Below, piece after piece: positions 1-64,000 of a stretch of DNA of 64,000 nt. The notes beneath the pieces were generated by a model. It ran no database searches and was not told where the DNA came from. It saw only the letters and a list, made by a program, of their open reading frames with translations. Numbering within the stretch: position 1 is the first letter of the stretch; each line of letters opens with the position of its first letter. Source of the stretch: an endosymbiont of unidentified scaly snail isolate Monju (GTDB taxonomy: Bacteria > Pseudomonadota > Gammaproteobacteria > Chromatiales > Chromatiaceae); contig NZ_AP012978.1 of assembly GCF_000801295.1 (NCBI RefSeq), forward strand, positions 2,277,001-2,341,000, read 5' to 3'. Made by a program: the position numbers and the translations under genes.

Positions 1-2
1 AC

Positions 3-353
3 TATCTGAACCAGCTGCCCCACGCGCAGGTGCCCCTCTTCCACAGTGCTCTGGACCTGGCACTGATCTGCATGTGCGACAGCGAATTCGGCCGCTACGC
101 CTTTCCCCAGAAGACTTACGAGATCCTCGCCTGCGGCACCCCCCTGCTGGCCGCAAGTGTCGACGCGCCGCGAAGCCTGCTGGCGGACTGGCCACGCTGC
201 CTCTACCGACCCGGCGATCTGGACCAGCTGATCACCCGGATCGAGGAACAGCGACAACAGCCCTGCACACCCTCACTCGCCATCCCGAGCTGGGCCGATC
301 AGGCGAAACGTCTGGAATCCTTCTGGAGAGAACACCTCGAACTGCCAGAGTGA
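3..353 (+). CDS. GT4-type glycosyltransferase, C-terminal part (5' truncated by window edge)
   Basis: The reading frame is open from the left edge and ends at TGA 351-353, so only the C-terminal ~116 residues are present. The segment FGRYAFPQKTYEILACGTPL resembles the C-terminal nucleotide-sugar-binding half of GT-B, group 1 (GT4) glycosyltransferases, where a conserved acidic residue followed by a G-x-P loop holds the sugar donor. It would transfer a sugar to a lipid or polysaccharide acceptor at the inner face of the membrane. Acceptor and donor cannot be read from this fragment. It converges on a second glycosyltransferase only 13 bp away, so this edge may be part of a surface-polysaccharide locus extending to the left. 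Confidence 0.7.
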   Translation, partial: YLNQLPHAQVPLFHSALDLALICMCDSEFGRYAFPQKTYEILACGTPLLAASVDAPRSLLADWPRCLYRPGDLDQLITRIEEQRQQPCTPSLAIPSWADQAKRLESFWREHLELPE

Positions 354-366
354 AAGCGGGGACGGC

Positions 367-1503
367 TCAGCTCCCCTGCAGAGCACGTGCCAGCCGCTCG
401 CCGAAGTTTGGCCGGGCAAACTGCTCCGCATGAGCGTGCATCGCCAAAAGGGACAGAGGTGCTTCAAGATTGTCGACCACCGCAGCGGCGAAGGCATCGG
501 TATCGCCGGGCGGCACCAGCCACCCCGACACCCCATCAGCCACCGCATCCACCACCCCTCCCGTCGCATAAGCCACGGTCGGCAGACCATGCGCTGCCGC
601 CTCTACCGCTACCATGCCGAAACCTTCGGGATCACCCGGAATGCTGCGCACCGGAAAGACATGCACATCCGCAGCCAGGTAGGCCTCGCGCAAGCGCTCC
701 CATTCGGTGAATTCCCCGAGAAAACGGACCTTGCCCGCCACACCGGCCTTCTCGGCCACCGAGCGAATCTGCTCTACCGACTGCACGCCAGCATACAGGG
801 CCTGGGCGGGTTCTCCACCGATGATCGCCAGTTGCGCCTCGGGTACCTGGCGGACGATCTCCGGAAACACATCGCGCACGAACTCGAGCATGCCCTTGCG
901 GGTGGTCAGGCGCCCGACCGAGAGCAGCAAGGGGCCATCACCCAGGTCATGACATTGCCGGAAAGTGCGCCGGGCGGTTTCGCGTTCTTCGGCGGTGATC
1001 GCTTCCGGCAAGGTCACGCCCGGCGGGATGATCTCGATACGCATGGGAGCGACGCCTGCCGCCTCGGCCAGGGCCGCCGTGGCGCGACTGTTGGCGATGA
1101 CCCGGTCCATCCGCCGCAGAAACGGGATCCACAGCAAGCGATAGAGCCAATGCCGTGCCACCACATCCAGACCATGCACATAGACGGCCGCACGCGCTCC
1201 GGACAATCGCGCGGTCATCCAGGCAAGGGGCGCGGTCAGGCCACTGCCGGCCAGGACCACGTCGGGGCGCAGGCCGCGTGCCTGCCGGATACCGGACACC
1301 AGGGCGCCGAGCAAGAAACGCCACAGGGGACGGCCCGGCACTTCGTGGACGACCACCCCGGTTGGCGCCCGCGCTGCCGATCCTTCCGGGGCCACCACGG
1401 TCACGGTACCGTGCCGAGCCAGCTCGTCAGCCACATGCCAGTTGAGACGCTCCATACCACCAAGCAGTGGCGGAAAATTGCGGGTGATCAGCAATCCCTT
1501 CAA
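367..1503 (-). CDS. GT4 family glycosyltransferase
   Basis: This is a full GT-B glycosyltransferase of about 378 residues. The N-terminus LLITRNFPPLLGGMERLNW is the usual acceptor-side start of this family, the middle has a donor-binding SVGRLTTRKG stretch, and the C-terminal part has an EGFGMVAVEAAAHGLPTVA segment containing the E-x7-E motif. I place the start at a TTG codon (1501-1503), so that the protein begins LKGLLITRNFPP. The open frame extends to 1578, but that would add a non-homologous leader and overlap phoR by 40 bp. It probably adds hexoses to a lipid or glycan. The substrate is unknown. The gene follows phoR on the same strand but is unlikely to belong functionally to the phosphate regulon. 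Confidence 0.8.
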   Translation of the reverse strand: MKGLLITRNFPPLLGGMERLNWHVADELARHGTVTVVAPEGSAARAPTGVVVHEVPGRPLWRFLLGALVSGIRQARGLRPDVVLAGSGLTAPLAWMTARLSGARAAVYVHGLDVVARHWLYRLLWIPFLRRMDRVIANSRATAALAEAAGVAPMRIEIIPPGVTLPEAITAEERETARRTFRQCHDLGDGPLLLSVGRLTTRKGMLEFVRDVFPEIVRQVPEAQLAIIGGEPAQALYAGVQSVEQIRSVAEKAGVAGKVRFLGEFTEWERLREAYLAADVHVFPVRSIPGDPEGFGMVAVEAAAHGLPTVAYATGGVVDAVADGVSGWLVPPGDTDAFAAAVVDNLEAPLSLLAMHAHAEQFARPNFGERLARALQGS

Positions 1504-1538
1504 ATGCCTATCTCTCGTCGCACAGAAACCGTCCAGCC

Positions 1539-2846
1539 TCAGGCCGGCACGATCCTCACGTTCGGAAAGATACAACAAAACCGGCTCCCCTCCCCGACCT
1601 GGCTCTCGATTTCGATGACAGCGTCGTGTCGCAGCAATACATGGCGCACGATGGACAGACCCAGGCCGGTGCCACCGCGTTCGCGTGAGCGGCTCTTGTC
1701 CACGCGATAGAAGCGCTCCGTGAGACGATCCAGGTGCTCCGGCGGGATACCAGGCCCCTGGTCGAGCACGCAGAAGCGCGCGCCATCGTCATCAACTTCC
1801 CAGTACAGGTCGACCGGGGTGCCGGGCGGGGTGTGCAGAATGGCATTGAACAGCAGATTGCCGAAGGCCGAGGCCAGCTCGCTCTCGCTGCCCAGCAGGC
1901 CGGCGCGTGATTGCAGGTGCAGGGTGACAGGATGCTGGTCTCCGTTCAGTCGACGGGCATCCTCGACCAGGTGTTCGAGCAGCGCGGGCACATCCACCGG
2001 CTCGCGTGGCGGGCGGTCGTCTTCCAGTTCCAGACGCGAGAGCATCAGCAGGTCGGCGACCAATTGCTGCATGCGTTCGGCCTGGCGCAGCGAAGCAGCC
2101 AGGGCATCGTGCACCTCGCCGGGCAGGTCTTCCTCGGCGAGCATCTCCAGGTAGCCGACGACCACGGTGAGCGGGGTACGCAACTCGTGCGAGACATTGG
2201 CGATAAAGTCGCGGCGTACCGTCTGCACGCGCTTGAGCTCGGTCACGTCATGCGCGGTAAGCAACAGCTGATCCTTGGCGAAGGGAGCAACCCGCAACTC
2301 CAGTTCGCGTTCGCCCGCCGCCCCGATACGGCGCTCCAGTGGCGAAGCATCGGCCCCCTGGCGCAACCAGTCGGCCAGCGCCGGATCATCCAGCAGTTCG
2401 GGCAGAGGACGGCCGACAACCGGCTCGCCGGCATCCAGTCCCAGCAGTTCGCGCGCTGCCGAGTTGAACCACTGCACACGCAGGCGCTGGTCGAGGATGA
2501 CCGCAGCATCCGGCATGGTCTCGAGAGTATCGTGAAAACGGTGCAACAGGCGGCTCAGACGTTTCTTGCGCTGACGCGCACGCAAACGCACTCGTTCGAT
2601 GTGCTCGGCCACCGATCGCCAGACCCCGCGCAGGTCCTCGCCGCCACCACCGACAAGCCATTCCTCGAGCAGCCAGACCTGGTACAGCTGCCACAGCACC
2701 AGGCCGCCGAGGCCGACCAGCAGGGCCAGCGCCCAGGCCTGACTCGCCCAACCGAACAGGCCAACCAGGGCGGCAACCGCCAGCAGCCTCAGGAGCTCGG
2801 CGCGAAACTGCTCATGCACCGGCAGATACCAGCCGGTAGCCCGCAC
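1539..2846 (-). CDS. phoR: Phosphate regulon sensor histidine kinase PhoR
   Basis: This is a membrane sensor kinase of up to 435 residues that phosphorylates PhoB when phosphate is short. Two N-terminal hydrophobic helices (about residues 19-60) are followed by a positively charged stretch, a PAS domain (about 105-200), a HisKA domain with the phospho-acceptor H in NVSHELRTPLT, and a HATPase domain with N, G1 (DQGPGIP) and G2 (GGTGLGLSIV) boxes. It is the last gene of pstSCAB-phoU-phoB-phoR. The start shown is a GTG overlapping phoB by 35 bp. A second GTG at 2819 overlaps by only 8 bp and gives a protein beginning VHEQFRAEL. Neither has a clear ribosome binding site, which suggests coupling to phoB. 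Confidence 0.93.
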   Translation of the reverse strand: MRATGWYLPVHEQFRAELLRLLAVAALVGLFGWASQAWALALLVGLGGLVLWQLYQVWLLEEWLVGGGGEDLRGVWRSVAEHIERVRLRARQRKKRLSRLLHRFHDTLETMPDAAVILDQRLRVQWFNSAARELLGLDAGEPVVGRPLPELLDDPALADWLRQGADASPLERRIGAAGERELELRVAPFAKDQLLLTAHDVTELKRVQTVRRDFIANVSHELRTPLTVVVGYLEMLAEEDLPGEVHDALAASLRQAERMQQLVADLLMLSRLELEDDRPPREPVDVPALLEHLVEDARRLNGDQHPVTLHLQSRAGLLGSESELASAFGNLLFNAILHTPPGTPVDLYWEVDDDGARFCVLDQGPGIPPEHLDRLTERFYRVDKSRSRERGGTGLGLSIVRHVLLRHDAVIEIESQVGEGSRFCCIFPNVRIVPA

Positions 2847-3489
2847 CGCGCACCGTTTCGATGCATCCGTCCAGGCCGAACGGGGCCAACGCCTTGCGTA
2901 GCCGGCGCACGCTCACGTCCACGGTGCGCTCCTCGAGCGCGACATCGTCGCCCCATACCCGGTCGAGCAACTGACCCCGGCTATACACCCGGTTCGGGTT
3001 TTGCAGCAGAAAACGCAACAGGCGAAACTCGGTCGGCCCCAGCGGCACTGGGCTTCCCTCACACTCTACCTGCCGGGTAGCGGGGTCGAGCACCAGCTCG
3101 CCCAGCCGCAACCGGCCGTCCAGGTCACGGCGCAGCACGGCGCGGATGCGCGCGATCAATTCGGGTGGGGAAAAGGGCTTGACCACGTAGTCGTCGGCGC
3201 CGGCCTCCAGCCCCTGTACCCGCTGAGCCTCCTCGGCCAGCGCGGTGAGCAGGATCACCGGGATGTCGCTCAACCCCTCGTGCTGCCGGATATGCCGCAG
3301 CAAGGCGATGCCACTGCGTTCGGGCAACATCCAGTCGAGCAGCACCAGGTCGGGCCGGCGCACCGCCAGCAGGTGCTCGGCCTCGGCCACGCTGCCAGCC
3401 TCCAGCATCTCCATGCCGGCGCGCGACAGCGCAAAGCGCACCATGTCGCGGATGGGGGCCTCGTCCTCGACGAACAGAATGGTGGTCAT
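2812..3489 (-). CDS. phoB: Phosphate regulon response regulator PhoB
   Basis: This OmpR/PhoB-type response regulator has 225 residues, the usual length. The receiver domain occupies residues 1-120, with the acidic pair in FVEDEAP, the phospho-acceptor Asp in VLLDWMLP and the conserved Lys in DDYVVKPF. The C-terminal winged-helix DNA-binding domain (about 130-225) includes the RTVDVSVRRLRKAL recognition helix. When phosphorylated by PhoR it binds Pho boxes, most likely including one ahead of pstS in this window. Its ATG overlaps the phoU stop (ATGA), so phoU, phoB and phoR appear to be translationally coupled. This is unlike E. coli, where phoBR is separate from pst. Confidence 0.95.
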   Translation of the reverse strand: MTTILFVEDEAPIRDMVRFALSRAGMEMLEAGSVAEAEHLLAVRRPDLVLLDWMLPERSGIALLRHIRQHEGLSDIPVILLTALAEEAQRVQGLEAGADDYVVKPFSPPELIARIRAVLRRDLDGRLRLGELVLDPATRQVECEGSPVPLGPTEFRLLRFLLQNPNRVYSRGQLLDRVWGDDVALEERTVDVSVRRLRKALAPFGLDGCIETVRGAGYRLVSAGA

Positions 3490-4175
3490 TGATGGCGTAT
3501 GTCTTCTCCGGTCACCAGGTAGATGACGTGCTCGGCGATATTGTCGATGTGACGCTTGCCCCGGTCCAGGGATTTCAGCACCAGCATGAAGTTCACCGCC
3601 TCGGCCACATCCTGCCGATTATCGAACACGCACTCAACAAGGTACTTCAAACGATTTCGCAAATCGATCTGCTCGGGCAGCTCACCAGCCACTATGACCT
3701 CGGACTGCCTGGCGTCGTCCTCCTCATAAGCGCGAAGTGCCGTATCCAGCAGCATGATCAGATGCCCCATCAGGTGCTGCACCTCGCTGCGGGGAGAGTG
3801 CCCGTCGCAACCGCTTTCCGGCAGCGACTCCTGGCACAGCACCCGTGCAATCTGGGTCATCTCGTCGCCGAGGCGCTCTAACTCGGTGACGATACGCGAG
3901 GTCGCCACCACATAGCGAAGGTCCCTGCCGACGGGCGCGCGCCGTGCCAGCAGGCTGACGATGAAGCTGTCCACTTTCACTTCCTGCAAGTCGATGGGAC
4001 GATCCCCCTCGATGACCTGCCGCGCCTGTTCGGTGGAATCGTGTCCCAGCGCCAGCTGCAGTCGCTCCATCTGGCCACGCACCAGGCCAGCCATCTTGAG
4101 CACCCGCTTGCGCAGTTTGCGCATATCCTTGTCGAAGCCTCTTAGGATATGGCCGTTCGATACCGTGCCGTTCAT
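3486..4175 (-). CDS. phoU: Phosphate signalling complex protein PhoU
   Basis: PhoU is a peripheral helical protein that links the PstSCAB transporter to PhoR and represses the regulon when phosphate is plentiful. The protein is about 229 residues with two tandem three-helix PhoU domains. The typical segments RRAPVGRDLRYVVATSRI and ELERLGDEMTQIAR are visible, and metal-binding E-x3-D type motifs are expected in the same helices. I choose the ATG at 4175 because AAGGAGAT lies just upstream. The longer frame from 4193 would start inside the pstB 3' end with no such site. Confidence 0.92.
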   Translation of the reverse strand: MNGTVSNGHILRGFDKDMRKLRKRVLKMAGLVRGQMERLQLALGHDSTEQARQVIEGDRPIDLQEVKVDSFIVSLLARRAPVGRDLRYVVATSRIVTELERLGDEMTQIARVLCQESLPESGCDGHSPRSEVQHLMGHLIMLLDTALRAYEEDDARQSEVIVAGELPEQIDLRNRLKYLVECVFDNRQDVAEAVNFMLVLKSLDRGKRHIDNIAEHVIYLVTGEDIRHQ

Positions 4176-4185
4176 CCTGATCTCC

Positions 4186-5061
4186 TTACCCAAAGCGGCC
4201 CGTGATGTAGGCCTCGGTCAGTTTGTGTGCCGGGTTGGTGAAGATCCGTTCGGTCTTGTCCACCTCGACCAGGCGTCCCATGTGAAAATAGGCGGTACGT
4301 TGCGAGACACGTGCCGCCTGCTGCATCGAATGGGTGACGATGATGATGGTGTAGCGCTCGCGCAGCTCGTCGATCAGCTCCTCCACCCGTGCAGTGGCGA
4401 TCGGATCCAGCGCCGAGCAGGGCTCGTCCATCAGGATCACCTCGGGATGAATGGCAATAGCGCGAGCGATACACAATCGCTGCTGCTGGCCACCGGACAG
4501 GCCCGTGCCCGGCGCATCCAGGCGGTCTTTCACCTCGTCCCACAGGCCGGCGCGACGCAGCGAGTTTTCCACCAGCTCGTCCAGGTCGGCCCGACTCGCC
4601 GCCAGGCCATGCAGCCGCGGGCCGTAGGCGATGTTCTCGTAGATCGACTTGGGAAAGGGGTTGGGCTTCTGGAACACCATGTCCACCCGCGCGCGCAGCG
4701 GCACCACGTCCATCTCTGGCGCATGAATGTCCTCGTCATCGAGGTGGATCTCGCCTTCCACGCGACAGCCCTCGATGGTGTCGTTCATGCGGTTGAAGCA
4801 ACGCAGGAAGGTCGACTTGCCACACCCCGAGGGGCCGATGAAGGCGGTCACCTGGTGTTTGCCGATATCGATCGACACATCCTTGATCGCCTGTTTTTCA
4901 CCATAGAACACGTTGACATTGCGTGCGCGCAGGCTGACCTTGCGCTCGAGGAAGGGGGTACCCAGGGTGCTCTCGACGACCTCTGGCTGCGCGGCATCAC
5001 CCGCGGCCAGGGCCGCCTCCACCACCGACTGGAACAAGGCGCGTCGATCGGCAATCGCCAT
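4186..5061 (-). CDS. pstB: Phosphate ABC transporter ATP-binding protein PstB
   Basis: This is the ATPase of the high-affinity phosphate importer, at the cytoplasmic face of the inner membrane. It has 291 residues: Walker [10 protein letters not shown], the PstB-specific segment [19 protein letters not shown], signature [14 protein letters not shown], Walker [14 protein letters not shown] and the switch His in [14 protein letters not shown]. About 30 extra residues precede the ABC domain. It lies between pstA and phoU, 12 bp downstream of pstA and ending 11 bp past the phoU start. Confidence 0.96.
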
Positions 5062-5073
5062 CTCGGATTCTCC

Positions 5074-6369
5074 TTACCAGCGTTTCTCGAAGCGGCGGCG
5101 CAACAGGATGGCCACCAGGTTCATCAGCACCAGGAACAGCAGCAACACCAGGATGGCCGCCGCGGTACGTTCCATAAAGGCGCGTTCGGGGCTGTCGGCC
5201 CACAGGTAGATCTGCACCGGCAGCACCGTGGCCGGATCGGTAATGCCCTGCGGCACATCGACGATGAAGGCCACCATGCCGATCATCAACAGGGGCGCGG
5301 TCTCGCCCAGCGCCTGCGCCATGCCGATGATGGTACCGGTGAGCATGCCCGGCAGGGCCTGCGGCAGCACGTGGTGAAACACCGTCTGCATGCGCGAGGC
5401 GCCGATGCCCAGTGCTGCCTCGCGGATCGAAGGCAGCACCGCCTTGAGCGCCGCGCGCCCGGTGATGATGATGGTCGGCAGCGTCATCAGGGTGAGCACC
5501 AGACCGCCGACCAGCGACGCCGAACGCGGCAGGTCGAGAAAGTTCAGAAACACCGCCAGCCCCAGCAGGCCGAACACGATCGACGGCACGGCCGCCAGGT
5601 TGTTGATGTTGACCTCGATAAAGTCGGTCCAGCGGTTGCGCGGCGCGAGCTCTTCCAGGTAGATGGCCGCCGCCACGCCCAGTGGCAATGACAACGCCAG
5701 GGTGACCAGCAGGGCGTAGAAGGAACCGGCGAGCGCCCCGCGGATGCCGGCCAGTTCCGGCTCGCGCGAGTCGCCATTGCGGAAGAATGTCCAGTTGAAG
5801 AAGGTGTCGATCGCCCCCTCCGCGCGCAGGGACTCCAGCCAGTGGCGCTGGCGCTCGCTCAAGCGGACACCACCCGCCTCACCATGCTTGAACCACTGAT
5901 CGACCTCGTCGTCGGCGAGCAACCAGAAGGCACGCCACTGCCCCAGCAGTTCAGGGTCTGCCACCACCTGGTCGCGCAAGGCCCAGGCCGCGCCGCTGCT
6001 CACCAGCCGGTAGAGCTCACGCTTCTCGCGGCGCTTGCGCGCCTCGGGGAAACGTGCGCGCAGGGCCTGCTTGATCACCCCCGCATAGTCACCGGCGCTC
6101 AACGAATCCAGCGAACCGTTGCCCTGGGGATCGAGGCGTTCGGGGTCCAGCCTCAGCTCGAGGCGGATGTGTGTCTGCCAGAAGGCCGACTGCCCCAGGC
6201 TCACCAGGCTGACCAGCATGACGGCCAGAAACGACAGCCCCAGCACGATGGCACCGATACCGGCCAGGCGCAACAGGCGGTCGCGCCGGCGGCGACGTGC
6301 CAGACCCTGCAGCACCGCCTCGCGGATGGCGCGGCGCTTGACCAGCGGCTTGTTCTTTTTCTTACTCAT
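5074..6369 (-). CDS. pstA: Phosphate ABC transporter permease PstA
   Basis: This membrane subunit of the phosphate importer has 431 residues, longer than the ~296 of E. coli PstA. The extra length is an N-terminal extension holding a basic cytoplasmic leader (MSKKKNKPLVKRR), one helix (about 35-60) and a ~150-residue probably periplasmic insert. The six-helix permease domain follows, with the EAA-like loop ALGIGASRMQTVFHHVLPQA that contacts PstB. The ATG at 6369 overlaps the 3' end of pstC by 8 bp. The enlarged form is found in other proteobacteria and does not by itself suggest a different substrate. Confidence 0.93.
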   Translation of the reverse strand: MSKKKNKPLVKRRAIREAVLQGLARRRRRDRLLRLAGIGAIVLGLSFLAVMLVSLVSLGQSAFWQTHIRLELRLDPERLDPQGNGSLDSLSAGDYAGVIKQALRARFPEARKRREKRELYRLVSSGAAWALRDQVVADPELLGQWRAFWLLADDEVDQWFKHGEAGGVRLSERQRHWLESLRAEGAIDTFFNWTFFRNGDSREPELAGIRGALAGSFYALLVTLALSLPLGVAAAIYLEELAPRNRWTDFIEVNINNLAAVPSIVFGLLGLAVFLNFLDLPRSASLVGGLVLTLMTLPTIIITGRAALKAVLPSIREAALGIGASRMQTVFHHVLPQALPGMLTGTIIGMAQALGETAPLLMIGMVAFIVDVPQGITDPATVLPVQIYLWADSPERAFMERTAAAILVLLLFLVLMNLVAILLRRRFEKRW

Positions 6370-7744
6370 AGGCTTCCCGATAACGGCGTACGACGTACAG
6401 CGCCAGCACGTTGAGCAACAGGGTGGCCAGGAACAGCACCAGCCCCAGGGCAAAGGCTGCCAGGGTCTTGGGGCTGTCGAATTCCTGGTCGCCGACCAGC
6501 AGGGTGACGATCTGCACCGTGATGGTGGTCACCGAGTCCAGCGGATTGGCAGTCAGGCGTGCGCCCACGCCAGCGGCCATCACCACGATCATGGTCTCGC
6601 CGATGGCACGCGAGGCCGCCAGCAACACGCCACCGACGATGCCCGGAAGCGCTGCAGGCACCACCACACGCAACACCGTTTCGGCCGGGGTCGCGCCCAG
6701 CGCCAGCGAACCATCACGCAGTGACTGCGGCACGGCGGTGATCACGTCATCCGAGAGGGGCGAGACGAAGGGGATGATCATCACCCCCATCACCAGGCCG
6801 GCGGCCAGCGCGCTCTCGGAAGAGACGGCCAGGCCCAGCGACTCGCCCAGGCCGCGCACCAGCGGGGCCACCACCAGGGCGGCGAAGAAGCCATACACCA
6901 CGGTCGGGATGCCGGCCAGGATCTCGAGCAGCGGCTTGATCCAGGCTCGCGCCCGCGCACCCGCAAACTCGGCCAGCCAGATGGCCGAGAACAGGCCGAC
7001 CGGCACCGCCACTGCCAGCGCGATGCCGGCGATCATGAGCGTGCCAGCAAACAGGGGCACCATGCCGAAAGCACCGCTGGCACCCACCTGGTCGACACGG
7101 ATGGCGATCTGCGGGCTCCATTCCAGGCCGAACAGGAAATCGCCCAATGGCACCGTCTCGAAGAAACGCAAGGCCTCGAACAACACCGAGAGGACGATGC
7201 CCAGGGTGGTGAGGATGGCGATCGAAGCACTCGCCAGCAGCAGCACATGAACTACCCGTTCAACGCTGGTACGCGCCCGCAAACCCGGATGCACGCGCAA
7301 CAGCCCCCACCCCAGGCCGCCGAGGCCGACCAGCAGCAACAGCACTGGCAGGGCCATGTTCGACCAGCCTGACAGGCTACGGTAACGCTCGACCGCCGCA
7401 GTCAGCGCCGGATCGGGCACGCCCGAGGCGATGTTGCCAGTCGCCAGATTGCGGATGTCGTTGAGCAACAGGCTGCGCTCCGCCTCGGACAGCGTGCGCA
7501 TCGACTCGGGCAGCGACTGCATCACAAGGTGGCCAATCACTGCCTGGTCGAAAGCCAGCCACAACACCAGCAGCACCAGCGGCGGCAACCCTGCCAGCAG
7601 GGCTACCCGGTAGCCGTGATAACGCGGCAGCGAATGCAGGCGCCGGGCATCGCCATCCACCCGACCCAGCACGACGCGACGCCCCAGCCAGTAAGCGGCC
7701 AGGGCGTACGCCACCAACAATAAAAACAGCATCGACAGGCTCAT
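6362..7744 (-). CDS. pstC: Phosphate ABC transporter permease PstC
   Basis: This is the second membrane subunit of the phosphate importer, 460 residues. An N-terminal helix (about 3-20) and a second helix near residue 50 are followed by a periplasmic insert, further hydrophobic segments and the permease core. The coupling loop LALGATPAETVLRVVVPAALPG and SRAIGETMIVVMAAG are characteristic of PstC. It is expressed with pstS, 45 bp upstream, and pstA, which overlaps its end. The long N-terminal half matches the extended PstA and suggests that the two co-evolved. Confidence 0.93.
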   Translation of the reverse strand: MSLSMLFLLLVAYALAAYWLGRRVVLGRVDGDARRLHSLPRYHGYRVALLAGLPPLVLLVLWLAFDQAVIGHLVMQSLPESMRTLSEAERSLLLNDIRNLATGNIASGVPDPALTAAVERYRSLSGWSNMALPVLLLLVGLGGLGWGLLRVHPGLRARTSVERVVHVLLLASASIAILTTLGIVLSVLFEALRFFETVPLGDFLFGLEWSPQIAIRVDQVGASGAFGMVPLFAGTLMIAGIALAVAVPVGLFSAIWLAEFAGARARAWIKPLLEILAGIPTVVYGFFAALVVAPLVRGLGESLGLAVSSESALAAGLVMGVMIIPFVSPLSDDVITAVPQSLRDGSLALGATPAETVLRVVVPAALPGIVGGVLLAASRAIGETMIVVMAAGVGARLTANPLDSVTTITVQIVTLLVGDQEFDSPKTLAAFALGLVLFLATLLLNVLALYVVRRYREAYE

Positions 7745-7789
7745 CTCGTTCCCTCGCCGCGCCCCGGCATCCCGGAGCGCGGCCGCCGG

Positions 7790-8824
7790 TCACAACTCGA
7801 GCGGTGTCAGTTCGCGCGCCGCCTTGGCAAAAGCGCTGCGCTCGTCTTCCGGCATGGGGATCAACCCCTTGTCCACCAGGTAGCCGTCATCACCCCAGGC
7901 CTTTTCACTGGTGAATTCCGCCAGGTACTCGCGGATGCTGGGAATGCGCCCCACGTGCGCCTTCTTCACGTAGAAGAACAACGGACGCGAGACCGGATAG
8001 CTGCCATCGGCGATCAGCTCGAACTCGGGTGCCACGCCATCGACCAGCGAACCTTGCAACTGGTCGGCATTCTGTTCCAGGTAGCTGTAGCCGAAGATGC
8101 CCAGCGCCCGCGGATTGGCCACCAACTTCTTGACGATCAGGTTGTCGTTTTCACCAGCCTCGATGTAGGGACCGTCCTCACGAATGGCATGACAGATGGC
8201 CTTGTAACGCTTCTTGTCCTGATGCTTGAGCGCCTTGATCCAGGCGAACTGCTTGCAGCCACCCTCCATCGCCAGCTCGGCAAAGGCGTCGCGCGTCCCC
8301 GAGGTGGGCGGCGGTCCGAGCACCTCGATACCCACGTCCGGCAGACTGGGATTGACCTGCTTCCAGGTCCGGTAGGGATTGGGCACACTCTCCGGCGCGG
8401 CTGGATCAGGCACCTGGCGGGCCAGCGCCAGGAACAGGTCCTTGCGGCTCAGGTCGAAACGCGGCGCCTTGCGCGAATTGGCAATCGCGATACCGTCGTA
8501 GCCGATCTTGATCTCGACGATCTCCTTCACCCCGTTGGCCTGGCACTTGGCGAACTCCGATTTCTTGATGCGCCGCGAGGCATTGGTGATGTCTGGGTGA
8601 TTCACCCCCACGCCGGCGCAGAACAGCTTCATGCCACCGCCCGAACCGGTGGACTCGATACGCGGCGTCTTGAAGCGCGTGGCGCGACCGAAGTGCTCCG
8701 CCACCACGGTGGCGAAGGGATAGACGGTAGAAGAACCCACGATGTGAATGGTGTCGCGGGAGGCCGCCTGGGTCTGGGCGCCCAGTACCAGGGCCAGTGC
8801 ACTGCCGAACAGCATGCGTTTCAT
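7790..8824 (-). CDS. pstS: Phosphate ABC transporter substrate-binding protein PstS
   Basis: This is a periplasmic phosphate-binding protein of 344 residues. It has a signal peptide (MKRMLFGSALALVLGAQTQA, cleavage near AQA/AS) and typical phosphate-loop segments: HIVGSSTVYPF near the N-terminus, ESTGSGGG, and PTSGTRDAF later. The ATG at 8824 has GAGG about 11 nt upstream. Upstream in-frame codons lack a leader that fits export. It heads the pst-pho operon. A candidate Pho box lies 55-72 bp upstream, so PhoB control is likely. Confidence 0.92.
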   Translation of the reverse strand: MKRMLFGSALALVLGAQTQAASRDTIHIVGSSTVYPFATVVAEHFGRATRFKTPRIESTGSGGGMKLFCAGVGVNHPDITNASRRIKKSEFAKCQANGVKEIVEIKIGYDGIAIANSRKAPRFDLSRKDLFLALARQVPDPAAPESVPNPYRTWKQVNPSLPDVGIEVLGPPPTSGTRDAFAELAMEGGCKQFAWIKALKHQDKKRYKAICHAIREDGPYIEAGENDNLIVKKLVANPRALGIFGYSYLEQNADQLQGSLVDGVAPEFELIADGSYPVSRPLFFYVKKAHVGRIPSIREYLAEFTSEKAWGDDGYLVDKGLIPMPEDERSAFAKAARELTPLEL

Positions 8825-8878
8825 TTCAGTAATCCTCGTTGCGTCATTCATCTTGCGACGCACATGCTGGCAGCGCTT

Positions 8879-8896
8879 TGTTACGGGAATGTGACA
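8879..8896 (-). promoter_or_regulatory. Candidate Pho box upstream of pstS
   Basis: On the minus strand the site reads TGTCACATTCCCGTAACA, two imperfect copies of the PhoB half-site TGTCA/TGTNA spaced as in the 18-bp Pho box. It lies 55-72 bp before the pstS start in the short divergent gap with the ABC-F gene. The first half-site matches well and the second is degenerate (GTAAC). Confidence 0.4.
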
Positions 8897-8920
8897 AGCG
8901 AGGAGGGGTACAATCCGCGC

Positions 8921-10873
<1,953 letters not shown>

Positions 10874-10900
10874 GTCACAGATACAAGGAACTACAGACAT

Positions 10901-11024
10901 GCAGGAGATCCGTCCTCGGGCCAAACCGTTCGCGGCGAGGACGCCGCTCCCTCCCTGTAGGAGGCCCGTCCTCGGGCCGAACCTCACCGGGCCGAAGGTT
11001 CGCGGCAAGGACGCCGCTCCGGCG
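10901..11024. repeat. REP-like palindrome cluster between the ABC-F gene and a methyltransferase
   Basis: This stretch holds two and a half units of the window's dispersed palindrome: TTCGCGGCGAGGACGCCGC arms, a GGAGG-containing centre and GGCCCGTCCTCGGGCCGAA arms, with a second unit reading GGTTCGCGGCAAGGACGCCGC. The gap 10874-11229 has no convincing gene. Its open frames are built from the repeat. From about 11025 to 11215 I see nothing else. Confidence 0.8.
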
Positions 11025-11229
11025 TATGGACAACGTCGCCGAACACCCACCCGGCGAGACGCCAGATCGGCCAGCAGATCTGATCGATCTCTGGGAGAAA
11101 CAGATTCGTGCCTGACAGGATCGATAACGCATCACGCAACCGGCTGGCAAGGACGCGTGGTCAACTCGAATGACTTGCCATGCCTGGACTCAGGCAAGAT
11201 ACCGAACTTCCCCGTACCGGAGGAGAGCC

Positions 11230-11820
11230 ATGTGGGACCAGCGCTACAGCGACGATGACTATTTTTACGGCACCGCGCCGAACGACTTTCTGGCTACCAA
11301 CGCCGGGCGGATACCGAACGGTCCGGTACTGTGCCTGGCCGAAGGCGAGGGACGCAATGCCGTTCACCTGGCCGGCCTGGGCTACCAGGTTACCGCCGTT
11401 GACAGCTCGGCCGCGGGATTGCGCAAGGCCGAGCGACTGGCACGCGAACGCGGGGTGACGCTCGAGTGCGTGCATGCCGATCTGGCCGACTACGACCTGG
11501 GCACGGCGCGATGGGCCGGTATCGTATCCATCTTCGCGCACCTGCCACCGCCGCTGCGCCGCCAGGTGCATGCGGCGATCCCGCGGGCCTTGCGTCCCGG
11601 CGGGATACTGCTGCTGGAGGCCTATACACCAGCACAACTCGACCACGGCACCGGCGGCCCACCGGTGGCGGAACTGATGATGGACGCGGCAAGCCTGCGC
11701 GACGAGTTGCCGGGCCTGGTCTTCGATCACCTGGCAGAATGCGAGCGGGAGGTAGTCGAAGGCAAGGGCCACCGGGGCACCGGGGCCGTGGTGCAGGCCA
11801 TCGCGAGGAAGCCGACCTGA
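11230..11820 (+). CDS. Class I SAM-dependent methyltransferase
   Basis: This is a 196-residue soluble methyltransferase. The SAM-binding motif I is VLCLAEGEGRNAVHLAG, followed by the acidic residue of motif II in VTAVDSSA and HADLADYDL. The fold resembles small TehB/thiopurine-type methyltransferases that act on small or metalloid substrates, but no residue fixes the substrate. The ATG at 11230 has GGAGGAGAG directly upstream. Its TGA overlaps the ATG of the next gene (ATGA), so it is coupled to arfB. Confidence 0.82.
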   Translation: MWDQRYSDDDYFYGTAPNDFLATNAGRIPNGPVLCLAEGEGRNAVHLAGLGYQVTAVDSSAAGLRKAERLARERGVTLECVHADLADYDLGTARWAGIVSIFAHLPPPLRRQVHAAIPRALRPGGILLLEAYTPAQLDHGTGGPPVAELMMDAASLRDELPGLVFDHLAECEREVVEGKGHRGTGAVVQAIARKPT

Positions 11821-12242
11821 TGCCGCTGCGCATTTCCCAGAAAGTGGTGATTCCCGACGAGGAGATCGCGCTGAGCGGCATTCGCGCCCAGGGTGCGGGC
11901 GGGCAGAACGTGAACAAGGTTTCCAGCGCCATCCACCTGCGCTTCGATATCCGGCGCTCTTCGCTGCCCGATTTCTACAAGCAACGCTTGCTCGCGTTAC
12001 ACGACACCCGCATCTCGAAAGACGGGGTCGTCACGATCAAGGCACAACGTTTCCGCACCCAGGAGCGCAACCGCGAGGACGCCCTGGAGCGGCTGGCCGA
12101 GCTGATCCGCAGGGTCGGCCGGGTGCAGAAGCAACGTATCCCTACCCGACCGACGCGGGCGGCGAAGGAACGGCGGATCACGGAGAAGAAGCGCCGCAGC
12201 CAGCACAAGCGACTGCGCGGAAAGGTCAGAACCTTCGACTGA
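11820..12242 (+). CDS. arfB: Alternative ribosome-rescue factor ArfB (peptidyl-tRNA hydrolase, YaeJ family)
   Basis: This 140-residue protein rescues ribosomes stalled at the 3' end of broken mRNAs. The catalytic GGQ loop is seen in RAQGAGGQNVNKVSSA (GGQ near residue 26). The basic C-terminal tail (about 100-137, rich in Lys and Arg: AKERRITEKKRRSQHKRLRGK) is the part that enters the empty mRNA channel. Length matches the E. coli protein (140). It starts on an ATG overlapping the methyltransferase stop. Confidence 0.93.
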   Translation: MPLRISQKVVIPDEEIALSGIRAQGAGGQNVNKVSSAIHLRFDIRRSSLPDFYKQRLLALHDTRISKDGVVTIKAQRFRTQERNREDALERLAELIRRVGRVQKQRIPTRPTRAAKERRITEKKRRSQHKRLRGKVRTFD

Positions 12243-12497
12243 ACTCGCCCGCCTGCGAACCGGGGCCGCCTAGTTCACCCCCTCCCCAGTCCTCTCCTCT
12301 CGAGGGAAGAGGGGGGCTTGGCGGCGGCGCCAAGGCAATTGCCGCAACCCTTGTCCCCATCTTCCTGGCACCCTTCGCGACCTCGGCGGCCTCACTCGAT
12401 CATCTTCGCGATGAATCCACCGCGCACGGCCTCGCACCATCCCACGCCCCGGATGCTGGCCCGCGGTCTGCGTCCGGGCTAGGCGGTCGTTCAGCGC

Positions 12498-13025
12498 TCA
12501 AGGCCGCTGGTAGGTCCCCATCAGCACCGCCTCGTCCAGCACCTGCCCTTCCATGGCCTCGAGCAGTTCGGCCTTGGTGAGGGGGTCGGTGAAGGGCAGC
12601 ACCACCTTCAGTGCATACAGCTTGAAGAAATAACGGTGGCGTCCGATGGGCGGGCAGGGCCCGCCGTAGCCGGTGCGTTTCCAGTCGTTGATGCCCTCTT
12701 TGGTGCCCGACGGCAGATCGGCCGGCGCCAGCCCCTCGGGCAGGCCGGTACTGTCCGCCGGCAGGTTGTAGAGCACCCAGTGCACCCAGGTCATTTTCGG
12801 TGCGGCCGGATCGGGCGCGTCGGGATCGTCCACGATCAGCGCCAGGCTGCGCGTGCCCTCGGGCACATCGTTCCAGGCGAGGGGCGGCGAGATGTCGTCA
12901 CCGTCGCAAGTGTAGCGGGCGGGAATACTGCCACCGCGGGGAAACGCGGATGACGAGATCTCGAAGGCCATGGCAGGTACCTCCAGTACCAGGAACAGGG
13001 TCAGGATCAGGAAAACCGGGCGCAT
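12498..13025 (-). CDS. YbhB/YbcL family Raf kinase inhibitor-like protein, exported
   Basis: This phosphatidylethanolamine-binding-protein fold is 175 residues with a signal peptide (RPVFLILTLFLVLEVPAMA). The family segments RYTCDGDDISPPLAW, VDDPDAP and W-V-H-W-VLYNLP plus GYGGPCPPIGRHRYFF are all present. The molecular role of bacterial YbhB/YbcL proteins is not settled. I chose the ATG at 13025, five bases past GGAGG. The adjacent ATG at 13028 is only two bases away from it. The gap 12243-12497 downstream holds only a C/T-rich and GAGG-rich imperfect hairpin. Confidence 0.88.
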   Translation of the reverse strand: MRPVFLILTLFLVLEVPAMAFEISSSAFPRGGSIPARYTCDGDDISPPLAWNDVPEGTRSLALIVDDPDAPDPAAPKMTWVHWVLYNLPADSTGLPEGLAPADLPSGTKEGINDWKRTGYGGPCPPIGRHRYFFKLYALKVVLPFTDPLTKAELLEAMEGQVLDEAVLMGTYQRP

Positions 13026-13163
13026 CATGTCCTCCAGCATTGGTGCCATCGGGAAGAAATGCAAGTCTGCGAGCCTGCAGAGACGCCGATCGACTCCCCC
13101 ACTCACGGCGAAGACCAGGAGAAGAAACGGGAATGAAGCAACTGTCAGGGCTAGACTGCCTTC

Positions 13164-14282
13164 ATGAGCTTACGCTACTTCGCCCTGCTGTCCTGCCTGC
13201 TGCTGCGCCCCACGGGCACCGCGGCCGCCCCGGTCGATACCGAGCTGCACCGGGTCGACTGGCAGGTCGTGGTCTCCGGGCTGGATCACCCCTGGTCGCT
13301 GGCCTTTCTGCCCGACGGGCGCCTGCTGATCACCGAGCGGGTCGGGCGCCTGCGCCTGGTAGAGGCGGACGGTCGCCTGCACCCGAAGCCCATCGCCGGC
13401 CTGCCACCCATCCACCCGTACGGCCAGGGCGGCCTGCTCGACGTGGCGCTGCCCCCCGACTTCGCCCGCAGCCGGCGAGTCTATTTCTCTTTCGCCGAGC
13501 GGGGGCCGCGCGGCCATGGCACGGCCGTGGCCTTCGGCGTGCTGCGAGGACACCGCCTGGAGAATGTGCGGGTGATCTTCCGCCAGCGGCCGAAAACCGC
13601 CGAGACCCGCCACTTTGGATCGCGGCTGGTATTCGATCGCCAGGGCCATCTGTTCATCACCCTGGGCGACCGCGGCAACCGCTCCTCGGCCCAGGACCTG
13701 CGCCGCCACGCCGGCTCGCTGATCCGCATCGACGACGGCGGCATACCGCCGGACAACCCCCTTGTGGGACGCTCCGATGCGCAGCCGGAGATCTGGAGCT
13801 ATGGTCATCGCAACATGCAGGGGGCCGCACTGCACCCGCTCACCGGCAAGCTCTGGATCCACGAGCACGGTCCCCAGGGCGGCGACGAACTCAACATTCC
13901 GGAAGCGGGCAAGAACTACGGCTGGCCGGTGATCACCTACGGTCGCGAGTATTTCACCGATCTGCCCATCGGCGAGGGAACCCGCAAGCCGGGCATGGCG
14001 CAGCCCATCCACTACTGGGAGCGCTCCATCGCGCCTTCCGGCATGACCTTCTACACCGGTGACCGCTTCCCGCGATGGCGTGGCGACCTGTTCATCGGCT
14101 CGCTCAAGTTCCGCCTGCTGGTGCGCCTGCACCTGGACGACGATCGGGTGGTGCACGAGGAACGCATGCTGGCCGACCGGCTCGGGCGCATCCGCGACGT
14201 GCGCCAGGGCCCCGACGGCCTGATCTACCTGCTCACCGACGCCGACGACGGCAAACTGGTGCGCCTGCTGCCCGCCCAGTGA
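13164..14282 (+). CDS. PQQ-dependent aldose sugar dehydrogenase (YliI-type), periplasmic
   Basis: This 372-residue soluble beta-propeller enzyme begins with a signal peptide of about 22 residues (cut near TAAA/PV). Family landmarks are LDHPWSLAFLPDGRLLITER near the N-terminus, the RHFGSRLVFD segment, GHRNMQGAALHP and HEHGPQGGDELN, with a metal/PQQ-proximal region in KNYGWPVITYGREY. It would oxidise aldoses to lactones using pyrroloquinoline quinone. No pqq genes are in this window. Confidence 0.9.
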   Translation: MSLRYFALLSCLLLRPTGTAAAPVDTELHRVDWQVVVSGLDHPWSLAFLPDGRLLITERVGRLRLVEADGRLHPKPIAGLPPIHPYGQGGLLDVALPPDFARSRRVYFSFAERGPRGHGTAVAFGVLRGHRLENVRVIFRQRPKTAETRHFGSRLVFDRQGHLFITLGDRGNRSSAQDLRRHAGSLIRIDDGGIPPDNPLVGRSDAQPEIWSYGHRNMQGAALHPLTGKLWIHEHGPQGGDELNIPEAGKNYGWPVITYGREYFTDLPIGEGTRKPGMAQPIHYWERSIAPSGMTFYTGDRFPRWRGDLFIGSLKFRLLVRLHLDDDRVVHEERMLADRLGRIRDVRQGPDGLIYLLTDADDGKLVRLLPAQ

Positions 14283-14322
14283 GGTCCAACAGGGCCGGCA
14301 TCAAGGCTCCCCCGGCGTTCAC

Positions 14323-14347
14323 AAAAAACCCCGGCGTGATGCCGGGG
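14323..14347 (-). terminator. Rho-independent terminator of groESL
   Basis: Read on the minus strand, the stem CCCCGGC / GCCGGGG with a 5-nt loop is followed by six T residues. It lies 30 bp past the groEL stop. Confidence 0.85.
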
Positions 14348-14376
14348 TGGTTGTGAGGACAAGACCCTCGGATGGA

Positions 14377-16322
<1,946 letters not shown>

Positions 16323-16408
16323 GAACTCGTACTCCTTCAGCTCTGGTGAACTGTGGTCACTAACCGAATCAACAGGAGTCGCGGGCCGATCGGCCCGTCG
16401 CAGCAGCC

Positions 16409-16436
16409 AGATGGGAACGCCCACACGGTTTTCAAG
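16409..16436 (-). promoter_or_regulatory. Sigma32 (heat-shock) promoter of groESL
   Basis: On the minus strand, CTTGAAA is followed by 14 bp and then CCCATCT, which matches the sigma32 -35 (CTTGAAA) and -10 (CCCCATNT) with one weak position. It lies about 90 bp upstream of groES. I see no CIRCE inverted repeat. Confidence 0.75.
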
Positions 16437-16530
16437 AGGGATTCAAGCGATACAAAACCACAAGGTTTTCGAAGGAATTTTCCAGTGTACTGGCCTATTT
16501 GAAAGGAGGGAGAAGTCACCAGGAGGCACG

Positions 16531-17127
16531 ATGACCGACGAGACGCGCATCCGTACCGAGACATCCCTGCCCGAGTACTTCCGGCGTCGCCTGCACCGCC
16601 ACGCCGAACGCCTGCGCCCCCCGCCCCACGAAGACACCCTCTGGTACCTGGGCGAACTGCTGCACCGCTTCCGCCGCAGCGAACACTTCTTCGAAATCCA
16701 CGAAGGCCGCCTCGCCCAGCGCCCGCTGGCCCTGCTCTACGGCGAGGCCCAGGCTGCCACCAGCCAGCGCGAGCGCTGCCTGCTGCTGCAGCGGCTGGGC
16801 GATCTGGCGCTGTTCCTCGGGGCCTTTTTCCCCGACCGCTACGCGCGCTGGGGTATCCGCCGCGAGTACTTCATCGGCATGGGCAGCGCGGCCTATGACT
16901 ACCTGGCCGACAGTGCCGCGTCGCACCGTCACATCTACCGCGAGCTCACCGCCAGCTTCGTGCGCATGCTCGAGCTGCTCGCCGCCGCCGGCTCGCGCCG
17001 CCGCAACACCGACCACGAGGAGATCCTGCGCCTGTACGCGCACTGGATGGCCACCGGCGACCCGCGCGCCGAGCAGCAACTGCGCGCTCTGGGCATCGCA
17101 CTGTCCGATACCGACGGGGCACATTGA
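16531..17127 (+). CDS. Conserved-looking hypothetical protein, soluble, helical
   Basis: This 198-residue protein is not recognised. It starts at an ATG with AGGAGG seven bases upstream. The sequence is rich in Arg, Leu and aromatic residues and appears all-helical, with blocks EDTLWYLGELLHRFRRSEHFF, RWGIRREYFIGMGSAAYDYL and EILRLYAHWMATGDPRAEQQL. There is no signal peptide, membrane segment or cysteine cluster. It is divergent from groESL and shares a 200-bp gap with it, so heat-shock coupling is possible but not shown. Confidence 0.75.
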   Translation: MTDETRIRTETSLPEYFRRRLHRHAERLRPPPHEDTLWYLGELLHRFRRSEHFFEIHEGRLAQRPLALLYGEAQAATSQRERCLLLQRLGDLALFLGAFFPDRYARWGIRREYFIGMGSAAYDYLADSAASHRHIYRELTASFVRMLELLAAAGSRRRNTDHEEILRLYAHWMATGDPRAEQQLRALGIALSDTDGAH

Positions 17128-17137
17128 TACTTGCAAA

Positions 17138-17212
17138 CATTCGGCCCGGGGACGGGCCTCCTACGGCAGGAACGGCATCCTCGCTACGAACATTCGGCCC
17201 AGGGACAGGCCG
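17138..17212. repeat. REP-like palindrome overlapping the 3' end of a TauE-like gene
   Basis: The sequence CATTCGGCCCGGGGACGGGC, then CCTCCTACGGCAGGAACGGC, is one diverged unit of the dispersed palindrome. A second partial unit starts near 17190 with CATTCGGCCC. The last codons of the minus-strand gene lie within it. Confidence 0.75.
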
Positions 17213-17901
17213 ACCCCCAGCACCCGCCGCGTGCGCCGCGCGTCGCCATGCACCAGATGCTGGTGCGCACGCAGGCCGAGCAGGTGCCCCACCCCGGCCG
17301 GCAGCAACAACAGCGCCGCCCAACCGGCGTGCAGTTCCACCCCCACTGCCAGGAAGGCTGTCATCTTGATGCACACCAGCAGGAACCAGAGTACGAACAG
17401 GGTGTCGCGATAGCGGGTCATGGGCACCCGGCGAATGGCCACCGCCGCGATCAGCGGCGCCCCGACCAGTGAGGCCCCGCTCACGTAGCCTCCGAGCACC
17501 AGCAACAGGCGGTCGAACCACGGGGCATCCAGCGCCACCTGGCGCTGCACGATCCAGCTCACCGCGTACGCGGCGCTGATCGCAAACACGAAGATCACCA
17601 TCCATTCGGTCGGCAGGCTGAGCAGGCCGATCACCCCGGCCAGCTTGGGTACGATCATCCACCCCATCGACCAGCGCACGAAACCCCAGTCGATATGATG
17701 CAGGCGTCCACCGGCCGTGATCGAGGTGAAGAACAACAGGTGCAGACCGATGATCGGCAGCCACAGCAGGGGCTCATCCTCGACCAGCAGCAACAACGGC
17801 AAGCCCAGTGCCGCGCCGCCGAAGCCGATGCCGGTGCGCACGAAACCCGACCAGAGAAAGATCAGCACGATCGCGGCCCACTGACCGACGCTGAAGTCCA
17901 T
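17161..17901 (-). CDS. TauE/SafE family sulfite or sulfonate exporter-like membrane protein
   Basis: This 246-residue protein has about seven hydrophobic segments, beginning VGQWAAIVLIFLWSGFVRTG and GFGGAALGLPLLLLVED, the family's first repeat. A second repeat has LVLGGYVSGASLVGAPLIAA. TauE/SafE proteins move sulfite, sulfonates or other organosulfur anions out of the cell, which would fit a sulfur oxidiser. The substrate is inferred from family only. The start at 17901 gives the membrane-type N-terminus MDFSVGQWAAI. The final ~14 residues (SLGRMFVARMPFLP) are encoded by REP sequence. Confidence 0.82.
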   Translation of the reverse strand: MDFSVGQWAAIVLIFLWSGFVRTGIGFGGAALGLPLLLLVEDEPLLWLPIIGLHLLFFTSITAGGRLHHIDWGFVRWSMGWMIVPKLAGVIGLLSLPTEWMVIFVFAISAAYAVSWIVQRQVALDAPWFDRLLLVLGGYVSGASLVGAPLIAAVAIRRVPMTRYRDTLFVLWFLLVCIKMTAFLAVGVELHAGWAALLLLPAGVGHLLGLRAHQHLVHGDARRTRRVLGVGLSLGRMFVARMPFLP

Positions 17902-18025
17902 GCCCGCTCCTGTCAATGAAAAGGGCGCATTGTGCCACGGAGACATCGCGCAGAGACCATGCCTGACTTGCCGGGTGCGCAAGGCACAGCCCCCTCCCCG
18001 CTTGTGGGGAGAGCCGGGGAGGGGT

Positions 18026-18571
18026 TCACCCCGGCTCCCTGCCGTCGCGCAGGGCACGGAGACGCGCAATGCCCAGTTCGCGCATGCGCTCGCGGTTGCG
18101 GCGCGGGATGGCGTCGGGGTCTTCCAGCGAGGCCACCGCGCGGCCGATGCTGTCCTCGCGCAACAGGTGGAACACCGGCACCGGTGCGCGGTTGGTCCAG
18201 TGCGAGTGATCGTCCGCTGCCTCGTCGGCGAAGCGGTAGTCGGGATGAAAGCTGGCGATCTGCAACACGCCTTCCAGCCCGGCCTCGGCCAGGGCCTGTT
18301 CCAGCACCGCCAGCATGTCCAGGTAGTCGGCGAAATCGCCCAGCGCGTCGGGCACTGCCAGCAGGGTGGTCTCCAGCTCGGCCGGGTCGGTCGCCAGCAG
18401 GCGTTCGACCTCTTCGAGGAAGGCGCGGTAGATGCCGTCGTCGTCGGCCGCCTCGCACACCGCGATGCGCACCCGGCCGGTAGCCCAGGGCGCGCTGGCG
18501 AAGGGACAGAGGCGCTCGCCGATCACCAGCCGCTCGACCCAGCGGCGCAACTGTTCTTCGGCATCGCTCAT
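18026..18571 (-). CDS. DUF1415 family protein
   Basis: This is a 181-residue soluble protein of the DUF1415 family. Family hallmarks are the N-terminal RWVERLVIGERLCPFA with a conserved Cys, the segment IASFHPDYRFAD and the C-terminal RNRERMRELGIARL. Function is unknown. Its ATG overlaps the stop of the upstream MOSC gene (ATGA), so the two are co-expressed. Confidence 0.85.
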   Translation of the reverse strand: MSDAEEQLRRWVERLVIGERLCPFASAPWATGRVRIAVCEAADDDGIYRAFLEEVERLLATDPAELETTLLAVPDALGDFADYLDMLAVLEQALAEAGLEGVLQIASFHPDYRFADEAADDHSHWTNRAPVPVFHLLREDSIGRAVASLEDPDAIPRRNRERMRELGIARLRALRDGREPG

Positions 18572-19371
18572 TCGAGCACTTCTACCGGCATGCCGACGGC
18601 CAGCTCACCACTGCCGTCGTGCAGCAGATTCTGGCCGAAATAGATCCGGTTATCCTCGCCGCGCCGGTACTGCATCAGCGTCTCGAGTACCCGTCCACGC
18701 TTCTCGCCGGTCTCCGGGTCCAGCCCGGGGATGGGGCAACGCGAGCAGGGCTTGACCACGCGAAAGGTGAGCCCACCGATGCGGATGCGTCGCCAGCCAT
18801 CCTCGGCATGCGGCGCACAGCCGGAGACCACCAGATTGGGACGGAAGCGGCGCATGTCCACCGGCTCGTCGAGGCGCTGGTTGAGCGCGTCCAGTGCGGC
18901 CTGCGAGATCAACAGCAGCGGAAAGCCATCGGCGAAACCCACCTGGTCGTCGGCCTGCGCATAACGCGGATCGACCGGCCGCCGGGCGTCTTCGGGGAAG
19001 TGCACCAGCCGGCAGGGCTGGCCGAGAAAATCACTCAGCCAGGCATCGGCTGCCGGGTCCATGCCCTGGGCCTCGAGACGATCGTTCCAGACCTGCACGG
19101 ACAGACGTTCTCTGGTGCCGGCGCGGGCCACGCGCAGCGGCGGTCTTCCCGGGGCATCGAACACCAGGGCATCGTCCTCCAGCGCAACGCCGATCTGCGC
19201 CATGCGCGGCTGCTGGCGCTGGGTGAGAAAACGCCCGCTCTCGTCCACCAGCATCCACTCGCGGTCGTGAACGGGACCACGCGGACCGATCGCCAGACGC
19301 TCGCACCCCTGACCGCGCAGGGACTTGACCGGGTACCGCCACAGGCCACTGAGGCTGAAGATCTCACTCAT
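18568..19371 (-). CDS. MOSC domain-containing protein (MOSC N-terminal beta-barrel plus MOSC)
   Basis: This 267-residue protein is built like the YcbX/mARC family. An N-terminal MOSC_N beta barrel begins LSGLWRYPVKSLRGQGCERL, and a C-terminal MOSC domain contains RFRPNLVVSG and the conserved Cys in VVKPCSRCPIPGLDPETGE, which would bind the molybdenum cofactor. Such proteins reduce N-hydroxylated compounds or carry sulfur. The ferredoxin domain found in YcbX is absent, so an external electron donor is needed. The start at 19371 has AAGGA upstream. A MITE-like repeat lies directly 5' of it. Confidence 0.88.
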   Translation of the reverse strand: MSEIFSLSGLWRYPVKSLRGQGCERLAIGPRGPVHDREWMLVDESGRFLTQRQQPRMAQIGVALEDDALVFDAPGRPPLRVARAGTRERLSVQVWNDRLEAQGMDPAADAWLSDFLGQPCRLVHFPEDARRPVDPRYAQADDQVGFADGFPLLLISQAALDALNQRLDEPVDMRRFRPNLVVSGCAPHAEDGWRRIRIGGLTFRVVKPCSRCPIPGLDPETGEKRGRVLETLMQYRRGEDNRIYFGQNLLHDGSGELAVGMPVEVLE

Positions 19372-19390
19372 CGCTTCGTCCTTCGGCGAA

Positions 19391-19658
19391 ATACTAAGAC
19401 AACCATAATCAAAGCCACGCTCAGCGGGCTTCTGGGCGTTCCACCACAAGGCACGCCGGCGCAGGCACAGTCACTCTATGTCAAGTCGGCGTAACGCAGT
19501 GGGTGGACGCCCAGAAGCCCGCCCGCGGGGAGCGGCCCGGATGTCCCGGCTCTGCGTTGCGGCTCTTGGCAAGGGCTTGCCATTCCCTGCGAGCCGCGCC
19601 TTGATCAGGAACATCCGGGCGGCTCTGAGTGAGGCTTTGATTATGGTTGCCTTAGTAT
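19391..19658. mobile_element. MITE-like element, copy 1 (268 bp)
   Basis: Near-perfect 26-bp terminal inverted repeats (left 19391-19416 ATACTAAGACAACCATAATC..., right ends at 19658, one mismatch) flank a GC-rich centre. An internal inverted repeat (GCGGGCTTCTGGGCG near 19425 and CGCCCAGAAGCCCGC near 19506) suggests nesting or extra folding. No transposase is encoded. The open frames across it look like by-products of the repeat. Confidence 0.75.
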
Positions 19659-19684
19659 GCCCATGATACGCCGCCTCGGCTATC

Positions 19685-20902
19685 ATGCGGACCATGTACG
19701 AGATGCTGCCCTTTCCCGTCACCTTCCAGGTCGCCCGACTGCCGGCCATCGACTTCGGCCCCGGCGCCATCGAACGCCTGCCCGAAGCGATCACCCATTT
19801 CGGGCAACGCGCCCTGCTGGTCACCGGCAAGCACTCTTTTCAGGGCACCCCGGCCTGGTTCGCCCTGCAAAAGGCCCTGCACCAGCGCCATGTCCGTTGG
19901 TGGCACCAGGTAGTGGCCGACGAGCCCTCGCCCGAACTGGTGGACCAGGCGGTGGCCGAGCACCGTGCGTATGACATCGAGGTGGTGGTGGGCATCGGCG
20001 GAGGCAGCACGCTGGACGCGGCCAAGGCCATCGCCGGCCTGCTGCGCACCGGCACCTCGGTGATGGACCACCTCGAGGGGGTGGGCCGCGGCCTGCCCTG
20101 GCCAGGGCCGGCAGTGTCCTTCATCGCGGTGCCCACCACCGCGGGCACCGGATCGGAAGCCACCAAGAACGCGGTGCTCTCGCGGCGCGGCGCGGACGGC
20201 TTCAAGAAGTCCTTCCGCGACGAGGGCCTGGTGGCGCGACTGGCGCTGGTCGACCCCGAACTGCTGGCCTCCTGCCCACAGGACCTGGTCGCCGCCAACG
20301 GCATGGATGCTTTCACCCAACTGCTCGAGTCCTGGGTCTCGCTGCGTGCCAGCACCTTCACCGACGGACTCGCGGCCAACGGCCTGCAGGCCTTCCGCGA
20401 CGGCTTCTGGGCCGTGTGGCAGGATCCGGCCGGCGCCCCCGTCGAGGCCCGCGCGCGCCTGGCCTGGGCCTCGCTGGCATCGGGCATCACCCTGGCACAG
20501 GCCGGACTGGGCTCGGTGCACGGACTGGCCTCGCCGCTCGGTGCCTTCTTCCCCATCCCGCACGGGGTGGTCTGCGGCACCCTGGTAGCCGAGGCCACGC
20601 GGGTCAACATCGAGGCCCTGCGCCGGCGCGATCCGAACAGCCCGGCACTGGCCCGCTATGCCGAGGCCGGAGTGGTACTGGGCAACCGCCTCTACGGCAG
20701 CCCACAGGCCGCACAGGACGGGCTGGTCGAACAACTGCGCGAATGGACCGAACGCCTGGCCCTGCCGCGCCTGTCGGCCTTTGGCATGCGCGAGGAAGAC
20801 ATCCCCCGGGTGGTCGCCCACTGCCGTGGCGGCAGCATGCAGACCAATCCCATCCACCTCGAAGACGAGGAAGTCGCCGAGATCCTGTACGCGCGGCTGT
20901 GA
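19685..20902 (+). CDS. Iron-containing (group III) alcohol dehydrogenase
   Basis: This 405-residue cytoplasmic oxidoreductase has the NAD(P)-binding GIGGGSTLDAAKAIAGLL, VPTTAGTGSEATKNAV, the metal-site segment AANGMDAFTQLLES with Asp and His ligands, and SVHGLASPLGAFFPIPHGVV supplying further His ligands. It would interconvert alcohols and aldehydes or ketones. The substrate is unknown. The start may be this ATG or the one nine bases later (MYEMLPF). It lies just downstream of a MITE-like element and ends at a REP unit. Confidence 0.88.
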   Translation: MRTMYEMLPFPVTFQVARLPAIDFGPGAIERLPEAITHFGQRALLVTGKHSFQGTPAWFALQKALHQRHVRWWHQVVADEPSPELVDQAVAEHRAYDIEVVVGIGGGSTLDAAKAIAGLLRTGTSVMDHLEGVGRGLPWPGPAVSFIAVPTTAGTGSEATKNAVLSRRGADGFKKSFRDEGLVARLALVDPELLASCPQDLVAANGMDAFTQLLESWVSLRASTFTDGLAANGLQAFRDGFWAVWQDPAGAPVEARARLAWASLASGITLAQAGLGSVHGLASPLGAFFPIPHGVVCGTLVAEATRVNIEALRRRDPNSPALARYAEAGVVLGNRLYGSPQAAQDGLVEQLREWTERLALPRLSAFGMREEDIPRVVAHCRGGSMQTNPIHLEDEEVAEILYARL

Positions 20903-20908
20903 GCGCAC

Positions 20909-20971
20909 CTTCGGTCCGGGGACGGGCCTCCCAGGTGCAGGAGCGGCGTTCTCGCCGCGAACATTCGGCCT
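20909..20971. repeat. REP-like palindrome between ADH and an Slp lipoprotein
   Basis: A single unit reads CCTTCGGTCCGGGGACGGGC...GCAGGAGCGGCGTTCTCGCC GCGAA, the reverse orientation of the units at 39.8 and 55.4 kb. It separates two convergent genes and may act in transcript ends. Confidence 0.8.
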
Positions 20972-20983
20972 GCCAGCTCCGCC

Positions 20984-21499
20984 TCAGAGACCGATCTCCA
21001 CGCCCAGCCCGACACCGACCGATACCCCGCCGCTGCCGCCACCAATGCCCAGGGTCATGCCGGGCCGCCAGCCCGCACCCTGCTGTTCGGGAAGCCAGAC
21101 CTCCAGGCGTTCGGCCTTCAGGAGCGGCGGGCCGTCACGCACCCCCAGATAACGGCCATGCACGGTGACCGCCCGCCCTGGCGGAAACTCCCGGGGTTCG
21201 AGAAAGCGTTGTATCTCCACGAGGAAACGACCTGTCGCCGGCAATGCCGGCAAGGGCCGAGCCCGGACATCGAGCGGGTAGGCCTCGATCTCGATCCGGG
21301 TGCGTTCACGCAGATTGCGCACCGCGCGAATCAGCCCGCCCCACACGAGCGGAGCCTGCCGTGGCACATGCGCCTCTCCGCTGGACAGTCCGGCCGGGGT
21401 GGGTTGTTTCAGCAGGGCGGAATCGGGTCGCGGACGCGGCGTGCTGCAGGCAGCCAGCACAAGCACCACGCCAAGAAACAGGACGCCGGGATGCCTCAC
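20984..21499 (-). CDS. Slp family outer-membrane lipoprotein (first copy)
   Basis: This 171-residue lipoprotein has signal sequence and lipobox LVLAAC (Cys near residue 18). The Slp-type core is LVWGGLIRAVRNLRERTRIE, then FLEPREFPPGRAVTVHGRYLG. The Gly/Val-rich C-terminus (GIGGGSGGVSVGVGLGVEIG) probably forms a hydrophobic tail. It follows a related gene with a 4-bp overlap, indicating tandem duplication and one operon. The physiological role of Slp is not well defined. Confidence 0.85.
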   Translation of the reverse strand: MRHPGVLFLGVVLVLAACSTPRPRPDSALLKQPTPAGLSSGEAHVPRQAPLVWGGLIRAVRNLRERTRIEIEAYPLDVRARPLPALPATGRFLVEIQRFLEPREFPPGRAVTVHGRYLGVRDGPPLLKAERLEVWLPEQQGAGWRPGMTLGIGGGSGGVSVGVGLGVEIGL

Positions 21500-22023
21500 C
21501 AGCAGAAGCTCCCGGGATACGGTCTCGGCCCCCTGGGCCAGAGCGGATCGCAGTAGAAGGGGTCACGATGCCAGGGCGGCTCCTGCGGTGGCTGCCATGG
21601 CGGCCAGCGATGCGAGGCCTCGGCCCGCACCACGGGGTGCGCATAGGGATAGTCGCCCACCATCAGTACCTGTACGCCATCGAGCCGGCCACGCACCGTC
21701 AGGCGCTGCCCGGGCCGCCACTCGGCAGGGTCGAGAAAACCCTCGAAGCGCGCAATGAAGCGTTTCGCCTCGCCACCCTCGGGCTGTGGCTCGGCGTTGT
21801 CGAACAGCGGACGACGCAGCACTACCAGTTCGGTGTGATCGTCCCGGTTGTGCACCGACAGGATCTCGCCCCCCCAGCGCACCACCTGCCCCCGCAGGGC
21901 CAACGCATCCTCCTGGGCCTGCGCTACCGTGAGCGCTTCCCCCGGTGCCTGCAAGGCAGACGGCACCGTGGTGGCACAGGCCACCAGGCCCAGGGACAAC
22001 AACAGGATGACGAGTGCCTTCAT
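21496..22023 (-). CDS. Slp family outer-membrane lipoprotein (second copy)
   Basis: This 175-residue lipoprotein has lipobox LGLVAC (Cys near residue 16). The core VVRWGGEILSVHNRDDHTELVV and FLDPAEWRPGQRLTVRGRLDG parallels the neighbouring Slp copy, but the C-terminus is proline- and tryptophan-rich (PPWQPPQEPPWHRDP). The start at 22023 gives a clean signal peptide. It is the first gene of the two-gene slp operon. Confidence 0.85.
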   Translation of the reverse strand: MKALVILLLSLGLVACATTVPSALQAPGEALTVAQAQEDALALRGQVVRWGGEILSVHNRDDHTELVVLRRPLFDNAEPQPEGGEAKRFIARFEGFLDPAEWRPGQRLTVRGRLDGVQVLMVGDYPYAHPVVRAEASHRWPPWQPPQEPPWHRDPFYCDPLWPRGPRPYPGSFCW

Positions 22024-22124
22024 GACACCAGTATAGTTCCCGTAAGCGTGAACCGGCCGGCCAATGCACGCCCCACGTATATCAGACACCCCTTATAATG
22101 GCGCTTTTCCTGCCCGTGACGACC

Positions 22125-22400
22125 ATGGCCGATACCCTCGACTGCTGGATCTACAAGAGTCCGCGCAAGGACGAGATGTACCTCTATGTGCCCGCCGAAG
22201 ACGACTTCGAGGCGGTACCCGCCGCCCTGTTGGAACGCTTCGGCCAGCCGGTGTTCGTGATGCAGCTCGCGCTCAGCCCCGAGCGCCCCCTGGCGCGCGA
22301 GGATGTAAAACAGGTGATGAGCAACCTGCGCGAGCAGGGCTTCCACCTGCAGATGCCACCGAAGCTGGAACCCTACCTGTACCACGGCAACGAGGACTGA
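22125..22400 (+). CDS. YcgL domain protein
   Basis: This 91-residue protein has the YcgL fold: DCWIYKSPRKDEMYLYVPAEDDF at the start and LREQGFHLQMPPKLEPYLYH at the end. Function is unknown although it is widespread in gammaproteobacteria. I use the ATG at 22125. A TATAAT box at 22094-22099 lies just upstream and overlaps an earlier in-frame ATG (22098), which argues against that start. It is 1 bp ahead of serB, likely one transcript. Confidence 0.88.
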   Translation: MADTLDCWIYKSPRKDEMYLYVPAEDDFEAVPAALLERFGQPVFVMQLALSPERPLAREDVKQVMSNLREQGFHLQMPPKLEPYLYHGNED

Positions 22401-22401
22401 G

Positions 22402-23613
22402 ATGCGCCCCATCCTGCTGCTCAACATCACCGGCCCCGACCATCCGGGGCTCACCGCCGAACTCGCCGCCCAGCTGGCGCGGCATGGCGTGAACGTGCTG
22501 GACATCGGCCAGGCGGTGATCCACGACCGGCTCAACCTGGGCATGCTGCTCGAGGTACCCGAGACCGAGGACGCCGCCATGCGCCGGGCCCTGCAACACA
22601 TCGGTGACCAGCATGGCCTGCACGCCGAGTTCACGACCATCGCCCCGGACGACTACGAGCACTGGGTCGCCGCCGAGGGCCGACCGCGCTTCATCGCCAC
22701 CCTGCTGGGACGCAAGCTCGGTGCGGCCAATATCGCCCACCTGGCCCAGGTGGCGGCATTGCATGGCCTGAACATCGACGGCATCACCCGCCTGTCGGGC
22801 CGCTTTTCGCTGCGCGCCGACGAGCCGCGCAAGCGCGCCTGCGTGGAGTTCTCCCTGCGCGGCGAGGTGGCCGATGAAGAGGCCCTGCGCCACGACCTGC
22901 TGGCGATCACCCGTGACGACGAGGTGGACGTGGCCTTCCAGCGCGACGACCTCTACCGCCGGCAGCGCCGGCTGGTGGTGTTCGACATGGACTCCACCCT
23001 GATCCAGTGCGAAGTGATCGACGAGCTGGCGCGCGCCGCCGGCACCTACGAGGAAGTGGCCGCCATCACCGAGGCGGCGATGCGCGGCGAGATCCCCTTC
23101 GACGAGAGCTTCCGCCGCCGCCTGGCCACCCTGGAGGGGCTGGAGGTCTCGGTGCTCGAACGCATCGCTCGCGAGTTGCCCATCACCGAAGGTGCCGACC
23201 GCCTGATCACTACCCTGAAGCGACTCGGCTACAAGGTGGGCATCCTCTCCGGCGGCTTCACCTATTTCGCCGAACACCTCAAGCAGCGCTGGGGGCTGGA
23301 CTGTGTCTCAGCCAACGAGCTGGACATCGAGGACGGCCGGCTCACCGGCCGGGTGAAGGGCGAGATCGTCAACGGCGAGAAGAAGGCCGAGCTGCTGCAG
23401 CGCATGGCCCAGGCCCACGGCATCGACATGCGCCAGACCGTCGCGGTCGGTGACGGCGCCAACGACCTGCCCATGCTGTCGATCGCCGGCCTCGGCATCG
23501 CCTTCCACGCCAAACCCGTGGTGCGCGAGCGCGCACGCCACTCCATCTCCACCCTGGGACTGGACGGCATCCTCTACCTGCTGGGGGTACGTGACCGGGA
23601 GGTACCCGCATGA
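22402..23613 (+). CDS. serB: Phosphoserine phosphatase SerB
   Basis: This 403-residue enzyme does the last step of serine synthesis. An ACT-like regulatory region fills the N-terminal half (ITGPDHPGLTAELAAQL and a second ACT-type repeat). The HAD phosphatase domain has the nucleophile motif VFDMDSTLIQCEVIDEL, GGFTYFAE with the conserved Ser/Gly, the Lys region KGEIVNGEKK and GDGANDLPMLSIAG. Length matches other two-ACT SerB proteins. It overlaps the next gene by 4 bp. Confidence 0.95.
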   Translation: MRPILLLNITGPDHPGLTAELAAQLARHGVNVLDIGQAVIHDRLNLGMLLEVPETEDAAMRRALQHIGDQHGLHAEFTTIAPDDYEHWVAAEGRPRFIATLLGRKLGAANIAHLAQVAALHGLNIDGITRLSGRFSLRADEPRKRACVEFSLRGEVADEEALRHDLLAITRDDEVDVAFQRDDLYRRQRRLVVFDMDSTLIQCEVIDELARAAGTYEEVAAITEAAMRGEIPFDESFRRRLATLEGLEVSVLERIARELPITEGADRLITTLKRLGYKVGILSGGFTYFAEHLKQRWGLDCVSANELDIEDGRLTGRVKGEIVNGEKKAELLQRMAQAHGIDMRQTVAVGDGANDLPMLSIAGLGIAFHAKPVVRERARHSISTLGLDGILYLLGVRDREVPA

Positions 23614-24284
23614 AGACCCTGCTCAGCCTGCTCGCCATCGTCGCCCTGGTGCTCGGCCTGTCGTGGTGGTTCGCACCCGAGCCCGACCCCGAACTGCTCA
23701 CCCCTCGCACCGACCTGCCCTGGCAGATTCGCGTCAACCACGACGGCAGCCTGCACGTGTTCGACCTGGACATCGGCCACTCCACGCTCGCCGAGGCGAT
23801 CGCCAAGTTCGGCCCGCCGGAACGCGCAGCGGTGTTCCAGCGCAAGGCGGGAGGCTTCGACCTGGAGGTCTATTTCGGCAAGGTACACTTCGGTCCGCTC
23901 ACCGCACGGGTGGTGGTCAAACTGGCCGCCCCCGAAGACATGCTGCGCGTCCTGGCCGAGCAGGCCGACAAGCGCGAGGCCTCGCCCACCGGCGACTGGA
24001 AGTTCCCGCTGCGCGACGAGGTACTGTCCGAACTGGCGAATCACCCGGTGACCGCCATCAGCTATGTGCCCGGCACCCGCGGGCTGGACCAGGCCTTCTT
24101 TCTCGAACGCTTCGGCGAGCCGGCCGCCTGGCTGCCGGAACCGAACAGCGAAACGGCACGCAGCTGGTTCTATCCCGATCGCGGCCTGTCCATCCTGATC
24201 GACGACAAGGGCCCGGAGGTACTGGAATACGTGCGCCCGGCGGACTTCCGGCTACCTGACGGCGCCCGTCCCTACAAGGGCTAG
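23610..24284 (+). CDS. Hypothetical protein, single N-terminal membrane anchor
   Basis: This 224-residue protein has one N-terminal hydrophobic helix (LLSLLAIVALVLGLSWWF) and then a periplasmic domain. It begins at an ATG overlapping the serB stop (ATGA), so it is coupled to serB. No recognised domain; the segment STLAEAIAKFGPPERAAVF resembles the opening of small lipoprotein-like SmpA/OmlA repeats but I would not assign it. The stop sits next to the REP half at 24285. Confidence 0.7.
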   Translation: MKTLLSLLAIVALVLGLSWWFAPEPDPELLTPRTDLPWQIRVNHDGSLHVFDLDIGHSTLAEAIAKFGPPERAAVFQRKAGGFDLEVYFGKVHFGPLTARVVVKLAAPEDMLRVLAEQADKREASPTGDWKFPLRDEVLSELANHPVTAISYVPGTRGLDQAFFLERFGEPAAWLPEPNSETARSWFYPDRGLSILIDDKGPEVLEYVRPADFRLPDGARPYKG

Positions 24285-24306
24285 GCGGGCCTCCTGGCCG
24301 TAGGAG
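24285..24306. repeat. REP-like palindrome, left half, interrupted by IS110 element
   Basis: GCGGGCCTCCTGGCCGTAGGA corresponds to the GGACGGGCCTCC...GCAGGAG side of the dispersed palindrome. The other half (GCGGCGTCCTCGCCGCGAAC) appears at 25494-25513, beyond the insertion element. Confidence 0.75.
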
Positions 24307-24309
24307 ATC

Positions 24310-25267
24310 CTATGTCTGCATGCAACGATTTCTTGGCCGATATTCGGTTTCATTTCGCAAGATGGCAAAAGCGACCCTGGCGAGCTTTCTGCCGAGGATG
24401 ACCAGGGCCTGGACCGGCGCCAGGCCGCGGTCGAGATACCGCTGGTAGAAATCTCGCCAGGCCGGCGTTCGACACGCGCGCATGGCAGCAAGGTAGAGCA
24501 GGCGTCGCAACTCGGCGTTGCCTTTCTTGGTGAGCTTTCGTCGCCCACGCATCTGACCGGAATCATGCACGCGCACATCCATACCCAGGAAGGCGATAAA
24601 GGCGTCGGAGGAGCGGAATGAGCCGCGCTGAAAGGCGGTGACCAGGGCGGCGGCGGTGAGGGGGCCAAATGCCCTCGATGGCCTGCACACGCAAGGCCCT
24701 GTCTTTCCAGGCAGCTTTCTCGAGCCATTTCTGGATCTGCTGATCGATCTTTCTTTCAAGTGTCTTGAAGTGATCGAAGAGCGCCTGAATCTGTGGCTTG
24801 AGGCCTGGCAGATCAGCCAGGCTTTGTCGCAGTTTGGTCTTGGCCTGGACGATGACGGCACGCCGGTTGAGCAATCCCAGCAAGGTGGTATAGGCCTTGG
24901 GAGGCGGGCTCCAAGGGCGCAGGCTGTCGCGCTCATTGACCAGGTAACGGCGCAGCAGGCGAGCATCGGAGGTGTCGTTCTTGGCCCGGATGCCCACGCT
25001 GTCCCGATAACGACTCAAGCGGAAACCATCAATGAGATAGATCGTATGGCGGGCCTTGAAGGCGAGTTCGCACACCAGGAGGTGAAAGGTGCTGGTGGCC
25101 TCGAGGGCGATTTCGACCGGACCCGGTGGCAGCGAATCGAGCCAGGCGGCAATGGACTGACGGTCATTGGAAATCGACTGGACGGGGCCGTTGCTGTCAT
25201 CACAGATATCCAGGCCCTGTTTGCTGACATCGATACCGATCAGCAGGGGTTGCACAGGCATTGCCAT
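24310..25267 (-). pseudogene. IS110 family transposase (DEDD/serine recombinase), frame disrupted
   Basis: The first ~200 residues carry the RuvC-like DEDD domain (LIGIDVSKQGLDICDD, EATSTFHLLVCELAF, KNDTSDARLLRRYL). The second frame gives the Tnp20-type C-terminal domain with AFIAFLGMDVRVHDSGQMRG containing the catalytic Ser and RRKLTKKGNAELRRLLYLA. The two join at AIEGI/GPLTAAALV if one extra base near 24666-24668 (AAA on the plus strand) is removed. As read the protein is split, so the element is either dead or affected by a sequencing indel. Confidence 0.85.
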
Positions 25268-25493
25268 GATGTTTCCTCCCGACTAGTGTAGAGAGCAGGA
25301 TTTGTCGGGGTTCACCCAAGGCGCTGGCTTGCGAAAATTGTCGGTCCGTATTGGCCGATAGATCCCTTATTGGCGCTGGGGTGAGGGCGGGACGATTTCT
25401 CCTACTGTCTGTACTCAAGGTCAAAGGTCAGATGCGGCGTTCGTCCCTCCGCCCCGACAGGTCCTTTCTGACCCATCGAGAGGAAACATACAA
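25268..25493 (-). ncRNA. Candidate bridge RNA region in the long left end of the IS110 element
   Basis: IS110-group elements encode a structured bridge RNA in the noncoding end upstream of the transposase. This 226-bp stretch is in that position, has no credible gene and is comparable in size to known examples. I did not fold it or identify the target- and donor-binding loops. The call rests on position. Confidence 0.4.
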
Positions 25494-25513
25494 GCGGCGT
25501 CCTCGCCGCGAAC
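25494..25513. repeat. REP-like palindrome, right half, beyond the IS110 element
   Basis: GCGGCGTCCTCGCCGCGAAC matches one arm of the dispersed REP-like palindrome and completes the half found at 24285-24306. Confidence 0.75.
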
Positions 25514-25531
25514 GCAATATCAGGACCTGGC

Positions 25532-25807
25532 TCAGCCGCGGCGCACGCGCTCGTCCATCACCGCCTTGGCGCGGGTCCAGGCTTCGGATCCAACCTCGCC
25601 GGCAACCATCAGCTCGATCAGCGCATAGGCCAATTGCCGCTGTTCGACATCCAGATCACGCAACTTGTCGAGCTTGAACAGGTAAGGTAGCCCGACTTCG
25701 GATACTCGAGGGTGCTGACCAGGGCATACAGGGTCAGCGCCGCCCGCACCATGCGGCTCGCGCTCGATCAGCTCCACCACCGCCTGCAGGGTCTGTTCGG
25801 CGTCCAT
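25532..25807 (-). CDS. Hypothetical small protein, probably frame-scrambled in the middle
   Basis: The continuous frame gives 91 residues starting at an ATG (25807). The two ends look natural: MDAEQTLQAVVELIEREP and YLFKLDKLRDLDVEQRQLAYALIELMVAGEVGSE in separate blocks. The middle (HGAGGADPVCPGQHPRVSEVG) does not. In another frame the same bases read MVRAALTLYALVSTLEYPKS followed by GYL, which fits the flanks. Two compensating indels are the simplest explanation. Function is unknown. It lies just downstream of a PilZ gene on the same strand. Confidence 0.55.
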   Translation of the reverse strand: MDAEQTLQAVVELIEREPHGAGGADPVCPGQHPRVSEVGLPYLFKLDKLRDLDVEQRQLAYALIELMVAGEVGSEAWTRAKAVMDERVRRG

Positions 25808-25841
25808 CTTCGCCCTCCGAAAAAAAACGCCGAGCCTACAC

Positions 25842-26144
25842 CTATTCCAGGATCTGCTCCATGGCACAGCCCACGGCGAACTGGCCCTCGGTCTCGTTCA
25901 CCGGGGTGCAGCGCAGCACCTTGACCCGGGCCTTCATGGGCGGCGTGATGTCCGAGGGTGGGTTGATCTCGATGGCCAGCACGGTGCCAGCCGGCACTGC
26001 CGTTTCCAGCCACATCAGTACCCCACCGCCGCTGAGGTTCTTGACGATGGCACCGGCCCGCCCGGGCTGGCCCTCGACGGCGAAACTGGCCGGGCAGTCG
26101 ATGTCCATGCGCGGATAACAGCGCTGTTCCTTGTAATCCAGCAT
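25842..26144 (-). CDS. PilZ domain protein (c-di-GMP receptor type)
   Basis: This 100-residue single-domain protein has QRCYPRMDIDCPASFAV near the N-terminus, in the position of the RxxxR-like PilZ motif, and KNLSGGGVLMW as the D/NxSxxG motif. PilZ domains bind cyclic di-GMP to control motility, polysaccharide or adhesion. The second motif is good, while the first has Arg spacing (R-C-Y-P-R) consistent with binding. It precedes the scrambled small gene. Confidence 0.85.
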   Translation of the reverse strand: MLDYKEQRCYPRMDIDCPASFAVEGQPGRAGAIVKNLSGGGVLMWLETAVPAGTVLAIEINPPSDITPPMKARVKVLRCTPVNETEGQFAVGCAMEQILE

Positions 26145-26215
26145 GCCTCCTCCTCGTGTAGGTCACGGCGGCCGACAGGCCGCTGCCACCTGTGGCGGCG
26201 AGATCTCCGGGAACT

Positions 26216-27632
26216 TTAGGAAGCCACTTCGGCTGATCGCCAGTCGGCCAGCAGGCGCATGCAGGCGGCATTGAGCTCCCGCGCACGCGCCGCGCTGGCC
26301 GCCTCGTTGTAACAGCGCAACTCCGGGGCATTGCCGGAGGGGCGCAGGTGTACGATCTCGCCATTGGCGAAGGTCAGGCGCAGGCCGTCGGTGTGATCGA
26401 TCGCGGCCAACTCGCCCAGCCTCAGCGGGGCCAGCTCGGTCTCGATGCGCTGGCGCCCGCCGGCGGCCAGGGCGGCGATGCGCGCCTGCGCCTGTTGCGT
26501 GGGGAAGGCCTTCAGGCGGTCGCTGGCGGTGAACCGCGCGGGCAGGTTGGCGGTCAGCGCAGACAGGGGGCGCCCCTGGCGACGCGCCAGCAGCAATACC
26601 GCGATGGCGGCGATCGCGGCGTCGCGGGTCGGCAGGGCGGGCAGCACCCGCCCCTCGCACTCGAAGTCGTGCCAGGTGAGAAAACCGCCGTTGGCCTCGT
26701 AACCCACCACCTGTCGCGCGCCCTCATCGGCCAGTTCGCGCATGCCCGCGATCACGAAGGGCGAGCCGATGCGCCACCAGCGCACCCAGCACGTCACCGC
26801 GCAGCCACTCGCCGCGCTCGTCACCGATCAGCGGGCGGTCGCCATCGCCATCGGCCGAGACGATGAGATCGAAATCACGCTCGGCGGCCCATTCGCGTGC
26901 CAGCGCCACGTCCTCGACACGGATCGCCTCGGTGTCCACCGGCACGAAGGTCTCGCTGCGCCCGACCACCGTGACCTCGGCGCCCAGTCCCTCGAGGATC
27001 TCGCGCAACGGCTCGGCAGCCACCGAGGAGTGGGCATACAGCAACGTCCGCGTGCCGTCCAGGCAGCCAGGCGGAAAGAAGTCGAGATAGCGGGCCAGAT
27101 ATTCACGGTAGGCGGCGCCATCCACCGGCGACAGTTCGAAGGGTTGTTGCGCCATGCCGTGTTCATCGAACAGGGTACGCGGCAGCATCACCTGCTGTTC
27201 GCGGATCGTGATTTCGTCGTCCTTGAGGATCTCGCCGTCGGGCCGGTAGAACTTGATGCCGTTGCGATCGTCGGGGATATGACTGCCGGTGACCACCAGG
27301 CTGGCTATACCACGACGCAAGCCCAGGTTGGCGACTGCGGGCGTGGGCAAGGGACCACCGTGGATGGCGCGATAACCCAGATCGGAGACAGCGCGCAGGC
27401 AGGCGGCCATGATGCGCGGCGTGCTGGGACGGAGGTCACCGCCGATCAGCACCTCGTCACCGGGATGGATGGCGCCCTGCTTTTCGAGGTGCTGGAGGAA
27501 GGCAGTGGTGTAGGCGTAACAGACCCGGTCGGTCATGCACGCGGCCAGCCCGCGCGCGCCACTGGTGCCGAAGCCGACCCCACTGCGCTGCATCAGGTCG
27601 GCAATGGCCACCTGCTCGTTCTTGTCGGCCAT
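26216..27632 (-). pseudogene. Phosphomannomutase/phosphoglucomutase-like gene with internal out-of-frame deletion
   Basis: The 5' part (ATG at 27632) gives ~290 residues of an alpha-D-phosphohexomutase: GVGFGTSGARGL, a VVTGSHIPDDRNGIKFY segment in place of the serine loop (SHIP rather than SHNP), and the metal loop SADGDGDRPLIGDERG. The 3' part in another frame gives RIGSPFVIAGM, EANGGFLT and the phosphate-binding RPSGNAPELR. The segment normally between DVLGALVA and RIGSPFVI, with the usual TPVSxNTxxE, is missing, so about 40 codons are lost as well as the frame. The product is unlikely to work. Confidence 0.8.
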
Positions 27633-28032
27633 GTAGAAATTCCGTGAAACACTCCGACGGCATTCTAGCAGGACGAAAAAGGGGCGCGGAAACCCCACGC
27701 CCCACTACGCTACGCGAGCGGCGACCGCCCGGAGCCTTTCGGTGAAGCCCTCGATACGCGCCTTGCGCTTGTCGAACAGCCCCTGTTCGGTGGGGCCGCA
27801 CCGATCTTCTGGTCCCTGCCCCCTGCAGATACCGACTTGACCAGCAAGGCCGTCACCAACCCCAGGGTCGTCCTATGCCTTTCGTTTCCCCTCGAATCTC
27901 ACGCGACGACATCATCGTCCGCGTAGCCAGACAACGACGAAAAACGGCCTTCCACGCTATCAGCGACGCGCCCAGCGAACAGCGGTGTGGAGTAGAATGG
28001 CCTGCGTCACCCACGGACCAAGGGAAGCGCCC
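27633..28032. other. 400-bp gap with no convincing gene; possible gene remnant
   Basis: No intact gene is evident. On the minus strand about 27706-27782 reads LFDKRKARIEGFTERLRAV plus a few residues to a stop, with natural-looking composition, so it may be the 3' tail of a decayed gene. The right part (about 27880-28030) is a lower-complexity upstream region for the next gene. Confidence 0.4.
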
Positions 28033-28723
28033 ATGAACCCGCTCCACCGATTCGCCCTGTTGCTCGCCCTGCTCGGCTCCGCGGCGGTGGCCGGCGACGG
28101 TTTCCGTATCATGGACGAGGCCGAGATGGCCCGTCACAAGGCACAGCTGGACACCCTCCAGGGACAGGCTCGCGAGGACTATCGCAACCAGGTCTGGCAG
28201 GCGCTGCGCCAGCGCGCGCGCACACGGCTACCGGATGCCCGAGAGCCCGCCCTGGACCGCGCGCCAGCCCGCCCAGGCGGCGCAGGCAGAACCTGCCCCC
28301 CCGCCGCAGCAGACGGAGGCCCCCTCCCCCGGGAGCAGTCCAGCAGACAGCTCACAGGCAACGGCCGAGGCCACAATACAGCAACGGGTGGAGAAGCACC
28401 GGCGGCTGATCGAACAGGCTGCCGCTCAGGAAGCAACAGCACCGCCAGGCAATGCGCAAGCCAGTGCATCGGTCGCCACCCGGGAGTACCAACAACAGAT
28501 GCGGGAGCGCTTCGAGCGTTTCATGGCGCAGCGACGCGCCCGCCAGGAGCAGGCCAGGCAGCAACGGGAACAGGCCCGTGCGCGACGCGAGGCCGCCCGC
28601 CGACAGCGCGAGCAACAGCGCCGGCAACCCACCTGGCCACCGGGCTATCCGCCGCAGCATCCCCCGGCCTGGGGCTACCCGCCTGCGCCGCCGACCGCGG
28701 CGCGACCTGGCTACTGGTACTGA
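28033..28723 (+). pseudogene. Exported Gln/Arg-rich coiled-coil protein, frame disrupted
   Basis: From the ATG at 28033 the frame gives a signal peptide (MNPLHRFALLLALLGSAAVA) and DGFRIMDEAEMARHKAQLDT, then loses sense near 28230. The +1 frame carries on with a Pro/Gln-rich linker, a charged helix with repeated QR-x-x-R-Q-E patterns (about 28460-28630) and a Pro/Tyr-rich tail (GYPPQHPPAWGYPPAPPTA). One indel between 28225 and 28240 would unite them into ~229 residues. Possibly an envelope protein; no family assigned. Confidence 0.55.
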
Positions 28724-28815
28724 GCCGGGGCGAGAGCAGTCGGGACGCATCCCGAGCCGCAGTCCCCCCTGACAAGGTCGAGATACCCGTTCCGGGTCTC
28801 AGCAACGGTGCGGGT

Positions 28816-29379
28816 TCAGGGAGCCAGGTCCATCAGGCGCTGGATGCGTGCCACGTAGGCGCGCGTCTCCGGCGGCGCGAAAGGGGCCACGTGCTCCCAG
28901 CGGCGGATCTTGTCGCGCTTCCTGCGCGCCCGGCTGTAGGACTTGAGGATACGACCGTAACCGGCGTTGTAGCTGGCAAAGGTGAATTTCAGGCGGTCAC
29001 CGGTGTTCAGGTCCAGCTTGCGCTTCCACTTCCGGTAGAGCTGACGGTCGTAGAAGATCGCGGCCGCGATGTTCCAGCGCGGTTCGCTGATGTCCTGGAT
29101 GAGCGGGTTCTTGCGGCGAATCTCGCGGTAGGTCGAGGGCAGGATCTGCATGATGCCGACAGCACCAGCCAGGCTGCGTGCCCGGGGATTCAGGCCGGAC
29201 TCGGCGATGCCCTGCGCCTTGAACCAGCGCCAGTCCACGTGCGGTCCGAAATAGTGCTTGGTGTACTTGCGGAACAGACGGTCGTAAGTATCCGGCCAGT
29301 GGCGATGATCCACGTGCTTCTCGGTGCCGGCCCAGGCCAGCACCGGGATCAGCAACAGCCAGCCCCATGAACGCCACAT
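28816..29379 (-). CDS. Lytic transglycosylase, SLT domain, exported
   Basis: This 187-residue peptidoglycan-cleaving enzyme has a signal peptide of ~17 residues. The SLT catalytic Glu is in QGIAESGLNPRARS, followed by GAVGIMQILPSTYREI and FASYNAGYGRI, the standard family-1 motifs. It is a compact one-domain form similar to the catalytic domain of MltF/MltC-type enzymes. It ends 10 bp before the DUF350 gene stop region on the same strand, so the two may share a transcript. Confidence 0.9.
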   Translation of the reverse strand: MWRSWGWLLLIPVLAWAGTEKHVDHRHWPDTYDRLFRKYTKHYFGPHVDWRWFKAQGIAESGLNPRARSLAGAVGIMQILPSTYREIRRKNPLIQDISEPRWNIAAAIFYDRQLYRKWKRKLDLNTGDRLKFTFASYNAGYGRILKSYSRARRKRDKIRRWEHVAPFAPPETRAYVARIQRLMDLAP

Positions 29380-29389
29380 GGCCGTGCGC

Positions 29390-29620
29390 TCAGTTGAGTC
29401 CCAGTCCGATCACCAGCCCCATGGCCGTGCCGATACCGATGAACATGCCCATGATCATCAACCCCACCGCCTGATTGCCTTTGGAGAGCTGTTCGGGAAT
29501 CGAGAAGTTGACGATATGGCTGAATACCTTGCAGCCCAGCCACATGAACAGCAGGGTGAGAAGGCCACCCATGCAGGCATAAAGGATGTTCAGGACCAGC
29601 GGGTCGATGCCGTCGCTCAT
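29390..29620 (-). CDS. DUF350 family small membrane protein
   Basis: This 76-residue protein has two hydrophobic segments (LVLNILYACMGGLLTLLFMW and VGLMIMGMFIGIGTAMGLVI) with a short polar loop, consistent with DUF350. GGAGG lies just upstream of the ATG at 29620. The role of DUF350 proteins is unknown. Confidence 0.75.
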   Translation of the reverse strand: MSDGIDPLVLNILYACMGGLLTLLFMWLGCKVFSHIVNFSIPEQLSKGNQAVGLMIMGMFIGIGTAMGLVIGLGLN

Positions 29621-29656
29621 GTCGCCTCCGGAAAATTGCCTGATCGAGCCGACATG

Positions 29657-29747
29657 CTGAGACAACCCCAAGTAAAGCGACCCTCAGCGGGTCTCAGGGC
29701 GTCCACCGGGAGCGCTCTGAGCATTGCTTTACTTGGGGTTGTCTCAG
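29657..29747. mobile_element. MITE-like element, copy 2 (91 bp)
   Basis: Perfect 22-bp terminal inverted repeats CTGAGACAACCCCAAGTAAA+GC (29657-29678 and 29726-29747) flank a 47-bp centre with CAGCGGGTCTCAGGGCGTCC, similar to copy 1 (CAGCGGGCTTCTGGGCGTTC). No coding capacity. It sits between the DUF350 gene and djlA. Confidence 0.8.
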
Positions 29748-29825
29748 TACCTTCCGCCCGAAAACCGACCTCGAGAATAGGTGTTCGCCCCGGTGCATTC
29801 AAGCCCGCGACCGAATCCCTGTCAC

Positions 29826-30635
29826 CTATTTGAGGCCCCGTTCGCGCCGGATGCGCTCCCAGGCCTGCTTGATCTCGTGGGTTTTCTGCGCGGCCAGGCG
29901 CATCATCTCTTCCGGCAACCCTTTCGACACCAGCTTGTCGGGGTGATGCTGACTGAGCAAGCGGCGATAGGCCTTTTTCACTTCCGCATCACTGGCCTGC
30001 GGGTCCACGCCCAGGATCTCGTAGGCACGCGCCAGATCCGGTTCGCCGGTATCGGGTTGCGTGCGCCCGGCGCCCCCTTGCCAGGCCCCGCCTGCCGCGG
30101 CGCCGATCATGGCCTGCAAGCGCCGATAGTCCGCCTCGGGGACGCCCAGCAGGTGACAGATACGCAGCAGCAGGGCGTCCTCGGCGGTGTCCAGGTGGCC
30201 GTCGGCAAAGGCGGCCTGCAACTGGATCTCGAGGAACATCTGGATCAGGGTGGTGCGCCGGTGGCATTCACTGCGGAACTGGCGCACCACCTCCTCGAGC
30301 GGGAAATCGGGTTTCTTGCCCTCGTTGAACAGTCGGATGGCGGTCTTGCGCATCTCGGACGACAGGTCCATCTGTGCCATCACCGACTCGGCCAGGCGGA
30401 TTTCCTCGGGTGAGACCCTGCCGTCGGCCTTGGCCACCGCCCCCATCACGCTGAAGGTCGCGGTGAAGAAGGCGGTCTGCACCCGCTCGCGCTCGCCGGC
30501 ATCGAAACCCTGATCGGGCACACCGGCCAGGCCCTTGTCGAAATTGTGCCCCAGGGCCACCCCCAGCACGGCCCCCAGGGGACCGCCGAGCATGTAGCCC
30601 AGTGCACCGCCAACCAGCTTGCCCCACCAGCTCAT
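29826..30635 (-). CDS. djlA: Co-chaperone DjlA (DnaJ-like, membrane anchored)
   Basis: This 269-residue protein has a Gly-rich N-terminal membrane segment (GKLVGGALGYMLGGPLGAVL), a central TerB-like region (about 55-190) and a C-terminal J domain with the HPD motif (SQHHPDKLVSKG), ending TFEIKQAW-like helix EIKQAWERIRRERG. It would stimulate DnaK ATPase at the inner membrane. Length matches E. coli DjlA (271). Confidence 0.93.
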   Translation of the reverse strand: MSWWGKLVGGALGYMLGGPLGAVLGVALGHNFDKGLAGVPDQGFDAGERERVQTAFFTATFSVMGAVAKADGRVSPEEIRLAESVMAQMDLSSEMRKTAIRLFNEGKKPDFPLEEVVRQFRSECHRRTTLIQMFLEIQLQAAFADGHLDTAEDALLLRICHLLGVPEADYRRLQAMIGAAAGGAWQGGAGRTQPDTGEPDLARAYEILGVDPQASDAEVKKAYRRLLSQHHPDKLVSKGLPEEMMRLAAQKTHEIKQAWERIRRERGLK

Positions 30636-30644
30636 GATCCCCCC

Positions 30645-31304
30645 TCAGCCCTTCAGATATTCCTCGTCGCGGAACGACCAGATCCATTGTGGCCGAAAAC
30701 CGATCAGCACGGTGACGATGGCACCGTTGAGGAAGGCCTCGGGAAACAGCATCAGCGGCACCAGCGACACCACCCCGTCGCGCAACGCCGCCCAGGGATG
30801 CCCGGCGAGCAACAGCAGGATCACGGTGGCGGCCACCATCACCACCGACATCAGGGCGCCGCAGAAAAAGGCGTTGATAAACACGTAAACGAAGAAATGC
30901 TTGGGGAGGAAGGCACGCGCCAGCCCCAGTACCACCTGGGTCATGGAGGCCGGCACCACGACCAGAACCCAGAGCGTGGGCAATATCGACGCCCAATCGT
31001 GCACCCCTGCGCCGGCCAGCGCCAGTTGCGCCACCGCGCCGCCCAGCAGCGCCAGCGACCACCCCCAGGCCAGGGTGAGAAACACCATTCCCCCCAGATG
31101 CCAGACGATGCCCGGCTGAATGTCGGTACGCAACAGCCAGAGCACCATCAGGGTGACGATACCGCCGAAATAGGCCCCGGAGACCGACTCGCGTTGCAGG
31201 CGCGAAAAATCGGCCCAGCGCCAGGCCAGGCCATAGACCGGCACCAGCAACAGGCCCAACACCCACAGCAGGGTCGATGAAAAGAGTTGCGCGGACAATT
31301 CCAT
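30645..31304 (-). CDS. CbiM-like energy-coupling-factor permease (predicted membrane protein)
   Basis: This 219-residue protein has about six hydrophobic segments. GIVWHLGGMVFLTLAWGWSL and PKHFFVYVFINAFFCGALMS resemble the CbiM/COG3235 group of S components, with His-containing loops. It lacks the classic CbiM N-terminal metal ligand pattern MHIxEG, so a metal or vitamin substrate is uncertain. The start at 31304 is the first ATG before the first helix. It lies 10 bp before djlA on the same strand. Confidence 0.75.
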   Translation of the reverse strand: MELSAQLFSSTLLWVLGLLLVPVYGLAWRWADFSRLQRESVSGAYFGGIVTLMVLWLLRTDIQPGIVWHLGGMVFLTLAWGWSLALLGGAVAQLALAGAGVHDWASILPTLWVLVVVPASMTQVVLGLARAFLPKHFFVYVFINAFFCGALMSVVMVAATVILLLLAGHPWAALRDGVVSLVPLMLFPEAFLNGAIVTVLIGFRPQWIWSFRDEEYLKG

Positions 31305-31455
31305 GAGCAGTTGCTGAATTGCCAATATTGAAAACGGCAGTGTAAACCACCATCCCGATCTGCGGAAACGGCGCGTGACCGGCGGCGGTCTCTTGATCAA
31401 GAAAGCCTTTCGCGTGCCGTCAAGCACACTAAAAGCAGTAATCCGGAGGTGCAGC

Positions 31456-31743
31456 ATGATCACACAATACGACATGGGCACAGGCCAGCCGATCGAGTTC
31501 CCCGGACAGCGCAGGAACCGAGAGGCACCCATCACGCTGGATGCACGCATCACCCCGGCTGTAGCGCTGCAAGCCCGGGAGGAGGAGCCCGCGCAGCGGG
31601 GCCTGCCAGCCGACCTGCTCACGGCCGATGCCGGCAGTTTCGTGAGCACACAGTCCCCGGCGCTACCGCTCAGTCTGCGGCCAACTCCACCTGCACTCGT
31701 CCCTCGCGCACCGCGACCGGCAGGGCCTGCAGAGACTGGTTGA
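31456..31743 (+). CDS. Possible small hypothetical protein overlapping the Rieske gene
   Basis: An ATG with GGAGG upstream opens a 95-residue frame beginning MITQYDMGTGQPIEFPGQRR. The N-terminal half looks protein-like. The C-terminal 25 residues lie antisense to the Rieske gene end and are Pro/Ala-rich, probably not selected. No family recognised. Confidence 0.4.
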   Translation: MITQYDMGTGQPIEFPGQRRNREAPITLDARITPAVALQAREEEPAQRGLPADLLTADAGSFVSTQSPALPLSLRPTPPALVPRAPRPAGPAETG

Positions 31744-32005
31744 CGCAGGGGCCGCGCAGGCAGAGGCCGTCACGCACCCGAAACAGGGCCCCGTGAATGG
31801 CGCACTGGATAAAGCTGTTGTCCATGTCGAGGAACTGGTGCGGCTGCCATTCCAGGGGGGCCCCGGTATGCGGGCAACGATTGCGGTAGGCGCGCACCTC
31901 TCCGTCCTTGCGGACCACGAAGAAGGCCTGGCCTTCGTGATCGAACCCCCGGGCCCCGGGGTCGGGGATGGCCTCCAGCGGGCCGGCATCGAACCAACGG
32001 CTCAT
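31670..32005 (-). CDS. Rieske [2Fe-2S] protein
   Basis: This 111-residue protein carries both Rieske cluster motifs, CPHTGAPL (C-x-H) and CAIHGALF (C-x2-H), spaced by about 18 residues. It is short and lacks a signal or membrane segment, so it is a soluble ferredoxin-like Rieske protein rather than the cytochrome bc1 subunit. Its ATG overlaps the stop of the sugar-kinase gene (ATGA), suggesting a common transcript. Confidence 0.88.
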   Translation of the reverse strand: MSRWFDAGPLEAIPDPGARGFDHEGQAFFVVRKDGEVRAYRNRCPHTGAPLEWQPHQFLDMDNSFIQCAIHGALFRVRDGLCLRGPCVNQSLQALPVAVREGRVQVELAAD

Positions 32006-32850
32006 GTCGCCAGCTCCAGCCCCGGCCGCCCGCACTGCTCGCCGGCCAGGCGCACTGCGCAGGCCAGCGCCAGATCCAGGTCATCGAACATGGCCAGGCC
32101 GTGCAGCATCCCGGCGTTGAACACGTCACCCGCTCCCAAGGTATCGACTACCTCCGGCGGCAAATGCGCCGGCAGGTACCGAACCTCCCCTTCGCCATCG
32201 CGCGCCCAGGCCCCGTGTTGCCCCCAGGTGCAGGTCGCCACCACCCCGCTGGGCAGCGAACGCAGGAATTCGGCAGGGTCGGCATGGCCATGGTGCCGCA
32301 GGTAATGGTGCGAGAACAGCAGCAGATCGGCCTGCCCGAACAGGGCCTCGATGCCCTCACGCGGCTTCTCGACCTCGAGCGAGACCGGTACCCCGGCCTC
32401 TCGCACCCGGCGAATCATCACCTGGAGCTGATCGACCGCCCGTCCCTCGAAATGCACGCGGTCGAAAGCGCCCGGATCGAGCGTCACGAAGGCTGCCGCC
32501 GAATACTCGGGCAGGTCGCGGTAGTGAACGATGGTACGACTGCCGCTCCCGGCGAGGGTGATGCAGGAAACGGGGAGATCATGGCCGGGAATACGGCAGG
32601 CCGACGCATGCGCCACCCCGTGACGATCGAAGGTCCGTTCGGCGAGCCGACTGGCCGGTCCCTCACCCAGGTTGCCTGTCCAGCTCACCTGGTGGCCCAG
32701 TTGCGCCAGCACCACTGCGGTATTGGCGGCATTGCCACCGGTACGCCAGGACTGTGCGCTGGCACGCACCTCATCGTCCTCGGCGGGGTAGCGTTCGACG
32801 TGACTGACGATATCGAGCGTGGCGATGCCCACGCACAGTATGCGGGCCAT
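32002..32850 (-). CDS. PfkB family carbohydrate kinase
   Basis: This 282-residue kinase has the PfkB N-terminal pattern GGNAANTAVVLAQLG with bound-sugar contacts, and the ATP/anion-hole signature DTLGAGDVFNAGMLHG with catalytic Asp near residue 243. It begins MARILCVGIATLDIVSHVERYP. It resembles ketohexokinase-type members of the ribokinase family. The substrate sugar is not clear. It is followed by the overlapping Rieske gene. Confidence 0.88.
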   Translation of the reverse strand: MARILCVGIATLDIVSHVERYPAEDDEVRASAQSWRTGGNAANTAVVLAQLGHQVSWTGNLGEGPASRLAERTFDRHGVAHASACRIPGHDLPVSCITLAGSGSRTIVHYRDLPEYSAAAFVTLDPGAFDRVHFEGRAVDQLQVMIRRVREAGVPVSLEVEKPREGIEALFGQADLLLFSHHYLRHHGHADPAEFLRSLPSGVVATCTWGQHGAWARDGEGEVRYLPAHLPPEVVDTLGAGDVFNAGMLHGLAMFDDLDLALACAVRLAGEQCGRPGLELAT

Positions 32851-32866
32851 GGAAGTTCCGGTCGCG

Positions 32867-35800
32867 CTATTTTCCGAGCAGTTCGAACAGGCCGCCGATC
32901 AGTTCTCCGCGCCCGGCGAGGAAGGAAAGCCCCTCCAGCAACGCCAGGGTGGCGCCACTGCCGATGAGGATAGAGATCAGGCGCGAGCTCCAGGTTCCGT
33001 TCCATACCGTATCGATGTCCAGCGGCACCTTGCCGCCGCGCACCCGCTCGTCGCGCAGGTCCTCGACCTTGACCTGCTCGATCTCTTCCTGGAAACGCTT
33101 GAGCTCCTGCTGCAACTGGATTCGCGCCTTCTCGGCCTCTTCGGCATGGAACACGGCCTCCTCGGTCTCCACCGTCAGGCGGTCGAGCTCACGCCGCATG
33201 CGATCGAGCTCGGTATTGGCATCTTCGAGGGCGTCTTCGAGCAACTGCCGGCTCTCTTCGGCCGAGGCCAGGTCATGCTGGCGTTCTTCCAGCGCACGCC
33301 GCACGTCGTGCAGTTCCTGGCGCATGGCCTCAAGATCGGCAACACCCGATTGTTCCGAGCAGGAATCGTCGTCCAGGCGATCGATCTGCTCCCTTGCTGC
33401 GGCCAGTTGTTCACGCAGGTGGGCGATCTCGCGCTCGGACTCCTCGCGCAACACGGCCATTTCGCTCTTCAGGGCCTCAAGCTGTTCCAGCTCACCGAAT
33501 TTTGCCTGGGTGATCCGTTCCACGTAGGTTTCCATCACGCTGCGCAGTTCCCGTACTTCGTCCTCGCGCGCCGCCAGCGCTTCGGCCAGGGACTGCCTTT
33601 CCTGCTCGAGCCCGGCCGCCGCATCGCGCAGCCTCGCCAATTCATCGCGCAAACTATCCTCGCTCCCGTCCTTTTGATCAAGCGCGGCCTGCGCCTCCTC
33701 GATCTGACGCTGCAATTGTGCAATCTGCGCCTCGCGCTCTTCATCCCGTTGCAAATCCTGCTGCGACCAGGAAAGACGTTCCTGCAGCGATTCGGCCTCT
33801 TCGGCAGAGACCATCAACGCCTCGTGCAACTCCCGCAGTTCGGCTTCCAGCGCGGCAACCTGCTCCCCCTGCTCATCGGTCTCCTCGGCCAGCCGCTGTT
33901 CCATTTCCTCCAGGCGGGCACGAAGCCGCCTGATCTCGGCCGCCGAACGTTCGATCTCCTCGTCGCGGTCCGAGAGGCGCTCTCTGGCCTGTTGCAGCTC
34001 CCGTTCCAGCATCTGGGCGAGCTCCTCTGCATAGGCCGTGCGTTCCTGCAAGGCGGCGGCACGTTCGTCGGTGGCCTCTGCCGCCTCGCGCCATTGGCCG
34101 GCTTCGGCCAGTTGCTGCTGCAAGGCCTCGGTTTCCTTCGTCTTCTGCGCCAGGGCCTCTTCCAGTTCCGCAACCCGATTCCCAACCTCGGCCTGCTCTG
34201 CCGCCATACCGGCCTGCTGCGCGAGCTGCGCGCGCAGGCTATCCAGTTCGGCTTGCAGGGACTCGACGGCAGCCGCCTTCTCTTCCTCTGCCTTTTCCAG
34301 TTCGGCACGCAGGCCTTCAGCGGCCCTTTCCCGTTCGGCGAGCGCCTGCTCCAACGTCGTCACCTGTAAGCGGGCCTGTTCGAGCACCTCGGGATCGATC
34401 GCCTGTTCGCAGGCCTCTTGCAGGGCCTGCTCCAGTTCGGCGACACGCGCTTCCGCCTGTTCGGCACGCCCTTGCCAGGCCAGCGCCTCGCCACGCAGTT
34501 GCGCAACTTCCTGCTCACGGGCCAGGACGGTGTCGTTCAACGCCTCGAGCTGCGCCTGCAAGGCAGCGTGCTGTTCGCGCTCTTCGGCCAGGGCCTGTTG
34601 CAGTTCGGCGGCCGCGGCCTCACTGGCCTCGAACTTCAACTGCCACTCGCGCAGCTCGCCGGCGATACGACCCTCTGCGTCGGCGGTCTCCTGCTGGGCG
34701 AGGCGCAGCTCCTCGAGCTCTACCTGGGCCTGCTCGAGGTCCAAGCGCAGGGTGGTGATCTCCTCCTTGAGCTCGCCGGTCTCGCGCGCATGCTGTTCAC
34801 GCTCGGCCTCACGCTCCGCCATCACCGCATTGAGCCGCTCGCCGATCTCTTCGAGGGCCTCGCTGGCCGACTCGGCACGCTCGCGCTCGCCCACCAATTC
34901 ACGCTCGACCTTTTCCAACCGGGCCTGGAGCTTCTGATCGAGCCCCTCGATCTCGCGCATGCGCTCAGCCAGCTCGGTGCGCTCGGACTCGAGCCTTTCC
35001 AGCGTCGAGGTCAGGGCCTCCATCTCCTCGTAGGCCTTCTGGCGCTCGGCCAGTGCGGCCTGGCGCTCCTGCTCGCTGGCCTGCAGGCGTGCGCGCGCCT
35101 GATCCACCACGACCTTCACCGCCTGGAGCTGTTCCTGCTTCTGCTGCTGGGCCCCCTGCACCGTGGCCTCGGCGACCTTCAGTCGCTGCTCCAGCTCGCG
35201 TGCGCGCTGCTCGGCCTCGAGCACCCGGCGGCGCAACTCGGAGCTCTCCTGCAACTGCTCGTCGGATGAAGAACGCGGCACATCGGGAGCCGGCGGCAGG
35301 TTTTCCACGGGTTGCTCGGCACGCAGGCGATCGAGGCCACCCTCCAGTATCGAGACCTCGAAGCCCTGGTCGATCATCAGGAAGGCGGCCACCCCGGCAC
35401 GACCGCCGCTGTTGCTGTAGAGCACGTAATGGCGGTCCGGCGCCAGGCTGGAGAGCTGATAACGCAAGGACTCCACGGGCACATTGATGCTGCCGGGGAA
35501 GTGGTCGGCCTCGTACTCCTCGGGAGCACGCAGGTCCACCCAGACCGCGCCCTGGTCGACCTTGCGTACCGCCTCGTCGAAATCGATGCGGGTGGACAGC
35601 GGGGTGCGGATCAGTTCGATGAACTGCTGCTTGGCCAGGCGCAGCACCTGACCGTTACTGAGCATGCTGACCGTGGAGTTGCGCGGCCGATCGGAGAGAA
35701 GCGCTTCTTCGCCAAAGGCATCGCCCGGCCCCAGCCGCGCCAGTTCTACCGACTCGCCCCCCTCCTGCTCACGGCGCACCACGGCCTGGCCCTGGATGAG

Positions 35801-36376
35801 CATGTAGAAGTAATCGCCCGGGTCCCCCTGGCGGATGATGTCCTGCCCCTTGGACACCTCCACCTGCTCGACACTCATCATCACGCGCTGGATGTTGGAT
35901 GCCGGCAGCTGCTGCAACACCCGGCAGCGCAGGAGCAGGCTCATCCAGTCGTCGGCGTCGCCCTCCTCGAGTTCATCGACCTGATAATCGACGCTGTGGG
36001 TGCGTGCCAGCAGTTCGCTGATGCGGCGGCTGTCGAGACGGGCCACGCGAATCCGCCCGGCGGCCCGGGCCGTCATCTTGCGCGGCAGCACGTGGGCCAC
36101 CGGGAAGCGGGCATGTTCGGACCCGGCCTCGAGCATGTCGGCGACCTTCTCGCCGGTGAGCAGGGCCACCTTGCCCTCGAGCAGGTAGAAACTGACGTGA
36201 TCGGTGTCTCCCTGCCGGAACAGCAGCTCCCCCTTGCCCAGTTCTTCCACCACCAGGTCGTCGAGCAGCTCGTTGAAGATCTCGTCCGGCAGGGTGTGCA
36301 GGGGCACGACGTTGCGCAGGATGGCGATATCGCGGTTGGTGTACTTGCCGGGCTTCAGGGGATTCACGGATGCCAT
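32867..36376 (-). CDS. Large multidomain protein: two cyclic-nucleotide-binding domains, degenerate rhodanese, long coiled coil, C-terminal membrane segment
   Basis: This is a 1169-residue protein. Residues ~25-120 and ~150-255 are cNMP-binding domains; the second has GDPGDYFYMLIQGQAVV and PGDAFGEEALLSDRPRNSTV with the phosphate-binding cassette. Residues ~262-355 are a rhodanese domain (WVDLRAPEEYEADHFPGSIN) whose catalytic Cys is Ser321 (YSNSGGR). From ~370 to ~1115 is uninterrupted heptad-rich Glu/Gln/Ala/Leu coiled coil. Near the C-terminus are two hydrophobic stretches (LISILIGSGATLALLEGLSF and GGLFELLG), a likely tail anchor. Ligand and function are unknown; a cyclic-nucleotide-sensing scaffold at the membrane is an inference. 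Confidence 0.85.
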   Translation of the reverse strand: MASVNPLKPGKYTNRDIAILRNVVPLHTLPDEIFNELLDDLVVEELGKGELLFRQGDTDHVSFYLLEGKVALLTGEKVADMLEAGSEHARFPVAHVLPRKMTARAAGRIRVARLDSRRISELLARTHSVDYQVDELEEGDADDWMSLLLRCRVLQQLPASNIQRVMMSVEQVEVSKGQDIIRQGDPGDYFYMLIQGQAVVRREQEGGESVELARLGPGDAFGEEALLSDRPRNSTVSMLSNGQVLRLAKQQFIELIRTPLSTRIDFDEAVRKVDQGAVWVDLRAPEEYEADHFPGSINVPVESLRYQLSSLAPDRHYVLYSNSGGRAGVAAFLMIDQGFEVSILEGGLDRLRAEQPVENLPPAPDVPRSSSDEQLQESSELRRRVLEAEQRARELEQRLKVAEATVQGAQQQKQEQLQAVKVVVDQARARLQASEQERQAALAERQKAYEEMEALTSTLERLESERTELAERMREIEGLDQKLQARLEKVERELVGERERAESASEALEEIGERLNAVMAEREAEREQHARETGELKEEITTLRLDLEQAQVELEELRLAQQETADAEGRIAGELREWQLKFEASEAAAAELQQALAEEREQHAALQAQLEALNDTVLAREQEVAQLRGEALAWQGRAEQAEARVAELEQALQEACEQAIDPEVLEQARLQVTTLEQALAERERAAEGLRAELEKAEEEKAAAVESLQAELDSLRAQLAQQAGMAAEQAEVGNRVAELEEALAQKTKETEALQQQLAEAGQWREAAEATDERAAALQERTAYAEELAQMLERELQQARERLSDRDEEIERSAAEIRRLRARLEEMEQRLAEETDEQGEQVAALEAELRELHEALMVSAEEAESLQERLSWSQQDLQRDEEREAQIAQLQRQIEEAQAALDQKDGSEDSLRDELARLRDAAAGLEQERQSLAEALAAREDEVRELRSVMETYVERITQAKFGELEQLEALKSEMAVLREESEREIAHLREQLAAAREQIDRLDDDSCSEQSGVADLEAMRQELHDVRRALEERQHDLASAEESRQLLEDALEDANTELDRMRRELDRLTVETEEAVFHAEEAEKARIQLQQELKRFQEEIEQVKVEDLRDERVRGGKVPLDIDTVWNGTWSSRLISILIGSGATLALLEGLSFLAGRGELIGGLFELLGK

Positions 36377-36401
36377 CAGGCAACAGCTCCAGAGTTCGGG
36401 T

Positions 36402-36980
36402 TCATCCGGGATTATCGGCCGCGAGCAACGCCTTCTTGAGGGAGCCGGTCACAGGTTCCGGCCCCAGCCAGATCGCCAGCAGGGCCGCATTGAAATCGTC
36501 GCCGGGAACCAGCCCCTGTACCTCGCCGTTGATGCTCACCCGGGTGCCCTCGCCGGGCAGATGTTCCAGCCAGACCTCGTCACCCTCGCGCAGCGTCCTG
36601 AACATCGCCTTGAACTGTTCGATTCTCGGCACCAGTGCCTGATAGCGCGCCGTATCCAGGTTGGCGCGAAAGCCATCTTCCCAGGCAGCGTTCAACTTGT
36701 CGCGGGAGACCTCGTCGTAGACGAAGTGCATGACCACCCGGTTGGGCGGCGGATCGGCCAGCAAGACCTCGGCACGCGATTCCGGTGCGGGAAGGTACAG
36801 GCCGGCCACGTAGATCTTGAAAATGAACTTGTAACGGATGCCCGCACCGTTCAGGCGCAAGGGCTGGACAATGCCGTCCACGCGCACTTCGGCCGGCAGC
36901 GTGACGCCGGCCAGTTCGACCGCCGCAACCGGCACGGTGGCGCCGGACAGCAGCATGGCCGCCAGCAGGATCCAGCGCAT
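36402..36980 (-). CDS. Chalcone isomerase-like protein, exported
   Basis: This 192-residue protein has a signal peptide (MRWILLAAMLLSGATVPVAA). The core VDGIVQPLRLNGAGIRYKFI and KIYVAGLYLPAPESRAEVLL matches bacterial chalcone-isomerase-like proteins, as does HFVYDEVSRDKLNAAWEDGF. These have the chalcone isomerase fold but are probably not flavonoid enzymes. The true role is unknown. AGGAGGAAC precedes the ATG at 36980. Confidence 0.85.
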   Translation of the reverse strand: MRWILLAAMLLSGATVPVAAVELAGVTLPAEVRVDGIVQPLRLNGAGIRYKFIFKIYVAGLYLPAPESRAEVLLADPPPNRVVMHFVYDEVSRDKLNAAWEDGFRANLDTARYQALVPRIEQFKAMFRTLREGDEVWLEHLPGEGTRVSINGEVQGLVPGDDFNAALLAIWLGPEPVTGSLKKALLAADNPG

Positions 36981-37194
36981 CGTTCCTCCTCCTCGAAAAT
37001 AACGGTGCACAAACATCAGCCACCTCTGCCCTCTAATGTACTAGTTCATTTGTTGGGCAAGCGCGACACGTTACCCCGTAATCAAGGGGATTTTTGCGAA
37101 CCTCTCAACAAAAAAGCCGCCCGGCATTGTTCAGCACCATTTTTTTCTGTGCTATGTTTCGAACGCTTTTCCACCAAACAGCAGGAGTCGAAAC

Positions 37195-37590
37195 ATGGCA
37201 GTCAAGAAAAAGGCCGCTAAGAAAAAGGCGGTCAAGAAGGCAGCTGCAGCTGCACCCGCGAAGAAGATCAAGGCCATCACCAAGAAGATGACCAAGACCC
37301 AGATCGTCACCCATATCGCCGAGTCCACCGGCCTGTCGAAGAAACAGGTGGCCGAGGTATTCTCCGAACTGGGCGACCTGATCACCGCGCACATGAAGCG
37401 CCGCGGCTCCGGCGAGTTCACCATCCCCGACACCGGCGTCAAGATCCGCCGCGTGAAAAAGCCTGCGCGCAAGGCCCGCATGGGCCGCAACCCGGCCACT
37501 GGCGAGCCGATGAAGATCCCGGCCAAGCCGGCATCCACCACGGTGCGGGTCACCGCGCTGAAGGCGCTCAAGGAAACGATCAACAGCTGA
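37195..37590 (+). CDS. HU/IHF-like DNA-binding protein with Lys/Ala-rich N-terminal extension
   Basis: This 131-residue protein has an N-terminal ~28-residue basic arm (MAVKKKAAKKKAVKKAAAAA...) and then an HU-type domain: MTKTQIVTHIAESTGLSKKQ, VAEVFSELGDLITAHMKR and the DNA-binding beta arm KPARKARMGRNPATGEPM with the conserved RNPxTG. It should bend or coat DNA. The extension resembles histone H1-like tails. It stands alone and ends in a clear terminator. Confidence 0.92.
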   Translation: MAVKKKAAKKKAVKKAAAAAPAKKIKAITKKMTKTQIVTHIAESTGLSKKQVAEVFSELGDLITAHMKRRGSGEFTIPDTGVKIRRVKKPARKARMGRNPATGEPMKIPAKPASTTVRVTALKALKETINS

Positions 37591-37614
37591 TCGTCTTCTT
37601 CATGACGCACCAGG

Positions 37615-37645
37615 GAACGCCGCCCCGCGCGGCGTTCTTTCGTTT
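37615..37645 (+). terminator. Rho-independent terminator of the HU-like gene
   Basis: GAACGCCGC and GCGGCGTTC form a 9-bp stem around a 5-nt loop, followed by TTTCGTTTT. Confidence 0.88.
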
Positions 37646-38172
37646 TACGGCTGGCGCAACAACAGTCGGCCGTCTCGCTGCACCAGTTCCACGTGCTTGA
37701 GAAAACTCATCCCCAGCAGCACATCGGCCTCTGCAGCCATCGAGGGCATCACCACCGCGCTCACGTCATGCAGTTCGATCGCCCCGAGGCGCACCGAGGC
37801 GAGTCGGGTGCGCCATACCGGGACCACACCGTTGGCGGTCTGACTGTACCCCCCCGGCCGCAGGCGTAATCCCCAGCGCCGCGCCAGCGCCTCGGGAATG
37901 GCCACCGTGGTGGCCCCGGTATCGAGCAGAAAGGTCGCGGGATGACCATCGATGAACCCGTCGGCCACGTAATGCCCTTGCGCATTGCGCAACAGCACCA
38001 CCTCGCGCACCCCGCCGATGCCCGGCTCGGTGGACAGATCGCGGTTGGGGTTGTCGCGCCGATCGAGCTGCTGCTGGTACAGCCAGGCACCGAACAGCAG
38101 GGCCGCCGCCCAGGCGAGCAGCACCATGCCCCGCGCCAGCCTGTCGTTGTCATTTCCCGACTTCTGATCCAT
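37645..38172 (-). CDS. Retropepsin-like aspartic protease (clan AA), membrane anchored
   Basis: This 175-residue protein has one N-terminal helix (GMVLLAWAAALLFGAWLY) and a single-lobe aspartic protease domain with catalytic ATFLLDTGATTVAIP and the flap/psi-loop region VLLGMSFLKHVEL. Such bacterial proteins work as dimers. It belongs to the TIGR02281-like group of proteobacterial membrane proteases, with unknown substrates. It converges on the HU-like gene across a terminator. Confidence 0.88.
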   Translation of the reverse strand: MDQKSGNDNDRLARGMVLLAWAAALLFGAWLYQQQLDRRDNPNRDLSTEPGIGGVREVVLLRNAQGHYVADGFIDGHPATFLLDTGATTVAIPEALARRWGLRLRPGGYSQTANGVVPVWRTRLASVRLGAIELHDVSAVVMPSMAAEADVLLGMSFLKHVELVQRDGRLLLRQP

Positions 38173-38204
38173 GCTGAGCCTGTTGTCCCATTGTGCTTGC
38201 CATC

Positions 38205-38843
38205 ATGTCCGACCATCCCGTGCTCGTCCATGTCCACGACCCCATGTGCAGCTGGTGCTGGGGCTTTCGTCCCGCCTTCGAACGCCTGCTCACCCTGTTG
38301 CCACCGTCGATCCAACTGCGCCAGCTGCTCGGCGGCCTGGCCCCCGACAGCGACGAGCCCATGCCCGAGGCCATGCGCCGCTATCTTCAGGACACCTGGC
38401 GACGCATCCAGCAGCGCATCCCTGGCACCGAATTCAATTTCGACTTCTGGAAACGCTGCCAGCCCCGTCGCAGCACCTGGCCGGCCTGCCGCGCGGTGAT
38501 CGCCGCGCGCAACCTGGACCCAGCGGCCGAAGCGCCCATGATCCAGGCTATCCAGAATGCCTACTACCGCGAAGCACGCAATCCTTCGGACGACGACACC
38601 CTGATCGCACTGGCCAGCGAGATCGGCCTGCCCCGCGAGCGCTTCGTCACACAGCTCAACGCAACGGCCACGCAACAGGCACTGGAAGCCGAGATTGCCG
38701 AGGCCCGGCAACTGGGCGCGGACAGCTTTCCGACGCTGATCCTGCAACTGCCCGATGGCGGGCGCTGGCGCATCCCCGTCGACTACACCGCCCCCGGGGC
38801 CATGCACGCCTTGATCGTCGAACTGGTCGCCGACCGATACTAG
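38205..38843 (+). CDS. DsbA family thiol oxidoreductase (FrnE-like)
   Basis: This 212-residue soluble protein begins with the active site very near the N-terminus (VHVHDPMCSWCWGFRPAFE; CSWC). The helical insertion and GADSFPTLILQL with cis-Pro follow. It has no signal peptide, so it acts in the cytoplasm, like FrnE-type disulfide isomerases. The start could also be the ATG four codons earlier. Its TAG stop lies inside a MITE-like repeat. Confidence 0.85.
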   Translation: MSDHPVLVHVHDPMCSWCWGFRPAFERLLTLLPPSIQLRQLLGGLAPDSDEPMPEAMRRYLQDTWRRIQQRIPGTEFNFDFWKRCQPRRSTWPACRAVIAARNLDPAAEAPMIQAIQNAYYREARNPSDDDTLIALASEIGLPRERFVTQLNATATQQALEAEIAEARQLGADSFPTLILQLPDGGRWRIPVDYTAPGAMHALIVELVADRY

Positions 38844-38905
38844 GACAACCCCAATCAAAGCTGCGGGCGGACTTCTGAGCGTGGCTTTGATTGGGGTTGT
38901 CTCAG
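38840..38905. mobile_element. MITE-like element, copy 3 (66 bp)
   Basis: Terminal inverted repeats CTAGGACAACCCCAATCAAA+GC (38840-38861) and its partner at 38884-38905 (two mismatches) flank a 22-bp centre. The left repeat holds the stop codon of the DsbA-like gene. The rest of the gap up to 39141 shows no gene. Confidence 0.8.
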
Positions 38906-39141
38906 GAAAGCCTGATCAAGTCGAGGGGCCGTCACCCCGGCCAGGCACGCGCCGCGTGCGTGAGCCGGGATCCATGTTGTCCAGCAATCGGTTGTGATTC
39001 GTGGATCCCGGATAAATGCTTCGGATTTTCCGGGATGACGACGTGATCAGAGGCTGTCTAGGTAAGCCTATCAGCGACTACTGTTGGTGTTCGGCGCCTC
39101 ACCTGAGGCATGATGCAAACGACCAACACGAGGACCCCATC

Positions 39142-39801
39142 ATGCGTAGCTTCCTGTGTCTCCTGGCCCTGCTGTGTGCCGGCACTGCCAGCGCCCTGTC
39201 ACCGCCGACCACCCCGCCAGCCACATCGGCCGCCACCACACCTGCTCCGGCCGCCAGGCCGCTCAATCCCGCGCAGCGCCTGCGTCTCGGCGTACAGAGC
39301 CTGATGGCCTTCATGAACCGGGAACCGCGCCCGGCCCCCTCGGCTATCGCCCGCTTTCTGGATACCGAGATCGCGCCGCTGTTCGACTTCGACGCCATGG
39401 CCCGTGCCGCAGCTGGACGCGTCTACCTGGCGCTCACCCCGAAACAACGTACCGCCATGGCCGAGGAGATCAAGCGCCTGTTCCTCACCCGTCTCACCCA
39501 GGGCCTGACCCTGTACCGGGGACAGCAGGTCCGCTTCCTGCCAGCGCGCTTCTCTCCGGACGGCAGCGAAGCGGTGATCGGCATGGCCATTCTCAACCCC
39601 GACCGCTACCCGGCGCGCATCGACTTCCGCCTGGCACGTGAACCGGGCAAGGGTTGGCGCATCATCGACATCGCCGCCAACGGCAGCAGCGCAGTCGTGT
39701 ATTACCGACAGATGCTGGCGCGCGAGATGGCGCGGCGCACCTGGGCGAGACGCCCTCCCGCGGCCCCGCCCGGTTTCCATCGAGGATCGCCCCCGTATTG
39801 A
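39142..39801 (+). CDS. MlaC/Ttg2D family phospholipid-binding periplasmic protein
   Basis: This 219-residue protein has a signal peptide (MRSFLCLLALLCAGTASA) and a Pro/Thr/Ala-rich spacer. The family core has ARFLDTEIAPLFDFDAMARA, LTPKQRTAMAEEIKRLFLTR and GWRIIDIAANGSSAVVYYRQ. MlaC proteins carry phospholipid between the outer and inner membranes. It stands alone without mla transporter genes nearby. Confidence 0.85.
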   Translation: MRSFLCLLALLCAGTASALSPPTTPPATSAATTPAPAARPLNPAQRLRLGVQSLMAFMNREPRPAPSAIARFLDTEIAPLFDFDAMARAAAGRVYLALTPKQRTAMAEEIKRLFLTRLTQGLTLYRGQQVRFLPARFSPDGSEAVIGMAILNPDRYPARIDFRLAREPGKGWRIIDIAANGSSAVVYYRQMLAREMARRTWARRPPAAPPGFHRGSPPY

Positions 39802-39811
39802 AGCGGCCGGG

Positions 39812-39890
39812 CATTCGCGGCGAGGACGCTGCCCCTGCTCTGCAGGAGGCCCGTCCCCGGGCCGAACCGTTCGCGGCGGGGACGCCGCCC
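39812..39890. repeat. REP-like palindrome downstream of the MlaC-like gene
   Basis: One and a half units read CATTCGCGGCGAGGACGCTG, then GGAGGCCCGTCCCCGGGCCG, then GTTCGCGGCGGGGACGCCG. It lies between convergent genes. Confidence 0.85.
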
Positions 39891-39923
39891 TCACAGGCTC
39901 CACCGTGAAGCGTCGGCAGCGGC

Positions 39924-42513
39924 TCAGCTGGTGATGCGCCGGTAGATGTCGGACACCTTCAGCGGCAGCTGGGCGATGTCGTCGAGCACCGTGTAGTTGG
40001 CCGCGCCGTACATGTGCGGCAAGTAGTCGGGCCCTTCACGGTCGATGGTGATGCAGTAGGCGTGCACGCCCTCGCGGCGCGCCTCGAACAAGGCCTGGCG
40101 GGTTGTCCTCGATACCGTATTCGCCGCGGTATTCCAGATCGTAGTCGTCGGGCTTGCCGTCCGAGAGGGTCACCAGCAGCTTGGCCCGGGCATCGACCTC
40201 GCCCAGCTTGCGCACCAGGTGACGGATGGGCGCCCCCATGCGCGTGTAGTCCTTGGGCTGGATGTTGCACACCCGGCCGATCACGGTGTCGTTCCAGGGT
40301 TCGTCGAAGTCCTTGATGCGGTAGGCGTCGCAACGCTTGCGCGTCCACCCCGAAAAGCCATAGATGGCATAGCGGTCGCCCAGGATCTCCAGCGATTCGG
40401 CGAGCAGGATCAGGGCCTCGCGCTCCGCCTCGTTGATCCAGCCGCGGGTCGAGCCCGACATGTCCACCATGAACATCACCGCGATGTTGCGCTCCTCGCG
40501 GTGCTGCCGGGTGAACACCCGGTCGGACATCTCCAGGCCCTGGTGGATGTCACCCCAGGCCTCGACCAGGGCGTCGATGTCGATATCGTCTCCATGGCGC
40601 TGGCGCTTGAGCAGCTTGTCCTCGCCGCGCAGGATCTCGAAGGTACGGCGCAACGAGCGCACATGCCCCGCGTATTTCTCCAGCGTGGCATGGTAGAAGC
40701 CGGTGTCGGCCGGTTCGACCTCGATCTCGCGCAACACGCACCAGTCCTTCTTGTAGGCCTGCCGCGCGTGGTCCCACTCGTTGTAGAAGAAGGCGCCTTC
40801 CTCGTGATAGGTACCGGACCAGACATCCAGGCCGTCATTCTCCTCTTCCTTGAACAGATCGGGATCGTATTCGCCGTCACCGGCGGGGGTGAGGTATTCG
40901 GGCGGGATTTCGCCGAGATCCAGCATCACCGAGGTGAGGCGTTCGCGCACCGCCTCGGGCACCGGCACCGGGGCGTCCTGCAGGGCAATCTCGAAGGGCA
41001 GCAGCTCGTCCTCGCTGGCCTCTTCCCGCTCCTTCAGCTCGAAGGTGGGCAACGCCTCGCGCGGGGTCTCGGGCTCACCGAGGATCTCGTCGGCGACCAC
41101 GCGCAGCATCTGTCGCAGCCAGTCGCGGTCGCGTGCCAGGCGCTCCATCCGCGCCGCCCAGGCGGCCTCGGGGCGCAATTGCCCCTGGTAACAGAGCGGC
41201 GCGGGCAGCGGGCCGTCGTAGAGTCGTTCCATCCAGGCCAGGCTGTCTTCCACGCCGGCGCCCGGCACGCCGAGCGCCTGTTCTGCCTCGCGCCACTCGG
41301 CGGGCAGGGGCGCATCGCCCAGGGTCTCGGACAGGCGGCGCATGGTGCGATAAAGCCCCGGCAGCTCGCGCGCGATGAAGGCGTTCAGCCGCAGGACCTC
41401 GAGACGGTGGAACAGGGCCTGAGCGCGCGCCGGGTCGGGCAGGGCCGCGAAACGGGGCGCCAGCTCGGTGTTCAGCGTGCCGCAACGGGTCTGCGCCCAG
41501 AGCTGGGCGACGTGCGCCTTGTAGAGCTGGAAGTTGTCCTCGGGGTTGTCGAAATGGGCCATGATCTCGGGCAGGTAAAGCACCTCGCCATCGGTCCAGG
41601 CCGCCTCGTCGCGCTCGATCTTGAGCTGCCGGCCGTCCAGCCCCTGTACGAAGTGGCCCAGCACACCCACCGAGGACTCGAACAGGGCGCCGGCCGCACG
41701 CTGATGACCCAGGGCGAGAAAGCCGTCGAGATCGCGGATCACCGACATGGCCGCGTGCAGGCCGCTGCGGTCGTAGCTGTCCATGGCGTGCAGGCACCAG
41801 CTGGCGATCAGCTTGGCCGCGTGCACCAGCAGGCGGGTGGAGGCGCCTTCGTCGAGCCCCTGGCCTTTCAGGTTGCGGGTCATGTGCGCAAACTTCACCA
41901 GCCGCTCGGCGAGCTCCCGATCCACCCCCGATTCGCGCTGGACGATACGCGCCTCCAGCTCGGCCAAGGGATAATCGAACTCCAGCGCCACGAAACGCTG
42001 GCGGGTGGACTGCTTGAGCTCCTTGAGCACCGACTGATAGCCGGGGTTGTAGGACATGGCCAGGCAGAACTCGGGCGGTGCCTGCAACAGCTCGCCCAGC
42101 TTCTCCATCGGCAGCTCACGGCGGTCGTCGGCCAGCGGGTGGATCACCACGGTGGTATCCTTGCGCGCCTCCACCACCTCGTCGAGATAGCAGATGGCCC
42201 CGGCGCGCACCGCTGCGGCCAGCGGGCCGTCCACCCAAACCGTCTCGCCACCGCGCACCAGGAAACGGCCGACCAGGTCGGAGGCGGTCAGGTCGTCGTG
42301 ACAGGACACGGTGATCAGCGGCCGCTCGAGCCGCCAGGCCATATGCTCCATGAAGCGGGTCTTGCCGCAGCCGGTCGGCCCCTTGAGCAACACCGGCAGG
42401 CCGTGCCGCCAGGCCGCCTCGAACACCGCGATCTCCTCGCCGACCGGCTCGTAGTAGGGTTCTTCGGTGATGTAGTGCTCTTCGGGCCGCAATACCCGCA
42501 CCTGCTCGCTCAC
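39924..42513 (-). pseudogene. Fused CbbQ/NorQ-like AAA+ and CbbO/NorD-like VWA protein, with a C-terminal frame break
   Basis: The N-terminal ~290 residues are a MoxR/CbbQ-type ATPase: Walker [14 protein letters not shown], Walker [18 protein letters not shown] and [20 protein letters not shown]. The rest is CbbO/NorD-like: [20 protein letters not shown], and a C-terminal von Willebrand A domain with MIDAS DMSGS, YTRMG and SDGKPDD. The start is probably GTG 42513 after GAGGAGGAG. One extra base at 40103-40104 breaks the frame. Removing it restores ~60 residues ending DIAQLPLKVSDIYRRI+TS at TGA 39924-39926. CbbQ/O and NorQ/D pairs remodel or insert metal into rubisco or NO reductase. Here the likely client is unknown. 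Confidence 0.85.
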
Positions 42514-42989
42514 GCGCCGCTCCTCCTCTGGATTGACCGTCGCCATCATCGACCGCTGTCGACCGCGCCGCAACCCGGCAGGCGGTGCTGGAAATGGGAG
42601 GTGTGCCGAGAGATGGATTCGCTCGGGGTGGCGGGCATCTGCAATCAAGAACGCGCATCAGAAGCGTTCCGGACGCCAGTCGACCCATTTGGGACCCGCC
42701 ATTGTGGACTCGGAGTAATAAAGCCGAATTTTCTACTCTGACTCCAGAAGCCGCCCCGAATCCCGCCGGGCGGCCCGGTGCCTGAAACTGCTTCCCGGCA
42801 AACATACGCCACATCTATTAGCACATCGGAAAATTCGATTGTTTCACGCATGGTCGCGAGCCGCCGGGGAGAGTATCTTTAGCGATCCCTGAAAGACCGT
42901 AGGGAAACGTGCCGTGCGCCGTGTCCCGCCGGATCTGGCCGGCTGCCCGCCGGACCGAGTTTCTGAGTATCCGCGACGGAGGAATATCC
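42514..42989. promoter_or_regulatory. Divergent 476-bp control region of the CbbQ-CbbO fusion and qmo operon
   Basis: No gene is supported. Two AT-richer patches (about 42708-42735 and 42805-42842) hold the inverted pair CGAATTTTC (42725-42733) and GAAAATTCG (42829-42837). They are the best candidates for promoter or operator sequence. I could not pick a clear -35/-10. Confidence 0.4.
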
Positions 42990-44270
42990 ATGACGGAAGT
43001 CGTAGCCACCAACGAGACCATTCTCGTCGTCGGTGGCGGCATCAGCGGCATGACGGCCGCGCTCGAAGCCGCCGAGACCGGGAAACGGGTCGTACTGGTC
43101 GAGAAGCGCCCCTTCCTGGGCGGCCGGGTCAGCCAGCTGTACAAGTATTTCCCCAAGCTGTGTCATCCGACCTGCGGCCAGGAGATCAACCAGCGGCGCA
43201 TCAAGATGAACCCCAACATCACGGTGCTGACCATGGCCGAGGTGACCGGACTCGAGGGCGAGCCGGGCGCCTATACCGCCACGGTGAAGCTGACGCCGCG
43301 CTATGTGAACGACAACTGCACCGCCTGCGGCGAATGCGCCAAGGCGGTGGAGGCCGAGTTCGACAACGAGTTCGACTACGGCATGAGCAAGCGCAAGGGC
43401 GCCTATCTTCCGCACGTCATGGCGCACCCCATGCAGTACGTACTCGACCCGCGCATCATCGGCACCGATGACGCCCAGAAGGCAAAGGATGCCTGCAAGT
43501 ACGACGCCATCGACCTGGACATGGAAGAGCGCGAGATCCAGTTCCCCTGCGGCGCGGTGATCTGGGCCACCGGCTGGAAGCCCTACGACGCGGCGAAGAT
43601 CCAGCCCTACGGCTACGACCGCTTCGAGAACGTGATCACCAACGTCGAGTTCGAACGCATGGCCGACCCCAAGGGGCCGACCGGCGGCAAGATCATCCGC
43701 CCCTCCGACGGCAAGGAGGCGAAGAACATCGCCTTCATCCAGTGCGCGGGCTCGCGTGACCGCAATCACCTGTTCCACTGCTCGCGCATCTGCTGCATGG
43801 CCTCGCTGAAGCAGACCCACTACGTGGTAGATGCCTACGAGGACGCACAGGTCACCATCTACTACATCGACATCCGCGCCATCGACCGCTTCGAGGACTT
43901 CTATCAGAACGTCCGCGCGATGGACAACGTGATCTTCGTGAAGTCCAAGGTGGCCAACATCATCACCGACAAGGACGGCAATCCGATCTGCCGCGGGGTG
44001 GACACCGAGGGCTATCACCGTTACGAGAACACCCACGACCTGGTGGTGCTGGCCACGGGCATGGAGCCGTCGGTGAGCAAGTCCGACTTCCCCGTGGACA
44101 TCGTGATCAACCGGGAGAGCTTCATCGAGCCGGATCCGGCCAACGGCGGTGTGTTCGCCGCCGGTTCGGCTTCCGACGCACTCGATGTAAACCGCGCAGT
44201 TCAGCACGCGACCGGCGCCGCACTGAAGGCCATTCAGGTGGTGAACCGGGTTGCAGGAGCGGAGGGTTAA
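42990..44270 (+). CDS. qmoA: Quinone-interacting membrane-bound oxidoreductase subunit QmoA (HdrA-like flavoprotein)
   Basis: This 426-residue flavoprotein moves electrons between APS reductase and the rest of the complex. The FAD-binding start ILVVGGGISGMTAALEAAE, an Fe-S-like CTACGECAK segment, VIWATGWKPYDA and the HdrA-type Cys region HLFHCSRICCMASLKQTHYV are present. It lacks the two C-terminal ferredoxin clusters of long HdrA proteins, as expected for QmoA. The ATG at 42990 has GGAGGAATAT upstream. First gene of qmoAB-hdrCB, 3 bp before qmoB. Confidence 0.92.
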   Translation: MTEVVATNETILVVGGGISGMTAALEAAETGKRVVLVEKRPFLGGRVSQLYKYFPKLCHPTCGQEINQRRIKMNPNITVLTMAEVTGLEGEPGAYTATVKLTPRYVNDNCTACGECAKAVEAEFDNEFDYGMSKRKGAYLPHVMAHPMQYVLDPRIIGTDDAQKAKDACKYDAIDLDMEEREIQFPCGAVIWATGWKPYDAAKIQPYGYDRFENVITNVEFERMADPKGPTGGKIIRPSDGKEAKNIAFIQCAGSRDRNHLFHCSRICCMASLKQTHYVVDAYEDAQVTIYYIDIRAIDRFEDFYQNVRAMDNVIFVKSKVANIITDKDGNPICRGVDTEGYHRYENTHDLVVLATGMEPSVSKSDFPVDIVINRESFIEPDPANGGVFAAGSASDALDVNRAVQHATGAALKAIQVVNRVAGAEG

Positions 44271-44273
44271 TCC

Positions 44274-46571
44274 ATGTCAGACGAAAAGAAATTTGCCGCC
44301 TTCATCTGCACCGGCTGTGGCATCGGCGACCGCCTGGATGTCAAGCAGCTCGAGATGACCGCCACCCGTGACGGCAAGATGCAGTCGTGCCAGACGCACG
44401 AGATGCTCTGCAGCAAGGAAGGCGTGGCGATGATCCAGAACGCCATCGACAACGACGGCGCCAACCACATCATGATCGCGGCCTGCTCGCGTCGCGCCAA
44501 GGTCGAGGCCTTCCACTTCCCGACCGTGGCCATGAGCCGCGCCAACCTGCGCGAGGGCGTCATCTGGGCCCGCCCCGAGGGCGACGAACACCAGGAGACC
44601 ACCCAGGAGATGGCCGACGACTACATCCGCATGGCCTGTGCCGAGGTGCGCTTCATGGAGGTCCCGGAACCCTCCGGCGAGCAGGGCTGCGTGGAGGACC
44701 TCCTGATCGTCGGCGGCGGCGTGAGCGGCATGACCGCCGCGCTGGAGGCGGCTGCGGCCGGCTTCCACTGCCACATCGTCGAGAAGGAAGGTCAGCTCGG
44801 CGGCTGGGCCGCCAGGTGGCACAAGCGCATCCCCTTCCGCGCCGCGCCCGAGGGCACGCCCAACACCCTGACCGCGCACCTGCCGGAGCCGGTGGACAAC
44901 GACGTAGCCGACCTGATCGCCCAGGTCGAGGCCAACGACAAGATCACCGTACACCTCAACGCACGGGTGACCCGCACCTCGGGTGCGCCGGGCCGCTTCT
45001 CGGCAGACATCACCACCGAGTCCGGACAGACGGTCACCGAGAACTACGGCGCCATCATCCAGGCCTCGGGCTGGAAGCCGTTCGACATCGACAGCCTGCC
45101 CGAGTACGGCCACCAACACCCGGACGTGGTCACCAACGTCGAGCTGGAGCAGATGGCTCGCGAGGCCGGCGACGGCCCAATCAAGCGTCCGTCCGACGGC
45201 AAGGAGGTCAAATCGGTGGCCTTCGTGCAGAACTCCGGCCAGGCCTCCGACAAGGAAGGCCACCTGCCCTATCACTCGGGCATCGGTGACCTGGTGTCGA
45301 TCAAGCAGGCCCTGTACTTCAAGGCACAGAACGGCGAGGACTGCGACACCACCATCCTGTACAACAACCTGCGCACCCCCGGTGCGGCCGGCGAGGACTT
45401 CTACCGTTCCGGCCAGCAGAAGATGGTGATCTTCACCAAGGGTGAAGTGAACGAGGTCACCAGCGGCGGCAACGGCGCCACCGTCAAGTTCAAGGACAGG
45501 ATCCTCGACGAGGACGTGGAACTGGCCGTGGACCTGGTGGTACTGGACATCGGCATGGTGCCCAACTCCGGCCCCGATCCCTATGCGGCCAACGAGTCGC
45601 TCGAGGGCATGTCCGACGAGGACCAGCAAGCAGCCAAGGAAGAAATGGCCTCGGAGACCGCGGTCACCGTGGAATCCATCCTCAACCTGGACTACCGCCA
45701 GGGCACCGACCTGCCGCAGCTGAAGTGGGGCTTCACCGATTCGCACTTCATCTGCTTCCCCTACGAAACCCGCCGCACCGGCATCTACGCCTGCGGCCCG
45801 GTGCGCCGTCCCATGGACATCAAGCAGGCGCAGGATGACGCCACCGGCGCGGCCATGAAGGCCATCCAGGCGGCAGTCCATGCCGCCAGCGGCGAAGCGG
45901 TGCACCCGCGCGTCGGCGACCTCTCCTACCCGCGCTTCCGCAAGGAAGGCTGCACCCAGTGCAAGCGCTGCACCGTGGAATGCCCCTTCGGCGCCATCAA
46001 CGAGGACGAGGAGCGTTACCCGCAGTTCAACGAGTCGCGCTGCCGCCGTTGCGGCACCTGCATGGGTGCCTGCCCGGTGCGCGTGATCTCGTTCGCCAAC
46101 TACTCCATCGACACCGTCGGCCAGCAGCTAAAGAACGTCGACATCCCCGACGAATTCGAGGAGAAGCCGCGGATCCTGGTGCTGGCCTGCGAGAACGACG
46201 CCTACCCGGCACTCGACCAGGCGGCCATGAGCGGCCAGGAGATCAGCCCCTGGGCGCGCGTGATCCCCGTGCGCTGCCTGGGTTCGGTCTCGCTGTCCTG
46301 GATCACCGACTCCATGAACAGTGGCTATGACGGCGTCATCATGATGGGCTGCAAGCGCGGCGACGACTACCAGTGTCACTTCGTGCGCGGCTCGACCATG
46401 GCGGCAGAGCGCATGCGCAAGGTCGGCGACACCCTGCAGACCCTCAACCTCGAGCCCGACCGTGTCGCAGTGCACGAGGTGGCCATCACCGACATCGAGC
46501 GCGCACCGCGCCTGATCAAGGAGATGGAAGAGGTGATCGAGCGGGTGGGCCTGAGCCCGTTCAAGTTCTGA
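44274..46571 (+). CDS. qmoB: QmoB (HdrA-like flavoprotein with ferredoxin and MvhD/FlpD domains)
   Basis: This 765-residue protein has an N-terminal Cys motif (FICTGCGIGDRLDV), an FAD domain (LLIVGGGVSGMTAALEAAAA), two [4Fe-4S] motifs (CTQCKRCTVECPFGA and CRRCGTCMGACPVRV near residues 560-600) and a C-terminal MvhD-like domain (ILVLACENDAYPALDQAA ... GCKRGDDYQCHFVRGS). This order is that of QmoB. With QmoA and the HdrC/HdrB partners it passes electrons from APS reductase toward quinone or a soluble acceptor. Confidence 0.93.
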   Translation: MSDEKKFAAFICTGCGIGDRLDVKQLEMTATRDGKMQSCQTHEMLCSKEGVAMIQNAIDNDGANHIMIAACSRRAKVEAFHFPTVAMSRANLREGVIWARPEGDEHQETTQEMADDYIRMACAEVRFMEVPEPSGEQGCVEDLLIVGGGVSGMTAALEAAAAGFHCHIVEKEGQLGGWAARWHKRIPFRAAPEGTPNTLTAHLPEPVDNDVADLIAQVEANDKITVHLNARVTRTSGAPGRFSADITTESGQTVTENYGAIIQASGWKPFDIDSLPEYGHQHPDVVTNVELEQMAREAGDGPIKRPSDGKEVKSVAFVQNSGQASDKEGHLPYHSGIGDLVSIKQALYFKAQNGEDCDTTILYNNLRTPGAAGEDFYRSGQQKMVIFTKGEVNEVTSGGNGATVKFKDRILDEDVELAVDLVVLDIGMVPNSGPDPYAANESLEGMSDEDQQAAKEEMASETAVTVESILNLDYRQGTDLPQLKWGFTDSHFICFPYETRRTGIYACGPVRRPMDIKQAQDDATGAAMKAIQAAVHAASGEAVHPRVGDLSYPRFRKEGCTQCKRCTVECPFGAINEDEERYPQFNESRCRRCGTCMGACPVRVISFANYSIDTVGQQLKNVDIPDEFEEKPRILVLACENDAYPALDQAAMSGQEISPWARVIPVRCLGSVSLSWITDSMNSGYDGVIMMGCKRGDDYQCHFVRGSTMAAERMRKVGDTLQTLNLEPDRVAVHEVAITDIERAPRLIKEMEEVIERVGLSPFKF

Positions 46572-46591
46572 CCTTGAGGGAGACGTAACCG

Positions 46592-47215
46592 ATGAGCGAT
46601 ATGAACACAGCAATGGTCGAGAAGTATCGCAACGACTTCCTCAAGGAAGTCGAGGCTAACGTGGAAGAAGGCCACTGGGTGAAGATGTGCATGCAATGTG
46701 GCGTGTGCTCGGGCTCCTGCCCGCTCGGCCCCCACTGGGCACACCCGCCGCAGGAAATCTTCATGATGATCCGCGCCGGCAAGCGCGACGAGGTCCTCAG
46801 CTCCGATTCGATGTGGATGTGCACCTCCTGCTACAACTGCGTCGTGCGCTGCCCGCGCGAGCTGCCCATCACCCACATCATGCACGGCCTGGCCACCTAT
46901 GCGAAGCGCCTGGGTCTGGCCCCCAAGAACCAGCCGACCTCGCAGTTCTCGGAGATCTTCTGGAACAACATGATGAAGCGCGGCCGGGTCAACGAGCTCA
47001 AGCTCGGCCTGTCCCTGTATTTCAAGGACGGCTTCAGCCAGGGCATCAAGAACGCCCTGGCCAACCAGAAGCTCGGCATGAACATGATGAAGGCCAAGCG
47101 CATGAGCCCGGCCGAGTTCTTCGGCGGCCATGGTGTCAAGGACATCTCCGGCCTGCAGAAGATGATCAAGAAGGCCGAAGAGATCGAATTGGCAAAGCTC
47201 AACGCCAACAAGTAA
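46592..47215 (+). CDS. hdrC: HdrC-like [4Fe-4S] ferredoxin subunit replacing the QmoC N-terminal half
   Basis: This 207-residue protein has two cubane motifs, CMQCGVCSGSCPLGPHW and CTSCYNCVVRCPRELPI (near residues 33-90). It stops there: no membrane domain follows, whereas true QmoC adds a cytochrome-b-like membrane part. It therefore corresponds to HdrC. It begins 20 bp after qmoB and is followed 12 bp later by hdrB. Confidence 0.9.
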   Translation: MSDMNTAMVEKYRNDFLKEVEANVEEGHWVKMCMQCGVCSGSCPLGPHWAHPPQEIFMMIRAGKRDEVLSSDSMWMCTSCYNCVVRCPRELPITHIMHGLATYAKRLGLAPKNQPTSQFSEIFWNNMMKRGRVNELKLGLSLYFKDGFSQGIKNALANQKLGMNMMKAKRMSPAEFFGGHGVKDISGLQKMIKKAEEIELAKLNANK

Positions 47216-47227
47216 TGGAGCATCAGC

Positions 47228-48127
47228 ATGGCTAAGTACGAATATTCCTATTACCCCGGCTGCTCCTCGCAGGACGGCGCGTCTTCGTCGAACCTGAAGC
47301 GCTCCATCGACACCATGTGCGAAGAGCTGGATGTCAAACTCAACGAAATCCCGGACTGGAACTGCTGCTCGGCCTCCATCGGCTACGGCAGCGGCGGCGT
47401 ACTGCCGCGCATGGCCCTGTCGGCACGCAACATCGCCCTGTCCGAGGAACACAACCCTGGCCAGGACATCGTCGCCACCTGCGCCGCCTGCTGGCTGGCC
47501 ACCAAGGAGGCATCGGAACGCTTCAAGGACGACGAGAACTTCTTCCAGGAGGCCAACACGGTGCTCGCCGAGGCCAACCTGAAGATGACCAACCAGACCC
47601 CGATCCGCCACATGTGCGAGGTGCTGATCGAGGACATCGGCTACGACAAGCTGGCCGAGGGCGTGAAGAAGCCGCTCGAGGGCGTGAAGATCGCGGGTTA
47701 CGTCGGCTGCCAGACCAACCGTCCCTTCGGCATCGACGGCGAGTCCTTCGAAAACCCCATGTACCTGGACAAGATGGTCGAGTCGCTGGGCGGGGACGCC
47801 ATCACCACCTACGAGAAGAAGGTGCAGTGTTGCGGCGGCGCCCTGGCCTTCTCCGAGCCGGAGAAATCGCAGGAGATGATCAAGGGCATCATCGAGGCCG
47901 CCTACGACAACGGCGCCGACATGATCGTCACCCCCTGCCCACTGTGCCAGGCCAACGTGGAGATCTACCAGGACCAGATCAACGAGCGTTTCGGCACCAA
48001 GTTCGAGATGCCGGTGGTCTATTACAGCCAGCTGATCAGCGTGGCCTACGGCCGCTCGGCCGAGGACGCCGCCCTCGACGGACAGATCATCAAGGCCAAA
48101 AAGCTCGAGGACATTGCCGGCAAGTAA
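47228..48127 (+). CDS. hdrB: HdrB-like subunit with two CCG (cysteine-rich) domains
   Basis: This 299-residue protein has two CCG repeats that bind noncubane [4Fe-4S] clusters in HdrB: SYYPGCSSQDGASSS ... DWNCCSASIGYG ... TCAACWLATK, then GYVGCQTNRPFG ... VQCCGGALAFSE ... CPLCQANVE. With HdrC it would take the place of the membrane QmoC. It closes the operon at a strong terminator. Confidence 0.92.
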   Translation: MAKYEYSYYPGCSSQDGASSSNLKRSIDTMCEELDVKLNEIPDWNCCSASIGYGSGGVLPRMALSARNIALSEEHNPGQDIVATCAACWLATKEASERFKDDENFFQEANTVLAEANLKMTNQTPIRHMCEVLIEDIGYDKLAEGVKKPLEGVKIAGYVGCQTNRPFGIDGESFENPMYLDKMVESLGGDAITTYEKKVQCCGGALAFSEPEKSQEMIKGIIEAAYDNGADMIVTPCPLCQANVEIYQDQINERFGTKFEMPVVYYSQLISVAYGRSAEDAALDGQIIKAKKLEDIAGK

Positions 48128-48145
48128 GGCAAGCGCCCTCCGGCA

Positions 48146-48175
48146 CACGACAAGCCCGCTTCGGCGGGCTTTTTC
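48146..48175 (+). terminator. Rho-independent terminator of qmoAB-hdrCB
   Basis: AAGCCCGC-TTCG-GCGGGCTT followed by TTT, with further pairing outside (ACACGA...TCGTGT). It lies 19 bp after the hdrB stop. Confidence 0.9.
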
Positions 48176-48302
48176 GTGTCCTTACAGCGGAAGGCAAGGA
48201 ATAAACCTCCGCCATATTGCATCTACTCAAAGGTTCGCGGGAAAATCCCAGGGCCAAACGACCATCGAGAGTCGGGCCTGCCCACACCATGAGGATGAGA
48301 GA

Positions 48303-49177
48303 ATGCGGCATTACATCACGATCTTGCTGTGTCTGCTGCTGGCCACAGCCGCCACGGCAGAGACAGTCACACTTGACTGGGCCGGCTGCGGCATCACCAA
48401 GAAGGCCTTCATGGCCGAACTCGCCCGCGCCTGGGAGCGCAAGACCGGCATCCACATCGATCTCGAGGGCGGTGGTGCCGCCAAGGGCATCCGCCGAGTA
48501 GCCAACCGCAGCGTTGCCATCGGCGGTAGTTGCCGTCCGCGGATCCCTGGTGCCCGCGAAGAGATGCGCGCCCGCTTCAACCCGGTGGCCTGGGACGCCC
48601 TGAGCGTCATCGTTCATCCCGACAACCCGGTGTCCAACATCACTCTGGAGCAGTTGCGTGCCGTCTACGAGGGACGCATCACCAACTGGAAGGATCTCGG
48701 CGGGCCGGACCGTCCGATCGACCTGCTGATCCGGCGGGGCAAGTTCTCCGGCGTGGGCCGAACACTGCGACAACTGGTGTTCAACGACTACGACAAGGAG
48801 TTCGTGTCCGAGCACGTCTACAAGTCGTCAGGGCCGCTGGAAAAGGCAGTGGAACAGAGAACCCCAACGCCATCGCCGTCACCGGCGTGAGCAGCGCACA
48901 CAAGCGCCAGGTAAAGCTGCTGAAGCTCAATGGCAAGGCACCCACCTACGACAACATCCGCAGCGGCGAGTACCTGCTCTATCGGCCGCTATACATCACC
49001 TCCAACCCCGCGCACCCGCAATACCGTGAGGTAAAACGCTTCATCGCCTTTGCCCACAGCCGCGAAGGACGCGAGATCATTCGCCGCGCCGGTGCCGTGC
49101 CCTACCTGGATGCCGTGAACCTGATCCGCAAGCAACGCCAACAGTGGGAGGATGCACGCAACCTGGCTACACGGTAG
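48303..49177 (+). pseudogene. PstS-like periplasmic substrate-binding protein, frame disrupted
   Basis: The first frame gives a signal peptide (MRHYITILLCLLLATAATAE) and a phosphate-binding-like domain: GGGAAKGIRRVANRSVAIGG and VIVHPDNPVSNITLEQLRAV plus YEGRITNWKDLGG. After 48858 the frame changes, and NPNAIAVTGVSSAHKRQVKL to NLIRKQRQQWEDARN completes a natural C-terminal lobe. Removing about one base near 48855-48862 would restore ~291 residues. Such PBP-like proteins bind oxyanions. Its place between hdrB and the apr genes suggests sulfate or phosphate, but no residue proves this. Confidence 0.7.
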
Positions 49178-49198
49178 CCGGGACCAGGTCAGAGGGGG

Positions 49199-49274
49199 AA
49201 AACACAAAGCACACAAAGGACTCGAAGGTGATCGAGGATCATACTTCGTGCTCTTTGTGGGCTTTGTGGTAAAC
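49199..49274. repeat. Imperfect inverted repeat of CACAAAG/CTTTGTG motifs
   Basis: AACACAAAGCACACAAAGGA and CTCTTTGTGGGCTTTGTGGT face each other across ~35 bp. Convergent genes lie on both sides. It may form a long weak hairpin. Confidence 0.6.
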
Positions 49275-49300
49275 CAACCCCTCTGCCTTCGCGCCGGGGG

Positions 49301-50242
49301 TCAGTCGCGGTCGCCGCAGCTGTCGGTGTTGCACTCCTCGCCCAGGGTCTCCTCACGCATGGCCTTTTCCATCTCGGCATTGCGCCGCGCGATCTCGGCC
49401 TCGGCGCGAGCCTGCCAGACCGGCTTGCGCTCCTGCACCCGGCGATCCCAGGCGTCCTTCTGCTCGGGGATGGTCATCTCGGCGAACAGCACCTGGCGCA
49501 TGAAGCGGTAGCCGAACTTGATCAGCGCCTCGTCGTTCTGTGCCAGCTCGTCGTAGGTCTGCTGCGGCAGGTCGTAGGTGCGCTTGAAGTTGTCGCTGAG
49601 CACGAACTTGCGGAACATGTCGAAGTTGAAAGAGGCCATGAAGAACAATTGCAGGCTCATCTCGTTGGGCTTGCCCACACCGGGGCCGCCCGAACGCTTC
49701 TTCAGGATCAGTTCGTACCACTCGCGGTTGAAATCGTCGTATTCCTCGACGCCCTGCTCCTTGCGGTATTCGGCCACGGTCAGTTCGCGATCTTCCTCAT
49801 GGCCCTTGCAGTGCTCCTCGACCACCAGCGAATACTGCTGTTCGGCCACGCTGGAATCCTTGCGGCGCATGGCGAGCAGGCCGACCGGGTAGTAGCGGCA
49901 GACCGTGGGCCGGTCCTCGTACACGGTGCAGCCGTTTTCCGGATCGAGAAACAGGCAGGCGCCCTCGTCGTCGGTGCGCAGCTTGATCCCCGGCACCCCG
50001 TCTCGCTCGAGCTGGAAAGGCACCGTGTGGTTCTTGAGGAACTGCTCGGAGTTCATGCCCAGACGGCGCTGCAGGCGCAGCACGTCATAGGGCGCGAGCG
50101 TGATGTCGGCCGCGCGGCAGCAGTCGTTGAAGCAGGAGATGCCCTTGTGACAACAAAAGCGGATGGTGCTCTCGGCGGTCAGCAGGGTCGGCAGGGTCGC
50201 GCTGGCCAGTTCCTCGGGGATATCGAATTTCTCGTCACTCAT
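49301..50242 (-). CDS. YkgJ family CxxCxxCC-type cysteine-cluster protein
   Basis: This 313-residue protein has the N-terminal cluster IRFCCHKGISCFNDCCRAAD and further Cys at GACLFLD, GCTVYEDRPTVCRYYPVG and EEHCKGH, a YkgJ-like set thought to bind zinc or Fe-S. The C-terminal half is helical (FNREWYELILKKR..., MRQVLFAEMTIPEQKDAWDR) and not part of the basic YkgJ domain. It ends 235 bp past the aprA stop on the same strand, beyond a terminator, so it is not clearly in the apr operon. Function unknown. Confidence 0.8.
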   Translation of the reverse strand: MSDEKFDIPEELASATLPTLLTAESTIRFCCHKGISCFNDCCRAADITLAPYDVLRLQRRLGMNSEQFLKNHTVPFQLERDGVPGIKLRTDDEGACLFLDPENGCTVYEDRPTVCRYYPVGLLAMRRKDSSVAEQQYSLVVEEHCKGHEEDRELTVAEYRKEQGVEEYDDFNREWYELILKKRSGGPGVGKPNEMSLQLFFMASFNFDMFRKFVLSDNFKRTYDLPQQTYDELAQNDEALIKFGYRFMRQVLFAEMTIPEQKDAWDRRVQERKPVWQARAEAEIARRNAEMEKAMREETLGEECNTDSCGDRD

Positions 50243-50356
50243 CGACCTTACCTCTCGTGCAGTACGGCGCTGCCGCGCCGGAAGAAGATGCAGCCTGACA
50301 CGGCACCGAGCCGCGATCAGACCGCGAATTATAGGGTTTTGCGCCGGGATTGGCGC

Positions 50357-50401
50357 GGCGGTTCCCGAAAGGACCCGGCAGGGACCCTTTCGGGAACCGC
50401 C
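50357..50401. repeat. Perfect 16-bp inverted repeat between aprA and the YkgJ-type gene
   Basis: GGCGGTTCCCGAAAGG (50357-50372) and its exact complement (50386-50401) enclose 13 nt. No T-tract follows on either strand, so it is not a standard terminator. Confidence 0.85.
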
Positions 50402-50409
50402 CGGAAAGC

Positions 50410-50441
50410 AAAAAGTCCGGGTGCCAAAGCACCCGGACTCC
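50410..50441 (-). terminator. Rho-independent terminator of aprBA
   Basis: On the minus strand AGTCCGGGTGC-TTTG-GCACCCGGACT is followed by TTTTTGCTTT. It lies about 35 bp past the aprA stop. Confidence 0.9.
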
Positions 50442-50477
50442 TGAGCCTTCAGGCTCGGCCGTGTCCGGCCGTCAAGA

Positions 50478-52487
50478 TCACTTGAACAGCTTGGACTTGT
50501 CGACCAGATCCTTGTGTGCCCGCTTGAAGCAGGTCCAGGTCTTGGTCTCCTTGTCGTACACGGAGTTGACGAAGCACTTCCAGTTTTCCTCGTCCACGAA
50601 GTTCTTGTCCATCCGGTAGTAGAAGCCCGGATAACGCGACTCTTCGCGGAACTGGATGTGCTTCATGTGGGCCTCGGCGGTGAGGATGCGGTGATAGTTC
50701 TCCCATGCGCGCAGCAGCTCGTGGAGGTCCTTCGCACGCATCTTCAGCGCGTCTTCCTTCAGCATCTCGAGCTTCTGCTCGGCCAGGGCCAGCATGTGCT
50801 CGTTGGTGGTGTAGTAGGTCGCCACACCAGCCACGTACTCGTCCATGATCTTCTGCAGACGGAACTGCAGCATCCGCGGGGTGATGTAGTTGGGGTTGAT
50901 ATCGATCGCGGTGGTGTAGTCCTTGAACTCCAGGAAGTTGCGCACCGGACGGTAGATCTCCTCGATGAGGGTGTCCACGTCGGTATCCAGTTCCGGGGTC
51001 CAGTCCTTGTTGTCCATCACGAACTTGACCATGGCCTTGGCAGCCAGACGACCTTCGGCGTGCGAACCGGAGGAGAACTTGTGGCCGGAAGCACCCACGC
51101 CGTCACCGGCGGTGAACAGGCCCTTCACGGTGGTCATGCCACGGTAACCCCAGTTCCAGCCTTCCGGCAGGTGCGAGGGGATCTTGTCCTTCTCGGGATG
51201 CTCCTCGGAGGTCGGCGCACCAATGTCGTCCGGGCCAGAGGTCCAGATGCCGCAGCAGCCGGAGTGCGAGCCCAGCAGGTAGGGTTCGGTGGGCATCAGC
51301 TCGGAGTTCTTCTTCTCCGGCTCGATGTTCTCACCGGCCCAGATGCCACACTGACCGATGCACATGTCGAGGAAGTCTTCCCAGGCCTCGGCCTCGAGGT
51401 GCTTCACCTCGCGGGGCGACAGGGTCTCGCGCAGGTTGGCCAGGGCGGTCACGGTGTCCATCCAGATGGGACCGCGGCCTTCGCGCATTTCCTTGAGCAT
51501 CAGGTGGTTACGCAGGCAGGATGCCGGAACCTGGGCCTGACCGTAGGGCGGGTAGTCGTCCAGCATCTCCTTGTTGCGCTCCATGTACACCTCGCCGAAG
51601 GCGTTGGTGGCCTTGGATTTGAACAGGAGGAACCAGGCACCCACCGGACCGTAGCCGTCCTTGAAGCGGGTCGGCACGAAGCGGTTTTCCATCATGGTCA
51701 GCTCGGCACCGGCCTCGGCAGCCATGGCGTAGGTGGAACCGGCGTTCCACACCGGGTACCAGGCACGGCCCTGACCTTCACCGACCGAACGCGGACGGAA
51801 GATGTTCACGCAGCCACCGGCAGCCAGCAGGCAGGCCTTGAACTTGTAGACGTACAGCTTGTGCTCACGCACCGAGAAGCCGACGGCACCGGCGACGCGG
51901 TTCTTGTCGTTCTTGTCGTTGACCAGCTTGACGATGAACACGCGCTCCTGGATGCGGTCGGTGCCCAGGGCCTTCTTGGCGGCCTCGGCCACGATCCACT
52001 TGTAGGATTCACCGTTGATCATGATCTGCCACTTACCGGAACGCACGGGCTTGCCGCCGTCCTTCAGCGCGGGCAAACCCTCGGCACCGTTGTGGCGCTC
52101 GCCATTCTCGTCGGTCTTCCAGATCGGCAGGCCCCACTCTTCGAACAGGTGCACCGACTCGTCCACGTGACGGCCCAGGTCGTAGGCCAGGTCGTCGCGG
52201 GTGATGCCCATCAGGTCGTTGGAGACCATGCGTGCGTAGTCGGCGGGATCCTGCTCGGGACCGATGTAGGTGTTGATCGCGGACAGGCCCTGGGCCACGG
52301 CGCCGGAGCGGTCCATGGCGGCCTTGTCGACCAGCTTCACCTTGATGTCCACACCGGCTTCCTTGGCCACTTCCAGCCAGGGACCGATCTCGTAGGCCGC
52401 GCCGCAGGCAGCCATGCCGCCGCCGATGAGGAGGATGTCAACTTCTTCTTCGATGACTTCCGGATTTCCGAATTCAGCCATTTTCAA
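50478..52487 (-). CDS. aprA: Adenylylsulfate (APS) reductase alpha subunit AprA
   Basis: This 669-residue FAD-containing catalytic subunit interconverts APS and sulfite plus AMP; in a sulfur oxidiser it works toward APS. FAD contacts are seen in DILLIGGGMAACGAAYEIGP, with DKAAMDRSGAVAQGLSAINT and TMMENRFVPTRFKDGYGPVG close to the active site, and GDGVGASGHKFSSGSHAEGR later. Length and motifs match dissimilatory AprA. It is translated after aprB (35-bp gap) and acts in the cytoplasm, with Qmo/Hdr as likely electron partner. Confidence 0.97.
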   Translation of the reverse strand: MKMAEFGNPEVIEEEVDILLIGGGMAACGAAYEIGPWLEVAKEAGVDIKVKLVDKAAMDRSGAVAQGLSAINTYIGPEQDPADYARMVSNDLMGITRDDLAYDLGRHVDESVHLFEEWGLPIWKTDENGERHNGAEGLPALKDGGKPVRSGKWQIMINGESYKWIVAEAAKKALGTDRIQERVFIVKLVNDKNDKNRVAGAVGFSVREHKLYVYKFKACLLAAGGCVNIFRPRSVGEGQGRAWYPVWNAGSTYAMAAEAGAELTMMENRFVPTRFKDGYGPVGAWFLLFKSKATNAFGEVYMERNKEMLDDYPPYGQAQVPASCLRNHLMLKEMREGRGPIWMDTVTALANLRETLSPREVKHLEAEAWEDFLDMCIGQCGIWAGENIEPEKKNSELMPTEPYLLGSHSGCCGIWTSGPDDIGAPTSEEHPEKDKIPSHLPEGWNWGYRGMTTVKGLFTAGDGVGASGHKFSSGSHAEGRLAAKAMVKFVMDNKDWTPELDTDVDTLIEEIYRPVRNFLEFKDYTTAIDINPNYITPRMLQFRLQKIMDEYVAGVATYYTTNEHMLALAEQKLEMLKEDALKMRAKDLHELLRAWENYHRILTAEAHMKHIQFREESRYPGFYYRMDKNFVDEENWKCFVNSVYDKETKTWTCFKRAHKDLVDKSKLFK

Positions 52488-52522
52488 TACCTCTGATAGA
52501 AATTCTTCGTCTCAACCCGCAA

Positions 52523-52996
52523 TCACTTGCAGATCAGCTCGCTCGGGTCGCCGGCGCGGTAGCCGTTCTGCTCGTTGTGGTTGAAGAAACCCGGCTCGGC
52601 GATCTTGCTCAGGTCGGCTTTGGGCTTGCCGCCGTACGGATCGATGGAGCCTTCCGGGGTGGTGCGGATGGGGAACTTGAAGCGCTTCATGGTGCCGTTG
52701 CGGAACTTGATGGTCCACATGATGGAATCGGTACCACGCAGCGGCTGCACGGAGGCACCCAGCGGCACGATGTCAGCGTAGGGACGTGCCTCGATGGCGT
52801 TCTGCGGGCAGATCTTGATGCAGGAGTAGCACTCCCAGCACTGCTCCGGCTCCTGGTTGTAGGACTTCATGGCGTGGCCGGTCTCCGAGCCGTCCATGTC
52901 CAGTTTCATCAGATCGTGCGGGCAGATGTACATGCACGCGGTCTTGTCCTGGCCTTTACAGCCATCGCACTTGTCGGTACGTACGAATGTAGGCAT
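52523..52996 (-). CDS. aprB: Adenylylsulfate (APS) reductase beta subunit AprB
   Basis: This 157-residue ferredoxin-type subunit carries two [4Fe-4S] clusters: CDGCKGQDKTACMYICPHDL and CWECYSCIKICPQNAIEARP. The C-terminal tail wraps AprA in known structures. AGGAG precedes the ATG at 52996. It is the first gene of the aprBA operon and is divergent from the sigma54 activator gene. Confidence 0.97.
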   Translation of the reverse strand: MPTFVRTDKCDGCKGQDKTACMYICPHDLMKLDMDGSETGHAMKSYNQEPEQCWECYSCIKICPQNAIEARPYADIVPLGASVQPLRGTDSIMWTIKFRNGTMKRFKFPIRTTPEGSIDPYGGKPKADLSKIAEPGFFNHNEQNGYRAGDPSELICK

Positions 52997-53336
52997 CGAA
53001 AGTTCTCCTGAGGTTTACACTGCAGTGTGTGGGTGTTTCGGGCCACCCCCCGAGGGCGGCGTCCCAAATCTTTCGCCCCGTGTCGCAACCGGCGGACCGG
53101 GCCGCCTCGCGCACCGACCGGAGCCAATGGCGCAGGCCAGGCGGGGCATCGGGGTGAGTAAACATAGAGATGGGGGGGATAAAACGCCAAACAGTTTTAC
53201 CCGCAGATGGCATAAATCACCTTTATTTCATATGCTGATACACCCAAGCGCCTGAATCGCCGGGCTTTTCGCTCGCCTCGATGGCACGAAAACCGAATGC
53301 AAATCATTCTCCGGGCTGTATCCCGAGGAGTCCGCC
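52997..53336. promoter_or_regulatory. Divergent 340-bp region between aprBA and the sigma54 activator
   Basis: No gene is supported. The stretch about 53150-53245 is AT-richer and the best place for the aprBA promoter. The segment 53040-53140 is very GC-rich. I found no properly spaced -24/-12 element. A TGGCACG near 53281 is followed by GC three bases too late. Confidence 0.4.
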
Positions 53337-54668
53337 ATGTCCCCTGCCCCATCCCCCCCCGCAGCACCCGACGTACTGCTGTTCATCGCCACCGGCTGCG
53401 CCCATTGCCCGGCCGTGCTGGCCGCCCTGAGCGAACTGGTCAAACAGGGCGCCGTGGGCCGCCTCGAGGTGGTGAACATCGCCGCCCGCCCCGAGGCAGC
53501 ACAGATCGCCGGGGTGCGCTCGGTGCCCTGGATGCGCATCGGCCCCTTCACCCTGCAGGGCAGTCACACGCCTGCAGAACTGCGGCAGTGGGTGGAGCGG
53601 GCCGCACGCGGCAAAGGCGTGGCCGAATACCTGGGCGAGTTGATCGAGAACCAGCGGCTGGACGAGGCGCTGGCACGCCGCCGTGCCGCGCGCGAGAAAC
53701 ATCCGGCACCGCAATTGCCGACACGCGACCTGATCGGACGCAGCACGGCCATGCTCGAGGTGAGCAAGCAGATCGCACTGTCCGCGGGTTCGGACGCCAA
53801 TGTACTCATCGAGGGCGAATCCGGCACCGGCAAAGAGGTCGTCGCACGGCTGATCCATCAGCACAGCGAGCGCAATGGCCCCTTCGTCGCGCTCAACTGC
53901 GCGGCCATCGTCGACACCCTGATCGAGAGCGAGCTGTTCGGTCACGAGAAGGGCGCCTTCACCGGCGCCGATCGGCGCAAGCCCGGCAAGTTCGAACTGG
54001 CAGCGGGCGGCACCCTGTTCCTCGACGAGATTGGCGAACTGGCCCTCCCTCTGCAGGCCAAGCTGCTGCGCACCCTTCAGGAACGGGTGATCGAACGCGT
54101 GGGCGGTACCGAGTCCATCCCGGTGGACGTGCGCATCATCGCCGCCACTCACCGCGACCTGTTCAAGCTTGCCGCAGATGGTCTCTTCCGCGAGGACCTC
54201 GCCTACCGACTGAAGGTCATCGAGATCCACCTGCCACCCCTGCGCGAACGCCCCGAAGACATCCCGCTGCTCGCCCAGTCGCTGCTCGATCGCATCGCCG
54301 TGCAGCACCGCGCCTGCCCGCCGCCGCTGTCCGAGACGGTCATCCACAAACTGCAAGGGCATGACTGGCCAGGCAATGTACGCGAACTGGAGAACACCCT
54401 CACCCAGGCCCTGGTGCGCGCGCGCGGCGGCGCCATCCTTCCCGAACACATTCGGCTCGGCACCACGGGCACGACGACACCGGCCACCAACGACACGGCC
54501 GTGCTGCGCTCGCTCGCGGAGGTTGAGGCCGAACACATCCAGCGCGTGCTCGAATATACCGGCGGGCACAAGGGACGCGCCTGCGAGATCCTCGGCATCT
54601 CTCGCCCGGCGCTGGACCGCAAGATCACCCGCCACGCCCTGATCGTTCCATCCTCCCGACGCAGCTGA
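53337..54668 (+). CDS. Sigma54-dependent transcriptional activator with N-terminal thioredoxin-like domain
   Basis: This is a 443-residue regulator. Residues ~10-90 form a thioredoxin/glutaredoxin-like fold with the redox motif [13 protein letters not shown] (CAHC, Cys21 and Cys24) and a cis-Pro at SVPWM (Pro64). Residues ~130-370 are the AAA+ domain: Walker [12 protein letters not shown] (160-167), GAFTGA (206-211) that contacts sigma54, Walker [11 protein letters not shown]. Residues ~395-432 form a Fis-type helix-turn-helix. The thioredoxin replaces the usual receiver or GAF sensor and may make the activator redox responsive. A fitting enhancer and sigma54 promoter lie just downstream. Confidence 0.9.
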
Positions 54669-54686
54669 ACGGCAGATCTGTCACAC

Positions 54687-54712
54687 TGTAACGAAGCGTT
54701 GTAACGAAACGT
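54687..54712 (+). promoter_or_regulatory. Tandem 13-mer, candidate upstream activator sequence
   Basis: TGTAACGAAGCGT and TGTAACGAAACGT stand directly head to tail, with one mismatch, about 55 bp before the -24 element. Position and repetition suit binding of a Fis-type activator such as the one encoded immediately upstream. Confidence 0.65.
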
Positions 54713-54767
54713 TCAACTTCCTGATCGGGCGCCTTGAAAATTCCTTGAATATCCGCCACTTATAAAC

Positions 54768-54783
54768 TGGCACGCCTACTGCA
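54768..54783 (+). promoter_or_regulatory. Sigma54 (-24/-12) promoter
   Basis: TGGCACGCCTACTGCA keeps the GG-N10-GC spacing and the TGGCAC and TGCA boxes of the sigma54 consensus. It lies 43 bp ahead of the ATG at 54827. Confidence 0.82.
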
Positions 54784-54826
54784 ACGTTCAGGGTACACCC
54801 TTTCGAACCGAGCAGAGGACACTGCC

Positions 54827-54916
54827 ATGAGCGTCAACGTCGCCACTCTTGCCTCCCTTGCCGTCGACCGCACCTCCCAGGCCGCCTCCCGCGAGGCCCG
54901 CTTCGAGGCCCTGTGA
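54827..54916 (+). CDS. 29-residue reading frame: detached N-terminus of the sigma factor or a leader peptide
   Basis: The frame starts at an ATG with AGAGGA upstream and encodes MSVNVATLASLAVDRTSQAA, then SREARFEAL, ending at TGA 54914-54916 which overlaps the GTG start of the sigma factor. The ending FEAL is how many sigma70-family factors of this type begin (FEAL followed by ...LYRYAYWL). It is therefore more likely the natural N-terminus cut off by a frame change than an independent peptide. Confidence 0.5.
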   Translation: MSVNVATLASLAVDRTSQAASREARFEAL

Positions 54917-55383
54917 TCACCACCAGACTGAACGATCTCTACCGTTACGCCTGCTGGCTGACCCACGACCCGGTGGTTGCCGACGATCTGGTGCAGGAGA
55001 CCATGCTGCGCGCCTGGAAGAACCTCGACCGCCTGCAAGACCACAAGGCCGCCAAGAGCTGGCTGATCACCATCCTGCGCCGCGAGAATGCCCGCCGCTT
55101 CGAGCGCTACCAGCCGCCGCAGTCGGCCATGCCCACCGAGGAGCTGGCGGCCGGCCGCAACGAGTACGACACCTCCACCGAGGCCTTCGTGCTGCGCCGC
55201 GCCCTGGAGCACCTGCCCGAGAACTACCGTGAACCGCTGCTGTTGCAGATCATCCACGGCTACTCGCAAAAGGAGATCGCCGCCCAGCTCGGCATCTCGC
55301 CGGCCGGCGCCGGCACCCGCCTGTTCCGCGCCCGGCAGAAACTGCGCAAGATGCTGGAAGGCAACGGGGAAGCCGTGGACTGA
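54913..55383 (+). CDS. Sigma-70 family (ECF-type) RNA polymerase sigma factor, N-terminus in another frame
   Basis: From GTG 54913 the frame gives 156 residues with region 2 (LNDLYRYACWLTHDPVVADD, LVQETMLRAWKNLD) and region 4 (LEHLPENYREPLLLQIIHGY, SQKEIAAQLGISPAGAGTRL, FRARQKL). The usual first ~10 residues before LYRYA are found only in the overlapping upstream frame. Adding back one G (CTGTG to CTGGTG near 54912) would fuse both into one protein. It is preceded by a sigma54 promoter, so one sigma factor may control another. No anti-sigma gene is next to it. Confidence 0.85.
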   Translation: MITTRLNDLYRYACWLTHDPVVADDLVQETMLRAWKNLDRLQDHKAAKSWLITILRRENARRFERYQPPQSAMPTEELAAGRNEYDTSTEAFVLRRALEHLPENYREPLLLQIIHGYSQKEIAAQLGISPAGAGTRLFRARQKLRKMLEGNGEAVD

Positions 55384-55392
55384 TCACCCAAG

Positions 55393-55452
55393 GGTTCGCG
55401 GCGAGGACGCCGCTCCTGCCCGCAGGAGGCCGTCCCCGGGCCGAAGCGTTCG
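55393..55452. repeat. REP-like palindrome between the sigma factor and speA
   Basis: A single well-preserved unit: GTTCGCGGCGAGGACGCCGC, TCCTGCCCGCAGGAGG, CCGTCCCCGGGCCGAAGCG. It separates two convergent genes. Confidence 0.85.
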
Positions 55453-55479
55453 TGGAGAGCCCCCCGCCCGGCAACACGA

Positions 55480-57351
<1,872 letters not shown>

Positions 57352-57388
57352 GCGGCAGACCTCGAAAAGACCGATTATCCAGCAGCGT

Positions 57389-58267
57389 TCAGCGGCTGGC
57401 CAGCGCCACGAAATCGCGCACCCAGGGCAGCTCGGCATCGGCTGCGCGCAACGCGGCGTACATCTTGCCGTGCAGCCCACGCCGCCCCAGCGGTCGCGAC
57501 ACCAGGCCTGGCGGACACACTGAGGAGGCCAGCACCCAGTCCGGCAACACCGCCACGCCACGCCGGCTGGCGACCAGTTGCAGGATCACCGCAGTCAGCT
57601 CGCTCTGGCGCACCGACGCCGGCGCCACCCCGGCCGGGTCGAGAAAACGGGTGAACACATCCAGCCGCGCGGCCGGCACCGGGTAGGTAATGAGCATCTC
57701 TCCGGCCAGGTGGTGCGGCTGGATGCGCTTGAGGCGCGCCAGCGGATGCGACTCCGCGAGCACCGCGCGCGCCTCGTAGGCGAACAGCGGCGCAAAGTAC
57801 AGCGAACGATGGCGCGAGCGATCCGAGGTGACGACCAGGTCCACCTCACCGGCGAGCAGGTCGGGCAGCGCCTCGAAGCGTGCCTGCCGGATGTCGATGT
57901 CCACCGCCGACCAGGTCTCGCGGAAACGCGCCAGCAACGGCAGCAACCAGTCGTAGCAGGCATGGCATTCCAGTGTCAGGTACAGGCGCGCCGAGGCCGA
58001 CCGTTCGGGGTCGCCCAGCTCACGCTCGGCCCGCTCGACCTCGGGCAGCACGGTGCGCGCCAACGCCAGCAGGCGCTCACCGGCGGGGGTCAGCGCCAGG
58101 GGCCGGGTCCCCTTGCGCACCATCGGCACCTCGAAGTAACGCTCCAGCGCGCGCAACTGGTGTGACAGTGCCGACTGAGTCAGGTGCAGCTTGCGCGCCG
58201 CGGCCGCGAGACTGCCGGTCTCGGACAGCGCTTGCAGGGTACGCAGATGGCGAAGTTCGAGAAACAT
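57389..58267 (-). CDS. metR: LysR-type regulator MetR
   Basis: This 292-residue regulator starts with the LysR helix-turn-helix (LRHLRTLQALSETGSLAAAA, RKLHLTQSALSHQLRALE) and continues with the MetR effector domain (LECHACYDWLLPLLARFRET). MetR activates metE with homocysteine as co-inducer. It is divergent from metE with a 105-bp shared gap, the classic arrangement. Confidence 0.93.
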   Translation of the reverse strand: MFLELRHLRTLQALSETGSLAAAARKLHLTQSALSHQLRALERYFEVPMVRKGTRPLALTPAGERLLALARTVLPEVERAERELGDPERSASARLYLTLECHACYDWLLPLLARFRETWSAVDIDIRQARFEALPDLLAGEVDLVVTSDRSRHRSLYFAPLFAYEARAVLAESHPLARLKRIQPHHLAGEMLITYPVPAARLDVFTRFLDPAGVAPASVRQSELTAVILQLVASRRGVAVLPDWVLASSVCPPGLVSRPLGRRGLHGKMYAALRAADAELPWVRDFVALASR

Positions 58268-58274
58268 GAATCAC

Positions 58275-58293
58275 TCTCATCAACCGATTGAGA
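58275..58293. promoter_or_regulatory. Candidate MetR operator in the metR-metE gap
   Basis: TCTCATCAACCGATTGAGA has 5-bp inverted arms around 9 bp, a LysR-type layout. It differs from the E. coli MetR site (TGAANNNNNTTCA), so this is a weak call made on symmetry and position. Confidence 0.35.
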
Positions 58294-58372
58294 ATAATGA
58301 ATTTGAATACACGCCCGGCGCGCAGCATACTCGCCGTCTGTTACCGGAACAACCACATCAGAGGACGACGAC

Positions 58373-60679
58373 ATGCTGGCACACAATCTCGGCTTTCCGC
58401 GCATCGGCGCCCACCGCGAACTCAAGTTCGCACTCGAGCAATACTGGCGCGGCGAGATCGACCGCGAGGGCCTCGAGGCCACGGGACGCGAACTGCGCGC
58501 CGCGCACTGGCGACGCCAGCAAGAAGCCGGTATCGCACTGATCCCGGTCGGCGACTTTTCCTTCTACGACCAGATGCTGGATCACTCGGCGATGTTCGGC
58601 GTGGTGCCCGAGCGTTTCGGATGGGATGGGAAGGAAATCGATCTCGACCTCTACTTCCGCATGGCCCGCGGGCGCGCACCGAGCGGTGAGCCCGTTGCCG
58701 CCTGCGAGATGACCAAGTGGTTCGACACCAATTACCACTACCTGGTCCCCGAGGTGGTGAAGGGCCAGCGTTTCGCACTGTCCTCGCGCAAGCTGTTCCA
58801 CGAGGTGGCCGAGGCGAAGGCGCAGGGCATCCCCTTCAAGCCAGTATTGATCGGTCCGCTCACCTGGCTGTGGCTGGCCAAGGTCAAGGGCGAATCCTTC
58901 GACCGCCTCGAACTGCTCGACGAGCTGCTGGCCGTGTATGACGAAATCCTCGGCCAGCTCGCCGCCCTCGGCGCCCTCGGCGCTGAGTGGGTACAGATCG
59001 ATGAACCCGCACTGGTGCTCGACCTGCCCGTGGCCTGGCAACAGGCCTGCGAGGCCGCCTACAACCGCCTGCAGGCCGCGCCGGTGAAGCTGTTGCTCAC
59101 CACCTACTTCGGCGGCCTGGAGGACAACCTTGGCCTGGCCCTGTCGCTGCCCACCGCCGGCATCCACGTGGACCTGGTGCGCGCGCCCTCGCAGCTCGAG
59201 GCCGTGCTCGACCGCCTGCCCCCCTACAAGACACTGTCACTGGGCCTGATCGACGGACGCAACATCTGGCGCGCCGACCTCGACGCCGCCCTGGACACCC
59301 TGGAGAGCGCGGTCGGACGCATCGGCGCCGACCGCCTGTGGGTCGGGCCTTCCTGCTCGCTGCTGCACGTGCCGGTGGACCTGGCGTCGGAAGACCAGAT
59401 CGATGCCGAGCTGCGCACCTGGCTGAGCTTTGCCGAGCAGAAGCTGGGCGAACTGGGCGTGCTGGCGCGTGCCATCGTAAAAGGCCCCGACAGCGTGGCC
59501 TCTCAGCTGGCAGCCGCGCGCGCCGCGCTGACCGCCCGGCGCACCTCCGAGCGCACCCACCGCCCCGAAGTGGCCGAACGCCTGGCCACGATCGACGATG
59601 CCATGCTCTCGCGCCGCAGCCCCTATGCCGAACGGCGGCCATTGCAACGCTCACGGCTCGAGCTGCCGCTGTTCCCGACCACCACCATCGGCTCCTTCCC
59701 GCAGACGCCGGAGATCCGCAAGGCGCGGCACGACTACAAGGCCGGCACCCTACCCGAAGCCGATTACGTCGTGCGCATGCGCGAGGAAATCGCCCTGTGC
59801 GTACGCAAGCAGGACGAGTACGGCCTGGACATGTACGTGCACGGCGAGCCCGAGCGCAACGACATGGTCGAGTACTTCGGCGAACTGCTCGAAGGCTTTG
59901 CCTTCACCCGCTTCGGCTGGGTGCAGTCCTATGGTTCGCGTTGCGTCAAGCCGCCGATCATCTTCGGCGACGTGTCACGCCCCGCGCCCATGACGGTGGA
60001 CTGGATCACCTATGCCCAGTCGCTCACCGACAAGCCCATGAAGGGCATGCTCACCGGTCCCGTGACCATCCTCAACTGGTCCTTCGTGCGCGACGACCAA
60101 CCGCACGCCGACACCTGCACCCAGATCGCGCTGGCACTGCGCGACGAGGTACTGGACCTGGAGGCCGCCGGCATCCGCGCCATCCAGATCGACGAGGCTG
60201 CCCTGCGCGAGGGCCTGCCGCTGCGCCGGCGCGACTGGCAAACGTATCTCGACTGGGCGGTGCGCGCCTTCCGCCTCACCACCTCGGGGGTGCGCGACGA
60301 GACCCAGATCCACACCCACATGTGCTACTCGGAGTTCAACGACATCATCGCCTCGATCGCCGAGATGGACGCCGATGTCATCACCATCGAGACCTCGCGC
60401 TCGCAGATGGAGCTGCTCGACGCCTTCGTGGACTTCGAGTACCCCAACGAGATCGGCCCCGGCGTGTACGACATCCACTCGCCCAACATCCCCAGCGTGG
60501 AGCAGATCGTCGAGCTGATGCGCCTGGCCGCACAGCGCATCCCCACCGAGCGCCTCTGGGTGAACCCCGACTGCGGCCTCAAGACCCGCGGCTGGGCCGA
60601 GGTCGACCCGGCGCTGCACAACCTGGTCGAGGCCGCGCGTCGGCTGAGGGAGGAGTTTGCGGATCAGGCGGCGGGTTAA
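58373..60679 (+). CDS. metE: Cobalamin-independent methionine synthase MetE
   Basis: This 768-residue zinc enzyme transfers the methyl group of 5-methyltetrahydrofolate polyglutamate to homocysteine. The N-terminal barrel starts [20 protein letters not shown]. The C-terminal barrel has [57 protein letters not shown], the zinc ligands His/Cys in [12 protein letters not shown] and the last Cys in [14 protein letters not shown]. Controlled by the divergent metR. It is the last clearly host-like gene before the low-GC end. Confidence 0.97.
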
Positions 60680-60704
60680 GCGCCAGGTTCCGTATGGACA
60701 TATT

Positions 60705-60728
60705 CCGGGGCTTGTTCTGTAGCCCCGG
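60705..60728 (+). terminator. Hairpin after metE
   Basis: CCGGGGC and GCCCCGG form a 7-bp stem with a 10-nt loop, 26 bp past the metE stop. There is no T-tract, so termination is uncertain. Confidence 0.45.
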
Positions 60729-60867
60729 AAGCATCCCCAACCTGATCGGGGAAGCTAATAACCGGAAACACCGCTCCGCCAGGGGCGCAACACTCGGAAA
60801 TGGTGGGTGGTTAACCTTTACCATGCTGGGACTTTCACCCGACCAGATGCGCCACGCTTTGCGCGGC

Positions 60868-60949
60868 GCGCTAACGCTTGAGCTAACCGGGGGGCAAATG
60901 CGGAGCGAAGCGCCGCCTTTGCCCGTCCGTGTTGAGCGATTTGTTATGC
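60868..60949 (-). other. attC: Integron attC site (82 bp), distal end of cassette array
   Basis: On the minus strand it begins GCATAAC and ends with AAGCGTTAGCGC. Inner boxes CGCTCAA and GGTTAGCTCAAGCG, and a central GGCGGCGCTTCGCTCCGC region, form the stem typical of attC. The TAA of the upstream specificity-subunit gene is inside the first box (60944-60946), as is common in cassettes. Confidence 0.75.
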
Positions 60950-61576
60950 GTTTTTATTATTAGCCTCTTCAATAAGACGGAGTAAAAAATCTTTTGTCAT
61001 GACATCTAGACTTGATGTTGATTGTTCCAGTTCTTCCTTCATAGCTATTTGCAATTTAACCTTTTCCACTAGCAAGTCGACTTCGCTCCACTCACTCGGA
61101 ACAGGGATCAATATGTTTGAAACATGATTTGGTTCGAGATGTTGCTGTACCGCTCCATACTCATTTTTGAGCATTTGATTCCGTGCCATTTCGGACATCA
61201 GAAACTGATAGGCATACATCCTGATCTTTTCATCAGGAATACGCACCCTAATTAGATCATCGGAGACAATCGCACCATCAAGCCTCTGAGTGATATATGC
61301 GACCCGTCCGATTGTCCCTGATCGGGTGATAACTATGTCACCCCGGTAAACGCGCACGGCGTTGATCGTAGAAATCTGCTTCGCGGACGCTAGCGACACG
61401 TTTAGTAACTTTGCGCTATCCGACTTTTCTTGCAGTACGGCAGACGGCGTATAGTAGGGTTCAATTCCAGGCCCTTCGTTTTCAACAATTAGATTTTCAC
61501 TTTTAAGTCGTGGCCCCTTAAATATTCTTACTCCAGAACATATCTGCCCGAGAGTTGTGACCGACCACCCATCCAC
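60944..61576 (-). CDS. Type I-like restriction specificity (S) subunit, half-size, one target-recognition domain
   Basis: This 210-residue protein has one TRD (WSVTTLGQICSGVRIFKGPR, VYRGDIVITRSGTIGRVAYI, EYGAVQQHLEPNHVSNILIP) and one helical spacer (EVDLLVEKVKLQIAMKEELE). Full S subunits have two TRDs; half-size forms can act as dimers. GTG at 61576 is the likely start, 18 bp after the methyltransferase stop, so the two are co-translated. Low GC, inside an integron cassette. Confidence 0.85.
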   Translation of the reverse strand: MDGWSVTTLGQICSGVRIFKGPRLKSENLIVENEGPGIEPYYTPSAVLQEKSDSAKLLNVSLASAKQISTINAVRVYRGDIVITRSGTIGRVAYITQRLDGAIVSDDLIRVRIPDEKIRMYAYQFLMSEMARNQMLKNEYGAVQQHLEPNHVSNILIPVPSEWSEVDLLVEKVKLQIAMKEELEQSTSSLDVMTKDFLLRLIEEANNKNA

Positions 61577-61594
61577 ACCATCAATAGACTCTAT

Positions 61595-63541
61595 TTAGCG
61601 TATCGTTTCGTTCAAGTTTGGCAAATAGAATTGCGGATTTATCCTCAGGTGGTGGTCGACCTGATGCCGATAAATTGAAAAACGATATTCCGAATTGACG
61701 AGTTGCCCATTCTGATGCGCGCGATAATCGGTCAAGATATCATCCAGGTCGTGATCAATAAGTTCTGTCAGCTCATTATTCGCGTCTCGTTTGAATATAG
61801 GAAAGCCTTCGCTGTCCTGTCCTATTTTCTTCGAGATAGCCATGAAAATTGGATAGTCGACAGAACCATCAATTTCCTTGATAGGTCTCTCTATAATCAA
61901 GAGGCAAGTCCTCACACCTGTATGCGGCTGAAATGTATCTTTGTGGCAATTAACAACAGCGAGCAACTTAAATTTTTCTAGCAAAAGGCGTCTTGCTGGA
62001 TAATACGTTTGAGTATCCAGAAAACTCTCCGGCATTACTATACCGATCTTCCCGCCTGGTGCGATCCACTGAAGGCATCGTTCAAAAAATAGCATTTCAG
62101 GTGGGACGCCTTCAGTATTTCTTTCACCAGTTGAAATATACTCGCCGCTTCTGGTGGACCAGCGAATGCCAGTCGTGAAATTATCCAGTACGTGTGGATC
62201 TGTAATTCGCCCCTCTCCGACTCCGGCAAATGGTGGGTTGGTCAAAATAACGGTTGGTTTTCCAAGGCCACAACGTGCAACTACCCGTTCATTTAAATCA
62301 GCCACCGGACCCAAAGAATCACCCTGGATCATTCCGGCATGACCATCACCATTCAAGATCATCGCTGTTTTGGCGATTTTGACCAGACGCTTACTAATCT
62401 CAACCATAAAGAGATTGGTGCGGTGCTTATCCAATTGCCTTTGCTTAGATATGTCGGTTGCACTGGAATGTAGAATCTTTTTTCTAACGTGTCGCATGGC
62501 GCCCGTTAGAAAGCCGCCCGAACCGCCGGCCGGATCAAGGATGATGTCTTGATATTCCGGGTCCACGGCTTGGCAGAGAAAATCTACAACGAGGCGGTTT
62601 GTAAAAAATTGGCCTCTTTTCTTTTTTAAGTACGTTGCAGTGTATTGCTCATACGCGTGCCCCATTATATCCCAGTCATCTGGCGCATGCAGATCGCTTA
62701 ACAAGCGATAACGCTGTAGTTCAATAACCACATCGCAAATGGCCCGCGGGCCAACTGAAATTTTCTCATGCTCGGAAAATACGTCTCTGTTTTCTGATAC
62801 GACTTCCGCAAACAAACTATGAATGCGTGAGGCAACGGCATTTCGCCCTTCCTCTGTCTTGTATTCTTCTGGCGTGCAGTAAAATTCACAGTATTCGCCA
62901 GACTTTTCCTCGTCCATAGCCTTCGCGAGAATCAGACGAACCATATCCATGGTGAGATCATCTTCATCGCCATCCACACCACGACCATGCAATTTGTTAT
63001 GGCACTGTCGCAACAATCCTTTGATATCTTTTGGACGTTTTAACTCCGCTTTCTTTCTCCGGCCAAGCGCATCCCATGCCTCTCCCTTTCTAGGGATGCC
63101 TGTCCAGTCAATTAGATCGTTCGTTGGTGAGAACAGGCGGCGATAATATTGTGGGGCCTCGCCGTTGTACCAAACTCCACCTTCTGCACTTGTGTTGTAA
63201 ATATATGAGACAAGCTGGTTATAGCCGCTGGTAATGTTTGGTGCTTTACATTCGACAACCAATGCGATCGCACCTTGATTTCTATCTTTTTTTGCTTTGG
63301 CATTTCGATAGACAACTATGTCAGCTCGAACTGGATTGCCCGACTTGTCTTTTAGTTCTTTGCTTCCATAATAGATTGGAACTTCTCTGGCAAGCACGTT
63401 CTTCGGGTACTGGCATTCAAAATGAAGTACTCGGATGTACTGCTGACGTACAAACTCCTCGGGAGTGGGATCAAGCTCTATACCTTCCAAAAAATCTACG
63501 ATTTTTCCGTTCTCGTTTTTGGTTACTTCAAAGTTGCTCAT
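61595..63541 (-). CDS. Restriction-modification fusion: N-terminal HSDR_N-type nuclease domain and N6-adenine methyltransferase
   Basis: This is a 648-residue protein. Residues ~25-130 resemble the HSDR_N nuclease domain, with D74 in VRADIVVY and E97-x-K99 in ALVVECKAPN as a PD-(D/E)xK site. Residues ~290-560 are a gamma N6-methyltransferase with motif X (GQFFTN), motif I DPAGGSGGFL (336-345) and motif IV NPPF (435-438). No helicase motor is present. With the S subunit next door it looks like a single-chain cutter-modifier (type IIB/BcgI-like) rather than a type I HsdM. The ATG at 63541 follows GAGAGAAAG. Confidence 0.82.
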   Translation of the reverse strand: MSNFEVTKNENGKIVDFLEGIELDPTPEEFVRQQYIRVLHFECQYPKNVLAREVPIYYGSKELKDKSGNPVRADIVVYRNAKAKKDRNQGAIALVVECKAPNITSGYNQLVSYIYNTSAEGGVWYNGEAPQYYRRLFSPTNDLIDWTGIPRKGEAWDALGRRKKAELKRPKDIKGLLRQCHNKLHGRGVDGDEDDLTMDMVRLILAKAMDEEKSGEYCEFYCTPEEYKTEEGRNAVASRIHSLFAEVVSENRDVFSEHEKISVGPRAICDVVIELQRYRLLSDLHAPDDWDIMGHAYEQYTATYLKKKRGQFFTNRLVVDFLCQAVDPEYQDIILDPAGGSGGFLTGAMRHVRKKILHSSATDISKQRQLDKHRTNLFMVEISKRLVKIAKTAMILNGDGHAGMIQGDSLGPVADLNERVVARCGLGKPTVILTNPPFAGVGEGRITDPHVLDNFTTGIRWSTRSGEYISTGERNTEGVPPEMLFFERCLQWIAPGGKIGIVMPESFLDTQTYYPARRLLLEKFKLLAVVNCHKDTFQPHTGVRTCLLIIERPIKEIDGSVDYPIFMAISKKIGQDSEGFPIFKRDANNELTELIDHDLDDILTDYRAHQNGQLVNSEYRFSIYRHQVDHHLRINPQFYLPNLNETIR

Positions 63542-63581
63542 TCTTTCTCTCAAAGATAGGTAGAAGCGTCAATGTTGAGAC

Positions 63582-63663
63582 GCATCACGCCGCAAATCAC
63601 CGGCGCTAAAAAGCAGAGCGCAGCGGCGCTTTTTGGCGTCCGAGTGGATTTGCCTTGTTAGGC
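63582..63663 (-). other. attC: Integron attC site (82 bp), second
   Basis: On the minus strand it begins GCCTAACAAGGC, continues CGGACGCCAAAAAGCGCCGC and returns through a TTTTTAGCGCC arm, ending GTGATGC, a degenerate form of the GTTRRRY core. The stop codon TAA of the gene ending at 63658 lies in the first box. It has the same length (82 bp) as the site at 60868. Confidence 0.68.
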
Positions 63664-64000
63664 ATATCTCTCAGGATACACCAATTTTAATGACCTAGTA
63701 ATTTCTTCCGTTTCATGCCCTTCAATTGAATCCAAGTATGCATGAAAACTATCCCAGTCATTAGCTGACAATGTTTTTGTGCCATATGATGCTAAACCTT
63801 TGGCATCTGGATCATCACACCAAGTTTTCATGGCTCTATCGATGAAAATTGCATTACAATATGGTCCAAATACAGAAATACACTCTGTGTCATAGAAAAG
63901 GCCTGCTAATTTTCTTTTAGCATTATCTGGATTTGTATATGCCCCGTTTTTAACCATCTTTCTTAACACGGCGAATAGCTCGCAAGAAACTTTAACATTT
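63658..64000 (-). CDS. Hypothetical protein of an integron cassette, 5' end beyond the window
   Basis: The frame is open to the right edge, giving ~113 C-terminal residues. It contains FYDTECISVFGPYCNAIFID, NDWDSFHAYLDSIEGHETEE and ends LKLVYPERYA. Low GC like its neighbour. No family recognised with confidence; the block with D, E and the F-x-D pattern suggests an enzyme but no function can be given. Confidence 0.65.
   Translation of the reverse strand, partial: NVKVSCELFAVLRKMVKNGAYTNPDNAKRKLAGLFYDTECISVFGPYCNAIFIDRAMKTWCDDPDAKGLASYGTKTLSANDWDSFHAYLDSIEGHETEEITRSLKLVYPERYA

Follow-up and report, generated by a model that had tools for sequence, protein, structure and literature searches.

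A membrane-anchored tandem-cNMP protein with a conserved, cysteine-less rhodanese domain: a candidate cAMP effector from a widespread gammaproteobacterial family

Among solved structures, the best sequence matches to the protein described here are the type I regulatory subunit of PKA and PKG (PDB 5jr7, 5dyk), both of which combine tandem cNMP domains with a PKA-type cassette. The PKA regulatory subunit also carries an inhibitor sequence that binds the kinase catalytic subunit. CbpA of P. aeruginosa (PA4704) reportedly pairs a degenerate N-terminal with an active C-terminal cNMP domain in a PKA-R-like manner, according to its abstract, and is not known to possess a membrane anchor, a rhodanese, or a coiled coil. 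According to reviews, most bacteria have CRP as their sole cAMP effector, with CbpA listed as an exception, that is, as a cAMP receptor distinct from CRP (PMC11139211, PMC7247823). A further paper describes CbpA as a polar protein of unknown function (PMC3019171). For the rhodanese domain, the proteins to compare are PspE and GlpE, which are single-domain rhodaneses, and CoA-persulfide reductase with its own rhodanese (PDB 8a56).

The gene under study lies in a 64,000-nucleotide stretch of DNA, hereafter the window. The 1169 residues given in the preliminary description are encoded by one complete open reading frame that starts with ATG. Its features and neighbours are as follows:

32867..36376, minus strand: whole gene, 1169 aa; tandem cNMP domains, rhodanese, coiled coil, and C-terminal membrane anchor (ORF, Pfam, alignment)
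36002..36247, minus strand: cNMP domain 1 (residues 44–125), degenerate, without phosphate-binding cassette (weaker Pfam cNMP match, alignment)
35606..35863, minus strand: cNMP domain 2 (residues 172–257), PKA/PKG-like (stronger Pfam cNMP match)
35669..35716, minus strand: phosphate-binding cassette FGEEALLSDRPRNSTV of cNMP domain 2 (residues 221–236; alignment)
35327..35578, minus strand: rhodanese domain (residues 267–350), catalytic Cys replaced (Pfam, alignment)
35414..35416, minus strand: AGC codon of Ser321 at the catalytic-Cys position (genus alignment)
33068..35263, minus strand: predicted coiled coil (residues 372–1103), length variable among orthologues (composition and periodicity)
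32918..32980, minus strand: predicted C-terminal membrane helix (about residues 1133–1153), with the motif AGRGELIGGL and the stop codon after it (hydropathy)
36402..37016, minus strand: chalcone-isomerase-like protein, encoded 25 bp upstream; three further members of the genus (L040, L041, L043) have it next to the core gene too
32002..32850, minus strand: PfkB-family sugar kinase, 16 bp downstream; adjacency kept across many families
31670..32035, minus strand: Rieske 2Fe-2S protein, overlapping the PfkB ORF; adjacency kept across many families
37195..37590, plus strand: HU-like DNA-binding protein, divergent; adjacency kept across many families

The Pfam scan of the 1169-residue protein returned two cNMP_binding matches (E 6e-30) and one rhodanese match (E 2.4e-13), with nothing else above the cut-off. 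An N-terminus resembling MASVNP or MASVDP is present in five of the six aligned genus members. The gene occurs as a single full-length copy in a one-contig genome of 2.6 Mb. A sister genome, whose core is 92% identical, has the same gene with one large indel in the coiled coil that is in-frame, which excludes a mis-join. An assembly artefact that fused separate genes is thus ruled out by the single contig, the sister copy, and the conserved gene order.

Both cNMP domains of the preliminary description were recovered, and only the second has a binding cassette. In an alignment with 29 homologues (30–92% identity), G222 and R232 of this cassette are invariant and E223 is conserved in at least 90% of the sequences. 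Compared with PKA-R and PKG, the window protein has no kinase, its cNMP domain 1 is degenerate, a rhodanese follows the cNMP pair, and there is no known inhibitor segment; only 43 residues precede cNMP domain 1. An AlphaFold model of the cNMP-cNMP-rhodanese core, built on a two-row alignment, reached a pLDDT of 35.

Residues 372–1103 contain a single proline (662) and 14–29% glutamate per window of residues, and most 56-residue windows show a hydrophobic periodicity near 3.5. We therefore assign this segment to a coiled coil. The stretch of approximately 745 residues reported earlier thus comes to about 730 residues with heptad periodicity, and the suggested span on the order of 100 nm agrees with a computed length of ~109 nm (732 × 0.1485 nm, if fully extended). 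The hydrophobic C-terminus noted before corresponds to the one predicted membrane helix, with the membrane topology read from hydropathy alone.

The protein is one member of a large family. A core of ~350 residues comprising cNMP, cNMP, and rhodanese domains was detected in 170 of 370 Gammaproteobacteria, the genomes being drawn evenly from the class. It is rare in other Pseudomonadota: in a draw from the whole phylum, 17 of 299 genomes encode it, and 13 of these 17 belong to the window's own class. A plasmid search yielded partial, Crp-like matches only. The window protein aligns collinearly in 29 rows at 30–92% identity, matches the family profile with an E value of 4e-150, and has the family's Gly/Glu/Arg of the second cNMP domain as G222, E223, and R232. 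The architecture had previously been called unfamiliar as a whole, an impression that does not survive its presence in 46% of the sampled Gammaproteobacteria. A search of one literature library revealed no paper on the tandem-cNMP-rhodanese architecture and no described function for the family. The combination consists of known domains and is widespread, and it is apparently undescribed.

Sorting of 90 distinct cores gave four architectures. The first comprises stand-alone core proteins of 350–420 aa. In the second, a soluble core is joined to a coiled coil, often in neighbouring pairs. The third adds to core and coiled coil a membrane helix and a SUMF1/FGE-type domain (1178–2033 aa; PF03781 E values down to 1e-59). 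The fourth, which includes the window protein, has the first three of these elements and lacks SUMF1. This last, anchored form is a derived one. In the 26 SUMF1-bearing relatives, the C-terminal catalytic Cys of FGE (after RGG) was found in none; a CxxC motif is present in all 26, extended to NCxxC in 25. Since the FGE catalytic cysteines are missing throughout, the SUMF1 domain of these relatives is not a formylglycine-generating enzyme.

The genes around the long forms are also conserved. In many families, the long form has HU-like, PfkB, and Rieske genes on its flanks, which identifies the long forms as orthologues, and the window gene lies in the same HU/core gene/PfkB/Rieske-linked neighbourhood. 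The HU-like protein (37195–37590), divergent beside the long core gene in many families, has an N-terminal tail rich in Lys and Ala. Two genus members, G001 and G007, have neither the core gene nor the cluster's PfkB gene, and G007 is also devoid of class I and class III cyclases. A functional coupling to PfkB was considered on the basis of this co-loss and dismissed, as the association looks weak across relatives.

The membrane segment of the window protein points to its ancestry. A profile built from the last 52 residues of the genus members was searched against about two thousand ORFs. Its top matches, above all other ORFs, were the membrane segments of SUMF1-type orthologues from the window's own family (L044, L047, L048), as illustrated by LAEGLSFMGGGGELILGLF in L048 and LLEGLSFLAGRGELIGGLF in the window protein. 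In orthologues such as L044, L047, L052, and others, a PF03781 (SUMF1/FGE-sulfatase) domain follows the membrane helix, whereas the window protein has the homologous helix motif and lacks the domain; it is a derivative of the SUMF1-bearing form rather than a member. In the genus, then, the anchor has persisted and the outer domain has disappeared. These sequence comparisons are best explained if the window protein arose by truncation of an ancestor that spanned the membrane and carried a SUMF1-like domain on its extracytoplasmic side. We infer that whatever periplasmic input or output the ancestral form had was lost in the genus and the cytosolic function kept. A SUMF1 domain split off beside the gene is ruled out, because PfkB begins 16 bp downstream; other SUMF1 genes of the genome lie at other places. 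The SUMF1-type orthologue in L048 (1662–6349, genome G023) is broken into three reading frames of 962, 280, and 326 aa: the first encodes the core with coiled coil, the second coiled coil with the membrane helix, and the third the SUMF1 domain.

The rhodanese domain of the window protein matches PspE, GlpE, and the 8a56 rhodanese in family and loop position. In active PF00581 sulfurtransferases, the catalytic Cys is the first residue of the CX4R loop; in the window protein, this residue is Ser321 of the loop Y-S-N-S-G-G-R, so that, unlike these rhodaneses, the domain is not a sulfurtransferase by this measure. The only cysteines of the protein are at positions 151, 656, and 1006, and the rhodanese has none. 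The AGC codon and the YSNSGGR loop are identical in six of six genus members; most family members retain the Cys. A second clade (families f60, f68, and f110) likewise has a membrane helix, no SUMF1, and Ser, and occupies a separate, supported branch of the tree; three relatives from the window's own family have Gly at the Cys position. All nine relatives with a membrane helix and no SUMF1 carry Ser, which amounts to only two origins on the tree. A link between Cys loss and SUMF1 loss is therefore suggestive and not significant. Strict coupling was rejected, because one protein (L117) has lost the Cys and kept SUMF1, and with two or three independent origins significance is out of reach. In Ser-type proteins from other families (L138, L139, L140, L120), low-complexity tails of ~70–310 residues take the place of SUMF1 after the membrane helix, and three of these four tails are rich in Pro, Ala, and Glu.

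Selection on the domain was estimated from dN/dS against the sister genome, a single genome pair evaluated by a simple counting method. The rhodanese gave 0.033, the cNMP domains 0.087 and 0.167, and rod plus anchor about 0.25. Mean identity among the six genus members is 76% for the rhodanese versus 61% and 73% for the cNMP domains. In the Cys-bearing long orthologues of the family, by contrast, the rhodanese is the least conserved domain (45% identity vs. 46% and 61% for the cNMP domains). Being the most constrained domain, the Ser-type rhodanese is not decaying. It is thus highly improbable that the rhodanese is a decaying relic in an otherwise plain cNMP-controlled tether, as the missing catalytic Cys might indicate; the strongest constraint of all domains and the invariant YSNSGGR of six members contradict this idea. 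The natural reading of the constraint data, which are the strongest evidence on this point, is a cysteine-less rhodanese with a conserved, non-catalytic role, and the earlier proposal that the domain binds rather than transfers sulfur fits the missing Cys and the strong conservation. The window's lineage would then offer a natural case in which a rhodanese lost its nucleophile under high constraint and an enzyme domain apparently became a binding domain.

We regard it as distinctly unlikely that the protein instead senses sulfur or persulfide, with the rhodanese using another residue or binding persulfide or polysulfide non-covalently and so feeding the sulfur state into cAMP signalling. Such a function would suit the Cys kept by most family members and a fusion in genome G002, in which the core region is joined to a sulfur enzyme: the 916-aa protein (L057:6713–9460) contains a pyridine-nucleotide-disulfide oxidoreductase resembling CoA-disulfide/persulfide reductase, a rhodanese, a cNMP region, and a second rhodanese. 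It is at odds with the absence of any cysteine from the window's rhodanese, with Ser in six of six genus members, and with the separate loss of Cys in the second clade.

The segment after the core measures 542–1241 residues within the genus. This more than twofold spread rules out a molecular ruler of fixed length, and since the length changes freely among genus members, the rod looks like a tether. The same spread weighs against a structural rod, in which coiled coil and anchor would organise the envelope or the nucleoid and the cNMP-rhodanese head would do no more than cap the rod passively or serve in oligomerisation. Such a role is favoured by the coiled coil's share of two thirds of the protein, by the conserved divergent HU-like neighbour, and by the profile similarity of the rod to SMC-like coiled coils; the NCBIfam SMC/Rad50 matches are, however, far under the cut-off and were discounted, because any long coiled coil yields them. 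The rod is moreover the least constrained part (dN/dS about 0.25 vs. 0.03 in the rhodanese), and the head is conserved also in proteins without any rod. We therefore consider a structural rod unlikely.

The distribution of the core follows that of adenylate cyclases. In the class-wide set of 370 genomes, with kinship ignored apart from a collapse by family and class I enzymes counted, the core is present in 102 of 113 genomes with a class I cyclase and in 68 of 257 others (odds ratio 26, p = 4e-32). Collapsed by family, 45 of the 50 families with a class I cyclase include a genome that has both cyclase and core. Among 55 near genomes, where class III enzymes were counted as well, a class I or III cyclase occurs in all 27 with the full core versus 16 of 28 without it (p = 1e-4, kinship again ignored). 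Two genomes that are not related to each other have a stand-alone core gene at a distance of ~0.4 kb from a cyclase gene, of class I in G150 and of class III in G034. A cAMP effector would be expected to show this pattern, which at the level of gene content hints at such a function. c-di-AMP, listed earlier among ligands to try, found no support, and the cyclase co-occurrence supports cAMP.

CRP and a single adenylate cyclase gene, of class I, are present in the window's genome, and class III cyclases are absent from it. The class I gene, the only one of the genome, is frameshifted ~190 residues in (L146, G000:C1:95000-101000, around 2058). In the sister genome (L147) the gene reads through, so the frameshift is either a real loss or a sequencing error. 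The cAMP supply in the window's genome is therefore uncertain. This raises the alternative that cNMP domain 2 takes cGMP or a similar ligand, or senses without any ligand, which overlaps with the other alternatives discussed here. Besides the frameshifted cyclase, the 68 of 170 core genomes without a class I cyclase (class III not being counted class-wide) agree with it; the PKA type of the cassette and the strong association with class I cyclases, whose product is cAMP, do not. On balance, we find a ligand other than cAMP rather doubtful.

Taken from sequence, the window protein is somewhat more probably than otherwise a tail-anchored inner-membrane cAMP effector, in which a cNMP domain gates a non-catalytic, binding rhodanese; the signal-responsive scaffold of the preliminary description is in keeping with this anatomy. 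According to this model, cAMP bound to cNMP domain 2 would switch the neighbouring rhodanese from one partner-binding state to another. The rhodanese would act as a docking module for a protein partner, without sulfur transfer. The rod would form a parallel dimeric coiled coil that keeps the cytosolic N-terminal head at a distance of tens of nanometres from its anchor in the membrane, and a change in cAMP would recruit or release the partner at the membrane.

More tentatively, Gammaproteobacteria may have in the tandem-cNMP-rhodanese core a general cAMP receptor besides CRP, one that has been conserved together with CyaA. In the long forms, cytosolic cAMP would then be linked through the membrane to a SUMF1-like domain on the extracytoplasmic side, and in the window's genus this device would have become a one-sided tether and the rhodanese enzyme a binding module. 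With the family in nearly half of the sampled Gammaproteobacteria and in 90% of the genomes with a class I cyclase, the CRP-only view becomes testable. CbpA resembles the core in its cNMP layout, a likeness drawn from its description, and is a possible relative of the family. The prrF RNA lies beside the cbpA gene; an Rfam scan beside stand-alone cores for this RNA returned nothing.

Duplicated soluble proteins of core and coiled coil, of roughly 630–1290 aa, occur as divergent pairs in L111 and L112 and as same-strand pairs in L113 and L114. Most of these paired proteins end in a conserved motif like MKRIKxKAxxAKxxA...LLDEIAxxL.
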